NCBI GenBank assembly: GCA_040221055.1
Contig: JAVJVN010000014.1
Coordinates: forward strand, 177,001 to 241,000
Origin: Rhodothermales bacterium
GTDB lineage: Bacteria; Bacteroidota; Rhodothermia; Rhodothermales; UBA10348
Reading direction: 5' to 3'
DNA length: 64,000 nt
The stretch's first letter is position 1. Each line of letters begins with the position of its first letter. A program made the position numbers and the translations under genes. Of this stretch, positions 1-64,000 are shown one piece after another. The notes beneath the pieces were generated by a model. That model did no database searches, was not told the DNA's origin, and saw only the letters and a program-made list of their open reading frames with translations.

Positions 1-474
1 GGCCGTCGTATCGCCTTCCACCGTCGGGTTTACCGCCAGGATGACTTCGGTCACCGGCGTATCGCCCGCCGGCTCCGCCACACGGCCCACCAGTTCGCGG
101 ATTTTCAGGTCGTCGGGGCCCACACCATCCAACGGGGAAATCACCCCTCCAAGTACATGGTATACGCCATTGAACCCCTGGGTGCGCTCCAGTGCCATGA
201 CGTCATTGGGCTCTTCCACCACGCAGATCACGCTACGGTCGCGTTTCGCCGACGAGCAGATGGGGCACGGATCGCGGTCCGTCACATTGGAGCAGATCGT
301 GCAGAAGCGCACCTTGTCCTTGACCGCCAGCAGGGCATCCGCCAGTTCCTGGACCTCCGGGCGCGGCATCTTCAGCACGTATGCAGCCAGGCGGCGGGCC
401 GTTTTCCGGCCGATGGACGGCAGTTTTGAAAACTGCTCGACCAGATCCTCTACCGACTCGGACGTAAGGATCAT
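1..474 (-). CDS. recR: Recombination protein RecR (3' end outside the window)
   Basis: RecR works with RecO and RecF to load RecA on gapped DNA during recombinational repair. The 158 visible residues start at an ATG at 474. They show the helix-hairpin-helix around LPSIGRKTA (residues 18-26), a four-cysteine zinc finger (C58, C61, C70, C73) and the beginning of the Toprim domain. The family is about 200 residues, so some 40 C-terminal residues lie beyond position 1. The gene follows ybaB with a 2-nt gap. The order dnaX-ybaB-recR is the classic bacterial arrangement, which makes the assignment secure. Confidence 0.96.
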
Positions 475-476
475 GC

Positions 477-815
477 TCAGAGTCCGAACTTGGACATGTC
501 CATTCCCGGTGGAATGAGTCCGCCCGTCAATTTGGTCATTTCATTCTTGGCCAGCGCAGCCGCCTCTTCGAGCGCCTTGTTGACCCCGGCGATGACCAGG
601 TCTTCCAGGAGTTCGACATCCTCCGGATCCACGACTTCCTTCTCGATCTTGATCGCCGTTACGCGCTGCTGACCGTTGGCCGTGACCTGCACCATGCCGC
701 CTCCGGCCTCCGCAATTACCGTCTTGGCGGCCAACTGCTCCTGGACCTCAGCCATCTTGCGCTGCATGTCCATCACCTTGCCGAACATGTCGGCCATATT
801 CATCCCGTCACTCAT
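477..815 (-). CDS. ybaB: YbaB/EbfC family nucleoid-associated protein
   Basis: A small dimeric DNA-binding protein of 112 residues, usual for the family. It has a charged N-terminal coiled helix ([13 protein letters not shown], about residues 17-29), the conserved segment around [12 protein letters not shown] and an acidic middle ([14 protein letters not shown]). The C-terminus, [13 protein letters not shown], carries the Pro-Gly-Met pattern typical of YbaB. It lies between dnaX (24 nt upstream) and recR (2 nt downstream), so the three are probably co-transcribed. The exact cellular role of this family is still unsettled. Confidence 0.95.
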
Positions 816-839
816 GGTGTCGCTCCTTGCTTGAAAAAT

Positions 840-2750
840 CTACCATACGATCTCGCCGCCGAAACGCTCCACGAGGGACTGCACCGCCGGATTCTTTTCA
901 CACTGTTCCTTCAGGAAGGCACGGGCATCCTGTTCAGGGTCTTCTTCCTGCGCCTCCGGGGTCCGGTCGGCCACGACCCGGAAGGAAATGGCATCGATAT
1001 GGATGTCCGAGGCGTCCGTCAGGCGGTGGGCCAGGCGCGCCCGGTCGGCGCGGAGGGTCTGTTCGTGGAAGGCATCGGGCACGATGATGGTGACCGTACG
1101 ATCCTGGAATAATGCGATCTCGGTGTGCGTGAGCAGCGACCCCAGTTGCTTCTCGGTTTCCATGATGGACGATACGACGTCCGGCCATGCCGCCCGGAGA
1201 CGGGCCATTTCGCCGGCCGGGGCTTCAGGCTCGTCGGCCACCAGCACATCATCCGCCACCATGACGGCAGCGGATGCGTCGCCGGACGGCTTCGGACGCC
1301 GCTTGATGGCGGGCGCCGGCTGGAACAGCGCCATCGGGGACTCCTGCTGCGGCGCCCCCCCAGAGGGACGGGATGGCGTTCCGGCGGGCGGAGTATGTGG
1401 GGTGGGCTCAGGTTCGCGCGCTACGACCGGTTCAGGCTCAGGCTCAGGTTGTGAAGCGGACTCTGCTTTGGACTCGGGCTTCGGCGGAGCGGCCGGGGCC
1501 GGGGCCGGGGCCGAGGGCGCCGCCGGGGTCTGACCCTGAGCCGGAGCCGCCGGTGCCTGCAACGTGAACGAAACGCTTCCCTTCGCCGCCATTTTCTCAA
1601 TCCTGTCCAGCGTGGCCAGCGCCTCGCGGACATCCACGGACCGGGGCGTCGTAGCCATCCGGATGAGGGCCATTTCCAGCTTCAATCGAGGCTGGCGGCT
1701 GTTCCTGAGTGTATCGGCCACCTGACCGGCCTGATGGACCAGAGCCATGAGCGTCGATTCCGACAGACCCGCAGCGTGCTCCAGATAGCGTTTCCGCATG
1801 GCATCCGTGGCCTCGATCAATGCGGTATCGTTCAGGGTGGCGGCGACCAGCAGGTTACGGATGTGTTCGGTCAGGCCGTCCACGAACTCCTGCAGGTCAT
1901 ATCCGGATTTGACCACGCCATCCACGATCTGCACCATCCGGGCCGGGCTGGACTCCACAACGGCCCGGGTGACGTCGAAAAAAACGTCATCGTCCACCAC
2001 GCCAAGGGCCTTGATGAGCTCCGGGTGGGTAATGGTCGTCCCGCACAACGATACGGCCTGGTCGAATACCGAGAGCGCATCGCGCAGCGCACCGTCCCCT
2101 TTGCGGGCAATGAGCACGAGCGACGCATCGTCCGCCGAAATCTGCTCCGTCTCGCAGATTTCCTTCAAGCGCACCACGATCTCCTCCACGGCAATCCGTC
2201 GGTAATCGAAACGCTGGCACCGGGACTGGATGGTGGGCAGGACTTTGTGGGGCTCCGTCGTCGCAAAAATGAACAGGGCGTGCGGCGGGGGTTCCTCGAG
2301 CGTCTTGAGCAGCGCGTTGAAGGCCGCGTTGGACAGCATGTGGACTTCATCGATGATGTAGACCTTCATGCGATTGCCCTGCGGAGGCACCCGGACCGTT
2401 TCGCGCAGGTCCCGGACGTCATCCACCTTGTTGTTGGATGCCGCGTCGATCTCGATGATGTTCATGTTGCGGCCCTCCTCGAAGGACCGGCATGAATCGC
2501 ACGTGCGGCAGGGCTCTGCACCGTCCACGCGTTCGGAGAGCGGGGTCGTGCAGTTGATGGCCTTGGCCAGGATCCGCGCGCCCGTGGTTTTTCCGACGCC
2601 GCGCGGTCCCGTGAACAGATAGGCGTGTGCCAACCGGTCCAACCGGAGCGCGTTTTTCAGCGTGCCGGTCACGTGCTCCTGGGCGACGACATCGCCAAAG
2701 GTCTGGGGACGGTACTTGCGGGCGGTGACGAGGTACGTCGTGCTGGACAT
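840..2750 (-). CDS. dnaX: DNA polymerase III subunit gamma/tau
   Basis: Clamp-loader ATPase of the replicative polymerase, 636 residues. It has a Walker A motif GPRGVGKTT (residues 48-56), a zinc module (C67, C81, C84, C87), a Walker B DEVH at 134-137 and the SRC motif in IQSRCQRF. Domain III is followed by a low-complexity Ala/Pro/Glu linker (about residues 395-475) encoded by short degenerate GC-rich repeats, and then a tau-type C-terminal domain. I see no A-rich slippage site like those that give a separate gamma form in E. coli or Thermus. It heads the dnaX-ybaB-recR cluster. Confidence 0.97.
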   Translation of the reverse strand: MSSTTYLVTARKYRPQTFGDVVAQEHVTGTLKNALRLDRLAHAYLFTGPRGVGKTTGARILAKAINCTTPLSERVDGAEPCRTCDSCRSFEEGRNMNIIEIDAASNNKVDDVRDLRETVRVPPQGNRMKVYIIDEVHMLSNAAFNALLKTLEEPPPHALFIFATTEPHKVLPTIQSRCQRFDYRRIAVEEIVVRLKEICETEQISADDASLVLIARKGDGALRDALSVFDQAVSLCGTTITHPELIKALGVVDDDVFFDVTRAVVESSPARMVQIVDGVVKSGYDLQEFVDGLTEHIRNLLVAATLNDTALIEATDAMRKRYLEHAAGLSESTLMALVHQAGQVADTLRNSRQPRLKLEMALIRMATTPRSVDVREALATLDRIEKMAAKGSVSFTLQAPAAPAQGQTPAAPSAPAPAPAAPPKPESKAESASQPEPEPEPVVAREPEPTPHTPPAGTPSRPSGGAPQQESPMALFQPAPAIKRRPKPSGDASAAVMVADDVLVADEPEAPAGEMARLRAAWPDVVSSIMETEKQLGSLLTHTEIALFQDRTVTIIVPDAFHEQTLRADRARLAHRLTDASDIHIDAISFRVVADRTPEAQEEDPEQDARAFLKEQCEKNPAVQSLVERFGGEIVW

Positions 2751-2806
2751 GTCGCGGGGCAGTTTCGTTCAGGTGTGGTATTCGCGGATGCCCCCGAGGA
2801 TCCGCG

Positions 2807-3124
2807 CTACCTTTCCACACTCGCGGCAGGGAGCAGCGCGCCCACCAGATTGCCCAGCACGCGCATGCGGAGTTCGTCAAACCGGGCCAGCGTCAGTCCG
2901 GAGTGTTCCAGCGCCTGCATCCGCACCACATCCATGCGCGCGGCCGCCAGCCACTGCAGCTCCTCGCCCGTCAACTGGCCGGCAGACGCGAGGGTACCCC
3001 ATCGGGCCACGTCGTCCTTGAGCGTGCCCAGCAAGGTGCGCGCGGCGTCAAGCCCGGCGGTGGACAGTTCGGGCATTTCGGCCTTCAGGGTGGCCACGAC
3101 GGCATTGAGGAGCGTTTCAGACAT
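2807..3124 (-). CDS. Conserved hypothetical protein, helical
   Basis: A 105-residue protein starting at MSETLLNAVV. The open frame continues upstream to 3208, but that part has no protein-like character and crosses an AT-rich promoter-like stretch, so I chose the ATG at 3124. The sequence looks mainly alpha-helical and soluble, with no signal peptide and no motif I recognise. It lies upstream of dnaX on the same strand and might be co-transcribed with it. Function unknown. Confidence 0.6.
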   Translation of the reverse strand: MSETLLNAVVATLKAEMPELSTAGLDAARTLLGTLKDDVARWGTLASAGQLTGEELQWLAAARMDVVRMQALEHSGLTLARFDELRMRVLGNLVGALLPAASVER

Positions 3125-3138
3125 GGGTTGTGGTAGTA

Positions 3139-3160
3139 TACAGCTGATATACAGGTAATA
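3139..3160. promoter_or_regulatory. Tandem 11-bp direct repeat upstream of the gene at 2807-3124
   Basis: Two adjacent 11-bp units, TACAGCTGATA and TACAGGTAATA, match at 9 of 11 positions. They lie 15-36 bp upstream of the ATG at 3124, in a short AT-rich island within GC-rich DNA. One-helical-turn spacing would suit a promoter element or a regulator binding in tandem. No regulator is implied by context. Confidence 0.3.
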
Positions 3161-3182
3161 TATCAGGCCGCTGATGGGTGGT

Positions 3183-3647
3183 TCAGGGTTGGATCTTGCC
3201 GGACTCAAGACCGATGATGGCGTCGAAGGCCAGACCGGTCAGGCGTTTGGATTCTGCTATGAAGACGGGAGACAGTTGGCCGCGACGACGCCACTCGGCC
3301 AGGAATCCACCGAGCAGGTGGTGGTCGGGACTCCGCATGAGTGCCCACTGCCGCGTACTGTGTTCGTTGGCGGGACGGCCCTGGGCAAATTCCCAGGCGC
3401 GATCCAGGTCGCGTTCTACCGATTCAATGCGCCGGGCGTGCTCGGCGGCCGGGAATTCCGCGAGGTCCATCAGGCGGAGGGCGTCCACCTTCAGGTCGAC
3501 GGCCAATTCATAGGCGGCAGGACTGTACGGGGCAATGCTCGGGGCGCAGCCGGAGGTGGCGACGACGAGCACGAACACGGTCCAGGGAAGAAGCCGCAGA
3601 ACGTACTCGGTCAGGGTGAAGTGCGCGGGAATCCGGAATTCAAGCAT
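3183..3647 (-). CDS. Hypothetical lipoprotein
   Basis: A 154-residue protein with an N-terminal hydrophobic stretch (LLPWTVFVLVVATSGC) ending in a plausible lipobox cysteine near residue 34. The signal is therefore long, and translation could begin further in. The rest is helical with several Trp and His residues and no recognised domain. An 8-bp inverted repeat lies just upstream of the chosen ATG. Neighbours are small unknown genes, so context does not suggest a role. Confidence 0.5.
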   Translation of the reverse strand: MLEFRIPAHFTLTEYVLRLLPWTVFVLVVATSGCAPSIAPYSPAAYELAVDLKVDALRLMDLAEFPAAEHARRIESVERDLDRAWEFAQGRPANEHSTRQWALMRSPDHHLLGGFLAEWRRRGQLSPVFIAESKRLTGLAFDAIIGLESGKIQP

Positions 3648-3651
3648 TCAG

Positions 3652-3683
3652 GCAGACAGGTTGCACATATTGCATCTGTCTGC
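3652..3683. promoter_or_regulatory. Inverted repeat just upstream of the lipoprotein gene
   Basis: The perfect 8-bp arms GCAGACAG (3652-3659) and CTGTCTGC (3676-3683) are separated by 16 nt and begin 4 nt upstream of the ATG at 3647. It could be an operator or a 5'-leader hairpin covering the ribosome entry site. No T-run follows, so it is not a terminator. Confidence 0.3.
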
Positions 3684-3741
3684 GTAAACGCAGAACATCG
3701 GTACCAAGCGTCACGCTCGGACTGTTCAGGCTCCGGCGTGG

Positions 3742-3987
3742 TCAGGGCATGAGCCAGGCGAGGGCCGGACTGACCTCCGCGGTCGAACCGCCTGCAAGCA
3801 GATTCACTGTAACCATGACCACGGCAACCGCGGCCAATACCAGAACGATGATGCAACCCAGGTACACGGAGACGAGCAGGATGAATTCCATCATGGGACG
3901 GATGAAGCGGGGCATGTCGTCGAGTGACGACGATCGGAGTGCCGGATCTTCAGGATTCCGTGGCACGGACTTCGGTGATTCAGACAT
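3742..3987 (-). CDS. Small single-pass membrane protein
   Basis: An 81-residue protein. It has a hydrophilic Pro/Ser-rich N-terminus and one long, strongly hydrophobic segment (about residues 34-65), followed by a short tail. I recognise no family. The hydrophobic block and clean start at 3987 make it more likely a gene than noise. It lies 63 bp from dinB on the opposite strand, so the region between them should hold divergent promoters. Confidence 0.5.
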   Translation of the reverse strand: MSESPKSVPRNPEDPALRSSSLDDMPRFIRPMMEFILLVSVYLGCIIVLVLAAVAVVMVTVNLLAGGSTAEVSPALAWLMP

Positions 3988-4050
3988 GGGCAGGTGGGGG
4001 TGGGGTGGGATGCCTGCTGATCATGCAGATTTAGTGAAGAGCCTGGACCT

Positions 4051-5205
4051 ATGCAAATGAATTCCGACATCCCGCGTGCCGCACGGAAAATCATCCATGT
4101 GGACATGGATGCGTTCTATGCGTCGGTGGAGCAGCGGGATTTCCCGGAGCTCCGCGGCAAGCCCGTGGCCGTTGGCGGGTCATCGGCCCGCGGCGTGGTG
4201 GCGGCGGCCAGCTATGAGGCTCGTGCGTACGGTGTGCATTCAGCCATGCCCTCCGTGACGGCGGCTCGGCGGTGCCCCGGGCTGGTGTTCGTACGGGCCC
4301 GGTTCGACGTCTATAAGGAGGTGTCCCGCCAGATCCGGGCCATTTTCCGTCGCTATACCTCCATTCTGGAGCCCCTTTCCCTCGACGAGGCGTATCTGGA
4401 TGTGACGCATCCCCTGATTGGGCCGCCATCCGCCACGTTGATTGCCCGGGCCATCCGGGCGGCCATACGGGAGGAAACCGGGTTGACGGCCTCGGCTGGC
4501 GTATCGTTCAACAAATTCCTGGCGAAAGCCGGCTCGGCGCATCGGAAGCCGGACGGGCTGACCATCATCACCCCCGAGAAGGCCATGGCGTTCGTGGCGG
4601 CGTTGCCGGTCGAGAAGTTCTTCGGGGTCGGACCGGTGACCGCAGCGCGGATGCACGATCTGGGCTGGAGGACGGGAGCGCATCTTCAGGAAATATCGGA
4701 AGACGACCTCGTCGCACGCTTCGGCAAGGCCGGACGCTACTATTTCCGGATGGCGCGCTGCCTGGACGACCGGCCGGTGCGACCGTCCAGGACCCGGAAA
4801 TCCCTGGGTGCCGAGCGCACGTTCGATCACGATCTGGACGATGTGGAGGCCATGAGGGACCGGCTGGCCGATATTGCCGGAACGGTGGCCGAGCGCGCGT
4901 CGAACGCAGGAATCGTGGGGCACACGGTCACGCTGAAGATCAAATACCACGACTTCGAGCAGACCACCCGCCAGACCACCACGGACGGGTGCGTTCGGGA
5001 GCCGGGCGAAATCCTGGAAATGGCCGATCTCCTGCTCCGGCACGGCCCGGAGCCGCCCGCCAAGCCGGTGCGACTCCTGGGCATTACGCTGTCCAACTTG
5101 CGGCAGATCGGAGAGGGCCCGGTCCCTGAGCAGTTGACGATGTCGTTCAGGCCGCCTGGGCCCGGGTCGGAGCCGGACGGCGACGTGCCCGGTTCGGACG
5201 GATGA
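4051..5205 (+). CDS. dinB: DNA polymerase IV (Y-family translesion polymerase)
   Basis: An error-prone lesion-bypass polymerase of 384 residues. The palm motif HVDMDAF places the catalytic Asp at residue 18, and the second acidic pair is in SLDEAYLD (about 113-114). The fingers, thumb and little-finger domains follow in normal order. Near the C-terminus, QLTMSF resembles the Qxx(L/M)xF beta-clamp binding motif. An in-frame ATG at 4057 is an alternative start. The last 59 bp overlap the convergent gene at 5147-5470. A second, catalytically dead Y-family protein lies 1.7 kb downstream. No LexA box is obvious upstream. Confidence 0.95.
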   Translation: MQMNSDIPRAARKIIHVDMDAFYASVEQRDFPELRGKPVAVGGSSARGVVAAASYEARAYGVHSAMPSVTAARRCPGLVFVRARFDVYKEVSRQIRAIFRRYTSILEPLSLDEAYLDVTHPLIGPPSATLIARAIRAAIREETGLTASAGVSFNKFLAKAGSAHRKPDGLTIITPEKAMAFVAALPVEKFFGVGPVTAARMHDLGWRTGAHLQEISEDDLVARFGKAGRYYFRMARCLDDRPVRPSRTRKSLGAERTFDHDLDDVEAMRDRLADIAGTVAERASNAGIVGHTVTLKIKYHDFEQTTRQTTTDGCVREPGEILEMADLLLRHGPEPPAKPVRLLGITLSNLRQIGEGPVPEQLTMSFRPPGPGSEPDGDVPGSDG

Positions 5206-5470
5206 GATTGGCCGGGTTGCCCATGCGTTCCAGGTGGCGACTCACGTAGTTCAGGGTGGCGCGGTGGACGTCGGCATCCTCGTCGCTGAAGAGCATGGCC
5301 TTGACGTACTGGTTGTGCGCCATGTCCTTCAGGCGCAGGAGCTCGGTCGGGGACAGGCGCGCGAGGTCCACGCGGATGCCCCGCTCGCGGGAAACGAGAA
5401 CGGGGTGGTTGCCGGAAATGTCGACGTGGAAGGCTTCGCCGGTGAGCAGATTGAGGTGATTCTGTGTCAT
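5147..5470 (-). CDS. Hypothetical 107-residue protein
   Basis: A soluble protein without signal or membrane segments. The N-terminal half is beta-like (LNLLTGEAFHVDISGNHPVLVSRERGIRVDL is the region described, residues about 5-36) and the rest is helical, ending in a basic Arg/Pro-rich tail. That tail is encoded within the 59-bp overlap with dinB. The start at 5470 is preceded by a strong palindrome at 5514-5537, suggesting dedicated regulation. No family recognised. Confidence 0.55.
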   Translation of the reverse strand: MTQNHLNLLTGEAFHVDISGNHPVLVSRERGIRVDLARLSPTELLRLKDMAHNQYVKAMLFSDEDADVHRATLNYVSRHLERMGNPANLIRPNRARRRPAPTRAQAA

Positions 5471-5513
5471 GATTCGGGTGGCGTGTTGGTTACTGCATGC
5501 AAGTTCGCATACC

Positions 5514-5537
5514 CCTGTGACACTGTTGTGTCATAGG
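5514..5537. promoter_or_regulatory. Operator-like palindrome TGACAC-N4-GTGTCA
   Basis: A perfect 6+6 bp palindrome with a 4-nt centre, extended outwards to 9 of 10 matching positions per arm (CCTGTGACAC and GTGTCATAGG). It lies 44-67 bp upstream of the ATG at 5470, where a repressor or activator site would be expected. The spacing differs from CRP/FNR sites, which have a 6-nt or 4-nt centre in TGTGA or TTGAT context. Confidence 0.45.
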
Positions 5538-5614
5538 GCGGAAACAACGGGATTCCAGGGATCAGACACGATGGGGCGGCTCGGCTAACCGGTCAGCCGG
5601 CCGTTGTGGAAAAG

Positions 5615-6760
5615 TCAGGGGCGGACCGATTCCGTTTCGCGGATGATGATGCCGCGGTCCTGCAGGTAGGCGGTCACCCGATTGTAGCAGTCCGCAGTCC
5701 GTCCGATGAATTCGGGAGGGCTTATGCCGGGCTCGTCATAGGCGCCCTGAAGGACCAGGTGGACGGCGGCTGTGCACGTGTATCCGGTGGTGCGGGCCAT
5801 GGAATGGACGCCGGATTCAGCGTCGTACCGGTCCAGCAGGTCGTACGTGCGGCGGAGACAGGCCCCGTCCCGGATGCCGTCGACTTCGACGCGCATGACG
5901 GTATAGTCCTGCTCGCCCGGCTGCAGTTTCCAGGAGTCGAACAGGAGTTTCGTGGTCAGGTCGATGGGCCGCACGGTTACGCCGTCCACGTCCAGGGGCT
6001 CGGTGGAAAGGAAGCCTGAATCCCGGAATACCCGCATGAGCGAGGCGTGCCCCGGGTGACGCAGGGTTTTCTCCTTCATGTCGGGTGCCCGCATGGTACG
6101 CATGAGGGAGCGCAAGCCGTCGGTGTTGAACGCTTCGAGCGTTCCCACGCCCGGCAAATCCACCAGCTCGATGTCGGTCAGGGCCTCCCGTACCACGACA
6201 CTCCCATGCTGCACGTAGCGCGCCGGACGGGTGTATTCCTCAATGACATCGATGGGGGAAAACACGGCTTTGTACTCGTACGGCCAGCGCCGCTCCACGG
6301 GCAACCCGCCGACGTAGCACAGGTAGCGTTCCATGGACTCGAACGACTGCTCCGCGTGGCCCGCCTGCATGTTGCACAGACCGGGCGCGACGCCGCAGTC
6401 CACGATGGCCGTGACACCGGCCGCTCGGGCCTTGTCGTCCAGCGCGAACGCATCCTCGGGGAAGAAGGAAATGTCCACGATGGGCTTGCCGAGGCCAATC
6501 AGTCGGTCGAGTGTATCGTATCCCATGAATCCCGGGACGGCGTTCACGACGAGGTCGCTGCTTTCGACGGCCTGTTCCAGCGCCCCGGGGGCGGTGATGT
6601 CAGCCGGTGTGGTGCGCACGCCGGCCAGGCGATCGAGTTTGCGGAGCGCGGTTTCGGAGCGGTCCACGGCATGGACCAGCAGGTTGCCGTCCGCGGCCAG
6701 GTCCTGGATGATGGCGCTGCCGACGAGACCGGCTCCGAGAACGGTGATGGTTTTCTGCAT
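5615..6760 (-). CDS. Saccharopine dehydrogenase-like NAD(P)-dependent oxidoreductase
   Basis: A 381-residue reductase starting at MQKTITVLGAG. The Rossmann nucleotide-binding motif GAGLVGSAI occupies residues 9-17. The middle part, including DCGVAPGLCNMQAGH, matches the saccharopine dehydrogenase / lysine-6-dehydrogenase group. These enzymes act on lysine-derived amino acids or related imino compounds; the substrate here cannot be told. The frame is open a further 1,059 nt upstream, but that part is antisense to the ImuB-like gene and is not protein-like. The promoter must lie in the 147-bp divergent region shared with the ImuB-like gene. Confidence 0.88.
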   Translation of the reverse strand: MQKTITVLGAGLVGSAIIQDLAADGNLLVHAVDRSETALRKLDRLAGVRTTPADITAPGALEQAVESSDLVVNAVPGFMGYDTLDRLIGLGKPIVDISFFPEDAFALDDKARAAGVTAIVDCGVAPGLCNMQAGHAEQSFESMERYLCYVGGLPVERRWPYEYKAVFSPIDVIEEYTRPARYVQHGSVVVREALTDIELVDLPGVGTLEAFNTDGLRSLMRTMRAPDMKEKTLRHPGHASLMRVFRDSGFLSTEPLDVDGVTVRPIDLTTKLLFDSWKLQPGEQDYTVMRVEVDGIRDGACLRRTYDLLDRYDAESGVHSMARTTGYTCTAAVHLVLQGAYDEPGISPPEFIGRTADCYNRVTAYLQDRGIIIRETESVRP

Positions 6761-6869
6761 GATGCGGGAGGGATGCGGGCTGTGCGGTTTGTGGCTTTGG
6801 GATGCGTTTCGTTCGGCGTATGGGGTGAAATGTAGGGCGTATACAGGAGGTCGTCGTACGGAAATTGTC

Positions 6870-6914
6870 CACACATGTTTTATATATGATACGCTCAAGG
6901 TATCCTCATGTGTG
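6870..6914. promoter_or_regulatory. Nested inverted repeat overlapping the ImuB-like start codon
   Basis: Outer arms CACACATG (6870-6877) and CATGTGTG (6907-6914) enclose inner arms GATAC (6888-6892) and GTATC (6900-6904) around a 7-nt loop. The right outer arm contains the ATG at 6908. The stretch is AT-rich against GC-rich surroundings. It could be an operator between the divergent genes or an mRNA hairpin limiting access to the start codon. No known LexA consensus is matched. Confidence 0.4.
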
Positions 6915-8140
6915 TGAAGCATGTGTATTGCATATATATTCCGGAATTCGCCGCATGGGCCATGGAAAGGGCGCTTTCGGTGGATGGTGGCGTTGGGGGT
7001 GGCAGCCTTGCGGGTGGCGCCGGGCGGCCGGTCGTGGTCGTTTCGGGCGGCGTGGTGATTGCGCGGCAACGCGTACAGGCGCTTCGGCAGATCATGCACG
7101 GGGATTCGGCGGACCGGGTCGCGCGGATGTGCCCCGATGCCGTGGTGCGGGTGCGCGACGTGCATGTGGAGCGGGCAGGCTGGGAAGCCCTGCTGCGGGC
7201 GCTGCACGGGGTGACGCCGTTCATCCATGCCGTCCAGCCGCCGTTCGTGTTTGCAACCGATGTGGAGAAGGAGGTGCTCGGGCCGTGGGCCGCGCGGTGG
7301 AGGGTGCAGGTGGGGGCCGCCCGCCAGCGGACGATTGCCCAGTTTGCGGCCATCCGCTCGGCGGTGGGGCATGTGGTCCACGTGGAGCATGGCCGGGAGC
7401 AGGCGTTCCTGGACCGGTTCGAGGTGCGGCGACTGGCGGACCTGGGAACACCCCCCGACATGATGGAGCAGATGGAATTGTTCGGGTACCGGACGCTCGG
7501 GACCCTGCGCCGGCTGACGGCCCGGCAGATGGCGGCGCAGTTCGGGCCGGATGGCGAGTACATCCACGCCATGATCCACCCGGGAGCCGATGCCCGCATT
7601 CCCCCGTGGGTGCCGCCGCCGTCGGTAACGGCCGAGCATGTCTGGACCTGTCCGGCTCCGGCGGCCGAACGCCTGCTCCGGGCCGTCCTGGAGAAACTGG
7701 TGGCCAGGGCAGTGGCGGAGCTCGGCGATCGGCGAAGTCAGTACGTACGGCTGGAGATGGAGCCCACCGGAGTCGCAGGGGTGCTGGAGCGCGGGCGCAT
7801 GCTGCAGGCCCCGTGTCATTCCGCCAGGGCCTTCATGGGCCTGGCCTGGACACTGGTCGAGCAGATGGTGTCACGGCACCTGGAACTGGACCGGATGACG
7901 CTGCATCTGGAGGCGCTGCGCATGCCGGCCGTGCATCAGGAGGATCTGTTCGACCAGCGTCCGGTCGTGGACGGAGCCATCCGGACCATCCACCGGCGGT
8001 ATCCCGGGGCCATCCGGAAAGCGGAATTGCGTCCCCACGCCGTGTTCGATGAGGACCGCATCGAGTTGGGTCCCGTCGGTGTGCCGGACGGGGAGTCAGG
8101 GCCGGTTGATACGCCCGATTTCGGCCGCGGTCGTCGGTAA
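6908..8140 (+). CDS. ImuB-like inactive Y-family DNA polymerase
   Basis: A 410-residue protein whose N-terminus (VYCIYIPEFAAWAMERA) corresponds to the first palm strand of Y-family polymerases but lacks the metal-binding Asp found in DinB, as in ImuB. The mid-protein segment EQMELFGYRTLGTLRRLT corresponds to the helix-hairpin-helix thumb. ImuB is a scaffold linking ImuA and the polymerase DnaE2 (ImuC) to the sliding clamp during damage-induced mutagenesis. Neither partner gene lies in this window. The last 45 bp overlap the convergent M24 peptidase gene. Start at 6908 fits the family alignment. Confidence 0.8.
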   Translation: MCVKHVYCIYIPEFAAWAMERALSVDGGVGGGSLAGGAGRPVVVVSGGVVIARQRVQALRQIMHGDSADRVARMCPDAVVRVRDVHVERAGWEALLRALHGVTPFIHAVQPPFVFATDVEKEVLGPWAARWRVQVGAARQRTIAQFAAIRSAVGHVVHVEHGREQAFLDRFEVRRLADLGTPPDMMEQMELFGYRTLGTLRRLTARQMAAQFGPDGEYIHAMIHPGADARIPPWVPPPSVTAEHVWTCPAPAAERLLRAVLEKLVARAVAELGDRRSQYVRLEMEPTGVAGVLERGRMLQAPCHSARAFMGLAWTLVEQMVSRHLELDRMTLHLEALRMPAVHQEDLFDQRPVVDGAIRTIHRRYPGAIRKAELRPHAVFDEDRIELGPVGVPDGESGPVDTPDFGRGRR

Positions 8141-9529
8141 ATCCGACGTCAGGATCTCGGCACCGTCGGGCGTAATCAGGATCATGTCCTCCAGGTAATA
8201 GGCGTCGGGGCCGTGGATGAACATGGGCTCGTAAGCGATGACGGTGCCCGCTTCCAGCACGGGAAGCGGGGTTTCGGCCGACTCGATGCCGATGCCGTGG
8301 ACATGCCAGTCGACCCCTGACGTGAGGTGGGCCATGGCACGCGCGAGGGCGGTGCCATGCGAGGCGTCAGCCGCCGCCAACAGATACGCCCGACTGGTCG
8401 CACGGACGCTGTCCAACGGCACACCGGGGCCCATGACCGCGATGCCCGCCCGGTAGGCCTCGACCAACAGGTCCCAGACGACGGCTTGTTCGGGGGAGAA
8501 CTGCCCTGAAACCGGCACCGTCCGGCCGACGTCACCACCGTATTGCCCGGCCTGACAGCCGATGTCGGCCCGCAGCAACTCTCCTTCCTGGACGCGGCGG
8601 TCCAGCCCGGAGTAGGACAGGAACGATGTTACCAAGCGGTGGATGTGTGCATTTGCGCCCGCCATCATCCACGGCCAGAAGGACGGGGCCGTGGCTCCAG
8701 CTTCCAGGCAGGCCGCGACGACCGTGCCTTCGAGCACACGTTGCCGCACGTCCGGCCGGACAGCGCGCATGCCCTCGAGGAGGGCATGCGCGCTCATGGC
8801 CGCGTTCAGGCGCAACTGGGCGACTTCGTCGGGCGACTTGATCCAGCGGAGCCGCAATAGCGCGGGCCGGGCCGATGCCACGACCGCTTCCGGGAAGCGC
8901 TGTTCGAGGGCGTTCGCCCAGACGGCGTGACGACCAGCGACCGCGCGCATGTCCGCAGGGGCGCCCGGGTCGTCGGGGCGGCGAGGCGCCGACGTATAGA
9001 GGGTATCCACACCGTCCCGAAGCCGCCCCTCGACGTACGGGCCGAAGTGGGACCAGTCGAGGATGCTGGGAATACCGGTCCGGGAGGTGATGGAAGAATC
9101 GGTGCGGACGTCGCGATCCTCGAGCGGCAGTCCGAAGGAATGTGGTGCCGGAGGTGCGAAGAGCACTGCCCGACGGGCAGGGCCATCCAGGACCAGGATG
9201 GCGGAAGGGAGTTCAGCGAGACCGGTGAGATAGAGGAAATCCGGATCCTGGATCCAGGACGGTTGCTCCATTTCCTTCAGGCGCTCATTGGCCTTGAGGA
9301 TGACGATCCCGCGCGGGAAGGCGTCGAGCACACGCGCCTGGCGTTCGGCCAGCAGGTGGGGGCGGAACGGATTCGGCTCAGCATCAACGTAGGCCTGGGC
9401 AGGTTGGGCCGCAGCGGCCGACGGCCCAGCGGCGGCCCAGCAGAAACCGAGGAAGAAACAGAGTTCCAGGGCGGAGATGGCCAAAGACCCCGCCGGAAAC
9501 CGGGACCGGAGCCCGTCGCGCGGCTTCAT
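8096..9529 (-). CDS. Exported M24 family metallopeptidase (Xaa-Pro aminopeptidase-like)
   Basis: A 477-residue protein with a long signal-like N-terminus, an aminopeptidase-P N-terminal domain (about residues 60-200) and a C-terminal pita-bread domain. The five metal ligands can be followed: Asp in RADIGCQ, Asp in GGDVGRT, His in HVHGIGIE, Glu in AYEPMF and Glu in YYLEDM. It would release N-terminal residues preceding proline, probably outside the cytoplasm. The start codon overlaps the stop of the VOC gene (ATGA). Confidence 0.88.
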   Translation of the reverse strand: MKPRDGLRSRFPAGSLAISALELCFFLGFCWAAAGPSAAAAQPAQAYVDAEPNPFRPHLLAERQARVLDAFPRGIVILKANERLKEMEQPSWIQDPDFLYLTGLAELPSAILVLDGPARRAVLFAPPAPHSFGLPLEDRDVRTDSSITSRTGIPSILDWSHFGPYVEGRLRDGVDTLYTSAPRRPDDPGAPADMRAVAGRHAVWANALEQRFPEAVVASARPALLRLRWIKSPDEVAQLRLNAAMSAHALLEGMRAVRPDVRQRVLEGTVVAACLEAGATAPSFWPWMMAGANAHIHRLVTSFLSYSGLDRRVQEGELLRADIGCQAGQYGGDVGRTVPVSGQFSPEQAVVWDLLVEAYRAGIAVMGPGVPLDSVRATSRAYLLAAADASHGTALARAMAHLTSGVDWHVHGIGIESAETPLPVLEAGTVIAYEPMFIHGPDAYYLEDMILITPDGAEILTSDLPTTAAEIGRINRP

Positions 9530-9897
9530 GACTCTTCGTCGTCCTTTGGTTTCTCGATGAGCCCCATGGGGTTGCCCTCGGGGTCCATGATCATGGCGAA
9601 TCGCATGGTGCCGGTGTTCATGGCCGGAATGCGGACGGTGCCGCCCAGGGACATGGCATGCTCCAGCACTTCCTCGAGGTCGTCCACTTGCACGTAGGCC
9701 ACGACTTCCGGTACGCCCTCGGGTTCGTGGCGGATGCCTACACCGGTGGGGCCGGCCGAGCCGTCCTGTACGAACCCGTACTGGGTTGCGCCTGCACCAC
9801 GATGTTCAATGTCCCAGTCGAAGAGCGACCGGTAGAAGTGTTCCAGTTCGGGGCCGTCCTTGCCGGCCAGTTCGATGTGGATGACGGGGTTTCCCAT
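9526..9897 (-). CDS. VOC (glyoxalase/bleomycin resistance) family protein
   Basis: A 123-residue single-domain VOC protein starting at MGNPVIHIELAG. It shows the beta-alpha-beta-beta-beta pattern, with ...PGNPMGLIE-like closing strand (DPEGNPMGLIEKP) typical of the family. VOC proteins bind a metal and act on or sequester small molecules; no substrate can be assigned. An ATG 33 nt further upstream is possible but adds nothing VOC-like. It is translationally coupled to the M24 peptidase by a 4-nt overlap. Confidence 0.85.
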   Translation of the reverse strand: MGNPVIHIELAGKDGPELEHFYRSLFDWDIEHRGAGATQYGFVQDGSAGPTGVGIRHEPEGVPEVVAYVQVDDLEEVLEHAMSLGGTVRIPAMNTGTMRFAMIMDPEGNPMGLIEKPKDDEES

Positions 9898-9963
9898 GGC
9901 GTTCCGTATTGGGGGTAGACTGGACCGCAAGGTACGGGACGCCGACGGAATGCGCGCCAGGCA

Positions 9964-10467
9964 CTATTCCATTTCCACCGTGAACGCGCGTGCATCCTCC
10001 GAGAAATAGAACGACCAGGTCTTCTCCGACGGGAAGTGCTGCAGCTGTACGATGTTCTTCTGGTCGTCGAACGTGTCGAGCAGCAATTCATTGACAAGGG
10101 TCAATTCCCGGATGGGAGCCCGGGCCCGGTACTCCAGGAGATACCACCACATGGGCTCCTGACCGGACAGGTCTTCTCCGGATGCCGTGACGACGGCCTG
10201 GAGCGTATCGCCGGCGGTTACGGTACGTAACCGCCGGCTGATGTACGCAAGTGCCGTGGAGTCGGCCGCGGGCGTGGAGGCCAGGCGGAATGCCGGCGGT
10301 GCTCCATGCCCCGTGAGGGCCTTTTCCAGGTCATCCTGGAAGAACCGGAGTTGCAGGACAGCCACTTCGTTCTCCACCGCCATCCGCCCGTACGATACAT
10401 GGAAATCGTGCTGGAGCCCGAGCACCAGCAGCCACGCGGGCAGCATCCACAATTGAACGGACAACAT
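9964..10467 (-). CDS. DUF6702 family protein
   Basis: A 167-residue protein with an N-terminal hydrophobic segment (LWMLPAWLLVLGLQ) followed by HDFHVSYGRMAVENE, the recognisable start of DUF6702 proteins. The body is beta-rich and ends in a strand carrying EKTWSFYFSEDARAFTVEM. The function of this family is unknown. It starts 4 nt after the M1 peptidase gene ends and so is almost certainly co-transcribed with it. In Bacteroidota, related genes occur near M1 peptidases and HupE/UreJ-like genes, as here. Confidence 0.8.
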   Translation of the reverse strand: MLSVQLWMLPAWLLVLGLQHDFHVSYGRMAVENEVAVLQLRFFQDDLEKALTGHGAPPAFRLASTPAADSTALAYISRRLRTVTAGDTLQAVVTASGEDLSGQEPMWWYLLEYRARAPIRELTLVNELLLDTFDDQKNIVQLQHFPSEKTWSFYFSEDARAFTVEME

Positions 10468-10471
10468 GATA

Positions 10472-12574
10472 TCAGTTCTCAGACTTCTGTGACTCTACGT
10501 CCGGCGCCGTCCAGGTGTTGTCGTCCATGTCGATGTCGGCGAACGCGGCGTTTGGATCGAGTTCTACTTTCAAGACCTTGCGGTCGGAGAAGAACCCTTT
10601 CGTGAACGTCAACTCGTTGGCGCGCCAGACATCGGCCGGAAGGGCCATGAAATCGTCGGTACCATCGTCGTACGTGACTTTGAGGTGCACCGGCATCATC
10701 AACTGGCCTTCATTCTGGACCTCAATCCGGTAATAATGGGCACCACGCTCGGACGTGCCGATGAGTGAATCGGCAGGCTGCTCCGTGACCGCGGCCAACT
10801 TCTGGTCATTCGCCCACGTCGTGTAGAACCACCCGCGCCAGAACCAATTCAGGTTCTCGCCCGCCGCCTCTTCCATGGACCGGAAAAAGTCAGCCGGTTG
10901 CGGATGCTTGAATGCCCAGCGTGCGGAGTACTCCCGGAACGCATCGTCAAACACGTCCGGCCCCAGGATGTGCTCACGCAGCATGAGGAGACCGGCGGCC
11001 GGCTTCGCGTATCCATTGTTTCCGAAATTATTCTGGATGAGATCCGATTCGGTCATGATGGGGACCTGCGCCGGATTCTTCATGTAGTCGACAATCAGCG
11101 GGGCCGGGCCGCGCCGCGACGGATACGTTCCGTCGGTCGTCTGCGTCCAGATGTCCGTGCCGTTGAACTTCTCGGCATACCGCTGTTCGGCGTAGTACTG
11201 CAGGAATGTGTTCAGCCCCTCGTCCATCCAGGTCCATTTCCGCTCATCCGATGCGATGATCATGGGCACCCAGTTGTGGCCGACTTCGTGGATGGTGACC
11301 CCGATCAGGGCCCGCTCAACGCCGTCGGTATAGGATCCATCGGGCGCCGGACGCGCACCGCAGAACGCCACCATCGGATATTCCATGCCGCCGACCGGAC
11401 CGTTCACGTTCACACTCTTCGGATACGGATACGCGAGCGACATCTCCCCATAGGACTCCAGGGTCACGATGGATGCGCGTGTGGAGACCTTGTCCCACAG
11501 CGGCATGGCGTTGCGGGGATACAAGGAGTGCACTTTGATGATGCGCTCCTCACCCGGATACTGATAGCCGGCCGCATCCCACACGAATGCGCGGGACGAT
11601 GCGAACGCGAAATCCCGGACGTCGTCTGCCTTGAAGTGCCAGGTCAGCATGCCGCGGTTCACCGGACGCGAGCCCGGCGTGAGGACCTCATCCGGCCCTA
11701 CGATGAACAGGGGTTCTTCGGACTGGTAGGCGCGGTCCAATCGACGGATTTGCTCGCGCGTGAGCACCTGTTCCGGATTCTGCAGCTCGCCGGTGGCATC
11801 CACGATGTGATCCCACGGCACGGTGAGCTTGACGTCGTAGGAGCCGAAGTTCAGGTAGAACTCGCCCCGGCCGAAGAATTGCTCGGTCTGCCAGCCGTTC
11901 ACGTCATCGTAGACGGCCATGCGGGGAAACCATTGGGCGATGAGGTACAGCCATCCATCCTCCACCCGCTCCTTGGCTCCACGGGCATTGTCGGGGATGC
12001 GGAATGACCAATCGATGTCGAAAGCGACCTGTTCGCCCGGGTTCAGGGCCCGGTCCAGGTTGATGCGCATGATGGTGTCCCGGATGCGGTATTCGGCATT
12101 GACCAGCTGTCCGGAGGCATTCACCAGTTGGACGCGGGTGATGTCGTATCCCCCGTCAAACTGTTCTACGCCAACGAATTGCCGGAACGCGGGACTGATG
12201 TTCTCGGGCAGGGCCGCCTCCATCTTGTAGGTGCGGCTGTTCTCGAGGGAGCGTACGTTCTGATCGAGCTGCACCCACAGGAAGGTGAGCGCATCCGGGG
12301 AATTGTTGTGGTAGGTAATCCGCTCGGATCCGTGGAGCCGGTGCTCGTCCGTGTCGAGACGGGCCTCGATGACGTAATCGGCCCGCTGCTGCCAGTAGGC
12401 CTGGCCGGGCGCACCGGATGCAGCGCGGTACTGGTTGGGATCCGGCCACGAATCGATGGGGCGGAAGGAGGAGTGGTTGCCGCTGGCAATATCCCCTTCA
12501 ATGTTCCGCCAGTTCTGGCCGGATACGGGAAGGGCGATCAGTACAGCGACGAAAAGGGCAAATAATGATTTCAT
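10472..12574 (-). CDS. Secreted M1 family metallopeptidase
   Basis: A 700-residue zinc aminopeptidase-type enzyme. It has a signal peptide (MKSLFALFVAVLIALPVSGQ), an N-terminal beta domain and a thermolysin-like catalytic domain. The zinc motif HEVGH is at residues 429-433 and the third ligand, E452, follows after exactly 18 residues. The exopeptidase motif appears as GGMEYP (395-400). The open frame runs further upstream to 13108, but that part is antisense to the HupE-like gene. It lies between HupE/UreJ-like and DUF6702 genes on one strand, a probable operon. Likely role: degradation of peptides in the periplasm or at the surface. Confidence 0.93.
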   Translation of the reverse strand: MKSLFALFVAVLIALPVSGQNWRNIEGDIASGNHSSFRPIDSWPDPNQYRAASGAPGQAYWQQRADYVIEARLDTDEHRLHGSERITYHNNSPDALTFLWVQLDQNVRSLENSRTYKMEAALPENISPAFRQFVGVEQFDGGYDITRVQLVNASGQLVNAEYRIRDTIMRINLDRALNPGEQVAFDIDWSFRIPDNARGAKERVEDGWLYLIAQWFPRMAVYDDVNGWQTEQFFGRGEFYLNFGSYDVKLTVPWDHIVDATGELQNPEQVLTREQIRRLDRAYQSEEPLFIVGPDEVLTPGSRPVNRGMLTWHFKADDVRDFAFASSRAFVWDAAGYQYPGEERIIKVHSLYPRNAMPLWDKVSTRASIVTLESYGEMSLAYPYPKSVNVNGPVGGMEYPMVAFCGARPAPDGSYTDGVERALIGVTIHEVGHNWVPMIIASDERKWTWMDEGLNTFLQYYAEQRYAEKFNGTDIWTQTTDGTYPSRRGPAPLIVDYMKNPAQVPIMTESDLIQNNFGNNGYAKPAAGLLMLREHILGPDVFDDAFREYSARWAFKHPQPADFFRSMEEAAGENLNWFWRGWFYTTWANDQKLAAVTEQPADSLIGTSERGAHYYRIEVQNEGQLMMPVHLKVTYDDGTDDFMALPADVWRANELTFTKGFFSDRKVLKVELDPNAAFADIDMDDNTWTAPDVESQKSEN

Positions 12575-12615
12575 GACGGGCGTCAGGCTCGTTGGGCAGA
12601 ATGGGAGGACGCCGC

Positions 12616-13230
12616 TCAGAAAATCATGGTCAGGGTAGCAAGGGCAACGCAGCCGGAAACAAAAAGTCCCCAGGTCCGGCTGGTGAGCGGAGACAGGCGC
12701 GTAATGAGGCTTCCAGCGACGATTACGACGCCCAGGATGACGATCTGGCCGATTTCCAGACCCACGTTGAAGGACAGGAGCGGCAGGAAGAGACTCTGCT
12801 CTCCGCCGAGGACTGCACGGAGGAAGTTGGAGAATCCCAGACCGTGGATGAGTCCGAAGAAGGCGGCGAGCAGGTACTTGATGCGCCACGTCCGGTGGTG
12901 GAACGGGTGGGCCGGGTCGGGGTGGTTTGGGTTCCCGGCTGAAAGGATGCCCTCGCCGATGTTGTAGAGGGCCGTCGCCAGGATGGTCAGGGGGATCAGG
13001 AATTCGACGAGGTCCGAGTCGACCGTTACCAGGCCCAGTGTGGCGAGGGCGAGCGTCAGCGAGTGCCCGAGGGTGAAGGCGGTCACCAGGATGAGCAGCT
13101 GGCGCCATTCCTTCAGCCCGTACATGGCGGCCAGGGCGACCACGAACAGGATATGGTCGTAACCCGCCAGGTCCAGGATGTGCTCAAGGCCCAGCTGGAA
13201 GTAGACGGAGAACGCGGTGTTACCGAACAA
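12616..13230 (-). CDS. HupE/UreJ-like membrane protein
   Basis: A 204-residue polytopic membrane protein with six to seven hydrophobic segments. Conserved family signatures include GLEHILDLAGYDHILF near the N-terminus, AFTLGHSLTLAL (about 51-62) and FFGLIHGLGF (about 124-133); the repeated His residues are typical of nickel/cobalt-type HupE/UreJ proteins. There are no hydrogenase or urease genes here, and this branch in Bacteroidota is of unknown substrate. It overlaps the 3' end of the YCF48-type gene by 11 nt and precedes the M1 peptidase by 41 nt. Confidence 0.88.
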   Translation of the reverse strand: MFGNTAFSVYFQLGLEHILDLAGYDHILFVVALAAMYGLKEWRQLLILVTAFTLGHSLTLALATLGLVTVDSDLVEFLIPLTILATALYNIGEGILSAGNPNHPDPAHPFHHRTWRIKYLLAAFFGLIHGLGFSNFLRAVLGGEQSLFLPLLSFNVGLEIGQIVILGVVIVAGSLITRLSPLTSRTWGLFVSGCVALATLTMIF

Positions 13231-14659
13231 AAACCACCTGTTTCATTTCGGGGGAGCTGCCAATGTCGACGAGGACAAAGTACGTTCCGCTGGCTACGTC
13301 CTGCCCGGTCTTGTCCTTGCCATTCCACGTGAACGTGTAGGATCCGGCGGGTTGCATTTGCATGGCGCCTTCGTACGCCAGTCGTCCAGTCACATCGATG
13401 ACGGAGAATCGGACCTGGGCGGGTTCATCCAGGGTGTAGGGCAGGTTCACCTGATCCGTGAACGGATTCGGGTAGCTGGTGCCCAACGTGAAGCGATCGG
13501 GCACGGCTTCGCCGAGTTGGATGTCCGTTCCCACGGAGCCATAGCCGGAAATCCGGTAGGTGCGCTGGCCGATCGCGTAGGCGAGCGACTCGTTGACCAT
13601 ATGGAACCGGTTGATGGCGCCGTCCAATTGTCCGGTGTCCGTGGTCTGGTTATAGTGCTGGAGTTGCTGCCATGTGGCACCGCCGTCCGTGGTCAGGGAT
13701 GTGACACCACGTCCGCTGGCCCAGCCGATGTCCGGCGTGATGAATCCGATGCCCTGTAATCCGGCACTGCTGACACTGCCCGTGACATTCAACGGGGCCC
13801 AGGTGCGGCCTCCGTCCACGGTTTTGAGGACTTTGGCGTCCAGCTGGGACGGGTTGTTGATGGTTTCTACGGAGATATAGCCGACTTCAGGGGTAGGGAA
13901 TGAAATCTTCCATCCCCATTCACCGGAGACGGACGGCCCGCGCGTACTCCGGTAGACGCGGGTCCAGGTCTGGCCGCCATCCTCGGTCCGGATGACCACG
14001 GCGTCGCCGTCGAGGCTCGAACCGGTGCCACCGGTGGCAATCCCCGTGTTCTCGTCGAAGAAATGGAGGTCAACCAAGGTGGATGCGACGTCGGCCACCG
14101 ATCGTCCGGTCCACGTGATCCCTCCGTTCACGGTTTTCACGACCGTGGGCGCACCGTGGAATGCACCTACACCGTACGCGACATCGGCTGAAACGGCTAC
14201 CATGCCACAGATTCCGTCCGGAAGCTGCCCTTCAATCCGGTGGGAGATGTTGGTCCAGTGTTCGCCGCCGTCCCGGGTTTCCCAAAGGACACTTCCCGGG
14301 GTGAAGACGGAGCCCGCCCATCCCACGCGTTCGTCAATGAAGGCCGTGGACCGGAACGCTACGGACGTCTCCTTGAGCTGCAGCATCCAGGAAAATCCAG
14401 CGTCCGGGGTATGCCAGATTTCACCCCGGGTGTTGACCATCCATCCCTTTTCCGGATTCACGAACTTGATGTCGTCGAACCGGCCGTCCGCTACGGGCGC
14501 GAAGCGCACGCGTTCCCAGGTGGGCACGGTTGTTGGGACGCTCTGCGCCAGAATGGGCAGCGGGGTGAGGACGGCTGCTCCAGCGGAAAGTCCGGTCACG
14601 GCAATCAGTACATAAGAACAGAGTCGACAAACAGGGCGGATCGTATCGGTCAGGCGCAT
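13220..14659 (-). CDS. YCF48/BNR-repeat secreted protein with T9SS sorting domain
   Basis: A 479-residue exported protein. After a signal peptide it carries beta-propeller repeats of the photosystem II stability factor (YCF48) type: recurrent T.DGG.TW motifs such as ETRDGGEHWTN, RTEDGGQTWTR, KTVDGGRTWAP and TTDGGATWQQ. The last roughly 85 residues form a type IX secretion sorting domain starting at YPNPFTDQVNLPY and ending in the usual basic strand (QVVFVR). It is probably secreted across the outer membrane and anchored. I chose the ATG at 14659; an upstream ATG at 14692 is possible. Confidence 0.88.
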   Translation of the reverse strand: MRLTDTIRPVCRLCSYVLIAVTGLSAGAAVLTPLPILAQSVPTTVPTWERVRFAPVADGRFDDIKFVNPEKGWMVNTRGEIWHTPDAGFSWMLQLKETSVAFRSTAFIDERVGWAGSVFTPGSVLWETRDGGEHWTNISHRIEGQLPDGICGMVAVSADVAYGVGAFHGAPTVVKTVNGGITWTGRSVADVASTLVDLHFFDENTGIATGGTGSSLDGDAVVIRTEDGGQTWTRVYRSTRGPSVSGEWGWKISFPTPEVGYISVETINNPSQLDAKVLKTVDGGRTWAPLNVTGSVSSAGLQGIGFITPDIGWASGRGVTSLTTDGGATWQQLQHYNQTTDTGQLDGAINRFHMVNESLAYAIGQRTYRISGYGSVGTDIQLGEAVPDRFTLGTSYPNPFTDQVNLPYTLDEPAQVRFSVIDVTGRLAYEGAMQMQPAGSYTFTWNGKDKTGQDVASGTYFVLVDIGSSPEMKQVVFVR

Positions 14660-14783
14660 GGACGCACGGGAAAAGATTGGATGGATCGGCAAGCCGGATT
14701 CAATCCTTCAAATTACTGTGTTTCCCGCCGGAAAGAAGGGCAAAAATCACGGCCTCTGTCAGGTATGCTACCCGCCCTCGATC

Positions 14784-15584
14784 CTAGCGTCTGATGGCAA
14801 ATCCGGCACCGATCAGGAAGTCCGGCATCGTATCGGTCAGCCCGAAACCCGTGTATACATCCAGTTGGAAGGCGGGACGGATGAGGCTGGTCACGCCGAG
14901 GTTGAGCTGCAGACCCGTATCGATCCCGTCCTGGAAGCGGGCCAGGGCTTCCACGAAGCCGTTCAAGCCGGCAGTGAGGCCGAACCCCGTGGACAGGGAC
15001 GACTCCAGGATGCTGTCATTGCCCCGGCCGACAATGGCGCCGCGGATTTGTCCGCTCATGGATACCCGCTCGTTCACGGCGCGGCCGGCGGTTACGAGGG
15101 CAGATGGATCCAGGCGGTCCGATGTGAACGCGGCATCGCCTGTGGGCAGCGAAAGGGCGCCGATGACGGCAATGTCCCATCCGGACAGGGTGGGGCCCAG
15201 TTGGTATTTCACGCCGACGGACGCATCCGAAAAGCCGTTGGTATCCCCGGGATCATCCATGGACAGGAAGGACGGGACACCCAGGCGGAGTTCCAACCGG
15301 TCCATCAGGCCGTAGCGGACCAGGAGTTCGCCGGCGGCAAGGGTATTGAACGCGGAGGTGGTGGCGTACGAGAGGCCGCCCTCCAGTTGAAGCATGCCGG
15401 CCGGGACGGAGACCGGGCTTTCGGTGAAATCCGGACGATCCGTAATGAGGGGGGTGGTTGGCGGCGCAACCTGTGCCGTGGCCTGGGGTGTGGCGAGGAA
15501 GGCCGGGAGGGCCAGGAGCAGCGTCAACAGTCCGCGGAAGTACGTCCGGGACCATGGCGTCGTAGAAAACAGCGTTGGTTTCAT
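14784..15584 (-). CDS. Outer-membrane transporter-like protein (phenol-degradation meta family type)
   Basis: A 266-residue protein with a signal peptide ending near ATAQ, then ITDRPDFTESPVSVPAGMLQLEGGLSY (described by its position, about residues 46-72), the hallmark opening of this beta-barrel family annotated as transporter or MetA-pathway phenol degradation-like. Amphipathic strands continue to the end (LIGAGFAIRR). Substrate unknown. The 147-bp region upstream holds a 16-bp near-palindrome (15657-15672) that recurs upstream of the cytochrome c lipoprotein gene at 25694. Confidence 0.75.
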   Translation of the reverse strand: MKPTLFSTTPWSRTYFRGLLTLLLALPAFLATPQATAQVAPPTTPLITDRPDFTESPVSVPAGMLQLEGGLSYATTSAFNTLAAGELLVRYGLMDRLELRLGVPSFLSMDDPGDTNGFSDASVGVKYQLGPTLSGWDIAVIGALSLPTGDAAFTSDRLDPSALVTAGRAVNERVSMSGQIRGAIVGRGNDSILESSLSTGFGLTAGLNGFVEALARFQDGIDTGLQLNLGVTSLIRPAFQLDVYTGFGLTDTMPDFLIGAGFAIRR

Positions 15585-15656
15585 GGGAGAAGCGAGGACT
15601 GGATGAAAAGGGCACTGGATGAAAAGGAGGCTGCAACGGACGTGAGGCGCGTCCGT

Positions 15657-15672
15657 TTTAGTCAAGGCTAAA
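15657..15672. promoter_or_regulatory. Operator-like 16-mer, copy 1
   Basis: TTTAGTCAAGGCTAAA is a near-palindrome with perfect TTTAG/CTAAA ends, 73 bp upstream of the ATG at 15584. A copy differing at two positions lies at 25638-25653, upstream of another envelope gene. The TTTAG-N6-CTAAA form recalls metal-regulator (DtxR/MntR-type) operators, but that link is only a resemblance. Confidence 0.4.
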
Positions 15673-15730
15673 CCGGGGTAAGGGGCGGGATGTTCCGAGG
15701 GGGCACGCGCCGTTGGTGCCGAGAAGGAAG

Positions 15731-16714
15731 TCAGATGTAGGAGTCGGTTCCGGATGCGGCGGCGATGTCCAGCATGATTCCCACGTTGGCATGGCCTTCC
15801 GTGGTTCCGACTTCCGGCGGATGTTTGCCCTCGATGGCTTCCACGAAGTCGTTGAACAATCCGTCGAACGGGCGACGGGTGTCGTGGTCAAACGGACCCG
15901 TGTGGGTTACGATGCGGCCTCCGCCGTGCCGGCCCATGGTGTCTTCGCAGGTGGCCCATCCGGCATCGCCGTAGAGTTCCACGCGGGAAAGGGACGCGAA
16001 CTGGACCGATACGCAGAGTTCGGCGGTCGCGCCGGAGGCGAACTGAAGGATGGCCACCGTGGTCTCGTCATGCGCGCTCCCGAATTTGGCGTGGCTGTAC
16101 ACGGACCGGATGGACGTGATGTCGCCGCAGGTCGGGGCCATGAACCACCGGATCTGGTCAATACAGTGGGTGCCGTTGGCCGCCAGGCTCCACCACCGTC
16201 CGGTCTCCGGTGCGCCCCGCCAGTTCGAACCGTCGGCGGCGGCGAAGGTCCACTGGATGCGCATGTGCCGCAGGGTCCCCAGTGCCCCGTCCTGGACGTG
16301 CCACTGGAGCGCCCGGTGACCGGTATGCCACCGCATGTGATACGCCATGGCCAGCATGACGTCGTTTTCCCGGCAGGCATCCGCAATCGCCCGGCACTCC
16401 TCCAGGCTCGTGGCCATGGGCTTCTCCAGCAGGATGTGTTTGCCGGCGCGGGCGGCCGCCACGGCCTGGGCGCGATGCAGGCGGTCGGGCGTGGCGATAA
16501 TGACCGCATGCAGGTCGGGATCCGCCAGCATCGCGCCCAGGTCCGTATGGACGGGCTGCTCCGCAGCCAGTCCATGTCGCTTCGCGAAGGCGGCCGCCCG
16601 CCCCGCGTCGCGGCTGAGCACACTCCAGAGGCGCGCCCGGTCGTGGGCACGGACGGCCGGGGCATGCTGGTCGTCCGCAATGCCGCCCGGGCCGAGGATT
16701 CCGACGTTGATCAT
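15731..16714 (-). CDS. Gfo/Idh/MocA family oxidoreductase
   Basis: A 327-residue NAD(P)-dependent dehydrogenase. The N-terminal Rossmann fold starts MINVGILGPGGIAD with the nucleotide-binding glycines at residues 8-11. It is followed by the family motif EKPMATSLEECRAI (about residues 97-110), which includes the conserved EKP, and a C-terminal substrate-binding domain with GTHCIDQIRWF. Family members oxidise sugars, inositols or related compounds; the substrate is not predictable. It lies alone, with its 3' end near the outer-membrane gene and its 5' end opposite the phosphoesterase gene. Confidence 0.9.
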   Translation of the reverse strand: MINVGILGPGGIADDQHAPAVRAHDRARLWSVLSRDAGRAAAFAKRHGLAAEQPVHTDLGAMLADPDLHAVIIATPDRLHRAQAVAAARAGKHILLEKPMATSLEECRAIADACRENDVMLAMAYHMRWHTGHRALQWHVQDGALGTLRHMRIQWTFAAADGSNWRGAPETGRWWSLAANGTHCIDQIRWFMAPTCGDITSIRSVYSHAKFGSAHDETTVAILQFASGATAELCVSVQFASLSRVELYGDAGWATCEDTMGRHGGGRIVTHTGPFDHDTRRPFDGLFNDFVEAIEGKHPPEVGTTEGHANVGIMLDIAAASGTDSYI

Positions 16715-16789
16715 GATGCGTTAACGGGATGGTAATGATGAGGTCCAACGCGCGCACCAAGTTACGGTCGCACCAACAAGCGAGCGAAC

Positions 16790-17629
16790 GTGCGCGTACG
16801 AACCATCTGGATTTCCGACCTGCATCTGGGCAGCCGGTACGCCCGGGCGGCCGACGTCCTGGACTTCATCCGTACCTGGGAGTGTGAACACCTGTATCTG
16901 GTCGGGGACATCTTCGACGGCTGGGCGCTGACCCGCAGCTGGTTCTGGCCACAGGAGCACAACGATGTGGTCCAGAAAATCCTCCGATACAGCCGCAAAG
17001 GCACGCCCATCACCTACATTCCCGGCAACCACGATGCGTTCGCCCGGGAATTCCTGGACCTCCAACTGGGCAACATCCGCGTGGAGCCCTCCGCCGTCCA
17101 CACCCTCATGGACGGCAGGCGGCTTCTGGTCCTGCATGGCGACGAGTTCGATGGCATCATCCGGTTCGCGCCCTGGTTGCAACGCGTGGGTGCGGTGGCG
17201 TACGGCATCGCACTCGGATTGAATGAGGTACTGAATCGCATCCGCACGATGCTCGACAAGCCGTATTGGTCCCTGTCCGCCTACCTGAAGCATCGCACAA
17301 AAAAAGCCCTGCAGTACATTGACCAATTCGAAGAACTGGTAGCCGAAAAAGCCCGCACACACGGCGTGGACGGCGTGGTCTGCGGGCACATCCACCACGC
17401 CGAAATGCGGGACATCGACGGCGTGTCGTACATGAATTGCGGCGACTGGGTGGAGAGTTGCACGGCGCTGGTTGAGCACCTGGATGGCCGCCTGGAGATC
17501 GTCCGGCACATGGCCGAACCCACCACCGGGACATCCCGTTCAATCGAGCGCGACCCGAACCAGATCGAGATGTTCTACGAAGGCGACGGCCTTCCGGCGA
17601 ACGTGGCCAAACCCATCCCCACCCCTTGA
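16790..17629 (+). CDS. Metallophosphoesterase, LpxH-like (UDP-2,3-diacylglucosamine hydrolase family)
   Basis: A 279-residue calcineurin-type phosphoesterase. All metal motifs are present: DLH (D10, H12), GD (39-40), GNHD (79-82), HGDEFD (about 116-121) and the GHIHHAE motif near residue 205. Sequence and length fit the LpxH-like group that acts in lipid A synthesis or on related UDP-sugar lipids, although this branch is longer than E. coli LpxH and may have another substrate. The following glycosyltransferase begins at or just after its stop codon, so the pair is probably a lipid-glycan module. Confidence 0.85.
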   Translation: MRVRTIWISDLHLGSRYARAADVLDFIRTWECEHLYLVGDIFDGWALTRSWFWPQEHNDVVQKILRYSRKGTPITYIPGNHDAFAREFLDLQLGNIRVEPSAVHTLMDGRRLLVLHGDEFDGIIRFAPWLQRVGAVAYGIALGLNEVLNRIRTMLDKPYWSLSAYLKHRTKKALQYIDQFEELVAEKARTHGVDGVVCGHIHHAEMRDIDGVSYMNCGDWVESCTALVEHLDGRLEIVRHMAEPTTGTSRSIERDPNQIEMFYEGDGLPANVAKPIPTP

Positions 17630-17640
17630 CCCGCCCCATC

Positions 17641-18786
17641 ATGCGCGTATTGTTCTGTATACAGGGAGAGGGACGGGGCCATATGACGCAGGCCATCGCG
17701 CTTGCGGAATGGCTCCGGGATGCCGGGCATGAGGTGGTCGCAGCGCTGGTCGGCAATGCGGACGGGCGGACGCCACCGCGCTTCCTGTCCGATGCCCTTG
17801 CCTGCCCGGTGGAAGCACACGCCAGTCCGGTCATCAAGCTGGACCGGGATTCCCGCTCCCTCGACGTGTGGAAAACGACTACGTTCGCCCTGCGTCGGCT
17901 CTGGACGTACCGGAGGAGCGTGGCGCATCTGGAAGAGCGGATTGCCGCATGGCATCCGGATGTCGTCGTGAATTTCTACGAGCCCCTACTGGGTCTGGCA
18001 CGGCACGTCCGAGTGCCCATCGTGGCCATTGCGCATCAATACATGTTCCACCACCCGCGGTATCCGTTCGCCGAGGGAACGTGGTTCCAGCGTCGGTCCA
18101 TGCTCACGTTCACGCGGCTCACGTCGGCCACCGCCACGCGACTCCTGGCACTCAGCCTGTATCCGGGCGAGGACCTGCCCGGGCACAACCTGCGTGTGGT
18201 CCCGCCGCTGCTCCGCAAGGAGTTGTTCGCATTGACCCCCCGGCGCGTGGAGCCGGACTATCTGCTGGTGTACCTGTGGCGCCCCGAACTCCTGCCGGAA
18301 ATCCGCGAGTGGTGTGACGATTGGCCGCGGTTCCGGGTCCATTGCTTCCTGGAGCATCCCGAGAAAGCCAAGGATGACCCCATCCGGCCCAACCTGACGC
18401 TGCATCATCTGGATGCGGACCGGTTCCTGCAGATGATGGCGACGTGTTCGGGTGTGGCCACCACGGCCGGATTCGAGACCACCGCCGAGGCCATGTACCT
18501 CGGGAAGCCGCTCCTCATGGTTCCGACCCACATCGAACAACAGTGCAACGCCCGCGATGCGGCGGACATGGGTGCAGCCATTGCCTGCCCCTCATTCGAC
18601 CTGGAACGCCTGGAGCACATCACGCCATCCGATCAGACGGCGTTCAGGGCATGGGTCGCTTCTGCTTCCGAGGTCTTCATCCAGGAGTTGGAGCAGGTGG
18701 CTGGCCTGCCGACGCGTCCTGATCCCGGAAAACGCCCGCAATCACGCGCCGTCGGTGTGCAAAAATTCGCCCCAGTTGCCAGCTGA
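17641..18786 (+). CDS. MurG-like glycosyltransferase
   Basis: A 381-residue GT-B fold enzyme. The N-terminal motif FCIQGEGRGHMTQA is the glycine-rich acceptor loop of MurG/GT28-type enzymes. The C-terminal half has GVATTAGFETTAEAMYLGKP (about residues 283-302), the donor-sugar site typical of the family. A TTG at 17626 would give five more residues and a TTGA overlap with the phosphoesterase gene; I prefer the ATG at 17641. Related glycosyltransferase-phosphoesterase pairs occur in Bacteroidota. The last 110 bp overlap the convergent SRPBCC gene. Confidence 0.85.
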   Translation: MRVLFCIQGEGRGHMTQAIALAEWLRDAGHEVVAALVGNADGRTPPRFLSDALACPVEAHASPVIKLDRDSRSLDVWKTTTFALRRLWTYRRSVAHLEERIAAWHPDVVVNFYEPLLGLARHVRVPIVAIAHQYMFHHPRYPFAEGTWFQRRSMLTFTRLTSATATRLLALSLYPGEDLPGHNLRVVPPLLRKELFALTPRRVEPDYLLVYLWRPELLPEIREWCDDWPRFRVHCFLEHPEKAKDDPIRPNLTLHHLDADRFLQMMATCSGVATTAGFETTAEAMYLGKPLLMVPTHIEQQCNARDAADMGAAIACPSFDLERLEHITPSDQTAFRAWVASASEVFIQELEQVAGLPTRPDPGKRPQSRAVGVQKFAPVAS

Positions 18787-19171
18787 CGGCGGGATAGACG
18801 AGGTCGCCCAGGGGTGAAAGCGGCAGCTTCCAGCGCACCCGGTCGGTAATGAGCGTCCGCCCCTCTTCCTCGCGGAACGAATGGGTATGGATCCACTGCG
18901 CGTACGGGCCCTTCAACTGGGTATCCTCGAACGAATGAGGAGGATTCCAGGCTGTGATTTCGGTCCGCCAATTGAACGGAATGCCGGCCAGACGCAACCG
19001 GTAATCGATCAGCGCGCCGACTTTCATGTCGATGGGTTGGGGCGAAAGGATGCTGAATTTGAGTTCGTTCGGCGTAATCCGCTCCAGGTTCGATGCGTCG
19101 GCGAAAAAGGCAAATACCTCATCCAGCGGCCGGTCAATCCACTGTTCGGACTCCAATACGTGTTCAATCAT
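18677..19171 (-). CDS. SRPBCC family protein
   Basis: A 164-residue START/Bet v1-like ligand-binding protein. It opens with VLESEQWIDRPLDEVFAFFADASNLERITP (residues about 4-33), the standard start of this group, and contains PFNWRTEITAWNPPHSFEDTQLKGPY. Members close to this one are often labelled cyclase/dehydrase or cell-division-inhibitor-like, but the ligand is unknown. It is coupled to the upstream PspB-like gene by an ATGA overlap. Its C-terminal tail is encoded within a 110-bp overlap with the glycosyltransferase gene. Confidence 0.85.
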   Translation of the reverse strand: MIEHVLESEQWIDRPLDEVFAFFADASNLERITPNELKFSILSPQPIDMKVGALIDYRLRLAGIPFNWRTEITAWNPPHSFEDTQLKGPYAQWIHTHSFREEEGRTLITDRVRWKLPLSPLGDLVYPAVSWQLGRIFAHRRRVIAGVFRDQDASAGQPPAPTPG

Positions 19172-19476
19172 GTGCGTACGCGAGATGCGAGCTTGCGGGC
19201 CCGCTCTTCATTGGATTCAGGTTCGTACACGTCGGGATCGTCGAGCGCGACCTGGGGGTCTATTTTCGGAAGCGCATCCCACGACTGGCTCGTGACGATG
19301 GCCTCGAGGTTGCGGATGCGCTCCACGAGCCGCTCGTTTTCTTCCGAGAGCGTTTTGAATTCGTGTTCCAGACTGGAGGTGGAATCGCCCAGTTGCAGCT
19401 GTTTTTCCCTGAACTTGAGCCATTCGGAAAAAGCGCCGACCAGGATGGCAGCAAGAGGAATAAGGACCCAGATCAT
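19168..19476 (-). CDS. PspB-like small membrane protein with coiled coil
   Basis: A 102-residue protein: one N-terminal membrane helix (MIWVLIPLAAILVGAFSEWL), a charged coiled-coil segment with NERLVERIRNLEAIVTSQSWD, and an acidic tail. The helix plus coiled coil closely recalls the phage-shock protein PspB, where a similar RxRERIxxLEsIL segment precedes a Trp. No pspA or pspC lies nearby, so the assignment rests on pattern alone. I chose the ATG at 19476; the longer open frame to 19710 is antisense to the next gene. Confidence 0.55.
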   Translation of the reverse strand: MIWVLIPLAAILVGAFSEWLKFREKQLQLGDSTSSLEHEFKTLSEENERLVERIRNLEAIVTSQSWDALPKIDPQVALDDPDVYEPESNEERARKLASRVRT

Positions 19477-19573
19477 GTGGTGCAGGGGGACGCGTGGAGA
19501 CGAAGCTTTGTAAAAAATATACGCCGGAATTCGCGCCGGGTTGTACCATACGGAAACACAAACCCTTCCTGCC

Positions 19574-20164
19574 ATGACACTCCGGTCTTCATTCGCGCTC
19601 CTCCTTGTCCTTGCCATGTCCACGTCGGCGTGCGCACAGGCCCCTGACGCCCGCCTCATTGCCGAGGCCTTGTCTGCAGCTCCTGCCTCCTTCCATGACG
19701 TGGCCACCATCTATGGTTACAACGATGACGGCACGTATCGCGTCATTCGCGAAGGCACTTCCGAGTTCTATTGTGTCGGCGACGATCCTGCGCGGGAAGG
19801 GTTCGAGGCCTCCTGCTGGCAGGGTGCCTTGAATCCGTATCTGGTCCGCGGACGGGTGTTGCGTGCGGACGGCATGGCCGGGATGGAAACGGTGAACGCC
19901 CGGGAAGCGGAAATCGAGGCCGGTACGCTGGCCTGGTTCGAGGGCTCGGCGACCCAGTACATCCGGTACGGGGACGAAGCCTACTACGACGAGACGGCGG
20001 GTGAGGTCGTGGGGTCGGAGCTCCGGTACGTGGTATACGTGCCCTATGCCACGCCCGAATCGACCGGCCTGCCGCTCGAACCCATGACACCCGGTGGACC
20101 GTGGTTGATGACGCCCGGTTCGTTCCGGGCCCACATCATGGTGCTGCCTGTTTCCGCTCCATGA
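19574..20164 (+). CDS. Hypothetical secreted protein or lipoprotein
   Basis: A 196-residue protein. The N-terminus (MTLRSSFALLLVLAMSTSACAQ) is a signal peptide and may end in a lipobox (STSAC). The mature part has aromatic-rich stretches (TQYIRYGDEAYYDETAG) and a Pro/Gly-rich C-terminus, with no recognised domain. The region shared with the divergent PspB-like gene (97 bp) must contain its promoter. Its last 29 bp overlap the convergent trhO gene. Confidence 0.6.
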   Translation: MTLRSSFALLLVLAMSTSACAQAPDARLIAEALSAAPASFHDVATIYGYNDDGTYRVIREGTSEFYCVGDDPAREGFEASCWQGALNPYLVRGRVLRADGMAGMETVNAREAEIEAGTLAWFEGSATQYIRYGDEAYYDETAGEVVGSELRYVVYVPYATPESTGLPLEPMTPGGPWLMTPGSFRAHIMVLPVSAP

Positions 20165-21086
20165 GGACGCGGGCCTCGTGTCCGATGTGTGCCTCGCCGC
20201 GTTCTTCGGCCAATTGGATTTGTCTCTGACGCTCCCGGAGCCGTTCGCGGTCGGACTCGCTCCGTTCGTGCGAGCAATGGCGGCAACTTACACCTTCCTC
20301 GAACGATTCGAGTGAACGGTCTTCTTCCGTAATGGGCATGCGACAGGCGTGGCACATGTCGAACCGGCCGGGCTCGAGATCATGATTCACGGTCACACGA
20401 CCGTCAAACACGAAGCACTCGCCGTTCCACCGCGTACGTTCTGCCGGAACCTCTTCCAGGTATTTCAGGATACCCCCCTGCAGGTGGTACACCTTTTCGA
20501 ATCCCTGAGCCCGCAGATAGGACGTCGCCTTCTCACAGCGGATGCCTCCCGTGCAGAACATGGCCACCGGCCGGTCCTTGCGCCCCGCCAGCTCCTTCTC
20601 GACGAACGCCGGAAACTCCCGGAAGGACTTGGTGCGGGGGTTGACCGCACCTTCGAACGTGCCCACGGTGACTTCGTAGTCGTTGCGCGTATCGACCAGA
20701 AGCACATCCGGGTCGGATATCAGTTCGTTCCACTCGGACGGCGGCACATACGTGCCCACGATCAGGTTCGGGTCCACGCCCTCCACGCCCAATGTGACGA
20801 TTTCTTTCTTGAGGCGCACCTTGGGGCGCAGGAACGGCATGTCGTCGGAAACGGACTCCTTGTGGACGAGATCGGCAAATCCGTCGACGGCCCGCACCGC
20901 AGCGAGCACGTGGTCCACGCCTGCCTTCGGGCCCGCAATCGTGCCGTTCAATCCCTCGTGTGCGACCAGAATGGTTCCCCGGACCTTCGCGGACTCCAAG
21001 ACGGTCTGCAGGTGTTCGCGGACCGCATCCGGGTCGTCAATGGAATGGAATTTGTAAAACGCAGCTACGGTGACGGGCTCAGTCAT
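20136..21086 (-). CDS. trhO: tRNA uridine(34) hydroxylase / rhodanese-domain protein TrhO (YceA family)
   Basis: A 316-residue UPF0176 protein. Family members make 5-hydroxyuridine at tRNA position 34 in an oxygen-dependent way. An N-terminal acylphosphatase-like domain (1-100) precedes a rhodanese domain whose catalytic loop is CTGGIRC (C178-C184). A Cys-rich C-terminal segment with CHAC and CRHC follows, which is usual for the family. It overlaps the SnoaL-like gene by 8 nt and is the last gene of a three-gene operon with a CDGSH iron-sulfur protein. Confidence 0.93.
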   Translation of the reverse strand: MTEPVTVAAFYKFHSIDDPDAVREHLQTVLESAKVRGTILVAHEGLNGTIAGPKAGVDHVLAAVRAVDGFADLVHKESVSDDMPFLRPKVRLKKEIVTLGVEGVDPNLIVGTYVPPSEWNELISDPDVLLVDTRNDYEVTVGTFEGAVNPRTKSFREFPAFVEKELAGRKDRPVAMFCTGGIRCEKATSYLRAQGFEKVYHLQGGILKYLEEVPAERTRWNGECFVFDGRVTVNHDLEPGRFDMCHACRMPITEEDRSLESFEEGVSCRHCSHERSESDRERLRERQRQIQLAEERGEAHIGHEARVLMERKQAAP

Positions 21087-21573
21087 GCATCTTGGCCACT
21101 TCGCGGGCCACTTCGTTCGGAATCAACATGGTCAGGTTGTACTGCGCGACCTTCCATCCGGATTCCGTGAGCAGCAGGACGCCCGAACCCCGCGTATTGC
21201 CCAGGTTTTCGTTGTAGAGCCGTTCGTCGAACCAGGCGACGTCGCCTTTCACGACCACGTGCCGCTCCTTCATTTCATACGTCCACCCGGTCCCCGTGGC
21301 GAAGCGTGCCCGGGTATACTCCTTGAAATCGGCGATCGGCCAACGCTCGCTGGCGTCCGTTCCCAGGAAGACGGCATCATCCGTGTACAGCGCGAAATAC
21401 GCATCGAAATCGGCGCGGGAGGCCTGTTCGTGGATCTGGTCCAGAACGTGGTTCACCGCATCCTCAGGCGACTGGGCCTGCGCCGGTATGGCAGAAGCAA
21501 ACCAGAACGTGGTGGCCGTCAACAGGGCAACGCCCAGTCGGCGGGCGGGAGAGAAGCTGAAAGAGCGCATCAT
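21079..21573 (-). CDS. SnoaL/NTF2-like protein (DUF4440-type), exported
   Basis: A 164-residue protein with a signal peptide (cleavage around IPAQAQ) followed by one NTF2-fold domain. The signatures are DFDAYFALYTDDAVFLGTDASERWP and WFDERLYNENLGNTRGSGVLLLTESGWKVAQYNL, both given here as regions (about 56-80 and 114-147). Exported proteins of this group are of unknown function; some stabilise or modify small molecules. The start overlaps the CDGSH gene stop by 1 nt (TGATG) and the stop overlaps trhO by 8 nt. Confidence 0.8.
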   Translation of the reverse strand: MMRSFSFSPARRLGVALLTATTFWFASAIPAQAQSPEDAVNHVLDQIHEQASRADFDAYFALYTDDAVFLGTDASERWPIADFKEYTRARFATGTGWTYEMKERHVVVKGDVAWFDERLYNENLGNTRGSGVLLLTESGWKVAQYNLTMLIPNEVAREVAKMHD

Positions 21574-22235
21574 CAGGAAAAATCCTCCGCTTCAAAGCCC
21601 GCGTCACGGTGCGAACCGTCACAGAAGGGCTTGTTTTTTGAGTTTCCGCAGCGACAAAGGGCTGTCTTGGTGCCTTTCCATCGGATTTTGCCGCTGGCAG
21701 CGCGAATGGCCAGGTTGCCCTGGACCAGGAGCGGGCCGTTCCGGGACGGGGTGACCTTGAGCGGGCCACCCAGGGATTCCAGACCGGGGCCACATTCACC
21801 AACGGCCCCGGGATCGTCGAATGCGATTTCCTTGTGACTGTTGTCACAGAACGGCTTGTTCTTCGACTGGCCACACCGGCACAGCGCGGCCCGATAGGCT
21901 ACACCGGGCATATCGGGTTGGGCCCCCGCCACGTCCAGTTCACCCTCCACGTACAGCGGGCCGTTCGGAGCGACCGTGACGGTATTCTCCGGGGCCGGGG
22001 ATTCCTGGATCGTGCCGTTCTTGTCCATGGTCGCCAGTGCACCGGACGGGCAGCGACGCACGATTTCGTCCACGTCGTCAACGGCCACCAGGTCCGGTTG
22101 CCCCCAGGGCTTGCGACCGTACTCGAACAGCGGACTGTTGGCCCGGACACATTCACTGGCATGGATGCAAAGCCGGCCGTCCCAGGTCACTTTGCGTTCT
22201 TTTCCTTCAAATTCGAGTATGGGATTGCGGGGCAT
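21573..22235 (-). CDS. Iron-sulfur protein with a (4Fe-4S) mono-cluster domain and two CDGSH domains
   Basis: A 220-residue cytoplasmic protein with three putative clusters. The N-terminal divergent 4Fe-4S domain has C23, C29 and C62. Two CDGSH modules follow with the Cys3His ligand sets C119/C121/C130/H134 and C194/C196/C205/H209. CDGSH (mitoNEET-type) centres transfer electrons or clusters and respond to redox state. The multi-domain layout is known for bacterial proteins, but the role is unclear. It is first in an operon with a SnoaL-like protein and TrhO. Confidence 0.9.
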   Translation of the reverse strand: MPRNPILEFEGKERKVTWDGRLCIHASECVRANSPLFEYGRKPWGQPDLVAVDDVDEIVRRCPSGALATMDKNGTIQESPAPENTVTVAPNGPLYVEGELDVAGAQPDMPGVAYRAALCRCGQSKNKPFCDNSHKEIAFDDPGAVGECGPGLESLGGPLKVTPSRNGPLLVQGNLAIRAASGKIRWKGTKTALCRCGNSKNKPFCDGSHRDAGFEAEDFS

Positions 22236-22303
22236 GATGCGGGGTTGGAAGTAAAAGTTGGCAATTCGTACAATCTAAGCCCAAGCTCGAACGATGCAAA
22301 CCC

Positions 22304-22666
22304 ATGCCCATCGACCCTATTCCGTTCACACTGGTCCTTGAGGGCCTGATCTTTCTCGTTGCCGCGTGGATTTCCGCGCGGTTTCCGGCCCGGAAAATCA
22401 ATCTGACGTACGGGTACCGGACGAAAGCCTCCATGGCCAGCCAGGAACGGTGGGATTTTGCCCAGGCCTATGCGCGCCGAGAGATGACCCGCGGCGGACT
22501 GTACCTCATTGCCGGTGGGTTGGTGCTTGCGACGCTGCCCATCCCCGGTCAGATCGTGCTGGACCTGATCGTTGTACTTGGCGGGACCGTCTGGGTGTGT
22601 GTATGGCTGTACCGCAAGACCGAGGCGGCCATATCGGCCCGGTTCGACAGCGGGCACGCGTCCTAG
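22304..22666 (+). CDS. SdpI/YhfL family membrane protein
   Basis: A 120-residue membrane protein with three hydrophobic segments. The conserved segment INLTYGYRTKASMASQERW followed by DFAQAYA (about residues 32-57) is typical of the SdpI-like family, whose Bacillus founder gives immunity to a killing factor; most homologues have no known role. The stop codon TAG lies inside the CTAG that borders the MITE-like element, so insertion may have changed the original C-terminus. Confidence 0.8.
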   Translation: MPIDPIPFTLVLEGLIFLVAAWISARFPARKINLTYGYRTKASMASQERWDFAQAYARREMTRGGLYLIAGGLVLATLPIPGQIVLDLIVVLGGTVWVCVWLYRKTEAAISARFDSGHAS

Positions 22667-22955
22667 AAGGCTGTTGAAGAAGTGGAGGGCCCCTCGAGCG
22701 AGGGTCTTACGAGGCGCAGCGGGCCGACATCGGCCCGGGGAAGGGCGACGACGCGATGCAATTGTATCGTGGAGGAGCCATGACAAAGTATCCGCCCGTA
22801 ACCCCCTCGCTCCCAGAGGGTTCGGGCGGCATGACATCATCTTCGGTGTTGTTCCTCCTATGAGTAGCTATGGCTACGCAAACGTCGGAACGCCTTGAAT
22901 CAGATGTCATGGCGCTCCGAACGAGGGGTCCTCAACTTTTTCAACAGCCTTCTAG
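22663..22955. mobile_element. MITE-like non-autonomous element flanked by CTAG
   Basis: A 285-bp element (22667-22951) with terminal inverted repeats matching at 27 of 31 positions. Both ends begin AAGGCTGTTGAA when read inward. Each end is directly bordered by CTAG (22663-22666 and 22952-22955), consistent with a 4-bp target duplication such as the YTAR sites used by IS5-type elements. It has no transposase gene. Inside are two hairpins (22721-22736 and 22792-22829) and a 27-codon frame. It lies between the ends of two convergent genes. Confidence 0.75.
22780..22863 (+). CDS. Possible 27-residue peptide within the MITE-like element
   Basis: An ATG at 22780 follows a strong GGAGGAG ribosome-binding sequence by two bases, unusual in this window where such sites are scarce. 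The frame codes MTKYPPVTPSLPEG, then SGGMTSSSVLFLL, and stops at TGA 22861. I recognise nothing in it; it may be the remnant of a parent element's gene or chance. Confidence 0.2.
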   Translation: MTKYPPVTPSLPEGSGGMTSSSVLFLL

Positions 22956-22964
22956 CGGGCCGCG

Positions 22965-25496
22965 TCAACGGCCCTGCGGCTCCTCCCGGTTCAACTGGAT
23001 GATGTCCGCGTTCCAGTTCGTCTCGCCCAGGAGGTGCTCGACGAAATACTCGGCCCGCAGCCAGAACCAGTAGTCGGACATGTTGCCGTAGCCGTGGCGC
23101 TGGCCAGGGAACAGGAAGAAGTCGAACCGCTTGTTCGCCTTTATGAGCGCATCGGCCATGCGAATGGTGGCGGCCGGGTGCACGTTGTTGTCCTCGTCGC
23201 TCGTGACCAGGAGTAGACGCCCTTTCAGGTTCTTGGCCAATTCCTGATTCGTATCGATATCGTACTTGAAGCTCACATCACCCGAATCGCTCACCACTTC
23301 CTCGACGCCGTGGTGGTGCTCCGACCAGTTCCGGTTGTAGATGGTGTTGTCGTGGTTGCCCGACGATGATACCGCCACCTTGAAGAAGTCCGGATAGACG
23401 AGCATGGCTGCCGTCGACATGAAACCGCCACCGGAGTGGCCGTAAATACCCACGCGGTCCAGGTCGATCCAGTCGTGCCGGTCGGCCAGTTGTTCAGCGG
23501 CCGCCTTCTTGTCGGCCAGCCCGTAGTCGCGGAGGTTGCCATAGCCGTAGGTGTGGTACCACTTGGAGCGATCGGGATGCCCGCCCCGGTTGCCCACCGT
23601 GACCACGATCATCCCGAACTGCGCCAGGGCCGTCTCGTAGGGCGCGGTCGTGAACATTTTGGCCACGGCTTCCGTCTGGGGGCCGGGGTACACGTATTCC
23701 ACAATGGGATACGTGCGCGTGGAGTCGAAATCAAACGGCTTGTACATGACGCCGTACAGGTCGGTAATGCCGTCGGCGGCCTTCACCGTGTAGGGTTCCG
23801 GGAAGCGGAATCCGGCCGCGAACAGGCTCGAGAAGTCGGCGGTCTCCAGGTCGACAACCGTGCGACCGCTGGCGTCCAGAACGGTGGACCGTGGGACCTG
23901 GTCCACACGGGAGAAATTGGTGACGAAATAACGCCCTGATTCAGAGGCCGATGAGCGGTGATCCCGATCACCCGGATTCAACAGGCGCAGGTCCGATCCG
24001 TCAAGCCCCACGCGGTACAGATGTTGGTAGTACGGGTCTTCGCCAGACTCCCGCGCATTGGCCTGGAAGAAGACATGTCCCCGGTCTTCGTCCACACGCT
24101 GGACACCCCGGACCGACCAGGGTCCCCTCGTGAGCCGGTTCCGCAGCGTTCCGTCGGCGGCGTAGCGGTACAGATGGGCCCATCCGTCGCGTTCCGACCA
24201 CCAGATGAAGTCGCCATTGGAGAGCAGGTCCGGGGTTCGAACGTCGATGTAGGTATTGAAGCGTTCCTCAAGGACCACGTCAACCTGTCCGGACGCCGCG
24301 TCCGCGCGCAACAGGTCCACGCGCTTGTGGTCCCGGCTCATCCGGTACAAGAGGAACGAGCCCGGGTCGTTGGTCAGCCACTGCGCGGAGAACGGACGCT
24401 CGTCGCCAGCATAGCGGAACTGGGGCGCTGAGAACACGGAGACTTCCTGATCGACCCACAGGCTGTCCTGAAGCGCCCAGACCGAGTCGGCCACCACACT
24501 GCCCACTTCGAGGTGATACTGGGCCACGTTCTCCTCACCCGGCAGTCCGTACTTGTAGGTCTCAAGCTCAGGGCGCTCGTTCCCGACCGAATGGATGATC
24601 CAGAGGTCGCCCACCTTCCGGACGTCCATGCGCATGACGGTGAAATACTCCGATCCAGGCGACCATACAATCGGCGCGCGCTTGCGGTCATCCTTCTTCT
24701 TCTCCACCTCCTGCGCCGTGTCGCCGTGGTGCTGCCCCAGCCGCCACGTGCTGGCCACGTAGGAGAAGAACTCCTCGCCGTCATGGGTGAGCTGGATTTC
24801 TTCCACTTCTACCTTCTTTTCGGCTTCATCCGCCTTGTCCCCGGTCTTTCCGCGTCGGGCATCGAGGATGCGGACGTAATCCTCGCCGCTCATCTTGTAC
24901 AGATTCTCGTGCCGCGCGAACAGCACCCACGCGCCGTCGGGTGACACGGAGGCCCACGACGGGTGGTTGTCCGGCTTTTCCGGATCGGTCAATTCGCGGA
25001 GGACCTGTGCGCGACGGTCATACTCGAAGTAGAAGACCTTGTCGCGCATCTCCTTTTTCTCGGTGACCGTGGAATCCTGCTGGGTATTGCCGCGCTCTGC
25101 TTCCTCCGACGGAACCTCTTCCTTCTGCGACGACGTCACTTCGAAACGGATGGTGTTTGCATCCACGAATTTCAGATTCCGGATAGGGAGATGCCGGGCT
25201 TCGAACGGGTCCCGTACGATCCGGGTGATTTCCGCCGCCATCCAATCGCGGTCGAAGAGTTCCGACTTGGTACCGCGAACCGGATCCACCAGGCGCCAGT
25301 GCGTTCCGGTAGCATCGTCCCACTCATACCAGAACGACTCGCCGCCCTCTATCCAGCGCGGATTCACGCTGGTCGAGTGGACGAGGTCGCTCATCCGGTA
25401 GGGGGCGAACCGGGCAGCCAGGTCCCAATTGACGGTCTGGGCGGTGACGGGCGTTGAAAGGGCCAGCAGGATACCGGCAAGCAGGAGGCGGCGCAT
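22965..25496 (-). CDS. S9 family peptidase (dipeptidyl peptidase IV-like), exported
   Basis: An 843-residue serine peptidase with a signal peptide (MRRLLLAGILLALSTPVTAQ), an N-terminal DPP-IV beta-propeller and a C-terminal alpha/beta-hydrolase domain. The nucleophile is in GIYGHSGGGF, the Asp in TSDEDNNVHP and the His in GQRHGYG. It would cut dipeptides from peptide N-termini in the periplasm. A paralogue lies at 55172-57478. A charged insertion (about 330-350) rich in Lys and Glu interrupts the propeller. The longer upstream frame to 25685 is not used, because the signal peptide starts at 25496. Confidence 0.92.
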   Translation of the reverse strand: MRRLLLAGILLALSTPVTAQTVNWDLAARFAPYRMSDLVHSTSVNPRWIEGGESFWYEWDDATGTHWRLVDPVRGTKSELFDRDWMAAEITRIVRDPFEARHLPIRNLKFVDANTIRFEVTSSQKEEVPSEEAERGNTQQDSTVTEKKEMRDKVFYFEYDRRAQVLRELTDPEKPDNHPSWASVSPDGAWVLFARHENLYKMSGEDYVRILDARRGKTGDKADEAEKKVEVEEIQLTHDGEEFFSYVASTWRLGQHHGDTAQEVEKKKDDRKRAPIVWSPGSEYFTVMRMDVRKVGDLWIIHSVGNERPELETYKYGLPGEENVAQYHLEVGSVVADSVWALQDSLWVDQEVSVFSAPQFRYAGDERPFSAQWLTNDPGSFLLYRMSRDHKRVDLLRADAASGQVDVVLEERFNTYIDVRTPDLLSNGDFIWWSERDGWAHLYRYAADGTLRNRLTRGPWSVRGVQRVDEDRGHVFFQANARESGEDPYYQHLYRVGLDGSDLRLLNPGDRDHRSSASESGRYFVTNFSRVDQVPRSTVLDASGRTVVDLETADFSSLFAAGFRFPEPYTVKAADGITDLYGVMYKPFDFDSTRTYPIVEYVYPGPQTEAVAKMFTTAPYETALAQFGMIVVTVGNRGGHPDRSKWYHTYGYGNLRDYGLADKKAAAEQLADRHDWIDLDRVGIYGHSGGGFMSTAAMLVYPDFFKVAVSSSGNHDNTIYNRNWSEHHHGVEEVVSDSGDVSFKYDIDTNQELAKNLKGRLLLVTSDEDNNVHPAATIRMADALIKANKRFDFFLFPGQRHGYGNMSDYWFWLRAEYFVEHLLGETNWNADIIQLNREEPQGR

Positions 25497-25637
25497 GGGG
25501 ATCGGGTATGTATCTTTGAGAGCAATGGATAATAAGACCCGCGAACGCTTCCGGAAACTTTCGCGTCTTCGGAAGTGACGCGGCGCTCGGAGTGAATGAA
25601 AAACAGGGTATTGATTTTTACCCTGTCCCATACGTGA

Positions 25638-25653
25638 TTTAACCAAGGCTAAA
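25638..25653. promoter_or_regulatory. Operator-like 16-mer, copy 2
   Basis: TTTAACCAAGGCTAAA matches copy 1 (15657-15672) at 14 of 16 positions. It lies 41-56 bp upstream of the ATG at 25694, in an AT-rich promoter-like stretch of the 197-bp gap shared with the divergent S9 peptidase gene. Extended by one base on each side it reads ATTTA-N8-TAAAT. Confidence 0.45.
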
Positions 25654-25693
25654 TAGTACGTTGCATCTGTTTGTTGATCAGTCAATTATTACC

Positions 25694-26113
25694 ATGAAGG
25701 CCACGCCACTTCTGTTGCTCCTGTTCATGCTGGCTGCCTGCTCCAGTGAGACCATCGACAATACGGGACTCACGGACCCGGACCCTGATCCGGATCCGGA
25801 ACCGGTCCAGGTATCCTATGCGCAGGACATCCAACCCCTGTTCAACGCATCGTGTGGCGGGGTCGGGTGCCACATCGGTCAGGCCACGAACGGCGTATCA
25901 TTGGGATCCCATGAACAAGTGACCACGTCCGTGGGTTTCCAGTACGGGACGCCAGTGGTCATCCCGGGAGATGCAGCCGGCAGCCCGATCATCGACAAAA
26001 TCTCCGTGAACCCCCGATTCGGCTCCCGCATGCCGCTCGGAAGGGCACCGTTGGAAGCCGCCGACATCAATCGTGTACGAGTATGGATAGAACATGGCGC
26101 GCCGAATAATTGA
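25694..26113 (+). CDS. Cytochrome c-type lipoprotein
   Basis: A 139-residue lipoprotein: a signal peptide with lipobox LAAC, an acidic repeated spacer (DPDPDPDPEP), then a cytochrome-like domain. The putative haem motif is CGGVGCH, a CX4CH variant within FNASCGGVGCHIG, a pattern seen in Planctomycete-type cytochrome domains of Bacteroidota. The distal Met may be in SRMPLG. Haem binding is likely but not certain because the motif is not CXXCH. It is first in an operon with YceI and DUF5777 genes and overlaps the YceI gene by 20 nt. Confidence 0.75.
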   Translation: MKATPLLLLLFMLAACSSETIDNTGLTDPDPDPDPEPVQVSYAQDIQPLFNASCGGVGCHIGQATNGVSLGSHEQVTTSVGFQYGTPVVIPGDAAGSPIIDKISVNPRFGSRMPLGRAPLEAADINRVRVWIEHGAPNN

Positions 26114-26663
26114 ATTTGCTGTCCGGGTCCAGCTGCTGGCCCTGCTGATGACGTGTCTGGCCCCTGACGTGGCTGCACAGACGTTCATTACGCGGGAAGG
26201 AACCGCCACCTTCGTATCGGAAGTGCCGCTTCACGAATTCGAGGGCACGTCCTCGGCGCTGAATGGCATGGTTGCCCTGGAAGATTCCACCGTCGATTTC
26301 TACCTGGACCTGGAAACCCTGGAGACGGGCATCGGCAAGCGGGATCGGGACATGCGGCTGACGCTGAATACCGATGAGCACCCCTTCGGTGAGTTCACCG
26401 GGAAACTCGTGTCTCCATTGGATGTGGGTCGGGAAGTGCCACAGGATGCGGTTGTGCGGGGCACGTTCACCATTAATGGGGTCTCCCGGGAGGTGGAAAT
26501 CACCGGACAGTTGGAGCCTGTCGGGGAAGCGCTCCGGCTCACCGCCGCGTGGACGCTCCGACTGGAGGACTACGACATTGAACCGCCGAGCCTTCTTTTC
26601 ATGAAAGTGGACTCGGAGCAGGATATCCGAATTGACGCGGTATTGCACACCCGGGACCCATGA
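26094..26663 (+). CDS. YceI family periplasmic protein
   Basis: A 189-residue protein with a signal peptide ending near DVAAQ and a lipocalin-like YceI domain. Supporting motifs are ATFVSEVPLHEFEGTSSALNG near the N-terminus, KRDRDMRLTLNTDEHPFGEF in the middle and the closing TFTINGVSREVEITGQL, each named by position. YceI proteins bind isoprenoid quinones or similar lipids in a beta-barrel. Coupling to a cytochrome gene suggests a quinone or electron-transfer role. Its start lies inside the cytochrome gene; its stop overlaps the next start. Confidence 0.9.
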   Translation: MARRIIEFAVRVQLLALLMTCLAPDVAAQTFITREGTATFVSEVPLHEFEGTSSALNGMVALEDSTVDFYLDLETLETGIGKRDRDMRLTLNTDEHPFGEFTGKLVSPLDVGREVPQDAVVRGTFTINGVSREVEITGQLEPVGEALRLTAAWTLRLEDYDIEPPSLLFMKVDSEQDIRIDAVLHTRDP

Positions 26664-27532
26664 TGACCATGCATTCCATCTCCATTCGATTCATTGCGAT
26701 TTGCGCATGCGCCTTGTTGGTCGTGCCCGCGCAGGCCCAGTTGACCCGGGAGCGCGCCAATCCGGGCGCGCCGGTCGAAGATGTGTTCCGCGCAGGCACG
26801 CTCGTGGTCCTGCCGACCGTCACGAACATTCCCGAGGGGAACTGGAATTTCACCATCCAGCATTCCTTCGGTCTGGTTTCAAGCGGAGTGGATGAACTCT
26901 TCGGGTTGGATGGGACCGCGAATGTCCGATTCGGCCTGGATGTCGGGTTGACCGATGCCGTGTCCGTGGGAGTCGGGCGTTCGCGTTTCGACAAGGTCTA
27001 CGACGGCCGTCTGAAATGGAACGTGTTGCGGCAATCCCGGGACGGAAGGATGCCGGTGGGCCTGGCCGTCGCGGCGGGCGCCGGAATCACGACGCTGAAG
27101 AACGGGTTTTCGCTGGGAGACCGGATGAATTACCACGCAACGGTCATGCTGGCCCGGAAATGGAATGATGCGCTGTCGCTCCAGATCGCACCCGTCATGT
27201 CCCACTTCAACGTGGTCTACAAGGATCTGGATCGTTTCGGAGAAGTCGTAGAGGAACGGAATACGCACGTCGCTCTCGGACTGAGTGGACGTTATGCTTT
27301 GAATCCCCGTGTGTCTGTTGCCGTAGAGTACCTGCCTGTCCTGGGGACACGGTCCGACGGAACGGTGGACAACGTGTCCGTTGCGCTGAACCTCGACACG
27401 GGCGGTCATGTCTTCCAGTTGTTCTTTACGTCGTCCGATTGGCTGACCCTGCAGCATGCCGTGGCCCGCAATACAACCCGGTTCCTGGACGGGGACTTCC
27501 GCTGGGGGTTCATCGTGAACCGGGTGTTCTGA
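26660..27532 (+). CDS. DUF5777 family beta-barrel protein
   Basis: A 290-residue protein with a signal peptide (ending VPAQAQ) and alternating beta-strand pattern. The family is recognisable from ERANPGAPVEDVFRAGTLVVLPTVTNIPEGNWNF (about residues 30-63), from the SSGVDELFGLDGTANVRFGLDVGLTD stretch and from the final FVNRVF-like strand (FIVNRVF). Its function is unknown. The ATG at 26660 overlaps the YceI stop. In Bacteroidota, DUF5777 genes often accompany YceI and cytochrome-like genes, as here. Confidence 0.85.
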   Translation: MMTMHSISIRFIAICACALLVVPAQAQLTRERANPGAPVEDVFRAGTLVVLPTVTNIPEGNWNFTIQHSFGLVSSGVDELFGLDGTANVRFGLDVGLTDAVSVGVGRSRFDKVYDGRLKWNVLRQSRDGRMPVGLAVAAGAGITTLKNGFSLGDRMNYHATVMLARKWNDALSLQIAPVMSHFNVVYKDLDRFGEVVEERNTHVALGLSGRYALNPRVSVAVEYLPVLGTRSDGTVDNVSVALNLDTGGHVFQLFFTSSDWLTLQHAVARNTTRFLDGDFRWGFIVNRVF

Positions 27533-27620
27533 GCGTCTGGATGGGAATTCATTCCGGGGATCGGGCAATAATCGGATTTTCACCGTCGTTCTGTCCCCAA
27601 ACAATCCAATCCTTCTTCCC

Positions 27621-28397
27621 ATGAAACGACTCTTTTTCTCCGCCATGCTGGTCGTGTTGCTTTCCGGCATGGACGCGCTTGCACAGGACGGCGGCCGCAT
27701 CATTTACGACCAGGTCGTGAAGATTGACATCCAGTTGCCGCCGGAAATGGAAAGCATGCGTGACCAGATCCCGAAGGAGCGGTCCACGAAGCGAATGCTG
27801 CTGTTCACGGAGACGGAGTCCCTCATGCGGGATGCGCCGGAGGATGAGAATGCGGAGGAACCGGTCTCGCGGACCATGCGGAGCGGTCAGGGCATGGTGG
27901 AAATCCGGATGGCAGGCAGGGGAGCGAATGCGGTCGAACGAATGCTGCTCACCTCCATGGACTCCGGAGAAACGATAGAACAGCGGGATTTCATGGGACG
28001 GACCTTCCTGGTGGAAGGTGAACAGCCCGCCGTTCCGTGGCGATTGACCGCCGAGCAGGGCGAGTACAAGGGGTTCCTCACGCACAAAGCCGTGGCTACC
28101 ATGGACTCGACGGAAATCGTGGCCTGGTTCTCACCGGAAATACCGGTCCCGGTCGGACCGGACGGATACGGTGGCCTGCCCGGTGCCATCCTGCTGTTGG
28201 ACCTGAACGGGGGCAAAACGACCTATACGGCGAATGTGATTGAACCGGAGACGACGTTCGCCAAGGATGAGTTCGAGCGACCCGACAAGGGACGCAAGGT
28301 TTCGCAGGAGGAGTTTGACGGGATCGTTGCCGAGAAAATGAAGGAAATGCAGGCGCAGGGCCGCGGTGGCAACCGCGTCATGTTCCGAGCAAACTAG
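27621..28397 (+). CDS. GLPGLI family protein
   Basis: A 258-residue exported protein with a signal peptide (MKRLFFSAMLVVLLSGMDALAQ). The name motif is seen as GGLPGAILLLD (about residues 194-204), preceded by VAWFSPEIPVPVGPDGYG. GLPGLI proteins are periplasmic or surface proteins of Bacteroidota of unknown function that are typically encoded next to a large beta-barrel outer-membrane protein. That partner is the next gene, 78 nt downstream. A charged C-terminus ends with a helix rich in Met, Gln and Gly. Confidence 0.9.
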   Translation: MKRLFFSAMLVVLLSGMDALAQDGGRIIYDQVVKIDIQLPPEMESMRDQIPKERSTKRMLLFTETESLMRDAPEDENAEEPVSRTMRSGQGMVEIRMAGRGANAVERMLLTSMDSGETIEQRDFMGRTFLVEGEQPAVPWRLTAEQGEYKGFLTHKAVATMDSTEIVAWFSPEIPVPVGPDGYGGLPGAILLLDLNGGKTTYTANVIEPETTFAKDEFERPDKGRKVSQEEFDGIVAEKMKEMQAQGRGGNRVMFRAN

Positions 28398-28475
28398 GCC
28401 GCACGCAATCTGCTGCTCCGAGCCCATCCCTCGTCATTCGCGGGGACATTCATCTTTTCCCAATCCGTGTATCCC

Positions 28476-31253
28476 ATGACCTCAATCCGCGTGGCGGTCT
28501 TTCTTGCTGCCCTGTTTCTTTTCCTGCCTGGCATCGTGCTGGGCCAGTCCCGCCATGACGTTACCGGAGTCGTGGCCGATTCCGCGGACGTGGGGTTGCA
28601 GGGGGCGACGGTGGTTCTGCTGGCACCGTCAGACTCTGCCCTCGTGAAGTTCGCCATTTCCGGGAAAGACGGCGTGTTTGCGCTCAAGCGGGTCGATCCC
28701 GGTCCGTACGTCCTGCAGGTCACGTTTGTCGGGTTCGAGACCTGGTCCGGAAACGTGGAAGTAGGGTCGGAGGACCTGGATGTCGGCCGGATTGCCCTCA
28801 GTGAACGCGTGTCCGAGCTGGACGAACTGGTCGTTACGTCGGAGCATATTCCCATCATTGTCCGATCCGATACCTTGGATTACAACGCCAATGCGTTCGC
28901 CACGCGTCCGAATGCCACCGTGGAAGACTTGCTCAGGCAGCTTCCGGGCGTCGAAGTCGACTCCGACGGGGCGATCAAAGCCCAGGGCGAGGATGTCCAG
29001 AAGGTATTGGTGGACGGGAAGGAATTCTTCGGCAATGACCCGAAGATTGCTACCCGAAACCTGCCGGCCAATGCCGTCGACCGGGTCCAGGTGTATGACG
29101 ACCGGTCCGACCGTGCCGAGTTCACCGGTGTCGACGACGGGGAACGCGAGAAGACCATCAACCTGGCGCTGAAGGAAGATGCCAAGAAAGGCTATTTCGG
29201 GAACGTGAGCGGCGGCATTGGCGATGCGGAACGGTACGATTCCCGTGTCTCCGTGAACCGGTTCTCGGGCGACACCCAGTTTTCCTTGCTCGGCAACCTC
29301 AACAATGTGAACGAGCAGGGCTTCTCCGTCGGTGATTACATCAGCTTCATGGGGGGCATGGGTGCATTCATGGGGGGTGGTGCACGGTTCGTGGTGGGCG
29401 GCGGTGGTGGCGGCCCGTCCATTGGCACAAGCCTGAGTGACGGCTTTTCCGAGACGCTTTCCGGTGGGCTGAACTTCAATCACGATTTCAGTGACCGGAC
29501 CTCCTTGCGCTCGTCCTACTTCATCAATTCGCTGGAGAATCAGCAGAACCGGACGCTGAACCAGGAGCAGGTCCTTGGTACCGGACGGAGTTCCGTGGTC
29601 GATGAGGCCGGCAATCAATTGAACGACAACTGGAATCATCGCGTGAACGTGAACCTGTTCCACGAACTCGCCGATGGTCACGACCTGCGTCTTCGTGCAG
29701 ATGCCACGTCGTCCCATTCGGTGCTGGACAACAACCGGTTCCGTCAGACGGCCGACGGCTCGGATGTCCTGCAGAACAGCAATACGTCCACCTACGGTTC
29801 GACCGGGGACCAGCTGGGTGCCAGTGTTGGATTGACATATCGCAAGCGTTTGAACGACAATGGGTTGAGCCTGGTGGCCGAGTCGCGGATGAATGTGCGC
29901 GACAACGATACGGGCGCCGATCTGGAATCCCTGACGCGGTTCTACCAGGACGGGAATGTGGTCAGTGACGAGGAGATCCTGCAGTTCCAGGAGACGCTCG
30001 GGGATCAGTTCACGACCCAGCAGGAGGTCTCACTGTCCCAGTCGTTCGGCAAGGGACTCCTGGCAGAATTGACGGGTGAATACCGTCGGGTGGGCGACGA
30101 TGAAGAGCGTTCGTTTTACGATATCGTGGACGGCTCCCGCGTCCTCAACACGTTGTTGAGTACGGGATCGGAGCGGACGTACTCTTATGCACAGGCAGGT
30201 GCCAGTCTCCGGAGGGCGGTTGAAGGCTTCACAACGGGAATCGGGGTCAACGTGCAACGGTCCTCACTGGAGGGTACGCTGCGTGGCGTCACGGATCCCA
30301 TCACGCAGGGCTATACCCACGTGTTGCCGAACGCCGATGCGCGCTATGACATACGGCAGGGCATGAGTATCAATGCGCGTTACAATACGTCGACGCGTGA
30401 GCCTTCCATGCGCGAGCTGCAGCCGTTCGCCGACAACAGCGATCCGCTGAACGTCTACGTGGGCAATCCGGCCCTGCAACCGGAATACACGCATCGCTTT
30501 TCGCTCGGGTATCATTTCTTCGATCAGTTCACCTTTACGAGCATGTTCGCATTCATCAATGCGAGCTACACGGACAACAAGATCGCACGCTCACGCACGA
30601 TAGACGATCAGTTCCGGCAGACCAGTACAAGTGTCAATACGGACGGAGACTGGTCGTTCAACGGGAATGTCAATTTTTCGACACCCATCCGTCCCCTGGG
30701 CGTCAAGATCACCCTCGGCAATTCGACCATGTTCAGTCGGGGACTGGAGATCCTTAACGGCGAGGAGAACGCCACGCGCATCCTGCGGAACAGCATCGAT
30801 ACGCGTCTGGAAAATCGGGACAAGGACATTTTCGACGTGTCGGCCGGAATCCGGTTCGACATCAACCGGACGGCCTACTCCCTCAACCCGGATCAGGACC
30901 AGGCGTACGTCAACAAGACCATCACCGGTCGCGGTACCCTCTATCTCGGCAAGGCGTGGCAGGTGGCCAGCGAACTGAACTACCGGATCTATTCGAAGGA
31001 AATCTCCGGCTCGCAGACGAACGTTCCACTCTGGGAAGCATCGATTTCTCGGTTCTTCATGGATGAGCGTCTGGAGCTCCAGCTGTCCGGCAAGGACCTG
31101 TTGAACCGGAATGTCGGCGTCAACTTCACCAACACATCCACGTTCGTGCAGGAAGAGCGGATTGAGTCGCTCGGGCGGTACGTGATGTTCCGACTCATCT
31201 ACAAGTTGTCCGGCGTGGGTGGGCCCGGGGGCCGCGGTATCCGGATTGGGTGA
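28476..31253 (+). CDS. Outer-membrane beta-barrel protein of the TonB-dependent-receptor type (carboxypeptidase-like N-domain)
   Basis: A 925-residue outer-membrane protein. After the signal peptide, a carboxypeptidase-regulatory-like domain (about 25-100) is followed by a plug-like domain (VEDLLRQLPGVEVDSDGAIKAQG, about 150-172), a Gly-rich loop (about 290-320) and a long barrel. It belongs to the group that lacks a clear TonB box and pairs with GLPGLI proteins. The usual annotation is TonB-dependent receptor or outer-membrane beta-barrel family protein; the substrate is unknown. A GTG at 28467 is an alternative start. Confidence 0.88.
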   Translation: MTSIRVAVFLAALFLFLPGIVLGQSRHDVTGVVADSADVGLQGATVVLLAPSDSALVKFAISGKDGVFALKRVDPGPYVLQVTFVGFETWSGNVEVGSEDLDVGRIALSERVSELDELVVTSEHIPIIVRSDTLDYNANAFATRPNATVEDLLRQLPGVEVDSDGAIKAQGEDVQKVLVDGKEFFGNDPKIATRNLPANAVDRVQVYDDRSDRAEFTGVDDGEREKTINLALKEDAKKGYFGNVSGGIGDAERYDSRVSVNRFSGDTQFSLLGNLNNVNEQGFSVGDYISFMGGMGAFMGGGARFVVGGGGGGPSIGTSLSDGFSETLSGGLNFNHDFSDRTSLRSSYFINSLENQQNRTLNQEQVLGTGRSSVVDEAGNQLNDNWNHRVNVNLFHELADGHDLRLRADATSSHSVLDNNRFRQTADGSDVLQNSNTSTYGSTGDQLGASVGLTYRKRLNDNGLSLVAESRMNVRDNDTGADLESLTRFYQDGNVVSDEEILQFQETLGDQFTTQQEVSLSQSFGKGLLAELTGEYRRVGDDEERSFYDIVDGSRVLNTLLSTGSERTYSYAQAGASLRRAVEGFTTGIGVNVQRSSLEGTLRGVTDPITQGYTHVLPNADARYDIRQGMSINARYNTSTREPSMRELQPFADNSDPLNVYVGNPALQPEYTHRFSLGYHFFDQFTFTSMFAFINASYTDNKIARSRTIDDQFRQTSTSVNTDGDWSFNGNVNFSTPIRPLGVKITLGNSTMFSRGLEILNGEENATRILRNSIDTRLENRDKDIFDVSAGIRFDINRTAYSLNPDQDQAYVNKTITGRGTLYLGKAWQVASELNYRIYSKEISGSQTNVPLWEASISRFFMDERLELQLSGKDLLNRNVGVNFTNTSTFVQEERIESLGRYVMFRLIYKLSGVGGPGGRGIRIG

Positions 31254-31324
31254 TGTTCGGCCGGCCGGCCAAAATCAAACGCGGGAAGGTGTGTATCTTG
31301 GCGGTTCGTCCAACCCGAACGTCC

Positions 31325-32623
31325 ATGACCCAACTTTCCCGCTTGCTGGCCGTGTTGCTTATGAGCCTTCCGACCGTTGCCAACGCCCAGACCAACCTGT
31401 CCGATACTGAAAAGGCCATGGCGACCTTCATTGACGGTCGCTACGAGGATGCCATCGCGTACCTGGAGCGGGTGGTGAACATCAACAGTGGTTCCATGAA
31501 CTTCGACGGTGTCAAGGCCGTCGGAGCCGTGTTCGACCAGACGTTCATGGAGATGGGATTCCGCACCTGGTGGGTGGATGGCTCGGCGTTCGAGCGGGCC
31601 GGCCACCTTTTTGCCCAGCGCGGCACGCAGGGACCGCACATCCTGATGATCGGTCATCTGGATACGGTATTCGAGGACGACAGCGAATTCCAGACGTTTA
31701 CCCGCCTGGATGAGCATACGGCCATGGGGCCGGGGGTCATCGACATGAAGGGCGGCGACGTGGTGATCGTGGAAGTGCTCCGGGCACTCCAGCACATGGG
31801 CGTACTGGACGAGTTCACCATTACGGTTGCACTGATTGGCGACGAGGAATCGTCGGGCGATCCGCTGGAAGTCGGGCGTGCGTCGCTCGTGCAGGCGGCC
31901 AAGGACGCCGACATCGCACTGGCATTCGAGCCGGGGGACGGACGCCCGGAAACCGCTGTGGTGGCGCGCCGGGGGTTTACGGGCTGGGAGCTCCGGACGA
32001 CCGGTACCCGTGCCCATTCCTCGACGGTGTTCACGCCGAAATCGGGGTACGGAGCCATCTATGAAGCCTCCCGGATCCTGGTCGGGTTCTATGAAACCAT
32101 GGTCGGCGAGGAGCACCTGACGTTCAATCCGGGCGCCATCCTGGGCGGCACGACGCTGTCGTGGGACGATGAGAACGAAGAGGGGGAAGCCTTCGGAAAA
32201 TCGAATGTGATTGCCGGGCAGGCGCTCGTATCGGGTGATCTGCGGACGCTTTCACTGGAGCAACGGGCACGCGCCAAGGAGCGCATGATGGCGGTCGTGG
32301 AGGAGCATTTGCCGGGTACGGGGGCCACACTGACGTTCCGGGACAGTTATCCGCCCATGGGGCCGACCGACGGCAATCACCGCTTGCTGGAGCAACTCAG
32401 CGCCGTCAGCCAGGACCTGGGGCTGGGCCCGGTCGGTCCGGTGGATCCGGGCGAGGCGGGGGCCGCCGATATTTCTTTCGCGGCCGGTCATGTGGAGATG
32501 GCGCTGGACGGCCTGGGAATCCTCGGCGAGGGTACCCACACCACGCACGAGACGGCCGATCTGCGCACGCTTCCCATGCAGGTCAAGCGGGTGGCGCTGT
32601 TGCTTTACCGGATGAGCCGGTGA
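31325..32623 (+). CDS. M20 family metallopeptidase (glutamate carboxypeptidase-like), exported
   Basis: A 432-residue zinc peptidase with a signal peptide (ending TVANAQ). Metal-site motifs are present: GHLDTVFE with the first His and Asp, GVIDMKGG with the bridging Asp, GDEESSGD with the catalytic Glu and ligand, and the C-terminal THTTHET with the last His. It resembles glutamate carboxypeptidases that release C-terminal residues from peptides or folates. An upstream frame to 31250 exists, but the signal peptide starts at 31325. It overlaps the MarR gene by 4 nt. Confidence 0.9.
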   Translation: MTQLSRLLAVLLMSLPTVANAQTNLSDTEKAMATFIDGRYEDAIAYLERVVNINSGSMNFDGVKAVGAVFDQTFMEMGFRTWWVDGSAFERAGHLFAQRGTQGPHILMIGHLDTVFEDDSEFQTFTRLDEHTAMGPGVIDMKGGDVVIVEVLRALQHMGVLDEFTITVALIGDEESSGDPLEVGRASLVQAAKDADIALAFEPGDGRPETAVVARRGFTGWELRTTGTRAHSSTVFTPKSGYGAIYEASRILVGFYETMVGEEHLTFNPGAILGGTTLSWDDENEEGEAFGKSNVIAGQALVSGDLRTLSLEQRARAKERMMAVVEEHLPGTGATLTFRDSYPPMGPTDGNHRLLEQLSAVSQDLGLGPVGPVDPGEAGAADISFAAGHVEMALDGLGILGEGTHTTHETADLRTLPMQVKRVALLLYRMSR

Positions 32624-33042
32624 CGGACCGGTCAGCACAGGCCAAACAAACGGCCATTGCATTGCTGCGCACGGCATCGGTCGTCCGGCGGCAGTACGAG
32701 GCCCTCATGAACCGGCACGGCATTACCCTGCAGCAGTTCAATGTGCTGCGCATCCTGCGCGGAGCGGGTTCGCCGCTCCCGACCATGACGATTGCAGATC
32801 GCATGATCGAACCTGAACCCGGGATTACGCGATTGATCGGTCGCTTGGAGGCGAAAAGCCTGGTGGAGCGGCATCGGTGCCCGGAGGACAGCCGCCGGAT
32901 GCTTTGCGGCATTACGGAACAAGGGCTTTCGACCTTGCGTGAACTCGATGCGCCCGTCATCGAACTGGACGGGAGCATGTTTCCCGGCCTTCCGGACACG
33001 GATCTGGCCCGTCTCAGGGCCCTGCTGGAGCAGTCATCATGA
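32620..33042 (+). CDS. MarR family transcriptional regulator
   Basis: A 140-residue winged-helix regulator starting with GTG, whose TGA overlap (GTGA) couples it to the M20 gene. Recognition-helix and wing region: TMTIADRMIEPEPGITRLIGRLEAKSLVERHRCPEDSRRML (about residues 55-95), with the DxRR motif of MarR wings. Such proteins usually repress nearby genes and release DNA on binding a small ligand, so the M20-MarR-DUF6504 operon itself is the most likely target. No clear palindrome is visible upstream of 31325. Confidence 0.88.
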   Translation: MTDRSAQAKQTAIALLRTASVVRRQYEALMNRHGITLQQFNVLRILRGAGSPLPTMTIADRMIEPEPGITRLIGRLEAKSLVERHRCPEDSRRMLCGITEQGLSTLRELDAPVIELDGSMFPGLPDTDLARLRALLEQSS

Positions 33043-33272
33043 AACGCCGTTTTGAACCCATAGAAGTCGAGGTCACGCGCGGCTTGCCCGTGCTTGTGCA
33101 TCGGGCCAGCCGCGCGTACCGGGTCCAGTCCCTGCTGGACGCCTGGGTCGTGCAGGGCCGGTGGTGGGCCGACGAGGAGCGCCGGGTGTGTTTCCGGGTG
33201 GCCACCTCGGGCGGCATCATGGAACTCTATCGCTCCGGCGACCAGTGGACCCTGGCGCGGGTGGAAGACTGA
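33039..33272 (+). CDS. DUF6504 family protein
   Basis: A 77-residue soluble protein matching the DUF6504 pattern: F-EPIEVEV near the N-terminus, an AYRVQSLLDAWVVQGRWW segment and a C-terminal ELYRSGDQWTLARV. The function is unknown. Homologues are frequently found beside mutagenesis genes (ImuB, DnaE2) in other phyla; here it follows a MarR gene with an ATGA overlap instead. A relative position next to the orphan ImuB-like gene at 6908 is not seen (26 kb away). Confidence 0.75.
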   Translation: MKRRFEPIEVEVTRGLPVLVHRASRAYRVQSLLDAWVVQGRWWADEERRVCFRVATSGGIMELYRSGDQWTLARVED

Positions 33273-33285
33273 CCTTCGGGCCCGC

Positions 33286-34980
33286 TCAGGTGGACGACCC
33301 GGCTCCGTAGGCTTGGTCGTGAACGCCTGACACCGCCCGGCCGGACGGGTCGGCCATGCGGCTGAAGGAGGCATCCCAGGCCAACGCCTCGGGCGTGCTG
33401 CATGCCACCGATTTGCCTCCGGGAACGGTCCGGGCCGCCGATTCAAGCGGGAAATGCTCCTCGAAGATGGTGCGGTACAGGAAGCCTTCCTTCGTATCGG
33501 GTGTGTTGATGGGAAAGCGGAACGCGGCCCGCTCCAGGTCGGCGTCGGACACTTCGGCGGCGGCGTGGTCGCGAAGCGCATCTATCCAGCCGTAGCCCAC
33601 GCCATCGGAAAACTGCTCTTTCTGTCGGCGGTAGATGGCGTCGGGCAGCAGGTCGCGGCACGCATCCCGCAGGATCTGCTTTTCAATGCGGCCGTCCCGG
33701 ATGAGCTTGAGCTCGGGGTTCAGCGACATGGCTACGTCCAGGAATTCGAGGTCCAGGAACGGGACCCGCGCTTCAATGCCCCAGGCGGCCATGGACTTGT
33801 TCGCGCGGTTGCAGTCGAACAGGTGCAGCCGATCCAGCTTGCGCACGGTCTCCTCGTGGAATTCCCGGGCATCCGGGGCCTTGTGGAAGTAGAGATATCC
33901 GCCGAAAATCTCATCGGCTCCCTCGCCCGAAAGCACCATCTTGATGCCCATGGCGCGGATGCGTCGGGCCATCAGGAACATGGGGGTCGATGCGCGGATG
34001 GTCGTGACGTCGTACGTCTCGAGGTGGTAGACCACGTCCCGGAGCGCATCGAGACCTTCCTGTATGGTGAAGATGAGCCCGTGGTGCACCGTCCCGATGT
34101 GTTCGGCCACGCGTTCGGCGGCGGCCAGGTCGGGGGATCCCTCGAGGCCGATGGCAAAGGAGTGCAGGCGGGGCCACCAGGCCGGCGACGCATCGTTGTC
34201 ATCCACGCGATTGGCTGCAAATTGGGCCGCCAGGGCGGCCGTGATCGAGGAGTCGAGACCGCCCGATAGCAGCACGCCGTAGGGGACATCGCCCATCAGT
34301 TGGCGGTGCACGGCATCCTCCAATGCCCTTCGCAGGCGTCGGGCAGCGAGGGCCGGGTCGGTGTCGGCGTGCCGGACGTGCTCCCATTCCCGCCATTCCG
34401 GGTTCCAGTACCGGGTGGGGGTGGATTCTGTGGGCGACACCAGCACGTGACCGGGCATGAACAGATCCACCTGCCGGCAGACCGGTGTGAGGGCCTTCAA
34501 TTCCGATGCCACCAGGAACTGGCCATCCGCGTCGAACCCCGTGTAGAGCGGAATGACGCCCAGCGGATCGCGGGCAATGACCGCGGTGTCCTGCTGCGTA
34601 TCGTACAGGATGAATGCGAAAATGCCGTTCAGCCGCGCAACACCCATGGGGCCCTCGGCGGCGAGGAGGGGAATGATGACTTCGCAGTCCGATTGCGTGC
34701 GGAAGGCATAGTCCGGGAATTCCCGGCGCAAGGCCACGTGATTGTAGATTTCTCCGTTGACGGCTAGTACATACCGTCCGTCCGGGCTCACCAGGGGTTG
34801 GGCACCGTGGGCCACGTCCACGATGGACAGGCGCTCATGCGCGAGCACGGCCCGGTCGTTGGCAAAAATGCCCGACCAGTCCGGTCCGCGATGACGCTGC
34901 AGTTTGGAAAGTTCAAGCGCCTGGCTGCGGACGTCAGCCGGGTCGGTACGAAGTTGGAGGATGCCGAGGATGGAGCACAT
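33286..34980 (-). CDS. asnB: Asparagine synthase (glutamine-hydrolysing)
   Basis: Makes asparagine from aspartate, ATP and glutamine in the cytoplasm. It has 564 residues, close to E. coli AsnB. The N-terminal glutaminase begins MCSILGI, giving the nucleophile Cys2 after Met removal, and contains the NGEIYNH motif. The synthetase domain has the pyrophosphatase loop LLSGGLDSS and the GEGADEIFGGYLYFHKAP segment. It is monocistronic between converging and diverging neighbours. No regulatory element is evident. Confidence 0.96.
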   Translation of the reverse strand: MCSILGILQLRTDPADVRSQALELSKLQRHRGPDWSGIFANDRAVLAHERLSIVDVAHGAQPLVSPDGRYVLAVNGEIYNHVALRREFPDYAFRTQSDCEVIIPLLAAEGPMGVARLNGIFAFILYDTQQDTAVIARDPLGVIPLYTGFDADGQFLVASELKALTPVCRQVDLFMPGHVLVSPTESTPTRYWNPEWREWEHVRHADTDPALAARRLRRALEDAVHRQLMGDVPYGVLLSGGLDSSITAALAAQFAANRVDDNDASPAWWPRLHSFAIGLEGSPDLAAAERVAEHIGTVHHGLIFTIQEGLDALRDVVYHLETYDVTTIRASTPMFLMARRIRAMGIKMVLSGEGADEIFGGYLYFHKAPDAREFHEETVRKLDRLHLFDCNRANKSMAAWGIEARVPFLDLEFLDVAMSLNPELKLIRDGRIEKQILRDACRDLLPDAIYRRQKEQFSDGVGYGWIDALRDHAAAEVSDADLERAAFRFPINTPDTKEGFLYRTIFEEHFPLESAARTVPGGKSVACSTPEALAWDASFSRMADPSGRAVSGVHDQAYGAGSST

Positions 34981-35048
34981 GTCGGGTGTGGAGACAGAAA
35001 CGGGAAAGCGTGTCTGTCATGTACCCCACAAACGTCCTGAGGATTCAA

Positions 35049-37139
35049 TCACCGCTGCAATTCCGTCGTCACCCCGGACATGATTTCGTTGACCAGCCAA
35101 TCCATGTCGTAAACGGCACGCAAGGCTTCCAGCATGCCACGCGAATCGACGGCCACGGAACGGCCGTGCTCGGTCTGGTAAATGAAGGCCGACGGCAGGA
35201 ATTCAATGTTGCCGTCGAAAATCAATCCTACGACTTCCAGATCCTTGTTCAGAAGCGGAGAACCGGAGTTTCCCCCCACGATGTCGCTGGTCGTGACCAG
35301 GTTCATGGGCGTGGAACGGTCGAAGTCCGGCCCGGCGTCCAGCCAGCGGGCCGGCAGATCCCATTCACCCGTGCCATTGGCATCGAGGGCATGGCTGAAA
35401 TAGCGGTCGTAGAGACCGTGGAAGGTCGTGAATGCCGGAGCATGGGTCCCGTTGTACATGTAGGACGCGACGACGCCATCGGCCAGGCGCAGCGAAAACG
35501 TGGCATCCGGCGGCCGGGCCGTTCCGTAGATGTCGTATCGGATGCGTCCGTGCAGGGCGTTCAACTCGGCTTCCCGTGCACCGAGGCCCGAAGCTGCGCT
35601 CCGGAATGCGCGCCAGCGTTCCATGTACGGGGCGACTGCAGCCACGGCTGGATCGTCGAAGGTCAGGTCGGACAGGTCCATCTCCGCCCCGGGGGCCAGC
35701 ATGGATCCCTCAAATACGGCCTGGCTGACGGCCTCGGACGTCGCGGTCGCATCCGTTCCCAGGAGGGTCCAGAAGGCCGTCAAACGCTGCTCGAAGAACC
35801 GCCGATCAATGTCCGGGTCGCCATCGGGAATGGCCTTCAGGGCGGCTTCCAGGCGCTCCGTATCGGCGCCTGTGGCCTTCAAGGTCAGGTATTCCCAGGC
35901 GAGCGCCGCACGCTGCATGGTGGCGGACGCCAGGCTGGACTGGGGCGTAAAGGACAGGAATGCCTCGTATTCGGCGGCCAGCTCGCGTTTTTCGGCCTGG
36001 ATGGCGGCCAACTCCGCGACGACGGTGCTCTCAGGGGCATCCTGGAGGAACGTCCTCTCGGTATCGCGGCGTTTGGCCATCACAACGGGGTCATTCAGTC
36101 CCTTTACCCTTCCGGTGTACAGCTTTTCGGAATTCTTGAGGCTGAAAAACCGGTTCAGGAGCGCATCGGATGGATTCGCTTCATAAACACGCGAGAGCGC
36201 ATTTATCCGCATCCTGAGCAGATCCAGGAGGGCCCGCTCCTGCACGTCGCGCCGCCATTCCAATTGCGCCACCGTCTCCAGGCGCAGCGTGGAACCGGGA
36301 TTCCCGATCACGAATACCGCGTCGCCCTCGGCCGCACCGTCCGCACTCCACGCGAAATAGTGTTCCGGCGCGTAGGGCTGGCCGTTTTCGTAGACCCGGA
36401 AGAACGTCATGTCGAGCGCATACCGCGGGTACGTGAAGTTGTCGGTGTCCCCGCCGAAATAGCCCAGGTTCAGTTCGGGGGCCATGACCAGGCGGATGTC
36501 GGTATAGCGTCGGAACGTGTAGGCGGAGTACATGCCTCCACTGTAGAGGCTGATGATCTGGATGTGGTGGCCATCGGGCACGTCCTGCTCCATGCGCTCC
36601 TGCACAGCTGCGATGGCTTCCTGGCGGGCGACCGCCTTTTCAGCCGGCGTTTCGGCACGCTCCACGGCCTGCTGGATCTCCACCGTGACGTCGGTCAAGG
36701 CCACGAGCTGGTCCACGTACAGGCCCGGTACCGGACGTTCTGCGGCCCGATCCTCTGCCATGAACCCATCTTCGAGCAGGGATTCACCGGGCCCGGAGAC
36801 CTGGGCCACGGAGCCACGGCCGCAATGGTGGTTGGTCATGACCAATCCGAGAGGAGACACGAAACTGGCCGAACAGTTCGGCAGCCGGAGTGCGCCAAGA
36901 CGCGCCTTCTCGAACCAGGCTTCGTCGGGCGTGAAGCCATACGTGTCGGCGATATGTTCAACGGGAGGAGCGTCGAAGGTCCACATCTTTCCGTTGTCGA
37001 AGGTACCGGCGCGGACGGTGTCCTGGGCCGTACCCGGGACGGATCCCGCCATCAGGGCCAACCCGAGAAGGAAGGGGGTGATGCGCTGCAGGGTGGCGCG
37101 GATGGGGAGGATGCGTCTGTGGGGGTTGCTCATGGCCAT
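35049..37139 (-). CDS. S46 family dipeptidyl peptidase (DPP7/DPP11 type)
   Basis: A 696-residue periplasmic serine peptidase of the Bacteroidota-typical S46 family, with a chymotrypsin-like double-barrel fold and signal peptide. The catalytic His is in TNHHCG (about residue 105) and the nucleophile Ser in GGNSGSP near the C-terminus. The residue 18 positions after that Ser is Gly (FDGN); in P. gingivalis and P. endodontalis enzymes Gly here goes with DPP7-like preference for hydrophobic P1 and Arg with DPP11. By this inference the enzyme is DPP7-like. The ATG at 37133 is an alternative start. Confidence 0.93.
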   Translation of the reverse strand: MAMSNPHRRILPIRATLQRITPFLLGLALMAGSVPGTAQDTVRAGTFDNGKMWTFDAPPVEHIADTYGFTPDEAWFEKARLGALRLPNCSASFVSPLGLVMTNHHCGRGSVAQVSGPGESLLEDGFMAEDRAAERPVPGLYVDQLVALTDVTVEIQQAVERAETPAEKAVARQEAIAAVQERMEQDVPDGHHIQIISLYSGGMYSAYTFRRYTDIRLVMAPELNLGYFGGDTDNFTYPRYALDMTFFRVYENGQPYAPEHYFAWSADGAAEGDAVFVIGNPGSTLRLETVAQLEWRRDVQERALLDLLRMRINALSRVYEANPSDALLNRFFSLKNSEKLYTGRVKGLNDPVVMAKRRDTERTFLQDAPESTVVAELAAIQAEKRELAAEYEAFLSFTPQSSLASATMQRAALAWEYLTLKATGADTERLEAALKAIPDGDPDIDRRFFEQRLTAFWTLLGTDATATSEAVSQAVFEGSMLAPGAEMDLSDLTFDDPAVAAVAPYMERWRAFRSAASGLGAREAELNALHGRIRYDIYGTARPPDATFSLRLADGVVASYMYNGTHAPAFTTFHGLYDRYFSHALDANGTGEWDLPARWLDAGPDFDRSTPMNLVTTSDIVGGNSGSPLLNKDLEVVGLIFDGNIEFLPSAFIYQTEHGRSVAVDSRGMLEALRAVYDMDWLVNEIMSGVTTELQR

Positions 37140-37297
37140 GTGGGGTTCTGTTCAACCTGCAATTGACGAAGCCCCGCATTGTCCAGCCGTCAGGCAACTC
37201 CGCCCGCCTGCGTAGTGGAAAATCGGACAGGATCAAAGCGGTCCTTCATTCCGTGTCATACACACGAAAATCCATCAACGACTCCCTGTAGAACCCC

Positions 37298-37684
37298 ATG
37301 TCCTACTACTTTGCCAAGACCCTCCCGGGATCCATGACCGACGTGGAAGAGCGGACGACTGCCGCGCTGAAGGAAAAAGGCTTCGGCGTGCTGACTGAAA
37401 TCGATATCCAGGCCACCATGAAGAAGAAGCTGGACAAGGATATGGCCGGGTACAAAATCCTGGGTGCGTGCAACCCGCCCCTGGCGTTCCAGGCCTTGAC
37501 CGCCGAGCCACACATCGGTCTCATGCTGCCGTGCAATGTCATCCTGAGGGACGTGGGGAACGGCCAGGTTGAAGTCGCTGCCGTGGATCCTGTGGCATCC
37601 ATGGCGGCGGTTCAGAATGACGACCTTGGCGGAGTGGCCACGGATGTCCGCGACCGCCTCCGCCAGGTCATCGAGGGGTTATAG
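37298..37684 (+). CDS. DUF302 family protein
   Basis: A 128-residue cytoplasmic protein. DUF302 signatures are present: TTAALKEKGFGVLTEIDIQATMKKKL (about residues 20-45), GYKILGACNPPLAFQAL and GLMLPCNVILRD, which carries the conserved PCN. The biochemical role is unknown; the conserved Cys and acidic residues suggest a metal or redox role. The ATG at 37298 follows a 158-bp divergent region shared with the S46 peptidase gene, in which I see no distinct motif. Confidence 0.9.
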   Translation: MSYYFAKTLPGSMTDVEERTTAALKEKGFGVLTEIDIQATMKKKLDKDMAGYKILGACNPPLAFQALTAEPHIGLMLPCNVILRDVGNGQVEVAAVDPVASMAAVQNDDLGGVATDVRDRLRQVIEGL

Positions 37685-37702
37685 GACACGCCCTGCCAGG
37701 TC

Positions 37703-38194
37703 CTATTGTCCCTGACGGCCGTGTTGGTGGCCCTGCATTCCGCCTTGCATTCCGCCGCCTTGCATCGGTTTGGCCTCCAGCGTCATGATGTAGTCGACAA
37801 TGTGGCCCAACTGCTCGTCAGTCAGTTGCGGCTGCGCTGGCATGAGCCCGAATCGTTCAATTGCATGCGCGGGCAGGAGCGATGCTTCAGCCGACGGTTT
37901 GCGGACGTATGTCATGATGGCCGTGCGCACGGAGTCTTCGGTGGAGAGGGCCTGGCGATAATGTCGTACGACCATGGCCATGGGCGGAGCCGCCAGCACT
38001 GGAGGCTGTTCGGAGTGGCACATGGCGCAGACGAGCCCGAAGAGTTGCTTGCCCGGGTTTTCCATGTCCAGGACGGCGGTTTCTTGCGACAAGGCATCTT
38101 TCGGCGATCCGGCCAAGAGGAGCAACAGCGCGAGCCCCGTTGCGGCGAGGGTGGTCGGCAGTGTGGATTTTGAATGATGGATGGTCGTATGCAT
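37703..38194 (-). CDS. Cytochrome c family protein
   Basis: A 163-residue exported protein. A signal-like hydrophobic stretch (ATGLALLLLLAGS) precedes a single haem site CAMCH at about residues 56-60. A candidate distal Met is in FGLMPAQPQLTDEQLGHIVDYIMTL, the closing helix of class I cytochromes. The C-terminal 20 residues form a Met/Gly/Gln/His tail (repeated MQGG) that could bind copper. I chose the ATG at 38194 because it precedes the signal; upstream reading frame is not protein-like. Confidence 0.85.
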   Translation of the reverse strand: MHTTIHHSKSTLPTTLAATGLALLLLLAGSPKDALSQETAVLDMENPGKQLFGLVCAMCHSEQPPVLAAPPMAMVVRHYRQALSTEDSVRTAIMTYVRKPSAEASLLPAHAIERFGLMPAQPQLTDEQLGHIVDYIMTLEAKPMQGGGMQGGMQGHQHGRQGQ

Positions 38195-38286
38195 GATGGG
38201 TACCGGATTGATGTCAACGGACAGTATCGGGGATGACATGTCGTCCCGGAATCGGGTCAAACGCCTACCGGAGACCGGGGAATCCA

Positions 38287-38835
38287 CTACGCCATCCGTG
38301 CTTGCCAGGTGCGGTAGCCGACCACCGAAAGCACCCAGTACACGCCGTACAATCCCGCCGTCAGCCACAGGCCTCTGTCCACGTAGACACCCACGGCCAC
38401 CAGGTTGATGATGAACCAGAACGCCCAGTGCTGCATGTACTTGCGGGCCATGAGGTACTGGGCAGCGAAGCTGGCTGTGGTCGTGAAGGCATCCGCCCAG
38501 GGCAGTGCGGCGTCCGTCCACGAGGCCATGGCCCATCCCCAGAGCGCCGAGCCGACCAACGTGGCTGCGACCCAGAGCAGGAGGGGGCGCCGGGCGAGGT
38601 GCGTGATGGCAAGATGGCCGTGACCGGCGCCCCCACGCAACCATGTCCACCATCCATACAGCTGCATGCCGACGTAGAACACATGCAGGATGACGTCGGA
38701 ATACAGCTGCGCGTCGAAGAAAATGAACACGTACAACCCCACCGACAGGAGCCCCACGGGCCACGTGGCCACATGCTCCCGCGTGGCCAGGAAAACGGCC
38801 ACGATTCCGGAAACAACCGCGATGACTTCGAGCAT
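38287..38835 (-). CDS. pnuC: PnuC-type nicotinamide mononucleotide/riboside transporter
   Basis: A 182-residue inner-membrane protein with six to seven hydrophobic helices. Its Trp-rich signature (VATWPVGLLSVGLYVFIFF, GMQLYGWWTWLRG, and WFIINLVAVGVYVDRGLWLTAGLYGVYWVLSVVGY by position) is diagnostic of PnuC vitamin transporters. These take up nicotinamide riboside or related NAD precursors by facilitated diffusion. No NadR kinase is adjacent. It diverges from the ABC operon, with 105 bp between the starts. Confidence 0.93.
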   Translation of the reverse strand: MLEVIAVVSGIVAVFLATREHVATWPVGLLSVGLYVFIFFDAQLYSDVILHVFYVGMQLYGWWTWLRGGAGHGHLAITHLARRPLLLWVAATLVGSALWGWAMASWTDAALPWADAFTTTASFAAQYLMARKYMQHWAFWFIINLVAVGVYVDRGLWLTAGLYGVYWVLSVVGYRTWQARMA

Positions 38836-38929
38836 GACAAACGACGTTCAGCGAACGATTCACGGGGAAGGTTTCCGGAAAAGCGGCCCGGACGTGTGGC
38901 AGGACGCGAACCAACGGGGGCCGGTCACC

Positions 38930-38983
38930 GTGCAACGCCCATGAATGAACCTGCCCGCGGTGCAACGCGCATGAACGACCCTG
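38930..38983 (+). repeat. 30-bp direct duplication at the ABC ATPase start
   Basis: The stretches GTGCAACGCCCATGAATGAA (38930-38949) and GTGCAACGCGCATGAACGAC (38960-38979) are near-identical and 30 bp apart, giving two in-frame ATG codons (38941, 38971) with the same upstream context. The unit is a multiple of three, so either start gives the same protein core. Confidence 0.55.
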
Positions 38984-39711
38984 TCCAGACCCGGATCCCC
39001 CGCGAAGATTTCATCGCGCTGCACCGTGTATCCAAATCCTACGGTGACAGCGGGGCGGTCCGCGACGTGCTGAAGTCCCTGGACTTCACGATTGCGGAGG
39101 GTGCCTTCGTGGCCCTGCTCGGCCGCAGCGGCGCGGGAAAGAGCACACTCCTGAACCTTCTGGGCGGTCTGGATGTCCCCACATCGGGCGAAATCCACAT
39201 TGCCGGGACGCGGTTGGATGTCCTTGATGACGACGCCCGGACCCTGTATCGTCGCCGGCACATCGGGTTTGTTTTCCAGTCCTACAACCTCGTACCAACA
39301 CTGAACGTGTTGGACAATGTCATGCTGCCCATGGAGTTGGCAGGGACCAAAAAAGGTGACGACTCCGGCCCTCGAAGCCAGGCACGGGCACTGTTGGCAG
39401 AGGTGGGGCTCGGCGACCGCCATGCAGAATGGCCCGACCGGTTGTCGGGCGGCGAACAGCAGCGGGTGGCCATAGCCCGGGCGCTGGCCCACCAGCCCAT
39501 GCTGCTCCTGGCCGACGAGCCCACCGGCAATCTGGATTACTCCACCGGGCGGACGGTCATGGACCTGCTCCACCGGCTCGTCCGGGAAACCCGCACGACC
39601 ATGCTGGTGGTGACCCACGACCGGGACTTCCTGCAAGCATCGGACCGCATTGTACGCATGCACGATGGCCGGATGGTCGACATTTCGTACGACGAAGCGG
39701 TGGCATCGTGA
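38941..39711 (+). CDS. ABC transporter ATP-binding protein (LolD/MacB type)
   Basis: A 256-residue ATPase, or 246 if the second of two duplicated starts (38971) is used. It has Walker [11 protein letters not shown]-loop in [13 protein letters not shown], signature [15 protein letters not shown], Walker B LLLADEPT and the H-loop His in VVTHD. The class is the LolD/MacB/AttE group that drives lipoprotein or envelope-substrate extrusion with FtsX-type permeases. It overlaps the permease gene (GTGA), which is therefore its partner. The reading frame further upstream (to 38233) is antisense to pnuC and ignored. Confidence 0.93.
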
Positions 39712-42700
39712 GCATGCCGGGCCGTCTGCTCCGCCGTTCCAGCCTGCGCTGGCTGGCCACGCATCCCTGGATGCTTTTCCTGTCCGTCCTCGGCGTGGCC
39801 GTGGGGGTCAGTGTCGTCGTGGGCATCGATCTGGCCAACACCAGCGCCGAGCGGGCCTTTCGCGCATCGACCGAATCGGTGGCCGGACGCGCCACGCACG
39901 CCGTCACGGGCGGCCCCACCGGCGTCCCCGATTCCGTGTTTGTCCGGTTCGCCCGCGAACACCCGGATATTCCGGCCGCGCCCATCCTGGAATTCTGGGC
40001 GGTGACGGCCCGTGCGTCTGCAGAAACCACCGCACAATCCACGGCGGAAACCATCCACGTGCTGGGGGTGGATGTGTTCTCCGAACCCCCTTTCCGCCCG
40101 TTCACGGCCACCATCGGGAGGAGCCCGGGCGGGACACAGGGCGCTCAGGAAGCGAATGTTGATGCGCCGTTCGACCTCGCCGCGTTCCTTTCCGGGCGTG
40201 GCGGCGGATGGCTGGCTCCGCAGACGGCCACCCGGTTGGGCCTCGCGCCCAACGATACGCTCCGGCTGAACCTGGACGGTCGCCGTGTCGATGTACCTGT
40301 GGCCGGGCTCATTCCGACCTCGTCCGCAGACGGGCCGGAGGCGTCCCTGGATGGATTGTTCGTGGTGGACGTGTCCACGGCCAAACGCCTGCTCGGGTAT
40401 CCATCGGGCCTGACGCGGGTGGATCTGATCCTGGAACCGGGCAATCCGGATATGGCCGAACAGATACGGGCCGGACTGCCGGCCGGACTTCAACTGGATC
40501 GTTCCGAGTCGCGCACGGAAACCCTCGCGCAGATGACGGCCGCCTTCGAACTGAACCTCACCGCGCTCAGTCTGCTGGCCCTCGTCGTCGGCATGTTCCT
40601 GACGTGGAATACCATTTCCTTTTCGGTTGTACAGCGCCGGGCGCTCATCGGTCGGCTCCGGGCCATGGGGGTCCGCCGCCACGAAATCCTGCAGCTCATC
40701 CTGGGTGAGGCGGTCGTCATCGGCCTGGCGGGGACCGCGCTTGGCCTGCTGCTGGGCGTATTCCTGGGACAGGGCCTCGTCCAACTCGTCACGCGTACCA
40801 TCAACGATCTGTACTTCGTGGTGTCGGTGCGGGATCTGCACCTGGCTCCCCTCACGCTGGCCAAGGGCATTGGTCTCGGCCTCGGTGCGACGCTCGTGGC
40901 GGCCTGGTTGCCGGGCCGGCAGGCCGCATCGGAGGCGCCCACCACGCTGTTGGCGCGTTCTTCGGACGAATCCCGCATGACGGGGCGCATCCCCCGGTTG
41001 ACCGGCGTGGGACTCCTTCTCCTCGGACTCGGCGCTACCATCCTGCTCGTGTCGGGTCGGAGCATTGCGCTGGCCTACGGCGGCATCTTCAGCATCATCA
41101 TGGGATGGGCGCTCGTATCCCCCGCACTCATCTCGCTGGCGGTCCGGGTCGGCGTCGGGCCGGCCGCACGCGTGGGCGGGGTCATCGGAAGGATGGCCGT
41201 GGGCAGCATCCGGGCCAATTTGAGCCGGACCTCCGTTGCCATTGCCGCCCTGAGCATTGCCATTGCCAGCGTCATCGGGGTCGGTGTCATGGTGGGCAGT
41301 TTCCGGACCACGGTGGTGACATGGCTCGAGGGCGCCCTGCAGGCCGACATCTACATCCAGGCGCCCGGATCCTCGGTCCGGAGCGGGGGCGCGGGACTCG
41401 ACGCGGCCGTCGTGGCCGACATCCGCACGACACCCGGCGTCCAATCCTCTCATGGCATCCGGCACGCCGAAGTCGAATCGTCCGTGGGCCGCGTCCACGT
41501 GGCAGCCATCGAGACCGGTCCCCATTCGGAAGGGGCGCTGGCCATGAAAGACGGTGTGGCCGCTGAACTCCTGCCCACGTTCGAATCCTTGCCGTCGGCA
41601 CTGATCTCGGAGCCGTTCGCATTCCGGTACGGGACGGCCCGGGGCGATACGCTCGTCCTGGAGACGCCTTCCGGGCCCGTGCGGGTGCCCGTTCTTGGCG
41701 TGTACCACGACTATGCTTCGGACCGGGGTACCGTCATGATGCACAGGCGTCACTACGAAGCTTTGTTCAACGATCCGGGCCTCTCTGGACTGGCGCTGTT
41801 CGTAGAGGACACGGATGCGCTGGCCGCTGTCATGGATGCCGTGCGTGCCCGTGCGGCCGGTCGGCAAGAACTCGTCATCCGGTCGAACCGGGAGCTGCGC
41901 GCGTGGTCGCTGGAAATCTTCGACCGGACGTTCACCGTAACGCGGGTCCTGCAACTCCTGGCGGTCATCGTGGCCTTCATCGGCATCCTGAGCGCACTCA
42001 TGGCCTTGCAACTCGAACGTGCCCGGGAGTATGCCGTACTCCGGGCCACGGGCATGACGGGTCGACAACTGGGCCGGTTCGTGGCGTGGCAATGCGGATT
42101 CATGGGCCTGCTCGCTGGCCTGTTGGCCATTCCGCTGGGCCTCGTGCTGTCCTTCGCCCTGATCTTCGTGATCAATCTCCGCTCGTTCGGCTGGACGCTG
42201 CAACTGGAAGCCGATCCCGTCCTGCTTATCCAGGGCCTCGTGATTGCCGTGGGGGCGGCATTGGTGGCCGGGTGGTGGCCCGTCCGGCTCATGCGCCGGA
42301 TGGAGACCGCTGCGGCCCTTCGCTCAGTCATGACGCTCGTGGTTGGCGTCGCGCTTTCGGCGCTCCTGCTCGCAGGATGCGGGCCGGCCCGTCCCGACGA
42401 GCAGAGCGAAGGGTTGTCCCTCTCGGATGCATTGTCCGTGGACATCGAGGGGTACGACCGCGCCTGGGGGCCACGACCCCTGGAATTCCCGCGCGATCAC
42501 GCGGCCCACGATGACTTCAAGCTGGAGTGGTGGTACCTGACCGGGAATCTGGAAGATGCGGGCGGCAACCGCTTCGGCTATCAGGTCACGGTGTTCCGGA
42601 ACGCGCTGGCACCGCCGGACAGCGCGGGAGGGGTGGAAGGGGATTGGACCACCCGCCAGCTGTACCTCACCCACGTCGCGATAACCGATGCGTCGACGGG

Positions 42701-43463
42701 TCGACATCTTTCCGAAGAACGTTTCGTGCGGGGAAGCGCCGGACTCGCCGGTACCACCGCCGAGCCGTTCCGGGTCTGGGCCGGCGCGGTGGACATCCGG
42801 GCCGGTGCCCCGAACGCCGGAATAGACACCCTCACGGTGCGTGCCCCCGTGGGTGGTGGCCTGCTTGAGTTGGATCTGTCCGCCCGGAAACCCATCGTGT
42901 TGCAGGGGGAGAACGGGTTCAGTCCCAAAGGGGACGAGCCGGGGAACGCCTCCTATTACTATTCGCTGACGCGGTACGCTGCTGCCGGAACGTGGACGGA
43001 AAACGGAGAAGCGACGGGGCTGACAGGAACCGGGTGGATGGACCGGGAATGGAGTACATCGCTTCTGGGACGGACGCAGACCGGGTGGGACTGGTTTTCC
43101 ATCCAGTTGGACGACGGCCGCGACCTGATGTATTTCCGGCTCCGGGAGTCGGATGCCACCGCCGAGCCTTACACCGACGGTCTGCTCGTGGACGTGAACG
43201 GAAGTACCAAGCGGCTGAAGGCCGGGGATGTCGAAATCGAGCCGGTCCGGACCTGGACCAGTCCGACTTCCGGCGCGACGTATCCGGTGGCGTGGACCCT
43301 GCGCATTCCGCGGGAGGGGATCGCGCTGGACCTGGAGCCGTTGCTGGACGACCAGGAGTTCGACGCATCCATCCACTACTGGGAAGGGGCCATGAGGATT
43401 GCAGGATCGCACGCCGGATTTGGTTACCTTGAAATGACCGGCTACGACAACGAATCCCGGTAA
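39708..43463 (+). CDS. FtsX-type ABC permease fused to an AttH/CrtC-like lipocalin domain
   Basis: A single 1,251-residue frame joining two proteins that are normally separate. Residues 1-874 form a permease with an N-terminal membrane helix, a large extracytoplasmic domain and two FtsX-type membrane blocks, ending in AAALRS. Residues 875-1251 begin MTLVVGVALSALLLAGC, a complete lipoprotein signal with lipobox, followed by an AttH/CrtC-like (carotenoid 1,2-hydratase, Lipocalin_9) domain with LEWWYLTGNL, GWDWFSIQLDDGRDLM and YWEGAMRI. Each part has full usual length and there is no linker. An internal ATG at 42330 could make the second part alone. The ATG at 39714 is an alternative start. Confidence 0.9.
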   Translation: MSMPGRLLRRSSLRWLATHPWMLFLSVLGVAVGVSVVVGIDLANTSAERAFRASTESVAGRATHAVTGGPTGVPDSVFVRFAREHPDIPAAPILEFWAVTARASAETTAQSTAETIHVLGVDVFSEPPFRPFTATIGRSPGGTQGAQEANVDAPFDLAAFLSGRGGGWLAPQTATRLGLAPNDTLRLNLDGRRVDVPVAGLIPTSSADGPEASLDGLFVVDVSTAKRLLGYPSGLTRVDLILEPGNPDMAEQIRAGLPAGLQLDRSESRTETLAQMTAAFELNLTALSLLALVVGMFLTWNTISFSVVQRRALIGRLRAMGVRRHEILQLILGEAVVIGLAGTALGLLLGVFLGQGLVQLVTRTINDLYFVVSVRDLHLAPLTLAKGIGLGLGATLVAAWLPGRQAASEAPTTLLARSSDESRMTGRIPRLTGVGLLLLGLGATILLVSGRSIALAYGGIFSIIMGWALVSPALISLAVRVGVGPAARVGGVIGRMAVGSIRANLSRTSVAIAALSIAIASVIGVGVMVGSFRTTVVTWLEGALQADIYIQAPGSSVRSGGAGLDAAVVADIRTTPGVQSSHGIRHAEVESSVGRVHVAAIETGPHSEGALAMKDGVAAELLPTFESLPSALISEPFAFRYGTARGDTLVLETPSGPVRVPVLGVYHDYASDRGTVMMHRRHYEALFNDPGLSGLALFVEDTDALAAVMDAVRARAAGRQELVIRSNRELRAWSLEIFDRTFTVTRVLQLLAVIVAFIGILSALMALQLERAREYAVLRATGMTGRQLGRFVAWQCGFMGLLAGLLAIPLGLVLSFALIFVINLRSFGWTLQLEADPVLLIQGLVIAVGAALVAGWWPVRLMRRMETAAALRSVMTLVVGVALSALLLAGCGPARPDEQSEGLSLSDALSVDIEGYDRAWGPRPLEFPRDHAAHDDFKLEWWYLTGNLEDAGGNRFGYQVTVFRNALAPPDSAGGVEGDWTTRQLYLTHVAITDASTGRHLSEERFVRGSAGLAGTTAEPFRVWAGAVDIRAGAPNAGIDTLTVRAPVGGGLLELDLSARKPIVLQGENGFSPKGDEPGNASYYYSLTRYAAAGTWTENGEATGLTGTGWMDREWSTSLLGRTQTGWDWFSIQLDDGRDLMYFRLRESDATAEPYTDGLLVDVNGSTKRLKAGDVEIEPVRTWTSPTSGATYPVAWTLRIPREGIALDLEPLLDDQEFDASIHYWEGAMRIAGSHAGFGYLEMTGYDNESR

Positions 43464-43477
43464 CCCGGGTCTGCAGC

Positions 43478-45718
43478 ATGCCATTGAGAACGGCCCTGAC
43501 CATCTGCATCCTGGCCTATTGTGCTCCGGGCACGGCTTTTTCCCAAACGCCCCCGGATCCTGTTGAAGCCCGGGTATCCGGAGACCATTCGGTGGCCCGG
43601 CTCTGGAACGAGGCCCTCCTGCAGTCCATCCGCGAGGATTTTGCGCGCCCCACCGTCCATGCCCGCAACCTGTTCCACACGTCGGCGGTCATGTGGGACG
43701 CCTGGGCCGCCTACGACACACAGGCCCAGCCATGGCTGTTGGGGCGCACGGTTGCCGGCTTCACGTGTCCGTTCACGGGGATCCCGGTCTCATCGACCCC
43801 GGATGCCGATCGGCGGAAAGCCATCAGTCATGCGGCCTACACGGTGCTGTCCCATCGCTTCGCGAAATCGCCGGGCCGCGTGAATGCGGCGTTGCGGTAT
43901 GCGGACCTGATGGCTGAATTGGGATACGATCCCGGCGACGTGTCCATGGACTATGGATCGGGCAATCCGGCTGCGTTGGGCAATTACATCGGCGACTGCA
44001 TGATCCGATTCGGACTCCAGGATGGGGCGAATGAGGAGGGCGGTTATGCCAACCGGTACTATCGCCCGGCCAACCCGGCGTTCAATCCGGAGTTGCCCGG
44101 CAATCCCTGGCTGATTGCCCCGAACAACTGGCAGCCCCTTTCTTTCGATCTGTTCATTGACCAATCCGGCAATCCGATACCGGCCAGCACACCGGAGTTC
44201 GTAGGCCCCGAGTGGGGCGAAGTCGTGCCGTTTGCCCTCAGTGCGGACGACCTCACGCTGCACGTGCGCGGCGGATACGAGTATCACATGTACCACGATC
44301 CCGGGCCGCCGCCGCGGCTTTCCGGAGATGGCCTGGACGCGGAATCCATGGCCTACAAGTGGGGGTTTGCCCTGGTAGCGGTCTGGTCCGGTCATTTGGA
44401 CCCGGCGGACGGTGTATTCTGGGAGACGTCGCCGGCCTCCATCGGCAATCAGCGGACGCTTCCGACCGACATCCGGGACTACCCGGCGTTCTATGACCTG
44501 ACCGGGGGCGGCGACCCGAGCAAAGGGCATATCCTGAACGACGTGACCGGACAGCCCTATGAAGCCCAACTCGTCCCCCGCGGCGACTATGCCCGCGTGC
44601 TGGCCGAATTCTGGGCCGATGGCCCCGACTCCGAGACGCCGCCGGGCCATTGGTTCACCATCCTGAACGAGGTCAGCGACCACCCGGAGCTCGTCAAGCG
44701 GATTGGCGGGGAAGGTCCGGTCGTGGACGACCTGGAGTGGGACGTCAAGGCCTACCTGACCCTGGGCGGCACCCTGCATGATGTTGCGGTAGCCGTTTGG
44801 GGCATAAAGGGCTGGTACGACTATGTGCGCCCCGTATCGGCCATCCGGTGGATGGCCGGCAATGGACAGAGCAGCGACCCGGACGGGCCCTCCTACAGCC
44901 CGTACGGCCTGCCGCTCGTGCCGGATTACATTGACGTCGTGTTGGAGGGTGACCCGCTGGCCGGTCCCGATGGCGAACACATCGGCAAGATCAAGATCAA
45001 CGGGTGGCGGGGGCCGGAGCATATTGCCGATCCCGAGCGGGACGAGGCGGGCACGGGTTGGATCCTGGCTGAAAACTGGTGGCCGTATCAGCGCCCCACG
45101 TTCATCACGCCGCCCTTCGCCGGATACGTGTCCGGGCACAGCACCTTCTCCCGGGCCGCCGCCGAGGTCATGACGCTGCTCACGGGTGACGATCATTTTC
45201 CCGGAGGCATGGGCGTATTCCCGACGCCGTGGCGAGAGTTCCTGGTCTTCGAGGATGGGCCCAGCGTCGACATGGAATTGCAGTGGGCCACGTACCGCGA
45301 CGCGAGTGACCAGTGCAGTCTGTCCCGGATATGGGGCGGCATCCACCCACCGGCCGACGACATTCCCGGGCGCCTGATTGGCATTGAAATCGGGGTTGAA
45401 TCCTGGGCCCGCGCGCAACAGTACATCAATCCCGTGGCCACGCACGTCCGGGATCCGTTTGCCGTTCTTCCCGAAGAGGCTACCGTCCACGTGTACCCGA
45501 ATCCCGTGCCGGAGGGCGGCTGGTTGCGGGTGGATGCATCGCGCCCGCTGGCACGCGTCTCGGTGATCGATGCGCTCGGTCGTCGGATGACCGCGGCGGG
45601 CACGTCGGCCGATGGGCGCGTGCGGTTGGAAACGGCGGCGTGGCCGGCAGGCGTCTATCTCGTAGTGGCGGAAACCGACGACGGGCAGCGTACGGTGCGC
45701 CCGATCACGGTGCGGTGA
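43478..45718 (+). CDS. Vanadium-dependent haloperoxidase-like (PAP2 superfamily) protein with T9SS sorting domain
   Basis: A 746-residue secreted protein. The signal peptide ends near TAFSQ. The catalytic region has the PAP2/VHPO motifs YVSGHSTFSRAAAE (the acid-base His; about residues 549-562) and SRIWGGIHPPADD (the vanadate- or phosphate-coordinating His). The last roughly 75 residues are a type IX sorting domain from VYPNPVPEGG to RPITVR. Such proteins either oxidise halides with peroxide or act as acid phosphatases; the family alone does not decide. It lies 14 nt after the permease-lipocalin gene and is probably co-transcribed. Confidence 0.85.
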   Translation: MPLRTALTICILAYCAPGTAFSQTPPDPVEARVSGDHSVARLWNEALLQSIREDFARPTVHARNLFHTSAVMWDAWAAYDTQAQPWLLGRTVAGFTCPFTGIPVSSTPDADRRKAISHAAYTVLSHRFAKSPGRVNAALRYADLMAELGYDPGDVSMDYGSGNPAALGNYIGDCMIRFGLQDGANEEGGYANRYYRPANPAFNPELPGNPWLIAPNNWQPLSFDLFIDQSGNPIPASTPEFVGPEWGEVVPFALSADDLTLHVRGGYEYHMYHDPGPPPRLSGDGLDAESMAYKWGFALVAVWSGHLDPADGVFWETSPASIGNQRTLPTDIRDYPAFYDLTGGGDPSKGHILNDVTGQPYEAQLVPRGDYARVLAEFWADGPDSETPPGHWFTILNEVSDHPELVKRIGGEGPVVDDLEWDVKAYLTLGGTLHDVAVAVWGIKGWYDYVRPVSAIRWMAGNGQSSDPDGPSYSPYGLPLVPDYIDVVLEGDPLAGPDGEHIGKIKINGWRGPEHIADPERDEAGTGWILAENWWPYQRPTFITPPFAGYVSGHSTFSRAAAEVMTLLTGDDHFPGGMGVFPTPWREFLVFEDGPSVDMELQWATYRDASDQCSLSRIWGGIHPPADDIPGRLIGIEIGVESWARAQQYINPVATHVRDPFAVLPEEATVHVYPNPVPEGGWLRVDASRPLARVSVIDALGRRMTAAGTSADGRVRLETAAWPAGVYLVVAETDDGQRTVRPITVR

Positions 45719-46114
45719 TCAGGCGCCGTTGTTCTTGTTGTTCTTCATTTCCATGCCGCGCGTAATGACATACGCAATCAGCGCGAAGATGAAGAACACC
45801 AGCAGCATCCAGGCAATGCTCTGCAGGGTACCGATGATCGTACGGTAGACTTCCAGCACCCAGCGGGCCCCGTTCAGTTCAAGGACCATGTCCGGCTGTG
45901 GGGAAATGTATTTCTCCAGGTCCCAGATCCGGACGCCTCCGGAGAGGCCGGTCACGAGGATGGCGAACGTCAGGTACCGGGTCCAGACGTAGGCCAGTCC
46001 TTCTTCCACGATCCGGGCCAGGATGGACTCCACGGGATTGCGGAACAGGCGGACGACAACGAAACACACCGCCAGACTGACGGCGAAGGTAGCAACGAGC
46101 AAGCCTATGAACAT
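45719..46114 (-). CDS. Hypothetical membrane protein
   Basis: A 131-residue protein with three hydrophobic helices (about 1-24, 48-63 and 95-118) and a Lys/Asn-rich cytoplasmic tail. It begins with ATG at 46114 and ends at the base directly adjoining the haloperoxidase stop, tail to tail. Between the first two helices is a charged amphipathic stretch (ILARIVEEGLAYVWTRYL). No family recognised. It is downstream of the thioesterase on the same strand and may belong to that operon. Confidence 0.6.
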   Translation of the reverse strand: MFIGLLVATFAVSLAVCFVVVRLFRNPVESILARIVEEGLAYVWTRYLTFAILVTGLSGGVRIWDLEKYISPQPDMVLELNGARWVLEVYRTIIGTLQSIAWMLLVFFIFALIAYVITRGMEMKNNKNNGA

Positions 46115-46161
46115 GGGGGTTTACCGGTTTTTGGGCGAGGCGGATGGGTGTTGGACGGGGG

Positions 46162-46569
46162 TCAGGATGCGCGGAACGCCTCAATGACTTCGGAAGGGAT
46201 GGCGCGCGGCCGGCCGGAGGTCGCATCCACGAATACCCACATGGTCCGGCCGCGCGCAACCACCTTTCCGGTGGACGCCTGTTTGAACTCGTAGTTGCGG
46301 GTGGAGCGTACGGCCTGGGCATCTTCTATCCAGGTCCGGAGCTCCACTTCATCATCCACGAACAACGGGCGAAGGTATTCCACCGTGTGCTCGCGAACAA
46401 CCCAGGTCCCTCCCAACGCCTGTGCAAGCGCCGTGGAGCCGGTTCGGTCGGAGTGGGCAATGGCCACGTCCTGCATCCACGATACATACATGACGTTGTT
46501 GACGTGACCGTTGGCATCGATGGCTGACGGGGGTACGGTGAAGCGGTGTATGTAGGGCGATCCGATCAA
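46162..46569 (-). CDS. Acyl-CoA thioesterase (4HBT hot-dog family)
   Basis: A 135-residue hot-dog-fold enzyme of the YbgC/4-hydroxybenzoyl-CoA thioesterase type. The motif IDANGHVNNVMYVSWMQDVAIAH, spanning about residues 17-39, has the catalytic Asp and the GHVNN pattern of the family. It would hydrolyse an acyl-CoA in the cytoplasm; the chain cannot be told. Its start overlaps the response-regulator stop (ATGA), an uncommon coupling of a thioesterase to a signalling operon. Confidence 0.88.
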   Translation of the reverse strand: MIGSPYIHRFTVPPSAIDANGHVNNVMYVSWMQDVAIAHSDRTGSTALAQALGGTWVVREHTVEYLRPLFVDDEVELRTWIEDAQAVRSTRNYEFKQASTGKVVARGRTMWVFVDATSGRPRAIPSEVIEAFRAS

Positions 46570-47207
46570 TCGACCGAGGGGATGAGTCCGTTGGCGTGGG
46601 CGAAGTTCACGAGGCCAACCAGGCTGTTGGCGCCGGTCTTGCGGAATATGTTCTTGCGATGCGTTTCGACCGTGAACTCGGAAATGAAGAGCGTCTCGGC
46701 AATCTGCTGGTTCGTGTACTCCTTCACGATGAGCCCCAGGATTTCCTTTTCGCGCCGCGACAGGGTCTGGGTGCCGTCCGGCTCCGAAGCGGCCTTCCGG
46801 ATGACCGGTCGGAGGGCCGGTGAAATGTAACCTGACAGGTTACGAATTGCCTGGATGGCCTCCAGGAGCTCAATCTGGCTGTCTTTCTTCAGAACGTAGC
46901 CGTCCACACCCACTTTTTCCATTTCCAGGTACAGGTGCAGTTCATCGTGCATGGTGAGCACGATGATGCGGGTATCGGGGTAGCGTTTCCGGACCGTCTT
47001 GACCAGTTCCAGACCGGACATGCCCGGCATGCTGTGGTCGGTGATCAGCAGATGCGTCCGGGGATGCCGCTCCAGCAGCGCGAGCGCCTCCGTACCGTTC
47101 GACGCCGTCCCGATGACCTGCAGGTCCTCCTGCCGGTCCACCAGCGCGGCCAGGCCATCCAGCAGGATGGCATGATCGTCAGCCATGATGACATCCCACG
47201 TACTCAT
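46566..47207 (-). CDS. NarL/FixJ-type response regulator
   Basis: A 213-residue two-component response regulator. The receiver domain has the acidic pocket (ADDH) and phospho-acceptor Asp in LLITDHSMPGMSG, with the Lys in KKDS. The C-terminal LuxR-type helix-turn-helix contains LSRREKEILGLIVKEYTNQQIAETLFISEFTVETHRKNIFRKTG (residues about 150-194). It overlaps both the histidine-kinase gene and the thioesterase gene by ATGA, so stoichiometric expression is likely. The start at 47207 was chosen over longer frames because it gives the receiver domain. Confidence 0.92.
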   Translation of the reverse strand: MSTWDVIMADDHAILLDGLAALVDRQEDLQVIGTASNGTEALALLERHPRTHLLITDHSMPGMSGLELVKTVRKRYPDTRIIVLTMHDELHLYLEMEKVGVDGYVLKKDSQIELLEAIQAIRNLSGYISPALRPVIRKAASEPDGTQTLSRREKEILGLIVKEYTNQQIAETLFISEFTVETHRKNIFRKTGANSLVGLVNFAHANGLIPSVD

Positions 47208-49012
47208 GCCTCGGCGGGGATCGTTTCGGGCACCATCGGAATCCGGATGACGAATGTGGTGCCAGGGCGACCCTCCTGGCTGTCCACGTGCAGGATGCCG
47301 TCCATGGCCTGTACGCGGGAGGTCATGTTCATCCATCCGTGACCGGTGCTCCGGGCCAGCTTCGACGTATTGAATCCACGACCATCGTCCTCGATCATGA
47401 CCACCAACTCGTCGTCATGTTGCACGAACTGGATGTCCACGCGCGTGGCACCCGCATATTTCGACACATTGTTCAACCACTCCTGGACAATCCGGAAGAG
47501 CCCGACTTCCACGTTTTCCGCCGGACGCGTGACATCGAAGGCCGAAACGTCGACCTCGTAGAATCCTTCGGCCGACAGCCGGTATCCCAGCTCCTCGACG
47601 GCGGCTGTGACCCCTTGACGCATGAGCGTTTCGGGCATGAGATTGAACGAGATATTCCGGATTTCCGAGTGCATCTCGTCCAACGTGGAGCCGGCCGATT
47701 CCGCGGCGTGGAGCCGGACGGACGAGATGAGCTGGCCCAACCCGTCGTGCAGGTCCCGGGCAATCCGCTTCCGTTCGGCCTCTTGCGATGCAATGGATGC
47801 CCGCATCTGGGCCTTCTTCAGTCGCAATTCCTCGCGCGTCCGTCGCCAGTACACCAGGACGGCCAACAGCGTTACAGCGAGCAGCAGCAGCGCAATCAGC
47901 ACGTAATTCCGCTGCAACTGGGCCTCCCGCTCGGCCAGGTCGGCGGCCTGAAGCGCGATGGTTTGCTCCTTCTTCTCCGTCTCGTACCGGGTCTGGAGTT
48001 CCTGCAGTTGGCGGCTGCGCTCCTCATTGAACAGGCTGTCCTTGAGGACGGTCATGGCTTCGTAGGCGGACAGTGCCCGCTCGAAATCCCCGATATCCCG
48101 ATAGATGGTGGCACGCACCCCATAGAGGTGCCGGCGGAAATCGTGGAACGCGGTTGCATAGGCCGATTCGATGGCGGTGTCCAGGTAGGAGAGGGCGGCG
48201 TTCCGGTCGCCTTTCATGAGCATGAGTTCAGCCAGGTTGCCCATGATGACGCCATATCCCCGATAATTCCCCTGCTCCTCCCGCAATTCCGCGGAGCGCA
48301 GGAAATAGCCTTCCGCAGCCTCGAACTGCCCCATTCGGGCCGACGTGATGCCCATGTTGTCCAGATTGTACGTCAGACCGTCCAGATCGCCCATGGCTTC
48401 CTTCATGTCGGCCGATTCCTCGAACAGTTCCATGGCGCGTTCGAGTTCCCCCCGGTTGTCGTACACGATGCCGAGGTTGTTCAGGCTGTTTGCCTCCTGG
48501 AAGTCACTCGTGGCCTCTCGGCTGCGCGCGAGCGCATCCTCAAAAATCTCCTGGGCCTTGTCCAGATCGCCCTGCTTCCTGAAGAGTGTTCCGATCTCGT
48601 TCAGGACACGGGCCTGCTGCGTGCGGTCCTCCACCGCATCGGCCAGTCGGAGGCCATCCTGGAAGGCCGCGAGCGCGGGTTCATAGTCGCCCCGCCCGTA
48701 CCGGTATTGCCCGTTTATGAGCGCATACTCCGACGCCAACAGGGAATCCCCGGCCGCCAGGGCAGCACTCCGTGCCTCCCCGATCACCTCAACAGCCCGA
48801 TCGAAGTCCGATTCGGTCAACGCCCGGGACAATTCGAACAGCGCGACGGCGCGATCCCGCCCCGTGGCGGTTTCAAGGACGGCCTCCAGCGAATCCACCG
48901 GAGCGGTTGACGGCAGGAGGGTCTGTGCGGACGCGGGGTCCGGCGTGGCCATGCCCAACAGCACGGCCAACACGGCGCCCCCGAGGAGGGCCAATGGGTT
49001 TTCCTGTCTCAT
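47204..49012 (-). CDS. TPR-containing sensor histidine kinase
   Basis: A 602-residue membrane kinase. It has a signal peptide (ending ASAQ), about eight tetratricopeptide repeats in the periplasm, a coiled coil, one membrane helix (NYVLIALLLLAVTLLAVLVYW) and a cytoplasmic HisKA_3/HATPase module. The phospho-acceptor His is in RIARDLHDGLGQ, and the N-box is in EWLNNVSKYAGA. It is of the NarX/DegS class and would phosphorylate the overlapping response regulator. The TPR sensor is common in Bacteroidota and senses an unknown protein signal. I chose the ATG at 49012, which gives the signal peptide. Confidence 0.92.
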   Translation of the reverse strand: MRQENPLALLGGAVLAVLLGMATPDPASAQTLLPSTAPVDSLEAVLETATGRDRAVALFELSRALTESDFDRAVEVIGEARSAALAAGDSLLASEYALINGQYRYGRGDYEPALAAFQDGLRLADAVEDRTQQARVLNEIGTLFRKQGDLDKAQEIFEDALARSREATSDFQEANSLNNLGIVYDNRGELERAMELFEESADMKEAMGDLDGLTYNLDNMGITSARMGQFEAAEGYFLRSAELREEQGNYRGYGVIMGNLAELMLMKGDRNAALSYLDTAIESAYATAFHDFRRHLYGVRATIYRDIGDFERALSAYEAMTVLKDSLFNEERSRQLQELQTRYETEKKEQTIALQAADLAEREAQLQRNYVLIALLLLAVTLLAVLVYWRRTREELRLKKAQMRASIASQEAERKRIARDLHDGLGQLISSVRLHAAESAGSTLDEMHSEIRNISFNLMPETLMRQGVTAAVEELGYRLSAEGFYEVDVSAFDVTRPAENVEVGLFRIVQEWLNNVSKYAGATRVDIQFVQHDDELVVMIEDDGRGFNTSKLARSTGHGWMNMTSRVQAMDGILHVDSQEGRPGTTFVIRIPMVPETIPAEA

Positions 49013-49065
49013 GATGAATGCGGAGTGCGGTTCAGGTCTCGTCCCGGCGTTGTCCCAATCCGTCG

Positions 49066-49308
49066 TCAGGGCTCTTCCCGTCGGCGGAAGAGACCGTACA
49101 GGCTGATGGCGGCCCATGCCGTTTCCATCACGATCGCCGACAGGTTGAAATCGACCGTCAGCGATACCAGGATGAGCAGGGCGCCAGCGAGGTTCAGCAG
49201 CGAATATAGTCGATTCGAGGCCTCCATGCGCTTGAATTGGATGGCGGCGTAGGCTATCAGGATGAGGGCAACGCCCAGGAGGCCGAGGACGTCAGCGAGC
49301 AGGTTCAT
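49066..49308 (-). CDS. CBU_0592-like small membrane protein
   Basis: An 80-residue membrane protein with three short helices. The pattern LLGVALILIAYAAIQFKRMEASNRLYSLLNLAGALLILVSL (residues about 9-49) is the one annotated as CBU_0592 family or putative integral membrane protein. The C-terminus is basic and acidic (RRREEP). It shows homology in places to small sugar-transporter-like (SemiSWEET) folds, but the function is unknown. It lies 10 nt downstream of the inositol-monophosphatase gene and 53 nt upstream of the kinase gene. Confidence 0.75.
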   Translation of the reverse strand: MNLLADVLGLLGVALILIAYAAIQFKRMEASNRLYSLLNLAGALLILVSLTVDFNLSAIVMETAWAAISLYGLFRRREEP

Positions 49309-49318
49309 GGGTTCAGGT

Positions 49319-50167
49319 TCAGGGATTCAAGACGGCCAGGATGGCTGCAAGCAGCGGCTCCGAGGCCGCCGATACGAGGGAGGGCGCGTGGATGAGGTCC
49401 GTTCGCTGCCCGAGAGCAGTCGACACGGCTCCCCCTGCTTCACGGATGCAGGGGATGATGGCCGCATTGTCCCACGGATGCATTTCGGGATCGATGGCGC
49501 CGTGCAGGAATCCACGGGCCACGAGGGCGTGCTGCGTACAATCCCCCACGAAGCGGAATCGGCCGGCGCGGCGGATGGCCGCCCCGAGGTCAATGGGATG
49601 CGACGCGCGGCGCGGGTCAATGAGCGTGTCGTACACCCCCGTCGCCGAGAGGTAGGCGTCCTCCACGGTGTTGACCGATGCGTCGCAGTGGACCTGCGTC
49701 GCATGCCCGTCATTTGTCCGGTACCAACAGCCCATGCCGGTCGCGGCGTAGACGGTCTCTCCGGTACCGGGAAAGTGGATGACGCCGACAATCGGTTCAC
49801 CGTCTTCCTCCAGTGCAATCAACGTCCCGAAGGTCGGCAGGCCGAGCGTGAAGGCGGCCGTGCCGTCAATCGGGTCCAGTATCCAGCGGCGTCCGGGGCT
49901 GGGGCGCGGGTCTTCGGTTGAACCTGTTTGGCCCGCGTCTGTGGGAGTGTGCACGCTGGTTTGCCCAAATGATTCGCCGTACTCCTCGCCCAGAATGCCG
50001 TCGTCGGGGAATTCCAGGCCAATGATTTCCCGCATGAGCCGCTCGGCGGCCCGGTCCGCCTCGGTGACCACCGTTCCATCGGGTTTCAGCAGCACATCCA
50101 CGTTGCGGAATCGGGACAGGATTTCCTTTTCGGCCCGCAGGGCGAGTTCAAGGGCAAATTCGAGCAT
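49319..50167 (-). CDS. Inositol monophosphatase family protein
   Basis: A 282-residue magnesium-dependent phosphatase. The metal-site motifs are present: GEEYGE in the first, WILDPIDGTAAFTLGLPTFG in the second and MHPWDNAAIIPCIREAGG in the third. Family members cleave inositol phosphates, histidinol phosphate (HisN) or 3'-phosphoadenosine 5'-phosphate; the DPIDGT motif does not separate these. An insertion (about 67-90) rich in Thr, Ser and Gly distinguishes it. It follows the decarboxylase gene with 21 nt spacing. Confidence 0.9.
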   Translation of the reverse strand: MLEFALELALRAEKEILSRFRNVDVLLKPDGTVVTEADRAAERLMREIIGLEFPDDGILGEEYGESFGQTSVHTPTDAGQTGSTEDPRPSPGRRWILDPIDGTAAFTLGLPTFGTLIALEEDGEPIVGVIHFPGTGETVYAATGMGCWYRTNDGHATQVHCDASVNTVEDAYLSATGVYDTLIDPRRASHPIDLGAAIRRAGRFRFVGDCTQHALVARGFLHGAIDPEMHPWDNAAIIPCIREAGGAVSTALGQRTDLIHAPSLVSAASEPLLAAILAVLNP

Positions 50168-50188
50168 TGGAGTGGGGGTGGGGAGTGT

Positions 50189-51682
50189 TCAGTCGAGGCG
50201 GGCCGCGCATTCATGCAACACGTCGACCATCGTATTGATATCAGCCTGGTGGGTGCGATGACAAACGGCGGCCATCCGGAGTGTGAACCGACCGTCCAGA
50301 ACGGTGGAACTCAGGAAGATACGCCCGTCGGCATGCAGGTCCGCCACCAGCCGCCTGTTCCGGTCGTCGGATCCGGGCAGCCGGAAGGTAACCACCGACA
50401 GGTCGGGTTCCGGGCCGACCTCGAACACGCCGCGTTCCAACAGGGCCTTCCGGAAGTAGCGCGCCAGCAACAGTTTCTCCTCGAGGGCGGCCCGGAACGG
50501 GGCCACACCGAGGACCTGGAGGGGCAGCCACATGCGCAGCCCGCGGAAGTGCTTGGTCAGCTCCGGAGAGAGTTCGGCCGGCGATGCGGTACCGAACGGG
50601 TCGAGATCGAAAGCGTCAGGATTTTCTCCGGTCCGGGTGTCCTGCATGTAGTCGGCACCGGCCGCGTGGGATGCATGGAGTTTCCGGCCATCCCGGACCA
50701 GCAGCGCGCCAATGCCATAGGGCAGGAACAGGGTCTTGTGGGGATCCATGACCACGGAATCGGCCATTTCTATTCCACGAAGGCGTTCCTGTCCGTATTC
50801 GGTGAGCAGGAAGAATCCGCCGTAGGCCGCATCCACGTGGAACCAGAGCGATTCTGCCCCGGCAATGTCGCCGATCGCATGGAGCGGATCGATCGAACCC
50901 GTGTTCGTGGTCCCGGCCGATGCAATGACCATCCAGGGCACAAGTCCCTGGTCAGAGTCCGACCGGATGGCCGCCTGGAGCGCCTCCGGGCGCATGCGGT
51001 GCCCGTCGTCCACGGCAACGCGGCGGACCGTCACGCGGTTCAGCCCGGCAATGTGCAGGGCCTTGTCCACGCAATGATGGGTGTGTTCGGTAGCGTAGAG
51101 GACGACGCGGGGCACCGCCCGGCCTTCAATGCGCATGGCGTCCCGCGCCGTCACCACGGCCGTCAGATTGGCCCCACTGCCCCCGGCGGCAAGGTAGCCT
51201 GCGGCCTCCGCCGGGAATCCCACCAGATCAGCCATCCACCGAACCAACAGGTTCTCCATCCGGACGGCGCCCGGGCTGGCGAAGAACACACCCGCATATT
51301 TGTTGGTGATGGCGGCCAGGAAGTCTCCAAGGGCCGCGTGGAAGAGCCCGCCGCCGGGAATGTAGCCCCCGAACCGGCCTGACGTGGTCGACAGCCCCTC
51401 GGTATCCACGAAATCATGCAGCAGTCCGAGTGCCCGATCCAGGCCAATGCCGTCTTCCGACAGTGGCGTGTCCAGCAGGCCGCGTGCGACGTCTTCGCTT
51501 CTTCGGTAGGCGGGGGCGGTCCGGGCATCGTCCAGGAATCGCACGGCGTGGGCCACTACCTGATCGGCATCCGAGTGGCGGTTTTCGGGTCCGGGATCGA
51601 GCCGGCGGGCGGCCCGTTCAAGCGCGCGGATCGTTTCAAGGTCGAGGTTTGTGTCCCCGGCCTGGTTTTTCGAATCATTCAT
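50189..51682 (-). CDS. Group II PLP-dependent amino acid decarboxylase
   Basis: A 497-residue pyridoxal-phosphate decarboxylase of the aromatic-L-amino-acid / glutamate / L-2,4-diaminobutyrate group. The cofactor Lys is in MDPHKTLFLPYG (about residue 320) and the Asp that contacts the cofactor is in VDAAYGGFF. The N-terminal GGYIPGGGLFHAALGDFLAAITNKYAG fits this group. Which amino acid it decarboxylates is not clear. It diverges from the sterol-desaturase-family gene and heads a minus-strand run with the phosphatase and CBU_0592-like genes. Confidence 0.92.
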   Translation of the reverse strand: MNDSKNQAGDTNLDLETIRALERAARRLDPGPENRHSDADQVVAHAVRFLDDARTAPAYRRSEDVARGLLDTPLSEDGIGLDRALGLLHDFVDTEGLSTTSGRFGGYIPGGGLFHAALGDFLAAITNKYAGVFFASPGAVRMENLLVRWMADLVGFPAEAAGYLAAGGSGANLTAVVTARDAMRIEGRAVPRVVLYATEHTHHCVDKALHIAGLNRVTVRRVAVDDGHRMRPEALQAAIRSDSDQGLVPWMVIASAGTTNTGSIDPLHAIGDIAGAESLWFHVDAAYGGFFLLTEYGQERLRGIEMADSVVMDPHKTLFLPYGIGALLVRDGRKLHASHAAGADYMQDTRTGENPDAFDLDPFGTASPAELSPELTKHFRGLRMWLPLQVLGVAPFRAALEEKLLLARYFRKALLERGVFEVGPEPDLSVVTFRLPGSDDRNRRLVADLHADGRIFLSSTVLDGRFTLRMAAVCHRTHQADINTMVDVLHECAARLD

Positions 51683-51705
51683 GCCACCAAAATAACGGCA
51701 CCCGA

Positions 51706-52989
51706 GTGAACCTGAACCCCGTCATCCTGGCAATTCCGGTCTATTTCACGCTGATGGGTCTGGAATTGGTCTTCGAGTCCATTTCCAGACGGAAGACGTA
51801 TCGTCTCAGCGATGCGGTGACCAACATCAACCTGGGCGCGCTCGACCAGTTGACCGGTACGTTCACCTATGTCATCAAGGTCGGGATCTACACCATTGTG
51901 TACGAGCAATTCCGGTTTCTTGAGATTCCGCCCACGTGGGTGTCATTCGTCGTCCTGTTCGTCCTGTGGGACCTCTGCTACTACTGGAGCCACCGGATGG
52001 CCCACGAGGTGAGCCTGTTCTGGGGAGGGCATGTGGTGCATCATCAATCGGAGGACTTCAATCTGTCCGTGGCGCTGCGTCAAAGCTCCACGGCATTCAT
52101 ATGGAGCATGCCGTTCTATTTGCCGCTGGCGCTCATGGGATTCTCGCCGACCCAGTTCCTGCTGGTGGGCGGCTTCAATCTGCTGTACCAGTTCTGGATC
52201 CACACGGAGCACATTGACCGCCTGGGGCCGCTGGAGTGGGTCATGAATACGCCTTCGCATCATCGGGTGCATCACGGCAGGAATCCTGAGTACATTGACA
52301 AGAATTACGCCGGGGTATTCATTGTCTGGGATCGGATGTTCGGCACCTTCCAGCAGGAACAGCAGCGACCGACGTACGGGATAACGAAGCCGCTGGCGTC
52401 CTGGAACCCGTTGTACGCCAATGTGGCCCACTACATCGACCTGTTCCGGACCGTCCGGCAGACGCGCTCCTTCGGGGATGCCGTGCGTACGTTGTTCCAC
52501 CGTCCGGGATGGCGTCCGGACTACCTGGGGGGATACGAAGCGCCGTCTGACGTGCCGCCGGACTACCGGAAATATGCGTCAAGCGTGGCCGACCTGCGCG
52601 CGAACGTCTACCTGTTGACGCAATTCGCGGTACTCATGATTCCCGTCGCGTTCTACCTGTTCCGGTTCACGGAAATGGATGCGCTCCTGAAGGGTACGTA
52701 CGCCGTCTGGATTGCCGCTTCCACACTCGTCATCGGGCTGCTGTTCGATGCGCGCCAATGGGCGGTCCGGGCGGCCGAGATCGTTCGTCTCCTGTGCCTT
52801 CCTGTCGGGATGTGGTGGCTGCAGAAGCAGGGTCTGGTACCCGGCCACTGGGCGTGGACAGCCGTGGCTGCGACGTTCAGCGTGGTAAGCCTGATCTGGT
52901 TCGTTCGCCTGGTCCACTCCGGACGCGTTGCCCCGACGTCCGTCAGTACCGGGCCGGAACAGAGGCGGCGTCCAGCGCCTGGCGCATGA
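51706..52989 (+). CDS. Sterol desaturase / fatty acid hydroxylase family membrane protein
   Basis: A 427-residue integral membrane protein with a histidine-rich di-iron site: HRMAHE, GHVVHH and the HTEHIDR...HHRVHHG set (about residues 93-195). These match the FA_hydroxylase superfamily that hydroxylates or desaturates sterols and fatty acids. The C-terminal third has three or four extra membrane helices, giving a longer protein than the usual 300 residues. I chose the GTG at 51706 because no ATG precedes the first helix in frame. The last 47 bp overlap the convergent S10 peptidase gene. Confidence 0.88.
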   Translation: MNLNPVILAIPVYFTLMGLELVFESISRRKTYRLSDAVTNINLGALDQLTGTFTYVIKVGIYTIVYEQFRFLEIPPTWVSFVVLFVLWDLCYYWSHRMAHEVSLFWGGHVVHHQSEDFNLSVALRQSSTAFIWSMPFYLPLALMGFSPTQFLLVGGFNLLYQFWIHTEHIDRLGPLEWVMNTPSHHRVHHGRNPEYIDKNYAGVFIVWDRMFGTFQQEQQRPTYGITKPLASWNPLYANVAHYIDLFRTVRQTRSFGDAVRTLFHRPGWRPDYLGGYEAPSDVPPDYRKYASSVADLRANVYLLTQFAVLMIPVAFYLFRFTEMDALLKGTYAVWIAASTLVIGLLFDARQWAVRAAEIVRLLCLPVGMWWLQKQGLVPGHWAWTAVAATFSVVSLIWFVRLVHSGRVAPTSVSTGPEQRRRPAPGA

Positions 52990-54418
52990 AGACGCGGATG
53001 TCCTCGTTGGAGGTTACCAGGTCCTCGGCGCGCAGGTACATCATGTGGCCGCTGCGATACCCGATGAATTGCATGCGGTCCTGGAAGCGGCCGCGCTCGT
53101 CCAGATTCCACATGGTGTACTTGGCATTGAAGTAGTCCGTGCCGCCGTCATAGTAGCCCGATTGCACCAGGACGTGCAGCCAGGGATTCTGGGCCATGGC
53201 CTGGCGCAGGTTCTCCCCGGTACGGTCACTGCTCCGGTTCCATGGCGAGACGGGGCCGAACAGGTTGTATCGCAGGTCGGTCTTGAACCCGATTTCCGTA
53301 TGGATGTAGTGGTTGATGGCCGGTGCGAACGCGTGATTCCACGCGGTCAGGGCGGGATCGAAATCGTACCGTTCGCCTGCATCCACGGCGTCCTTTCCAC
53401 GGTATCGGGAGTCCAGACGGCCAACCGTCAGGCCTTCGTCACGCATGAGCTCCTTCCAGAAGAACGAGGTGGATACGCGCAGGTTGTGCTCCAGGAGGAC
53501 GTCGGCCGAAAGCCCGGACCAGCGCGCCATTTCGGCCGCCAGCTCCCGGCGCTCCGATTCCGGCAGTGAACCTCCGCGTGCCAGGGCGGGAAGGACGGTG
53601 TCCAGGGTATAGGCTTCCACGACGGGGAGCAGTTCGTCCAGGTCCTGCTGCTGCAGGTCCGGGGGCAACTGCCCGTGGTACCAGGCGGTCGCCGTGAAAT
53701 AGGGGAGATACAGTGCATCGCTGACCGGGCCGCTCCGCTCCACCCCCAGCCCCGTCGGAGACACGAGGATGACGCCGTTCAGGTACATCCAGTGGCTGTT
53801 CTGCAACCGGTTCGCGAGGCCCGACACGCGGGTCGTGCCATACGATTCGCCGATCAGGAACTTGGGGGAGGGCCAGCGCTCTTTCCGGTTGACGAAGGTG
53901 TTTATCCATTCGGCGAGGTACTCGATATCCTCGTTCACACCGAAAAACTGCTTGTCGTCCACGCCCGGCAGCGCCCGGCTGAGCCCCGTATTCACCGGGT
54001 TCACGAACACGATATCCGCCGCATCAAGGATGGAGGACGGATTGTTCCGGACGCCGTAGGGACGGACGGGGAAGCCCTCGTCATCGATGACCAGCTGTTG
54101 GGGGCCGGTGTACCCGATGTGCATCCACAACGAAGCGGAGCCCGGCCCCCCATTGAACGAAATCACCAACGGGCGGACAGCCGTGTCCTCGATCCCGTTG
54201 CGGGTGTAATACGTGTACTGGAGCGCGGCGATCGGCTGTCCTTCATCTCCGTACACCGGCTGGAACCCGAATTCACGGGTGTAGGCAAACGTCTGCCCGT
54301 TGATGGTGGCCCGGTGCTGGGACACGATGGCCGTATCCACCGGTACATGCGTGGACTGGGCGTGCGTGGCCACGGGAAGGGCGATGACGGCGAGCAGAAG
54401 AACGATGAAAAGTCGCAT
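52943..54418 (-). CDS. S10 family serine carboxypeptidase-like protein, exported
   Basis: A 491-residue protein with a signal peptide (ending VATHAQ). The oxyanion motif is NGGPGSAS (89-96). The nucleophile S192 lies in GESYGTTR, the Asp is in YYDGGTDY, and the His is in RSGHMMY near the C-terminus. It fits the S10 family, which removes C-terminal residues from peptides at acid pH. In Bacteroidota such enzymes join DPPs in peptide turnover. An in-frame upstream part to 54541 has no protein features. Confidence 0.9.
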   Translation of the reverse strand: MRLFIVLLLAVIALPVATHAQSTHVPVDTAIVSQHRATINGQTFAYTREFGFQPVYGDEGQPIAALQYTYYTRNGIEDTAVRPLVISFNGGPGSASLWMHIGYTGPQQLVIDDEGFPVRPYGVRNNPSSILDAADIVFVNPVNTGLSRALPGVDDKQFFGVNEDIEYLAEWINTFVNRKERWPSPKFLIGESYGTTRVSGLANRLQNSHWMYLNGVILVSPTGLGVERSGPVSDALYLPYFTATAWYHGQLPPDLQQQDLDELLPVVEAYTLDTVLPALARGGSLPESERRELAAEMARWSGLSADVLLEHNLRVSTSFFWKELMRDEGLTVGRLDSRYRGKDAVDAGERYDFDPALTAWNHAFAPAINHYIHTEIGFKTDLRYNLFGPVSPWNRSSDRTGENLRQAMAQNPWLHVLVQSGYYDGGTDYFNAKYTMWNLDERGRFQDRMQFIGYRSGHMMYLRAEDLVTSNEDIRVFMRQALDAASVPARY

Positions 54419-54717
54419 GGAAAGACGTGGGTGCGGTGGCAAATTCAATTCAAATACGGCGCAATTACGAAGGTCCGATTGCAGCGCCCCGGGAAGGAGA
54501 CTGCACGAAAAGTAGGGTATTTCGGGGTATACTTGCATCATGGGCGGGGTGATGACGTATATTGCTTCTTGATTCCATATCTCCGCCCCGCACTCTGCGG
54601 CTCGCTGCGCTCTGAAGTTGGTTTGTCTGACCCAGGTACGTTCCGAATCCAGTCCATGTAAGGTGTAGATCCGGAATCGGTAACCCTGTTAGATAAAACT
54701 GAGCCTTTCAGGCTCGA
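54419..54717 (+). promoter_or_regulatory. 299-bp leader region of the RRM gene with hairpins
   Basis: A gene-free stretch between divergent genes, partly AT-rich. It has a long-range complementary pair GGGCGG (54541-54546) and CCGCCC (54582-54587). A tight hairpin, GAGCCT-TTC-AGGCTC (54701-54715), ends 2 nt before the ATG of the RRM gene. No Shine-Dalgarno is visible because the stem occupies that position, so start-codon access may depend on temperature or a binding protein. Promoter-like AT stretches lie at 54520-54565; I cannot fix an exact promoter. Confidence 0.4.
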
Positions 54718-55032
54718 ATGACCGATATGAAAAAGCTTTTTGTGGGCAACCTGCCCTGGGGTGTTGATGACCAACAGCTCGAAGAAATGTTCGCTTCCTA
54801 TGGACCTGTGGCCTCGGCCAAAGTCATCCTGGACCGCGACACGGGCCGTTCCCGTGGATTTGGATTCGTTGAAATGGCCGACGGCGCTGCTGCCGACGAT
54901 GCCACCAACGGACTCAATGGACACGAGATTGATGGTCGCCCACTGCGCGTCAACGAAGCCAATGACCGTCCCCCGCGTCGTGAGAACGACCGTCGTGGCG
55001 GTGGTGGTGGCGGCGGTGGAAACCGCTGGTAG
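54718..55032 (+). CDS. RRM-domain RNA-binding protein
   Basis: A 104-residue protein with one RNA-recognition motif: RNP2 LFVGNL (7-12) and RNP1 RGFGFVEM (46-53), so all aromatic RNA-stacking positions are kept. The C-terminus is a Gly-rich basic tail (RRENDRRGGG...). It closely resembles cold-inducible RNA-binding proteins of cyanobacteria and Bacteroidota that act as RNA chaperones. It has its own leader hairpin and strong terminator, so it is monocistronic. Confidence 0.95.
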   Translation: MTDMKKLFVGNLPWGVDDQQLEEMFASYGPVASAKVILDRDTGRSRGFGFVEMADGAAADDATNGLNGHEIDGRPLRVNEANDRPPRRENDRRGGGGGGGGNRW

Positions 55033-55056
55033 TCTGACGTCGCACTCCGACTGACG

Positions 55057-55090
55057 GAAAAGGGGCGGGCCGAAAGGCTCGCCCCTTTTC
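55057..55090 (+). terminator. Rho-independent terminator of the RRM gene
   Basis: A 14-bp stem with one G-U pair and a GAAA tetraloop, ending in TTTT: the left arm is AAAAGGGGCGGGCC and the right GGCTCGCCCCTTTT. It lies 25 bp past the RRM stop codon. The symmetric A-run and T-run could act in both directions. Confidence 0.9.
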
Positions 55091-55171
55091 TTATGCCCTG
55101 ACGGCACGTCCATGCTGAATTTGCATGCTGGTTGTACCTTCCCATTTCCCGTTCACCATGCCGCGCCAACC

Positions 55172-57478
55172 ATGAAGCACGTTCCCGCATTCATCCTGAT
55201 CCTGATCGGCCTCACGTTGACCGTTCCTGTCACCGCTCAGTCACTGACGGCCGAGGATTATGCCCGCGCCGAAGGATTCCTTTCGCGCTATATGAGTCCG
55301 TTGGTCCACCGGGCCGATGTCTCCCCCGAATGGATGGAAGATGGTCGCTTCTGGTACAGCGTCTCGGTCCCCGGCGGGAACGAATTCGTCGTGGTGGATC
55401 CATCCGCACCGTCCCGGGGCCCGGCCTTCGACCACCGCCGAATGGTGTCATCAGTGAATGCAATATCGGGCGGCGGCCAGATGGAGGCCCTTCCATCCGG
55501 ATCGCTTGACTTTGCGACCGGGCAAGCCACGTTCCAGGCGGGACGTCAGACGGTCATCTGCTCGATGTCGTCTTACACGTGTACGCGTTCCGAGGATGGC
55601 GACGGATCCGGGGCCAACGGCGGCGGCCGGTTCTTCCGCAGTCCGGACGTGGCGTCGCCCGATGGTACCATGGAAGCCTTCATCCGGGACAACAATCTGT
55701 GGGTGCGTGTGACATCGTCCGGCGAGGAATTCCCGCTCACCACGGACGGCGCCGAAGATTACGGCTATGGTACCAACAATGCGGGCTGGACCAAGAGCGA
55801 CCGACCGGTCCTGGAATGGTCTCCGGACTCGAAGAAAATCGCCGCGTTCCGGCACGACGGCCGCCAGGTCAGCATGATGTACATGGTGAATACGCAGGTG
55901 GGTGCTCCGGAACTGGAGGCCTGGCGTTATCCGTTCCCTGGGGACGACCATATTTTCATGATTGAGCGCGTGGTCCTGCACGTGGAGGACCGGAAGGTGG
56001 TCACATTGGATATGCCACCGGATGCGCACCGATCCACGATCACGGACCACGTAGCCTACGGTGGCGGATGGGCCGACATACAGTGGTCCGACGATTCCGA
56101 GCGGCTGTTCTTCGTATCGAGCTCGCGCGATCACAAGCGTGCAGCCCTCCGTGAGGCCGACATCCACACGGGTGCCGTGCGTGACATCCTGGATGAAACG
56201 GTCGACACGTTCTTCGAGTCAGGCTACCGGAACATCAACTGGTCGGTGCATCCGGATCGCAACCAGGTCATCTGGTATTCCCGGCGTTCGGATTGGGGAC
56301 ACCTGTACCTGTACGACCTGCAGACCGGATCGCTCATCAAGCCGCTCACGGAGGGGGACTGGAACGTCCTGGCCGTGGACACGGTCGAGGACAACCACAT
56401 CGTGTTCACGGGCGCGGGACGCGATGGGTCCGATCCGTATTACCAGTACCTGTACCGCGTGGACATGCGGACGGGGGATCTCGTCCTGTTGACCCCGTCC
56501 GTCGGCAACCACAGCATCCAATGGTCTCCCGGAAGGGACTACTTCGTGGATACGTGGTCCACGCCTGTTGAGCCCCCCGTGTCCATCCTCCGCTCGGCGG
56601 ATGGCCGGGCCGTGATCGAATTGGAATCGGCCGACATTTCGGCGCTCCTGGCGGCCGGTTGGCAGCCCCCCACCCGTATCCAGGCCAAGGCCCGCGACGG
56701 CGAAACGGATATCTACGGGCTCATGTATACGCCGACGCACCTGGACCCCGCGAAGAAATACCCCGTTCTGAACTACGTCTACCCGGGGCCGCAGAGCGGC
56801 AGCGTCGGTTCGCGATCATTCTCGGCCGCTCGCGGCGACAAGCAGGCCATTGCGGAACTGGGCTTCATAGTGATTGAAGTCGATGCCATGGGCACGCCCA
56901 TGCGGTCGCAGTCCTTCCATGAGGCCTACTACGGCGACATGGGCGACAACGGTATTCCGGATCAGATCGCGGCCATCCGGCAGATGGCGGCTGCGCATCC
57001 GTACATCGATCTGGACCGCGTCGGGATCTGGGGCCACTCCGGCGGTGGATTCGCCTCGACGGCGGCCATCCTGGACTATCCCGATTTCTACAAGGTGGCC
57101 GTCTCCCAGGCAGGTAACCACGACAATGCCACGTACGAGGACGACTGGGGGGAAAAGTGGCATGGCCTGCTCGAAACGTACGAAGATGGCTCGACGAACT
57201 ACGACTCGCAGGCCAACCACATGAAGGCGCACAAGCTCAAGGGCAAGCTGTTGTTGGCGCACGGCACGCTGGACGGCAATGTGCCGCCGAACAATACGCT
57301 CCTGGTGGTGAATGCGCTGATTGATGCGAACAAGGATTTCGACCTCATCATGTTTCCGAACCGCCGACACGGATTCGGCAACGAGCCCTACATGATGCGT
57401 CGCCGTTGGGACTACTTCGTCGAGCACCTCATGGGCGCCGAGCCTCCAAAGGAGTTTTCCTTCGGTCAGCGGGACTAG
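55172..57478 (+). CDS. S9 family peptidase (dipeptidyl peptidase IV-like), exported
   Basis: A 768-residue paralogue of the 22965 gene. It has a signal peptide (ending VPVTAQ), DPP-IV beta-propeller and hydrolase domain. The catalytic triad is Ser in GIWGHSGGGF, Asp in HGTLDGNVPPNN and His in RRHGFG. The two paralogues share the GNHDN segment after the nucleophile but differ in length and in the propeller insertion, so their peptide specificities may differ. It overlaps the convergent lipoprotein hydrolase by 4 nt. Confidence 0.92.
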   Translation: MKHVPAFILILIGLTLTVPVTAQSLTAEDYARAEGFLSRYMSPLVHRADVSPEWMEDGRFWYSVSVPGGNEFVVVDPSAPSRGPAFDHRRMVSSVNAISGGGQMEALPSGSLDFATGQATFQAGRQTVICSMSSYTCTRSEDGDGSGANGGGRFFRSPDVASPDGTMEAFIRDNNLWVRVTSSGEEFPLTTDGAEDYGYGTNNAGWTKSDRPVLEWSPDSKKIAAFRHDGRQVSMMYMVNTQVGAPELEAWRYPFPGDDHIFMIERVVLHVEDRKVVTLDMPPDAHRSTITDHVAYGGGWADIQWSDDSERLFFVSSSRDHKRAALREADIHTGAVRDILDETVDTFFESGYRNINWSVHPDRNQVIWYSRRSDWGHLYLYDLQTGSLIKPLTEGDWNVLAVDTVEDNHIVFTGAGRDGSDPYYQYLYRVDMRTGDLVLLTPSVGNHSIQWSPGRDYFVDTWSTPVEPPVSILRSADGRAVIELESADISALLAAGWQPPTRIQAKARDGETDIYGLMYTPTHLDPAKKYPVLNYVYPGPQSGSVGSRSFSAARGDKQAIAELGFIVIEVDAMGTPMRSQSFHEAYYGDMGDNGIPDQIAAIRQMAAAHPYIDLDRVGIWGHSGGGFASTAAILDYPDFYKVAVSQAGNHDNATYEDDWGEKWHGLLETYEDGSTNYDSQANHMKAHKLKGKLLLAHGTLDGNVPPNNTLLVVNALIDANKDFDLIMFPNRRHGFGNEPYMMRRRWDYFVEHLMGAEPPKEFSFGQRD

Positions 57479-58455
57479 CGCCGGTTGGAGAGCATCCAGT
57501 CGTACAGGTCCTGGCCCGCGTATACGCGTTTCCATGCGTCGTGGCCCATGTCCTCGTGGATGGTCAGCCGGATGTCCGGATGGCCGGCGTCCTCCAGCGC
57601 CGCGGCCATCGTGTACAGCCAGTGGGGCTTGATGGCGGTGTCTGCACCCCCGCCGAACATCCAGATGGGGGTGCCGGCCTGGGCCAGTCGCGGGGCATCG
57701 GCCGGATTCCCGGTGCCTACGATGGGTGCGATGGCCGCCCACCGGTCGGGAAAGCGGGCCGCGTAGTGCAACGCACTGAATCCCCCGTAACTCAGGCCCG
57801 TGACGTAGACCCGGTCGGGGTCTCCGTTCCAGCGTGCCAGCACGGAATCCACCATGGCCATGACATCCTCGGCCACCAATTCCCAGCCCTGAGGCAGGAG
57901 GCCGTTCTCGGGGTAGTCGCCATAGCGCTCATGGGAGCCGGACGGGAACGATGCCGCATTGTCGCGGACCAGGGGCGTAGCCGCCTTGAACTCGGGATTG
58001 GCCTGTCGTCCATGGGGTGGTCGCGGTGCGGGCGGTCCGTCCGGGCGTGAGAGGTCCGGCGCCGTCCTGTCCGGATTGTACGCGGGTTGGTCGAACTGCG
58101 GCAGTTGCGGGGCGATCATGATGAACGGCAAATCCCGCTTGCGTTTCCACGCCTCCATGAGGGGTCCGTGGACAATGGCATGTCCCAGGTCTTCGCGACC
58201 GTTCCCCCGCTCCCCGTTGCCGTGGAGGAAAAGGATGACAGGCCATTGCTGCGTACCGTCCGTGTGTCCCGATGGCAGGTACAGCAGGAATTCGCGGGTA
58301 TCGCCACCGGTGGCCGTGCTCGTGTACGGCACGCGCACGAGGGCGGGTTCGGGCGGAGCGGCTTGTTCAGGCATGGGTGGGGCCGAGGACGACGGCGTGC
58401 AGGAGGCCAGGAACAGGGCCAACACGCCGACGGTGTATCGTAGCCCGGCCATCAA
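57475..58455 (-). CDS. Alpha/beta-hydrolase lipoprotein (esterase/PHB-depolymerase-like)
   Basis: A 326-residue lipoprotein; lipobox LASC with acyl-acceptor Cys19. Hydrolase motifs: the oxyanion region FLHGNGERG, nucleophile Ser in GLSYGGFS and His in GHDAWKRVY. A Pro-rich insertion (about 130-160) precedes the catalytic elbow. It resembles carbohydrate-esterase/PHB-depolymerase-like secreted hydrolases; substrate unknown. The start overlaps the stop of the RND pump gene (ATGA), so it may be expressed with that pump. Confidence 0.85.
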   Translation of the reverse strand: MMAGLRYTVGVLALFLASCTPSSSAPPMPEQAAPPEPALVRVPYTSTATGGDTREFLLYLPSGHTDGTQQWPVILFLHGNGERGNGREDLGHAIVHGPLMEAWKRKRDLPFIMIAPQLPQFDQPAYNPDRTAPDLSRPDGPPAPRPPHGRQANPEFKAATPLVRDNAASFPSGSHERYGDYPENGLLPQGWELVAEDVMAMVDSVLARWNGDPDRVYVTGLSYGGFSALHYAARFPDRWAAIAPIVGTGNPADAPRLAQAGTPIWMFGGGADTAIKPHWLYTMAAALEDAGHPDIRLTIHEDMGHDAWKRVYAGQDLYDWMLSNRR

Positions 58456-61400
58456 CCCGTCGCCGTTACCGGACGTTCCTGGAGGGCACCGCGACGCGCA
58501 TCCCGCCAGTCACGTACGCGGTCGAGCATGCCGTGTGTGGAGACGTACACCGAGGGAATAAGGACGAGCGTTACGAGCGTCGATGCCGTCAAGCCGCCAA
58601 TCACAACGCGGGCCAGCGAGGCCTGGATTTCCGCACCAGCCCCGAAGCCCAGGGCGAGCGGAAGCAGTCCCAGGATGGTGGTCAGCGTGGTCATCAGGAT
58701 GGGGCGCAACCGCAAACGGCCAGCCTCCACCACGGCGTCCATCACATCCATGCCTTGCTCGCGGCGCAGCAGGTTGATATAGTCCACGAGCACAATGGCA
58801 TTGTTCACCACGATGCCGACCAACATGACGACCCCCATGATGCTCTGCATGTTCAGGCTCGTACCGGTCAGGAGCAGCGTCGGGACCACGCCCACGATGG
58901 CCACCGGAACGGAGAACATCACGATGAGCGGATCCAGGAACCGTTCGAACTGGCCGGCCATGACCATGTAGATGAGTACGAGCGCCAGTATGATGGTCAG
59001 CAGGAAGTCGCGTTGGGCCCGTTGCTGTTCTTCATATTCCCCCCCGATGGACGCGGAATACCCGCGCGGGAAGGTCATCTGTGCAAGATTGGATTGGACA
59101 AGCTCCACGACGTCTCCCAGGGGCACACCGTCTTCCAGGTTGGCATTCACGTAGGTGACGCGCTGGCCGGATACCCGCTGGATGGTGGTGGGGGCTCGGG
59201 ATCGGTCATTCCGGATGAGCGTGGAGACGGGAATGGTCTCCCCGTTGCCGGCGCGGACCGAGATGTTGTCCAGGTCCTGCAGGCTGAGCCGGTCTTCGGG
59301 CCGCAGGCGCACCATGATGGGAAATTCCTCGCCGTCCACCCGGAACTGTCCGGCCCGACTGCCGCCCAGACTGGTCTGAACGGCCCGTCCGACCTGCTGG
59401 ATGGTCAGGCCGAGGTTGGCAATCTTCTCCCGATCGAAGACCAGGTTCTCTTCAGGACGGCCTTCACGGCGGCTCAGACGAGCGTCGGCCACGCCCGGAA
59501 TGGCTTCCAACCGGTCGCGGATTTCGCGAGCCAGGGCATCGGCAACCTTGAGATCATAGCCCCGGATTTCAACTTCCACCGCCTCGGTCCCTCCGCCTGA
59601 GCTGAACAGACGCCGCAAGATCCAGAGTCCGCCCTGGGCATTCACCCGAAGTGAGACGCCGGGCAGGGTGCCCTCCAGTTGCCCCCGGAGTTGGTCGGCC
59701 AGTGCGGAAGGATCGATGGTCCGTTCGCCGGCCGGCTTCAGGTTGACTTCGATGGAAGCGTTGCCCCAGCGCACCTCCGTCGCTACATCTTCGATCTGAT
59801 CCATGGGGAGCAGGGGCAGGACGCGGGTCTTCAACTCGTCCAGGTACGTCTTGACGACCGCGATATTGGTGCCCTCGGCCATGTCCATGCTGATCTCGAT
59901 CTCGTCCGCCTCGGTGGGTGGTGCGAGTTCAACCGGGATGAGGGGGAGTGCCAGGACGGAGCCCACGACCAGGACGACGGCGGTCCCGAAGACGATCCAA
60001 CGGCGGTTGACGGCGGTCTTGAGGGACGACGAGTAACTGGATTCCAACCGGGTAAAGAATCGCTGGAACGCCGATTTCTTCTGGTGCTTCTCGTCCCCGG
60101 CCGTGAGAAAACGGGACGCCAGGACCGGTACCAGCGTGATGGCCACCAGGAGCGATGCGGCCAACGCAAACACCACGACGATGGCGAGTGCCTGGAACAT
60201 GTCACCCGTCGTGGAGCGCATGAACACCAGCGGGACGAAGATGACACAGGTGGTCAGCGTGGAGGCGATGATGGCGCCCACGACCTCCCTGGAACCGGTA
60301 CGCGCGGCTTCCATGAGCGAGGCCTTCTTTTCTTCCCGGTGTCGGACAATGTTTTCCAGGACCACGATGGCATTGTCCACCATTAATCCAATGCCGAGCG
60401 CCAGTCCACCGAAGGTCATCTGATTGAGGGTCATGCCGCCGAAGAACATCAAGCCGAAGGTCGCGATCACCGATATCGGTATGGCCAGCGCAATGATGAA
60501 CGTGGAGGAGCCGTTCCGCAGAAAGATGTACAGCACGAAAATGGCCAGCAGGCCGCCCCATAGCGCGGATGACTGCACGTTCGAGATGCTCTGCCGGATG
60601 AACGTGCTCTGGTCGCTGATGACGTGGAACGTCATTTCGGTCTGCTCGGCGTGAATGCGCTCCACTTCCCGCATGACGTTGTCCGCGACCTCGACCGTGT
60701 TGGCACCGCTCTGCTTCTGGATATCGAGACGCAGGACGGGGATGCCGTTCAGTTCCGACATCCGGTCGATGTCGGAAAAGCCGTCCACGACAGTGGCCAC
60801 ATCCTGGACCCGAACCGGCTTGTCACCGACGTACCGAATGACGGTATTCGCAATCTGCTCGACCGATTCGAATTCGCCGGAAGAACGGACGTACAGGTCT
60901 TTCACTCCTTCCTTCACGTTGCCCCCGGGCAGCTTCACGTTTTCGGCCGAGAGGGCCGACTGGACATCCTGCGGGGTGAGGCCGGCGGCCTGGAGCTTGT
61001 CCCGCTCCAGTTCAATCCGGATTTCCCGTTCGATGCCACCGCGGAGTTCGATAGTGCCGACGCCCGGAATCTGTTCGAATCGCTGGGCGAACTCCCGTTC
61101 AATCTTGCGGGTGGCTTCGTCGAGAGGGAATGTGGACTCCACGGCCAGCGTGACCACGGAGATGTTGTTGGGATCGAATTTCCAGATGCCGGGCGCCTGC
61201 ACTTCGGGGGGCAAGCCGCTCCGGATCCGGTCGAGGGCAGAGCGGACGTCGTTGGCCGCCTCGTCGGTGTTGGTCCCCTGGACAAACTCCAGGGTCACGC
61301 GCGAATTGCCTTCCGACGAACGGGACGTGACCCGCTCCACGTTGGGGATGCCGGCTACGGCGTTCTCAATGGGGTCCGTGACGATTTGTTCGATCTCTTC

Positions 61401-61571
61401 GGGTCCGACATTCGGGTAGTTCGCGAAGATGGTCAGCCGAGACAACTCAATGGGAGGCAACAGGTCGACCGGCAGATACCTGAATCCTGCCATCCCGATG
61501 GTGATGATGATCAGGTAGAACATGGCCGTCGCTACCGGACGGCGGACAGAGAGGTCGGTCAATGAGGACAT
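58452..61571 (-). CDS. RND efflux pump permease subunit (AcrB/HAE1 family)
   Basis: A 1,039-residue inner-membrane proton antiporter that exports drugs, metals or lipids through an outer-membrane channel. It has the RND layout with a repeated set of one helix, a large periplasmic domain and five or six helices. Signatures include the N-terminal SLTDLSVRRPVATAMFYL, SNPV-less variant GVVMLVGIVVNNAIVLVDY and the helix-4 segment GIGLMVDNAIVVLEN. The order adaptor-pump fits an efflux operon; no TolC-type channel gene is in the window. Confidence 0.95.
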   Translation of the reverse strand: MSSLTDLSVRRPVATAMFYLIIITIGMAGFRYLPVDLLPPIELSRLTIFANYPNVGPEEIEQIVTDPIENAVAGIPNVERVTSRSSEGNSRVTLEFVQGTNTDEAANDVRSALDRIRSGLPPEVQAPGIWKFDPNNISVVTLAVESTFPLDEATRKIEREFAQRFEQIPGVGTIELRGGIEREIRIELERDKLQAAGLTPQDVQSALSAENVKLPGGNVKEGVKDLYVRSSGEFESVEQIANTVIRYVGDKPVRVQDVATVVDGFSDIDRMSELNGIPVLRLDIQKQSGANTVEVADNVMREVERIHAEQTEMTFHVISDQSTFIRQSISNVQSSALWGGLLAIFVLYIFLRNGSSTFIIALAIPISVIATFGLMFFGGMTLNQMTFGGLALGIGLMVDNAIVVLENIVRHREEKKASLMEAARTGSREVVGAIIASTLTTCVIFVPLVFMRSTTGDMFQALAIVVVFALAASLLVAITLVPVLASRFLTAGDEKHQKKSAFQRFFTRLESSYSSSLKTAVNRRWIVFGTAVVLVVGSVLALPLIPVELAPPTEADEIEISMDMAEGTNIAVVKTYLDELKTRVLPLLPMDQIEDVATEVRWGNASIEVNLKPAGERTIDPSALADQLRGQLEGTLPGVSLRVNAQGGLWILRRLFSSGGGTEAVEVEIRGYDLKVADALAREIRDRLEAIPGVADARLSRREGRPEENLVFDREKIANLGLTIQQVGRAVQTSLGGSRAGQFRVDGEEFPIMVRLRPEDRLSLQDLDNISVRAGNGETIPVSTLIRNDRSRAPTTIQRVSGQRVTYVNANLEDGVPLGDVVELVQSNLAQMTFPRGYSASIGGEYEEQQRAQRDFLLTIILALVLIYMVMAGQFERFLDPLIVMFSVPVAIVGVVPTLLLTGTSLNMQSIMGVVMLVGIVVNNAIVLVDYINLLRREQGMDVMDAVVEAGRLRLRPILMTTLTTILGLLPLALGFGAGAEIQASLARVVIGGLTASTLVTLVLIPSVYVSTHGMLDRVRDWRDARRGALQERPVTATG

Positions 61572-61597
61572 GGGCGCTCCCGGTTACGCTGGTGGTA

Positions 61598-62977
61598 TTA
61601 CTCTGCTGTGGCGGCCGCTGCTGCGGAAGACGGTGCTGAAGCTGCATCCGTCGTGGATCCCGAGGATCGGACGCTGTCGGCCAATCGCTGCTGCTTTTCC
61701 ATGAACTGCAGGAGAAGGTCCTGGTCCTGGAGTGCCTGCAGGCTGGCCACGCGCTGCCACGGCACGGGCCGTGCGCGTGCCGACACATCCCCGGTGCGGC
61801 TGGCCAACATGTCCTGACCGACCGTGACGACCCAGTCGCCCATGACTATGCCCGTGACACCGGCAACGCCGCGCCCGCGCGCCATGACATTCACCGGCCG
61901 GAACTGCACCGGCGTCGCCTCCGTGAGGGGTGGTGGATTTGACGGATCGAATTCATCCGGCTCTTCAATGGGCGTTTCCTGGGCAAGGGAGGGCGCTACA
62001 AAGACGCCCATGAGCCCGGACGTCGGGTGCTCGAAGAGGGCGCTTTCCGGGACGAGGGTCGCCTGTTGCGATTCGCCATACAGGACGTCCACGGCAACGA
62101 ACATGCCCGGTCGCAGGACACGTCCGGGATTCGGTACGTCGATTTCAGCCGATGCGCTGAAACTACCCGCCTCCAGGAACGGCGAAATCCGGGACATGCG
62201 CGCGGTGATGAGCGTATCCGGGCGGCCATCAATGGAAATCAGGGCCGTCTGCCCGCGTTCAATGCGTGACATCATTCCGTCGGTAATGGAGACCTCCACC
62301 CGGACTTCGTCGAAATCACCGATCATGAAGAGCGGTGTGTTGGTGTCCACGCGTTGCCCGGCATCCACATTCCGCTGACCGACCATGCCGGAAAAGGGTG
62401 CCCGGACGATCGTTCTGCGGAGTGCCTCCTGGCGTTCCCGCACCGTGGATTCCGCCTGTGCAATGCGGGCGAGTGCTTGCAGGTGCGCCGCGCGGGCCGA
62501 CGCGACGTCGGTCATGGCCGCGTCGAATTGTTGCTGGCTCTGCAATTCTTTCTTGAACAGTTCCTCGGCGCGTGCAAACCGGGCTTCGGCCTCGTTGAGG
62601 GCCGCCTGTGTGCGCTCGGCGTCGGCTTCATTCAACTGGAGCTGAGCTTCGGCCTGCCGAAGCTGATCCTGGAACTGCTGGTCGCGCAAGTAGACCAACG
62701 CATCGCCGGCCTGGACGGTGTCGCCGTTCCGGACGGCCACTCGTTCCACCGGCGCCGAAATTTCGGGGTAGATCATGACCTGGTTGACCGCGCGAACAAT
62801 ACCGGACAGGCGCTGCTCCAGCGGGAGGGAGCCTACGCGCGCCTGGATGACTTCCACGGCCGGAGTGGTCGGTGCACCGAACCGACCCATGGGTCCGCCC
62901 CCCGAAGGGCTTTCAGAGCCGCAGCCGGAAAAAAGCAGGAAAACAGCGGCCGCGGTAAAAACAAAACGTGGGGACAT
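61598..62977 (-). CDS. RND efflux periplasmic adaptor (membrane fusion protein)
   Basis: A 459-residue lipoprotein: lipobox LFSGC with Cys19, then a biotinyl-lipoyl-like domain (VNQVMIYPEISAPVERVAV), a helical hairpin (QFQDQLRQAEAQLQLNEADAERTQAALNEAEARFARAEELF, residues about 108-148) and a beta-barrel. It pairs with the pump 26 nt downstream. A very acidic or Ala-rich C-terminal tail (SAAAAATAE) and long loop make it longer than MexA-type adaptors. The 216-bp upstream gap contains no clear operator. Confidence 0.93.
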   Translation of the reverse strand: MSPRFVFTAAAVFLLFSGCGSESPSGGGPMGRFGAPTTPAVEVIQARVGSLPLEQRLSGIVRAVNQVMIYPEISAPVERVAVRNGDTVQAGDALVYLRDQQFQDQLRQAEAQLQLNEADAERTQAALNEAEARFARAEELFKKELQSQQQFDAAMTDVASARAAHLQALARIAQAESTVRERQEALRRTIVRAPFSGMVGQRNVDAGQRVDTNTPLFMIGDFDEVRVEVSITDGMMSRIERGQTALISIDGRPDTLITARMSRISPFLEAGSFSASAEIDVPNPGRVLRPGMFVAVDVLYGESQQATLVPESALFEHPTSGLMGVFVAPSLAQETPIEEPDEFDPSNPPPLTEATPVQFRPVNVMARGRGVAGVTGIVMGDWVVTVGQDMLASRTGDVSARARPVPWQRVASLQALQDQDLLLQFMEKQQRLADSVRSSGSTTDAASAPSSAAAAATAE

Positions 62978-63193
62978 GTCGAATTTGGCAGGTAGAAACG
63001 TTCAGATCAGAACTTTGAATGATTCTGTAAGTGTTAGACGCCCGGACGGTTCTGTCCATTCCATCGAAATGACGACGTTTATCGTAAAGAATCGGGGAAG
63101 TTGACGCCTCAGAGGGTACATCCCGATCGTTGAACGGTTTGCAAACGGATGATCATATCCGAAACTCACATTCCACCAGTCATGCAGCGCATC

Positions 63194-63742
63194 ATGAAAC
63201 CTTTCATCGCAGCTTGTCTCCTGGCCGTATCATTCGTGGTGCCGGTCCAGGCCCAACCGGCTTCCGCCGTCCGGACGGCATCGTTCGTCGACGCCTCCGG
63301 CGATACGCCGGTCTTCTATTCATTGGAATCCAATACGCCGGTTTCGGCGACTCAAGCTGAGTTCGGCGGATGGGACATCTCCATGAAAGGCACGGAGTTG
63401 CGTGTGAACGGGGGTGTTGTCATGGTCGATTCGGCATTTGCTGAAGTCACCGAAGCCCCCGCTGACGGTTACGTCTCCGATACGCCTGAACAGACGGCCA
63501 TTCCCGGCGGCAGCGGGAAGGGGTGGTTCAATTACGATCCGACCACACACATCATTACGCCGGTCGAGAACCGGACGTTCGTGCTGAAACTGAAGAACGG
63601 TCGCTATGCCAAACTGCGTGTGACGGACTACTACCGCCAGGAGTTCACGGCCGCGGGACCGCAGCCGGTCCCGCGCCACTGGTCGTTCCGGTTCGAACTG
63701 GCCCCGGAAGGTTCGCGGCAGTTCGAGGCAGCGAAGGACTGA
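63194..63742 (+). CDS. HmuY-like protein
   Basis: A 182-residue exported protein (signal peptide ending VPVQAQ). The sequence pattern WDISMKGTELRVNGG, DGYVSDTPEQ and GWFNYDPTTHIITPVENRTFVLKLKNGRYAKLRVTDYYRQ (regions about 53-67, 84-95 and 114-153) matches the HmuY family, whose founding member in Porphyromonas is a haem-binding lipoprotein. HmuY family membership does not prove haem binding. No haem receptor is adjacent. The ATG at 63182 is an alternative start. Confidence 0.8.
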   Translation: MKPFIAACLLAVSFVVPVQAQPASAVRTASFVDASGDTPVFYSLESNTPVSATQAEFGGWDISMKGTELRVNGGVVMVDSAFAEVTEAPADGYVSDTPEQTAIPGGSGKGWFNYDPTTHIITPVENRTFVLKLKNGRYAKLRVTDYYRQEFTAAGPQPVPRHWSFRFELAPEGSRQFEAAKD

Positions 63743-63790
63743 CGGGCATGGCTGGTTCGTCCGGAACCAGCCTGCTCACGCGTCAAGCAT

Positions 63791-63827
63791 AAAAAAAGGG
63801 GGCGTCCTCACGGACGCCCCCTTTTTT
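63791..63827. terminator. Bidirectional terminator
   Basis: An A7 run, stem GGGGGCGTCC / GGACGCCCCC with a TCAC loop, and a T6 run lie between the HmuY-like gene (stop at 63742) and the convergent cupredoxin gene (stop at 63846). The symmetric A/T runs make it functional in both directions. Confidence 0.92.
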
Positions 63828-63845
63828 ACATCAGCCTGTTGAGGC

Positions 63846-64000
63846 TTATTCGACGATCATGACACCGCGCATGGTGCCATAGTGACCGGGGAACGTGCAA
63901 AGGAACTCATAACGTCCCGGCTCGCTCGGAGCCATGAACGTGATGGTGTCTTCCTCGCCCGGGCCCAGGAGGGCCGTGTGTGCCAGGGTCTGGCTCATGT
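63846..64000 (-). CDS. Cupredoxin / azurin-like protein (5' part outside the window)
   Basis: The final 51 residues of a blue-copper protein, with stop TAA at 63846. The C-terminal copper loop reads EFLCTFPGHYGTMRGVMIVE: the ligands Cys, His and Met of the type 1 site follow the azurin spacing (C-x4-H-x3-M). It probably carries electrons in the periplasm. The N-terminus and the first His ligand lie beyond position 64000. Confidence 0.85.
   Translation of the reverse strand, partial: MSQTLAHTALLGPGEEDTITFMAPSEPGRYEFLCTFPGHYGTMRGVMIVE

Follow-up and report, generated by a model that had tools for sequence, protein, structure and literature searches.

A probable IS5-type MITE whose two-armed palindrome is conserved between Bacteroidota and Gemmatimonadota

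The window, i.e. the whole 64-kb stretch of Rhodothermales DNA analysed here, contains two convergent genes encoding an SdpI-like protein (plus strand) and an S9 peptidase (minus strand, ending at 22965), with an inverted-repeat element between CTAG sites at 22663-22955 lying between them (Table 1). The earlier sequence-only reading had described a MITE-like element of 285 bp (22667-22951) with 27 of 31 terminal positions matching, CTAG directly on both sides, internal hairpins and no transposase; the count of matches is exact and the other features were all found as described. When taken as 34 nt (22663-22696 and 22922-22955), the ends are complementary at 31 positions (91%). In a scan of the window for 31-nt arm pairs 200-400 bp apart, every pair with at least 25 matches fell at this one site, which is the sole such structure in the window, and the terminal repeats are therefore not due to chance. 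The plus strand folds at -172.8 kcal/mol compared with a shuffled mean of -105.5 (z = -11.3) and the minus strand has a z of -10.4. The element is short, has no transposase gene and carries terminal inverted repeats, as expected of a MITE.

Table 1 Features of the element and of its neighbouring genes (window coordinates).
Feature	Position	Strand	Basis and remarks
SdpI-like gene (context only)	22304..22666	+	PF13630, E 2.5e-12; TAG stop inside the left CTAG
Left target tetramer CTAG	22663..22666	+	Sequence; Y-TA-G here among the 59 two-ended copies tallied
Left terminal inverted repeat, closing stem of the fold (GAAGGCTGTTGAAGAAGTGGAGGGCCCCTC)	22666..22695	+	First 16-20 nt common to IS5-family ends
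Left hairpin arm	22696..22812	+	Inverted repeat I2; helices 2-4, two-sided changes in most
Right hairpin arm	22820..22922	+	Used for covariance model R1
Right terminal inverted repeat	22923..22952	-	
Right target tetramer CTAG	22952..22955	+	Sequence; flank tally
S9 peptidase gene, convergent (context only)	22965..25685	-	PF00930 and PF00326

The stop codon of the SdpI-like gene is indeed supplied by the TAG of the left CTAG. The accompanying suggestion, that the insertion may have altered the end of that protein, is unlikely because a CTAG target already contains a TAG stop, and the protein end is probably unchanged. Among the four genomes of the genus, the SdpI-like gene at this locus (window 22236-22964) is present only in the window's own genome (G000). 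In the three congeners (G001, G002 and G003) the CDGSH and S9 peptidase genes adjoin, with both the SdpI-like gene and the element missing. A relative without the insertion, expected to have a single CTAG, was therefore found as regards the absence of the element, but not as a clean empty site, as the SdpI-like gene is gone too. Joining of the flanks at the collected copy loci likewise revealed no empty sites.

Copies in the genus and in the Gemmatimonadota

The search for further copies, which the sequence-only reading had proposed, was productive. The window's own genome (3.32 Mb, 99.5% complete) carries full copies at two further places, C12:143155-143431 and C4:201342-201616 (90-92% identical), together with one shorter, diverged copy (C15:78702-78917) and some ten half elements, referred to as solo ends. 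The full copy on contig C12 has inserted into a solo end, at its TA (C12:143428-143456; L002:1774-1802). Solo ends were observed at gene ends at nine loci of this genome, and several of them provide a TAG stop although the remaining element is gone. At one Gemmatimonadota locus (L139) two opposite ends are fused, as a deletion of the palindrome would leave them.

Searches of 100 relatives revealed diverged full copies in the congeners G002 and G003; G001 has a fragment, and a single weak relative was seen in another member of the family (G019). A scan for the end pattern in the contigs of 84,980 species returned 95 stretches, nearly all from Gemmatimonadota MAGs; as one end of every Gemmatimonadota stretch had to carry YTAG to be picked up by the scan, that end, and only that one, is biased. 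Several of these stretches are full-length homologues with 63-68% identity (BLAST E down to 8e-31). With the right-arm covariance model, copies were found in 29 of 298 sampled Gemmatimonadota genomes and in 4 of 394 genomes sampled from the phylum of the window, where the four positive genomes all belong to the same family as the window. No match was obtained when plasmid and phage DNA were searched with the element, and nothing was found in viral contigs using two end patterns and the transposase of locus L101 (described below).

The element family is modular. One-armed versions of about 160 bp, consisting of the ends and the right arm only, occur in G019, G002 and G003 (L029, L041 and L088, respectively), and versions of 60-105 bp with little beyond the ends were seen at four loci (L077, L086, L107 and L135). 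In G002 numerous contigs end within AAGCGTGTTGAA repeats (e.g. C3, C21, C48 and C75, at about position 127-142), which suggests that the element or its IS is abundant there and that the assembly was broken by the repeat. The family is apparently undescribed, as no description was found in Rfam or in mainly open-access papers. Its host range is wide and its two-armed palindrome conserved. Like NEMIS/Correia, ERIC and Nezha, it is an intergenic repeat that folds into a robust structure, but each of these is described in one bacterial group (PMC3733652) whereas the present family has full-length homologues in two phyla.

Conservation of the fold

The consensus fold from RNAalifold, based on 24 copies that are related, such that the cell counts are not independent events, has 79 pairs and forms a three-way junction of the left arm, the right arm and a closing stem made by the ends; 96.9% of all cells pair. 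Two-sided compensatory changes across phyla are present at 46 of the 79 pairs (shuffles: 31.3, sd 2.0, 0 of 500 as high), with a covariation score of 0.428 versus 0.142. The terminal repeats covary too, as exemplified by AAGGCTG/CAGCCTT, AAGCGTG/CACGCTT and AAGCCCG/CGGGCTT. The palindrome is conserved pair by pair between the Bacteroidota and the Gemmatimonadota while the sequence drifts by about 35%.

On the 71 pairs that are predicted from both strands, the residual mismatches, given strand, comprise 17 G·T and 15 A·C cells. If an RNA from one strand were under selection, G·U cells should outnumber A·C cells. The near symmetry of the mismatches argues that the fold is kept at the DNA level and not as a one-strand RNA. 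Template switching has been proposed to create and maintain hairpins (PMC8794818), and upkeep at the DNA level would be by arm-to-arm template switching, which is the preferred explanation, or by selection on a DNA hairpin. Under such selection the two-armed palindrome would not be a by-product of arm-copying, but a hairpin or cruciform of about 290 nt required in its own right for mobility or persistence, for example by being recognised as folded single-stranded DNA; this we consider unlikely.

It is very doubtful that the element works as a structured RNA (a regulatory RNA or a bidirectional terminator, for instance) that is mobile by chance and selected for its RNA fold. Dense covariation across phyla and the location between convergent genes would be compatible with such an RNA, as would the plus strand folding 20 kcal/mol better in the window copy. 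An RNA reading of this strand difference was rejected, however, as the mismatches are symmetric on pairs predicted from both strands, with no G·U excess, and several Gemmatimonadota copies show little strand advantage or one in the opposite direction. In addition, no Rfam match was obtained up to E 1, and neither a promoter nor a terminator-like site was found inside the element.

Target sites, ends and candidate transposases

Flanks were tallied for 59 two-ended copies, of which 34 have TA intact on both sides. The outer target base is Y in 65 of the 68 intact ends and the inner bases are nearly fixed, with G on the left in 33 and C on the right in 32 of the 34 copies. The expectation that an IS5-type element duplicates a YTAR target such as CTAG holds for the target itself, but a 4-bp repeat does not follow from the flanks. 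Equal tetramers are found in 21 of the 34 copies, 19 of these being the palindrome CTAG, while the other 13 copies have unequal tetramers (TTAG/CTAG, CTAG/CTAA, GTAG/CTAG) that do not fit a plain 4-bp IS5 duplication and so count against an IS5-type element. Unequal tetramers with a fixed inner base argue for a 2-bp TA repeat, with the G and C being part of the element, and judging from the flanks the repeated target may be only TA. Repeats of 2 and 4 bp are both possible, since two IS copies have equal flanks (CTAA/CTAA and GTAG/GTAG) and arm-to-arm correction could equalise the inner bases.

YTAR is strongly avoided in the window, with 19 sites (CTAG 6, TTAG 4, CTAA 4, TTAA 5) compared with 131 for GTAG; based on crude gene calls, three of the 19 are gene stops and three are intergenic. 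At the ends of the collected copies an in-frame TAG follows at least 150 open codons at the junction in 33 of 84 cases, versus 14 and 12 in the other two frames, and 7 of 31 copies have an in-frame TAG at both ends, versus 0 and 0. A first impression that most copies supply gene stops was reduced after this reading-frame control, and perhaps a quarter of the ends supply a true gene stop. As the element begins with G after the TA, a TAA or TAG stop would become TAG and the protein would be unchanged.

The window's own genome has no match to DDE_Tnp_1 (PF01609), DDE_3 (PF13358) or the IS1182 model, and no autonomous partner with GAAGGCTGTTGAA ends was found in it. The same holds for five Gemmatimonadota genomes, where all end pairs span 262-432 bp. 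These absences, together with that of a clean empty site, speak against an IS5-type origin. A full-length IS with related ends was found in the congener G002 (L101), where a 465-aa transposase lies between TTTAAAAGCGTGTTGAA ends in an element of about 1.47 kb. These ends match the AAGCGTGTTGAA variant of the MITE ends in G002 and G003, and the AAGCGTG variant has its ends in common with this autonomous element. In the congener G001 the L101 transposase has just a partial relative, which lacks ends.

The L101 transposase scores 176.8 on NF033581 (IS5_4) and 262.8 on the IS1182 model (cut-off 270); it falls between the two models, which is a further point against an IS5 assignment. When compared with plasmids by tblastn it matched 314 records, and the annotated ones among the matches listed were all named 'IS5 family'. 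Of 15 loci inspected, 12 have clear ends of one general form; for plasmid elements named 'IS5 family' these are CTAG-CAGGCTG(T/C)TGAA. The IS from Pandoraea ends in CTAG-CAGGCTGTTGAAATACC on both sides, that from Methylobacterium (L303) in CTAG-CAGGCTGCTGAAGAAGT and that from Geobacillus in TAGAAGGCCGGTGAA, compared with CTAG-AAGGCTGTTGAAGAAGT for the MITE, and up to 15 of 16 nt are alike. Three of the plasmid transposases pass NF033581 with 273-316 bits (cut-off 140), whereas the Geobacillus transposase passes neither this nor the IS1182 model. The likeness between the MITE and the plasmid elements is confined to the ends, the interior being unrelated. The ends in common with the plasmid elements and with the G002 IS, and the Y at the outer target base, support the IS5 connection first suggested from sequence, though no active partner for the copies with GAAGGCTG ends turned up in the genomes searched.

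Several other candidates were set aside. The TA repeat had pointed to an IS630 partner; this was rejected because PF13358 is absent from G000, G001 and G003 and represented by one fragment in G002. A solo end in the Nitrospirae (L174) resembled an IS but adjoins a pilM-like gene, and the ORFs beside other solo ends are ordinary genes. Apart from these candidates, a second type of IS, of the IS1182 family (NF033551, 358.8 bits), was observed in G003 (contig C49; L098/L213), with ends CTAG-GAGTCCGTCGGACTT, also at CTAG.

The intermediate score of the L101 transposase on the IS1182 model would suit structure-dependent transposition as proposed for IS1272 (IS1182 family), which replaces inverted repeats (stem-loops) without duplication (PMC5678879). 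The TA or CTAG would then be part of the element palindrome and, both being palindromic, the flanks alone are compatible with this. Such a mode is nevertheless highly improbable, as the relatives with the closest ends pass the IS5 and not the IS1182 model, the IS flanks CTAA/CTAA and GTAG/GTAG look duplicated, and the target of the nested C12 copy keeps its TAG.

Movement by a tyrosine (HUH) transposase of the RAYT/TIRYT kind, with long inverted repeats spreading as solo and paired families, is extremely unlikely. TIRYTs with long TIRs and families of TIR repeats have been described (PMC3733652), and in the present family solo ends are common and the repeats fold strongly. REP/BIME and TIRYT-associated repeats are similarly dispersed palindromes near gene ends, in solo and paired units, but they depend on a tyrosine transposase and have one-sided GTAG or CGTC tags. 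No ORF with an HUH motif or RAYT-like match was found in 1.26 Mb of loci around the MITE ends (motif search and one approximate query), and the ends match those of IS5-family IS, in which the target is YTAR and the flanks are symmetric, whereas insertion of an HUH element leaves no repeat of the target. An ancestral intergenic region in which inverted repeats arose in place would agree with the failure to find a clean empty site, but is practically excluded by near-identical copies at unrelated loci and by the absence of the element from the locus in the three congeners.

Proposed mobilisation and significance

The element is very probably a non-autonomous IS5-type MITE of 287 bp, with G22666 and C22952 as its outermost bases and CTAG (YTAR) as its target. 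The reasons are its dispersed copies, the ends resembling those of the IS5 family, the IS in G002, the bias for Y at the target, the fold and the nested copy on contig C12; the MITE reading of 22663-22955 is supported.

Of the described elements, the IS5-family IS matching NCBIfam NF033581 (ISAtc5-like) have ends of the form [C/A/G]AGGCTG(T/C)TGAA at YTAR-type sites but, unlike the MITE, encode a transposase and measure 1.26-1.55 kb. MITEPsy1 of Pseudomonas syringae, suspected to be of the IS5 type and derived from ISPsy2, is likewise non-autonomous with a target of CTAG or YTAA; it differs in its 100-bp length, 18-nt repeats, restriction to one genomospecies and observed 4-bp duplication, and no conserved two-armed interior is described (PMC3189936). 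The IS1182-driven, ISMac2-related MITEs of Methanosarcina (160-169 bp) are listed as derived from a related DDE family, but they are shorter, have their partner in the same genome and are listed with repeats of 4 or 0 bp (PMC3852290).

Based on the sequence comparisons, mobilisation would occur in trans. An IS5-family DDE transposase would bind the 16-20 bp ends (GAAGGCTGTTGAAGAAGT) and insert the element at YTAR sites, with a repeat of the TA at least. Only the ends are common to the element and the IS; the interior of the element is a pair of hairpin arms, so that the whole sequence can fold as a three-way junction. Because YTAR is very rare in the window's own genome, the insertions that survive would be intergenic and in many cases placed at a stop codon, where the element's own G would restore the TAG. 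Solo ends would be remnants of decay, plausibly arising by deletion of the palindrome.

The element is ordinary in kind, and the conservation of its fold at the DNA level across phyla is the part that deserves specialist attention. In a GC-rich genome the target preference often hits and restores stop codons, such that insertion can be nearly harmless. Near-complete Watson-Crick pairing, kept in two phyla by way of two-sided changes and with G·T and A·C left over in equal measure, fits what homogenisation of the DNA by template switching would produce (PMC8794818) and not what RNA selection would. The family carries a warning that dense 'compensatory' covariation is not by itself proof of a functional RNA, and it offers a natural test of how long palindromes persist in genomes.
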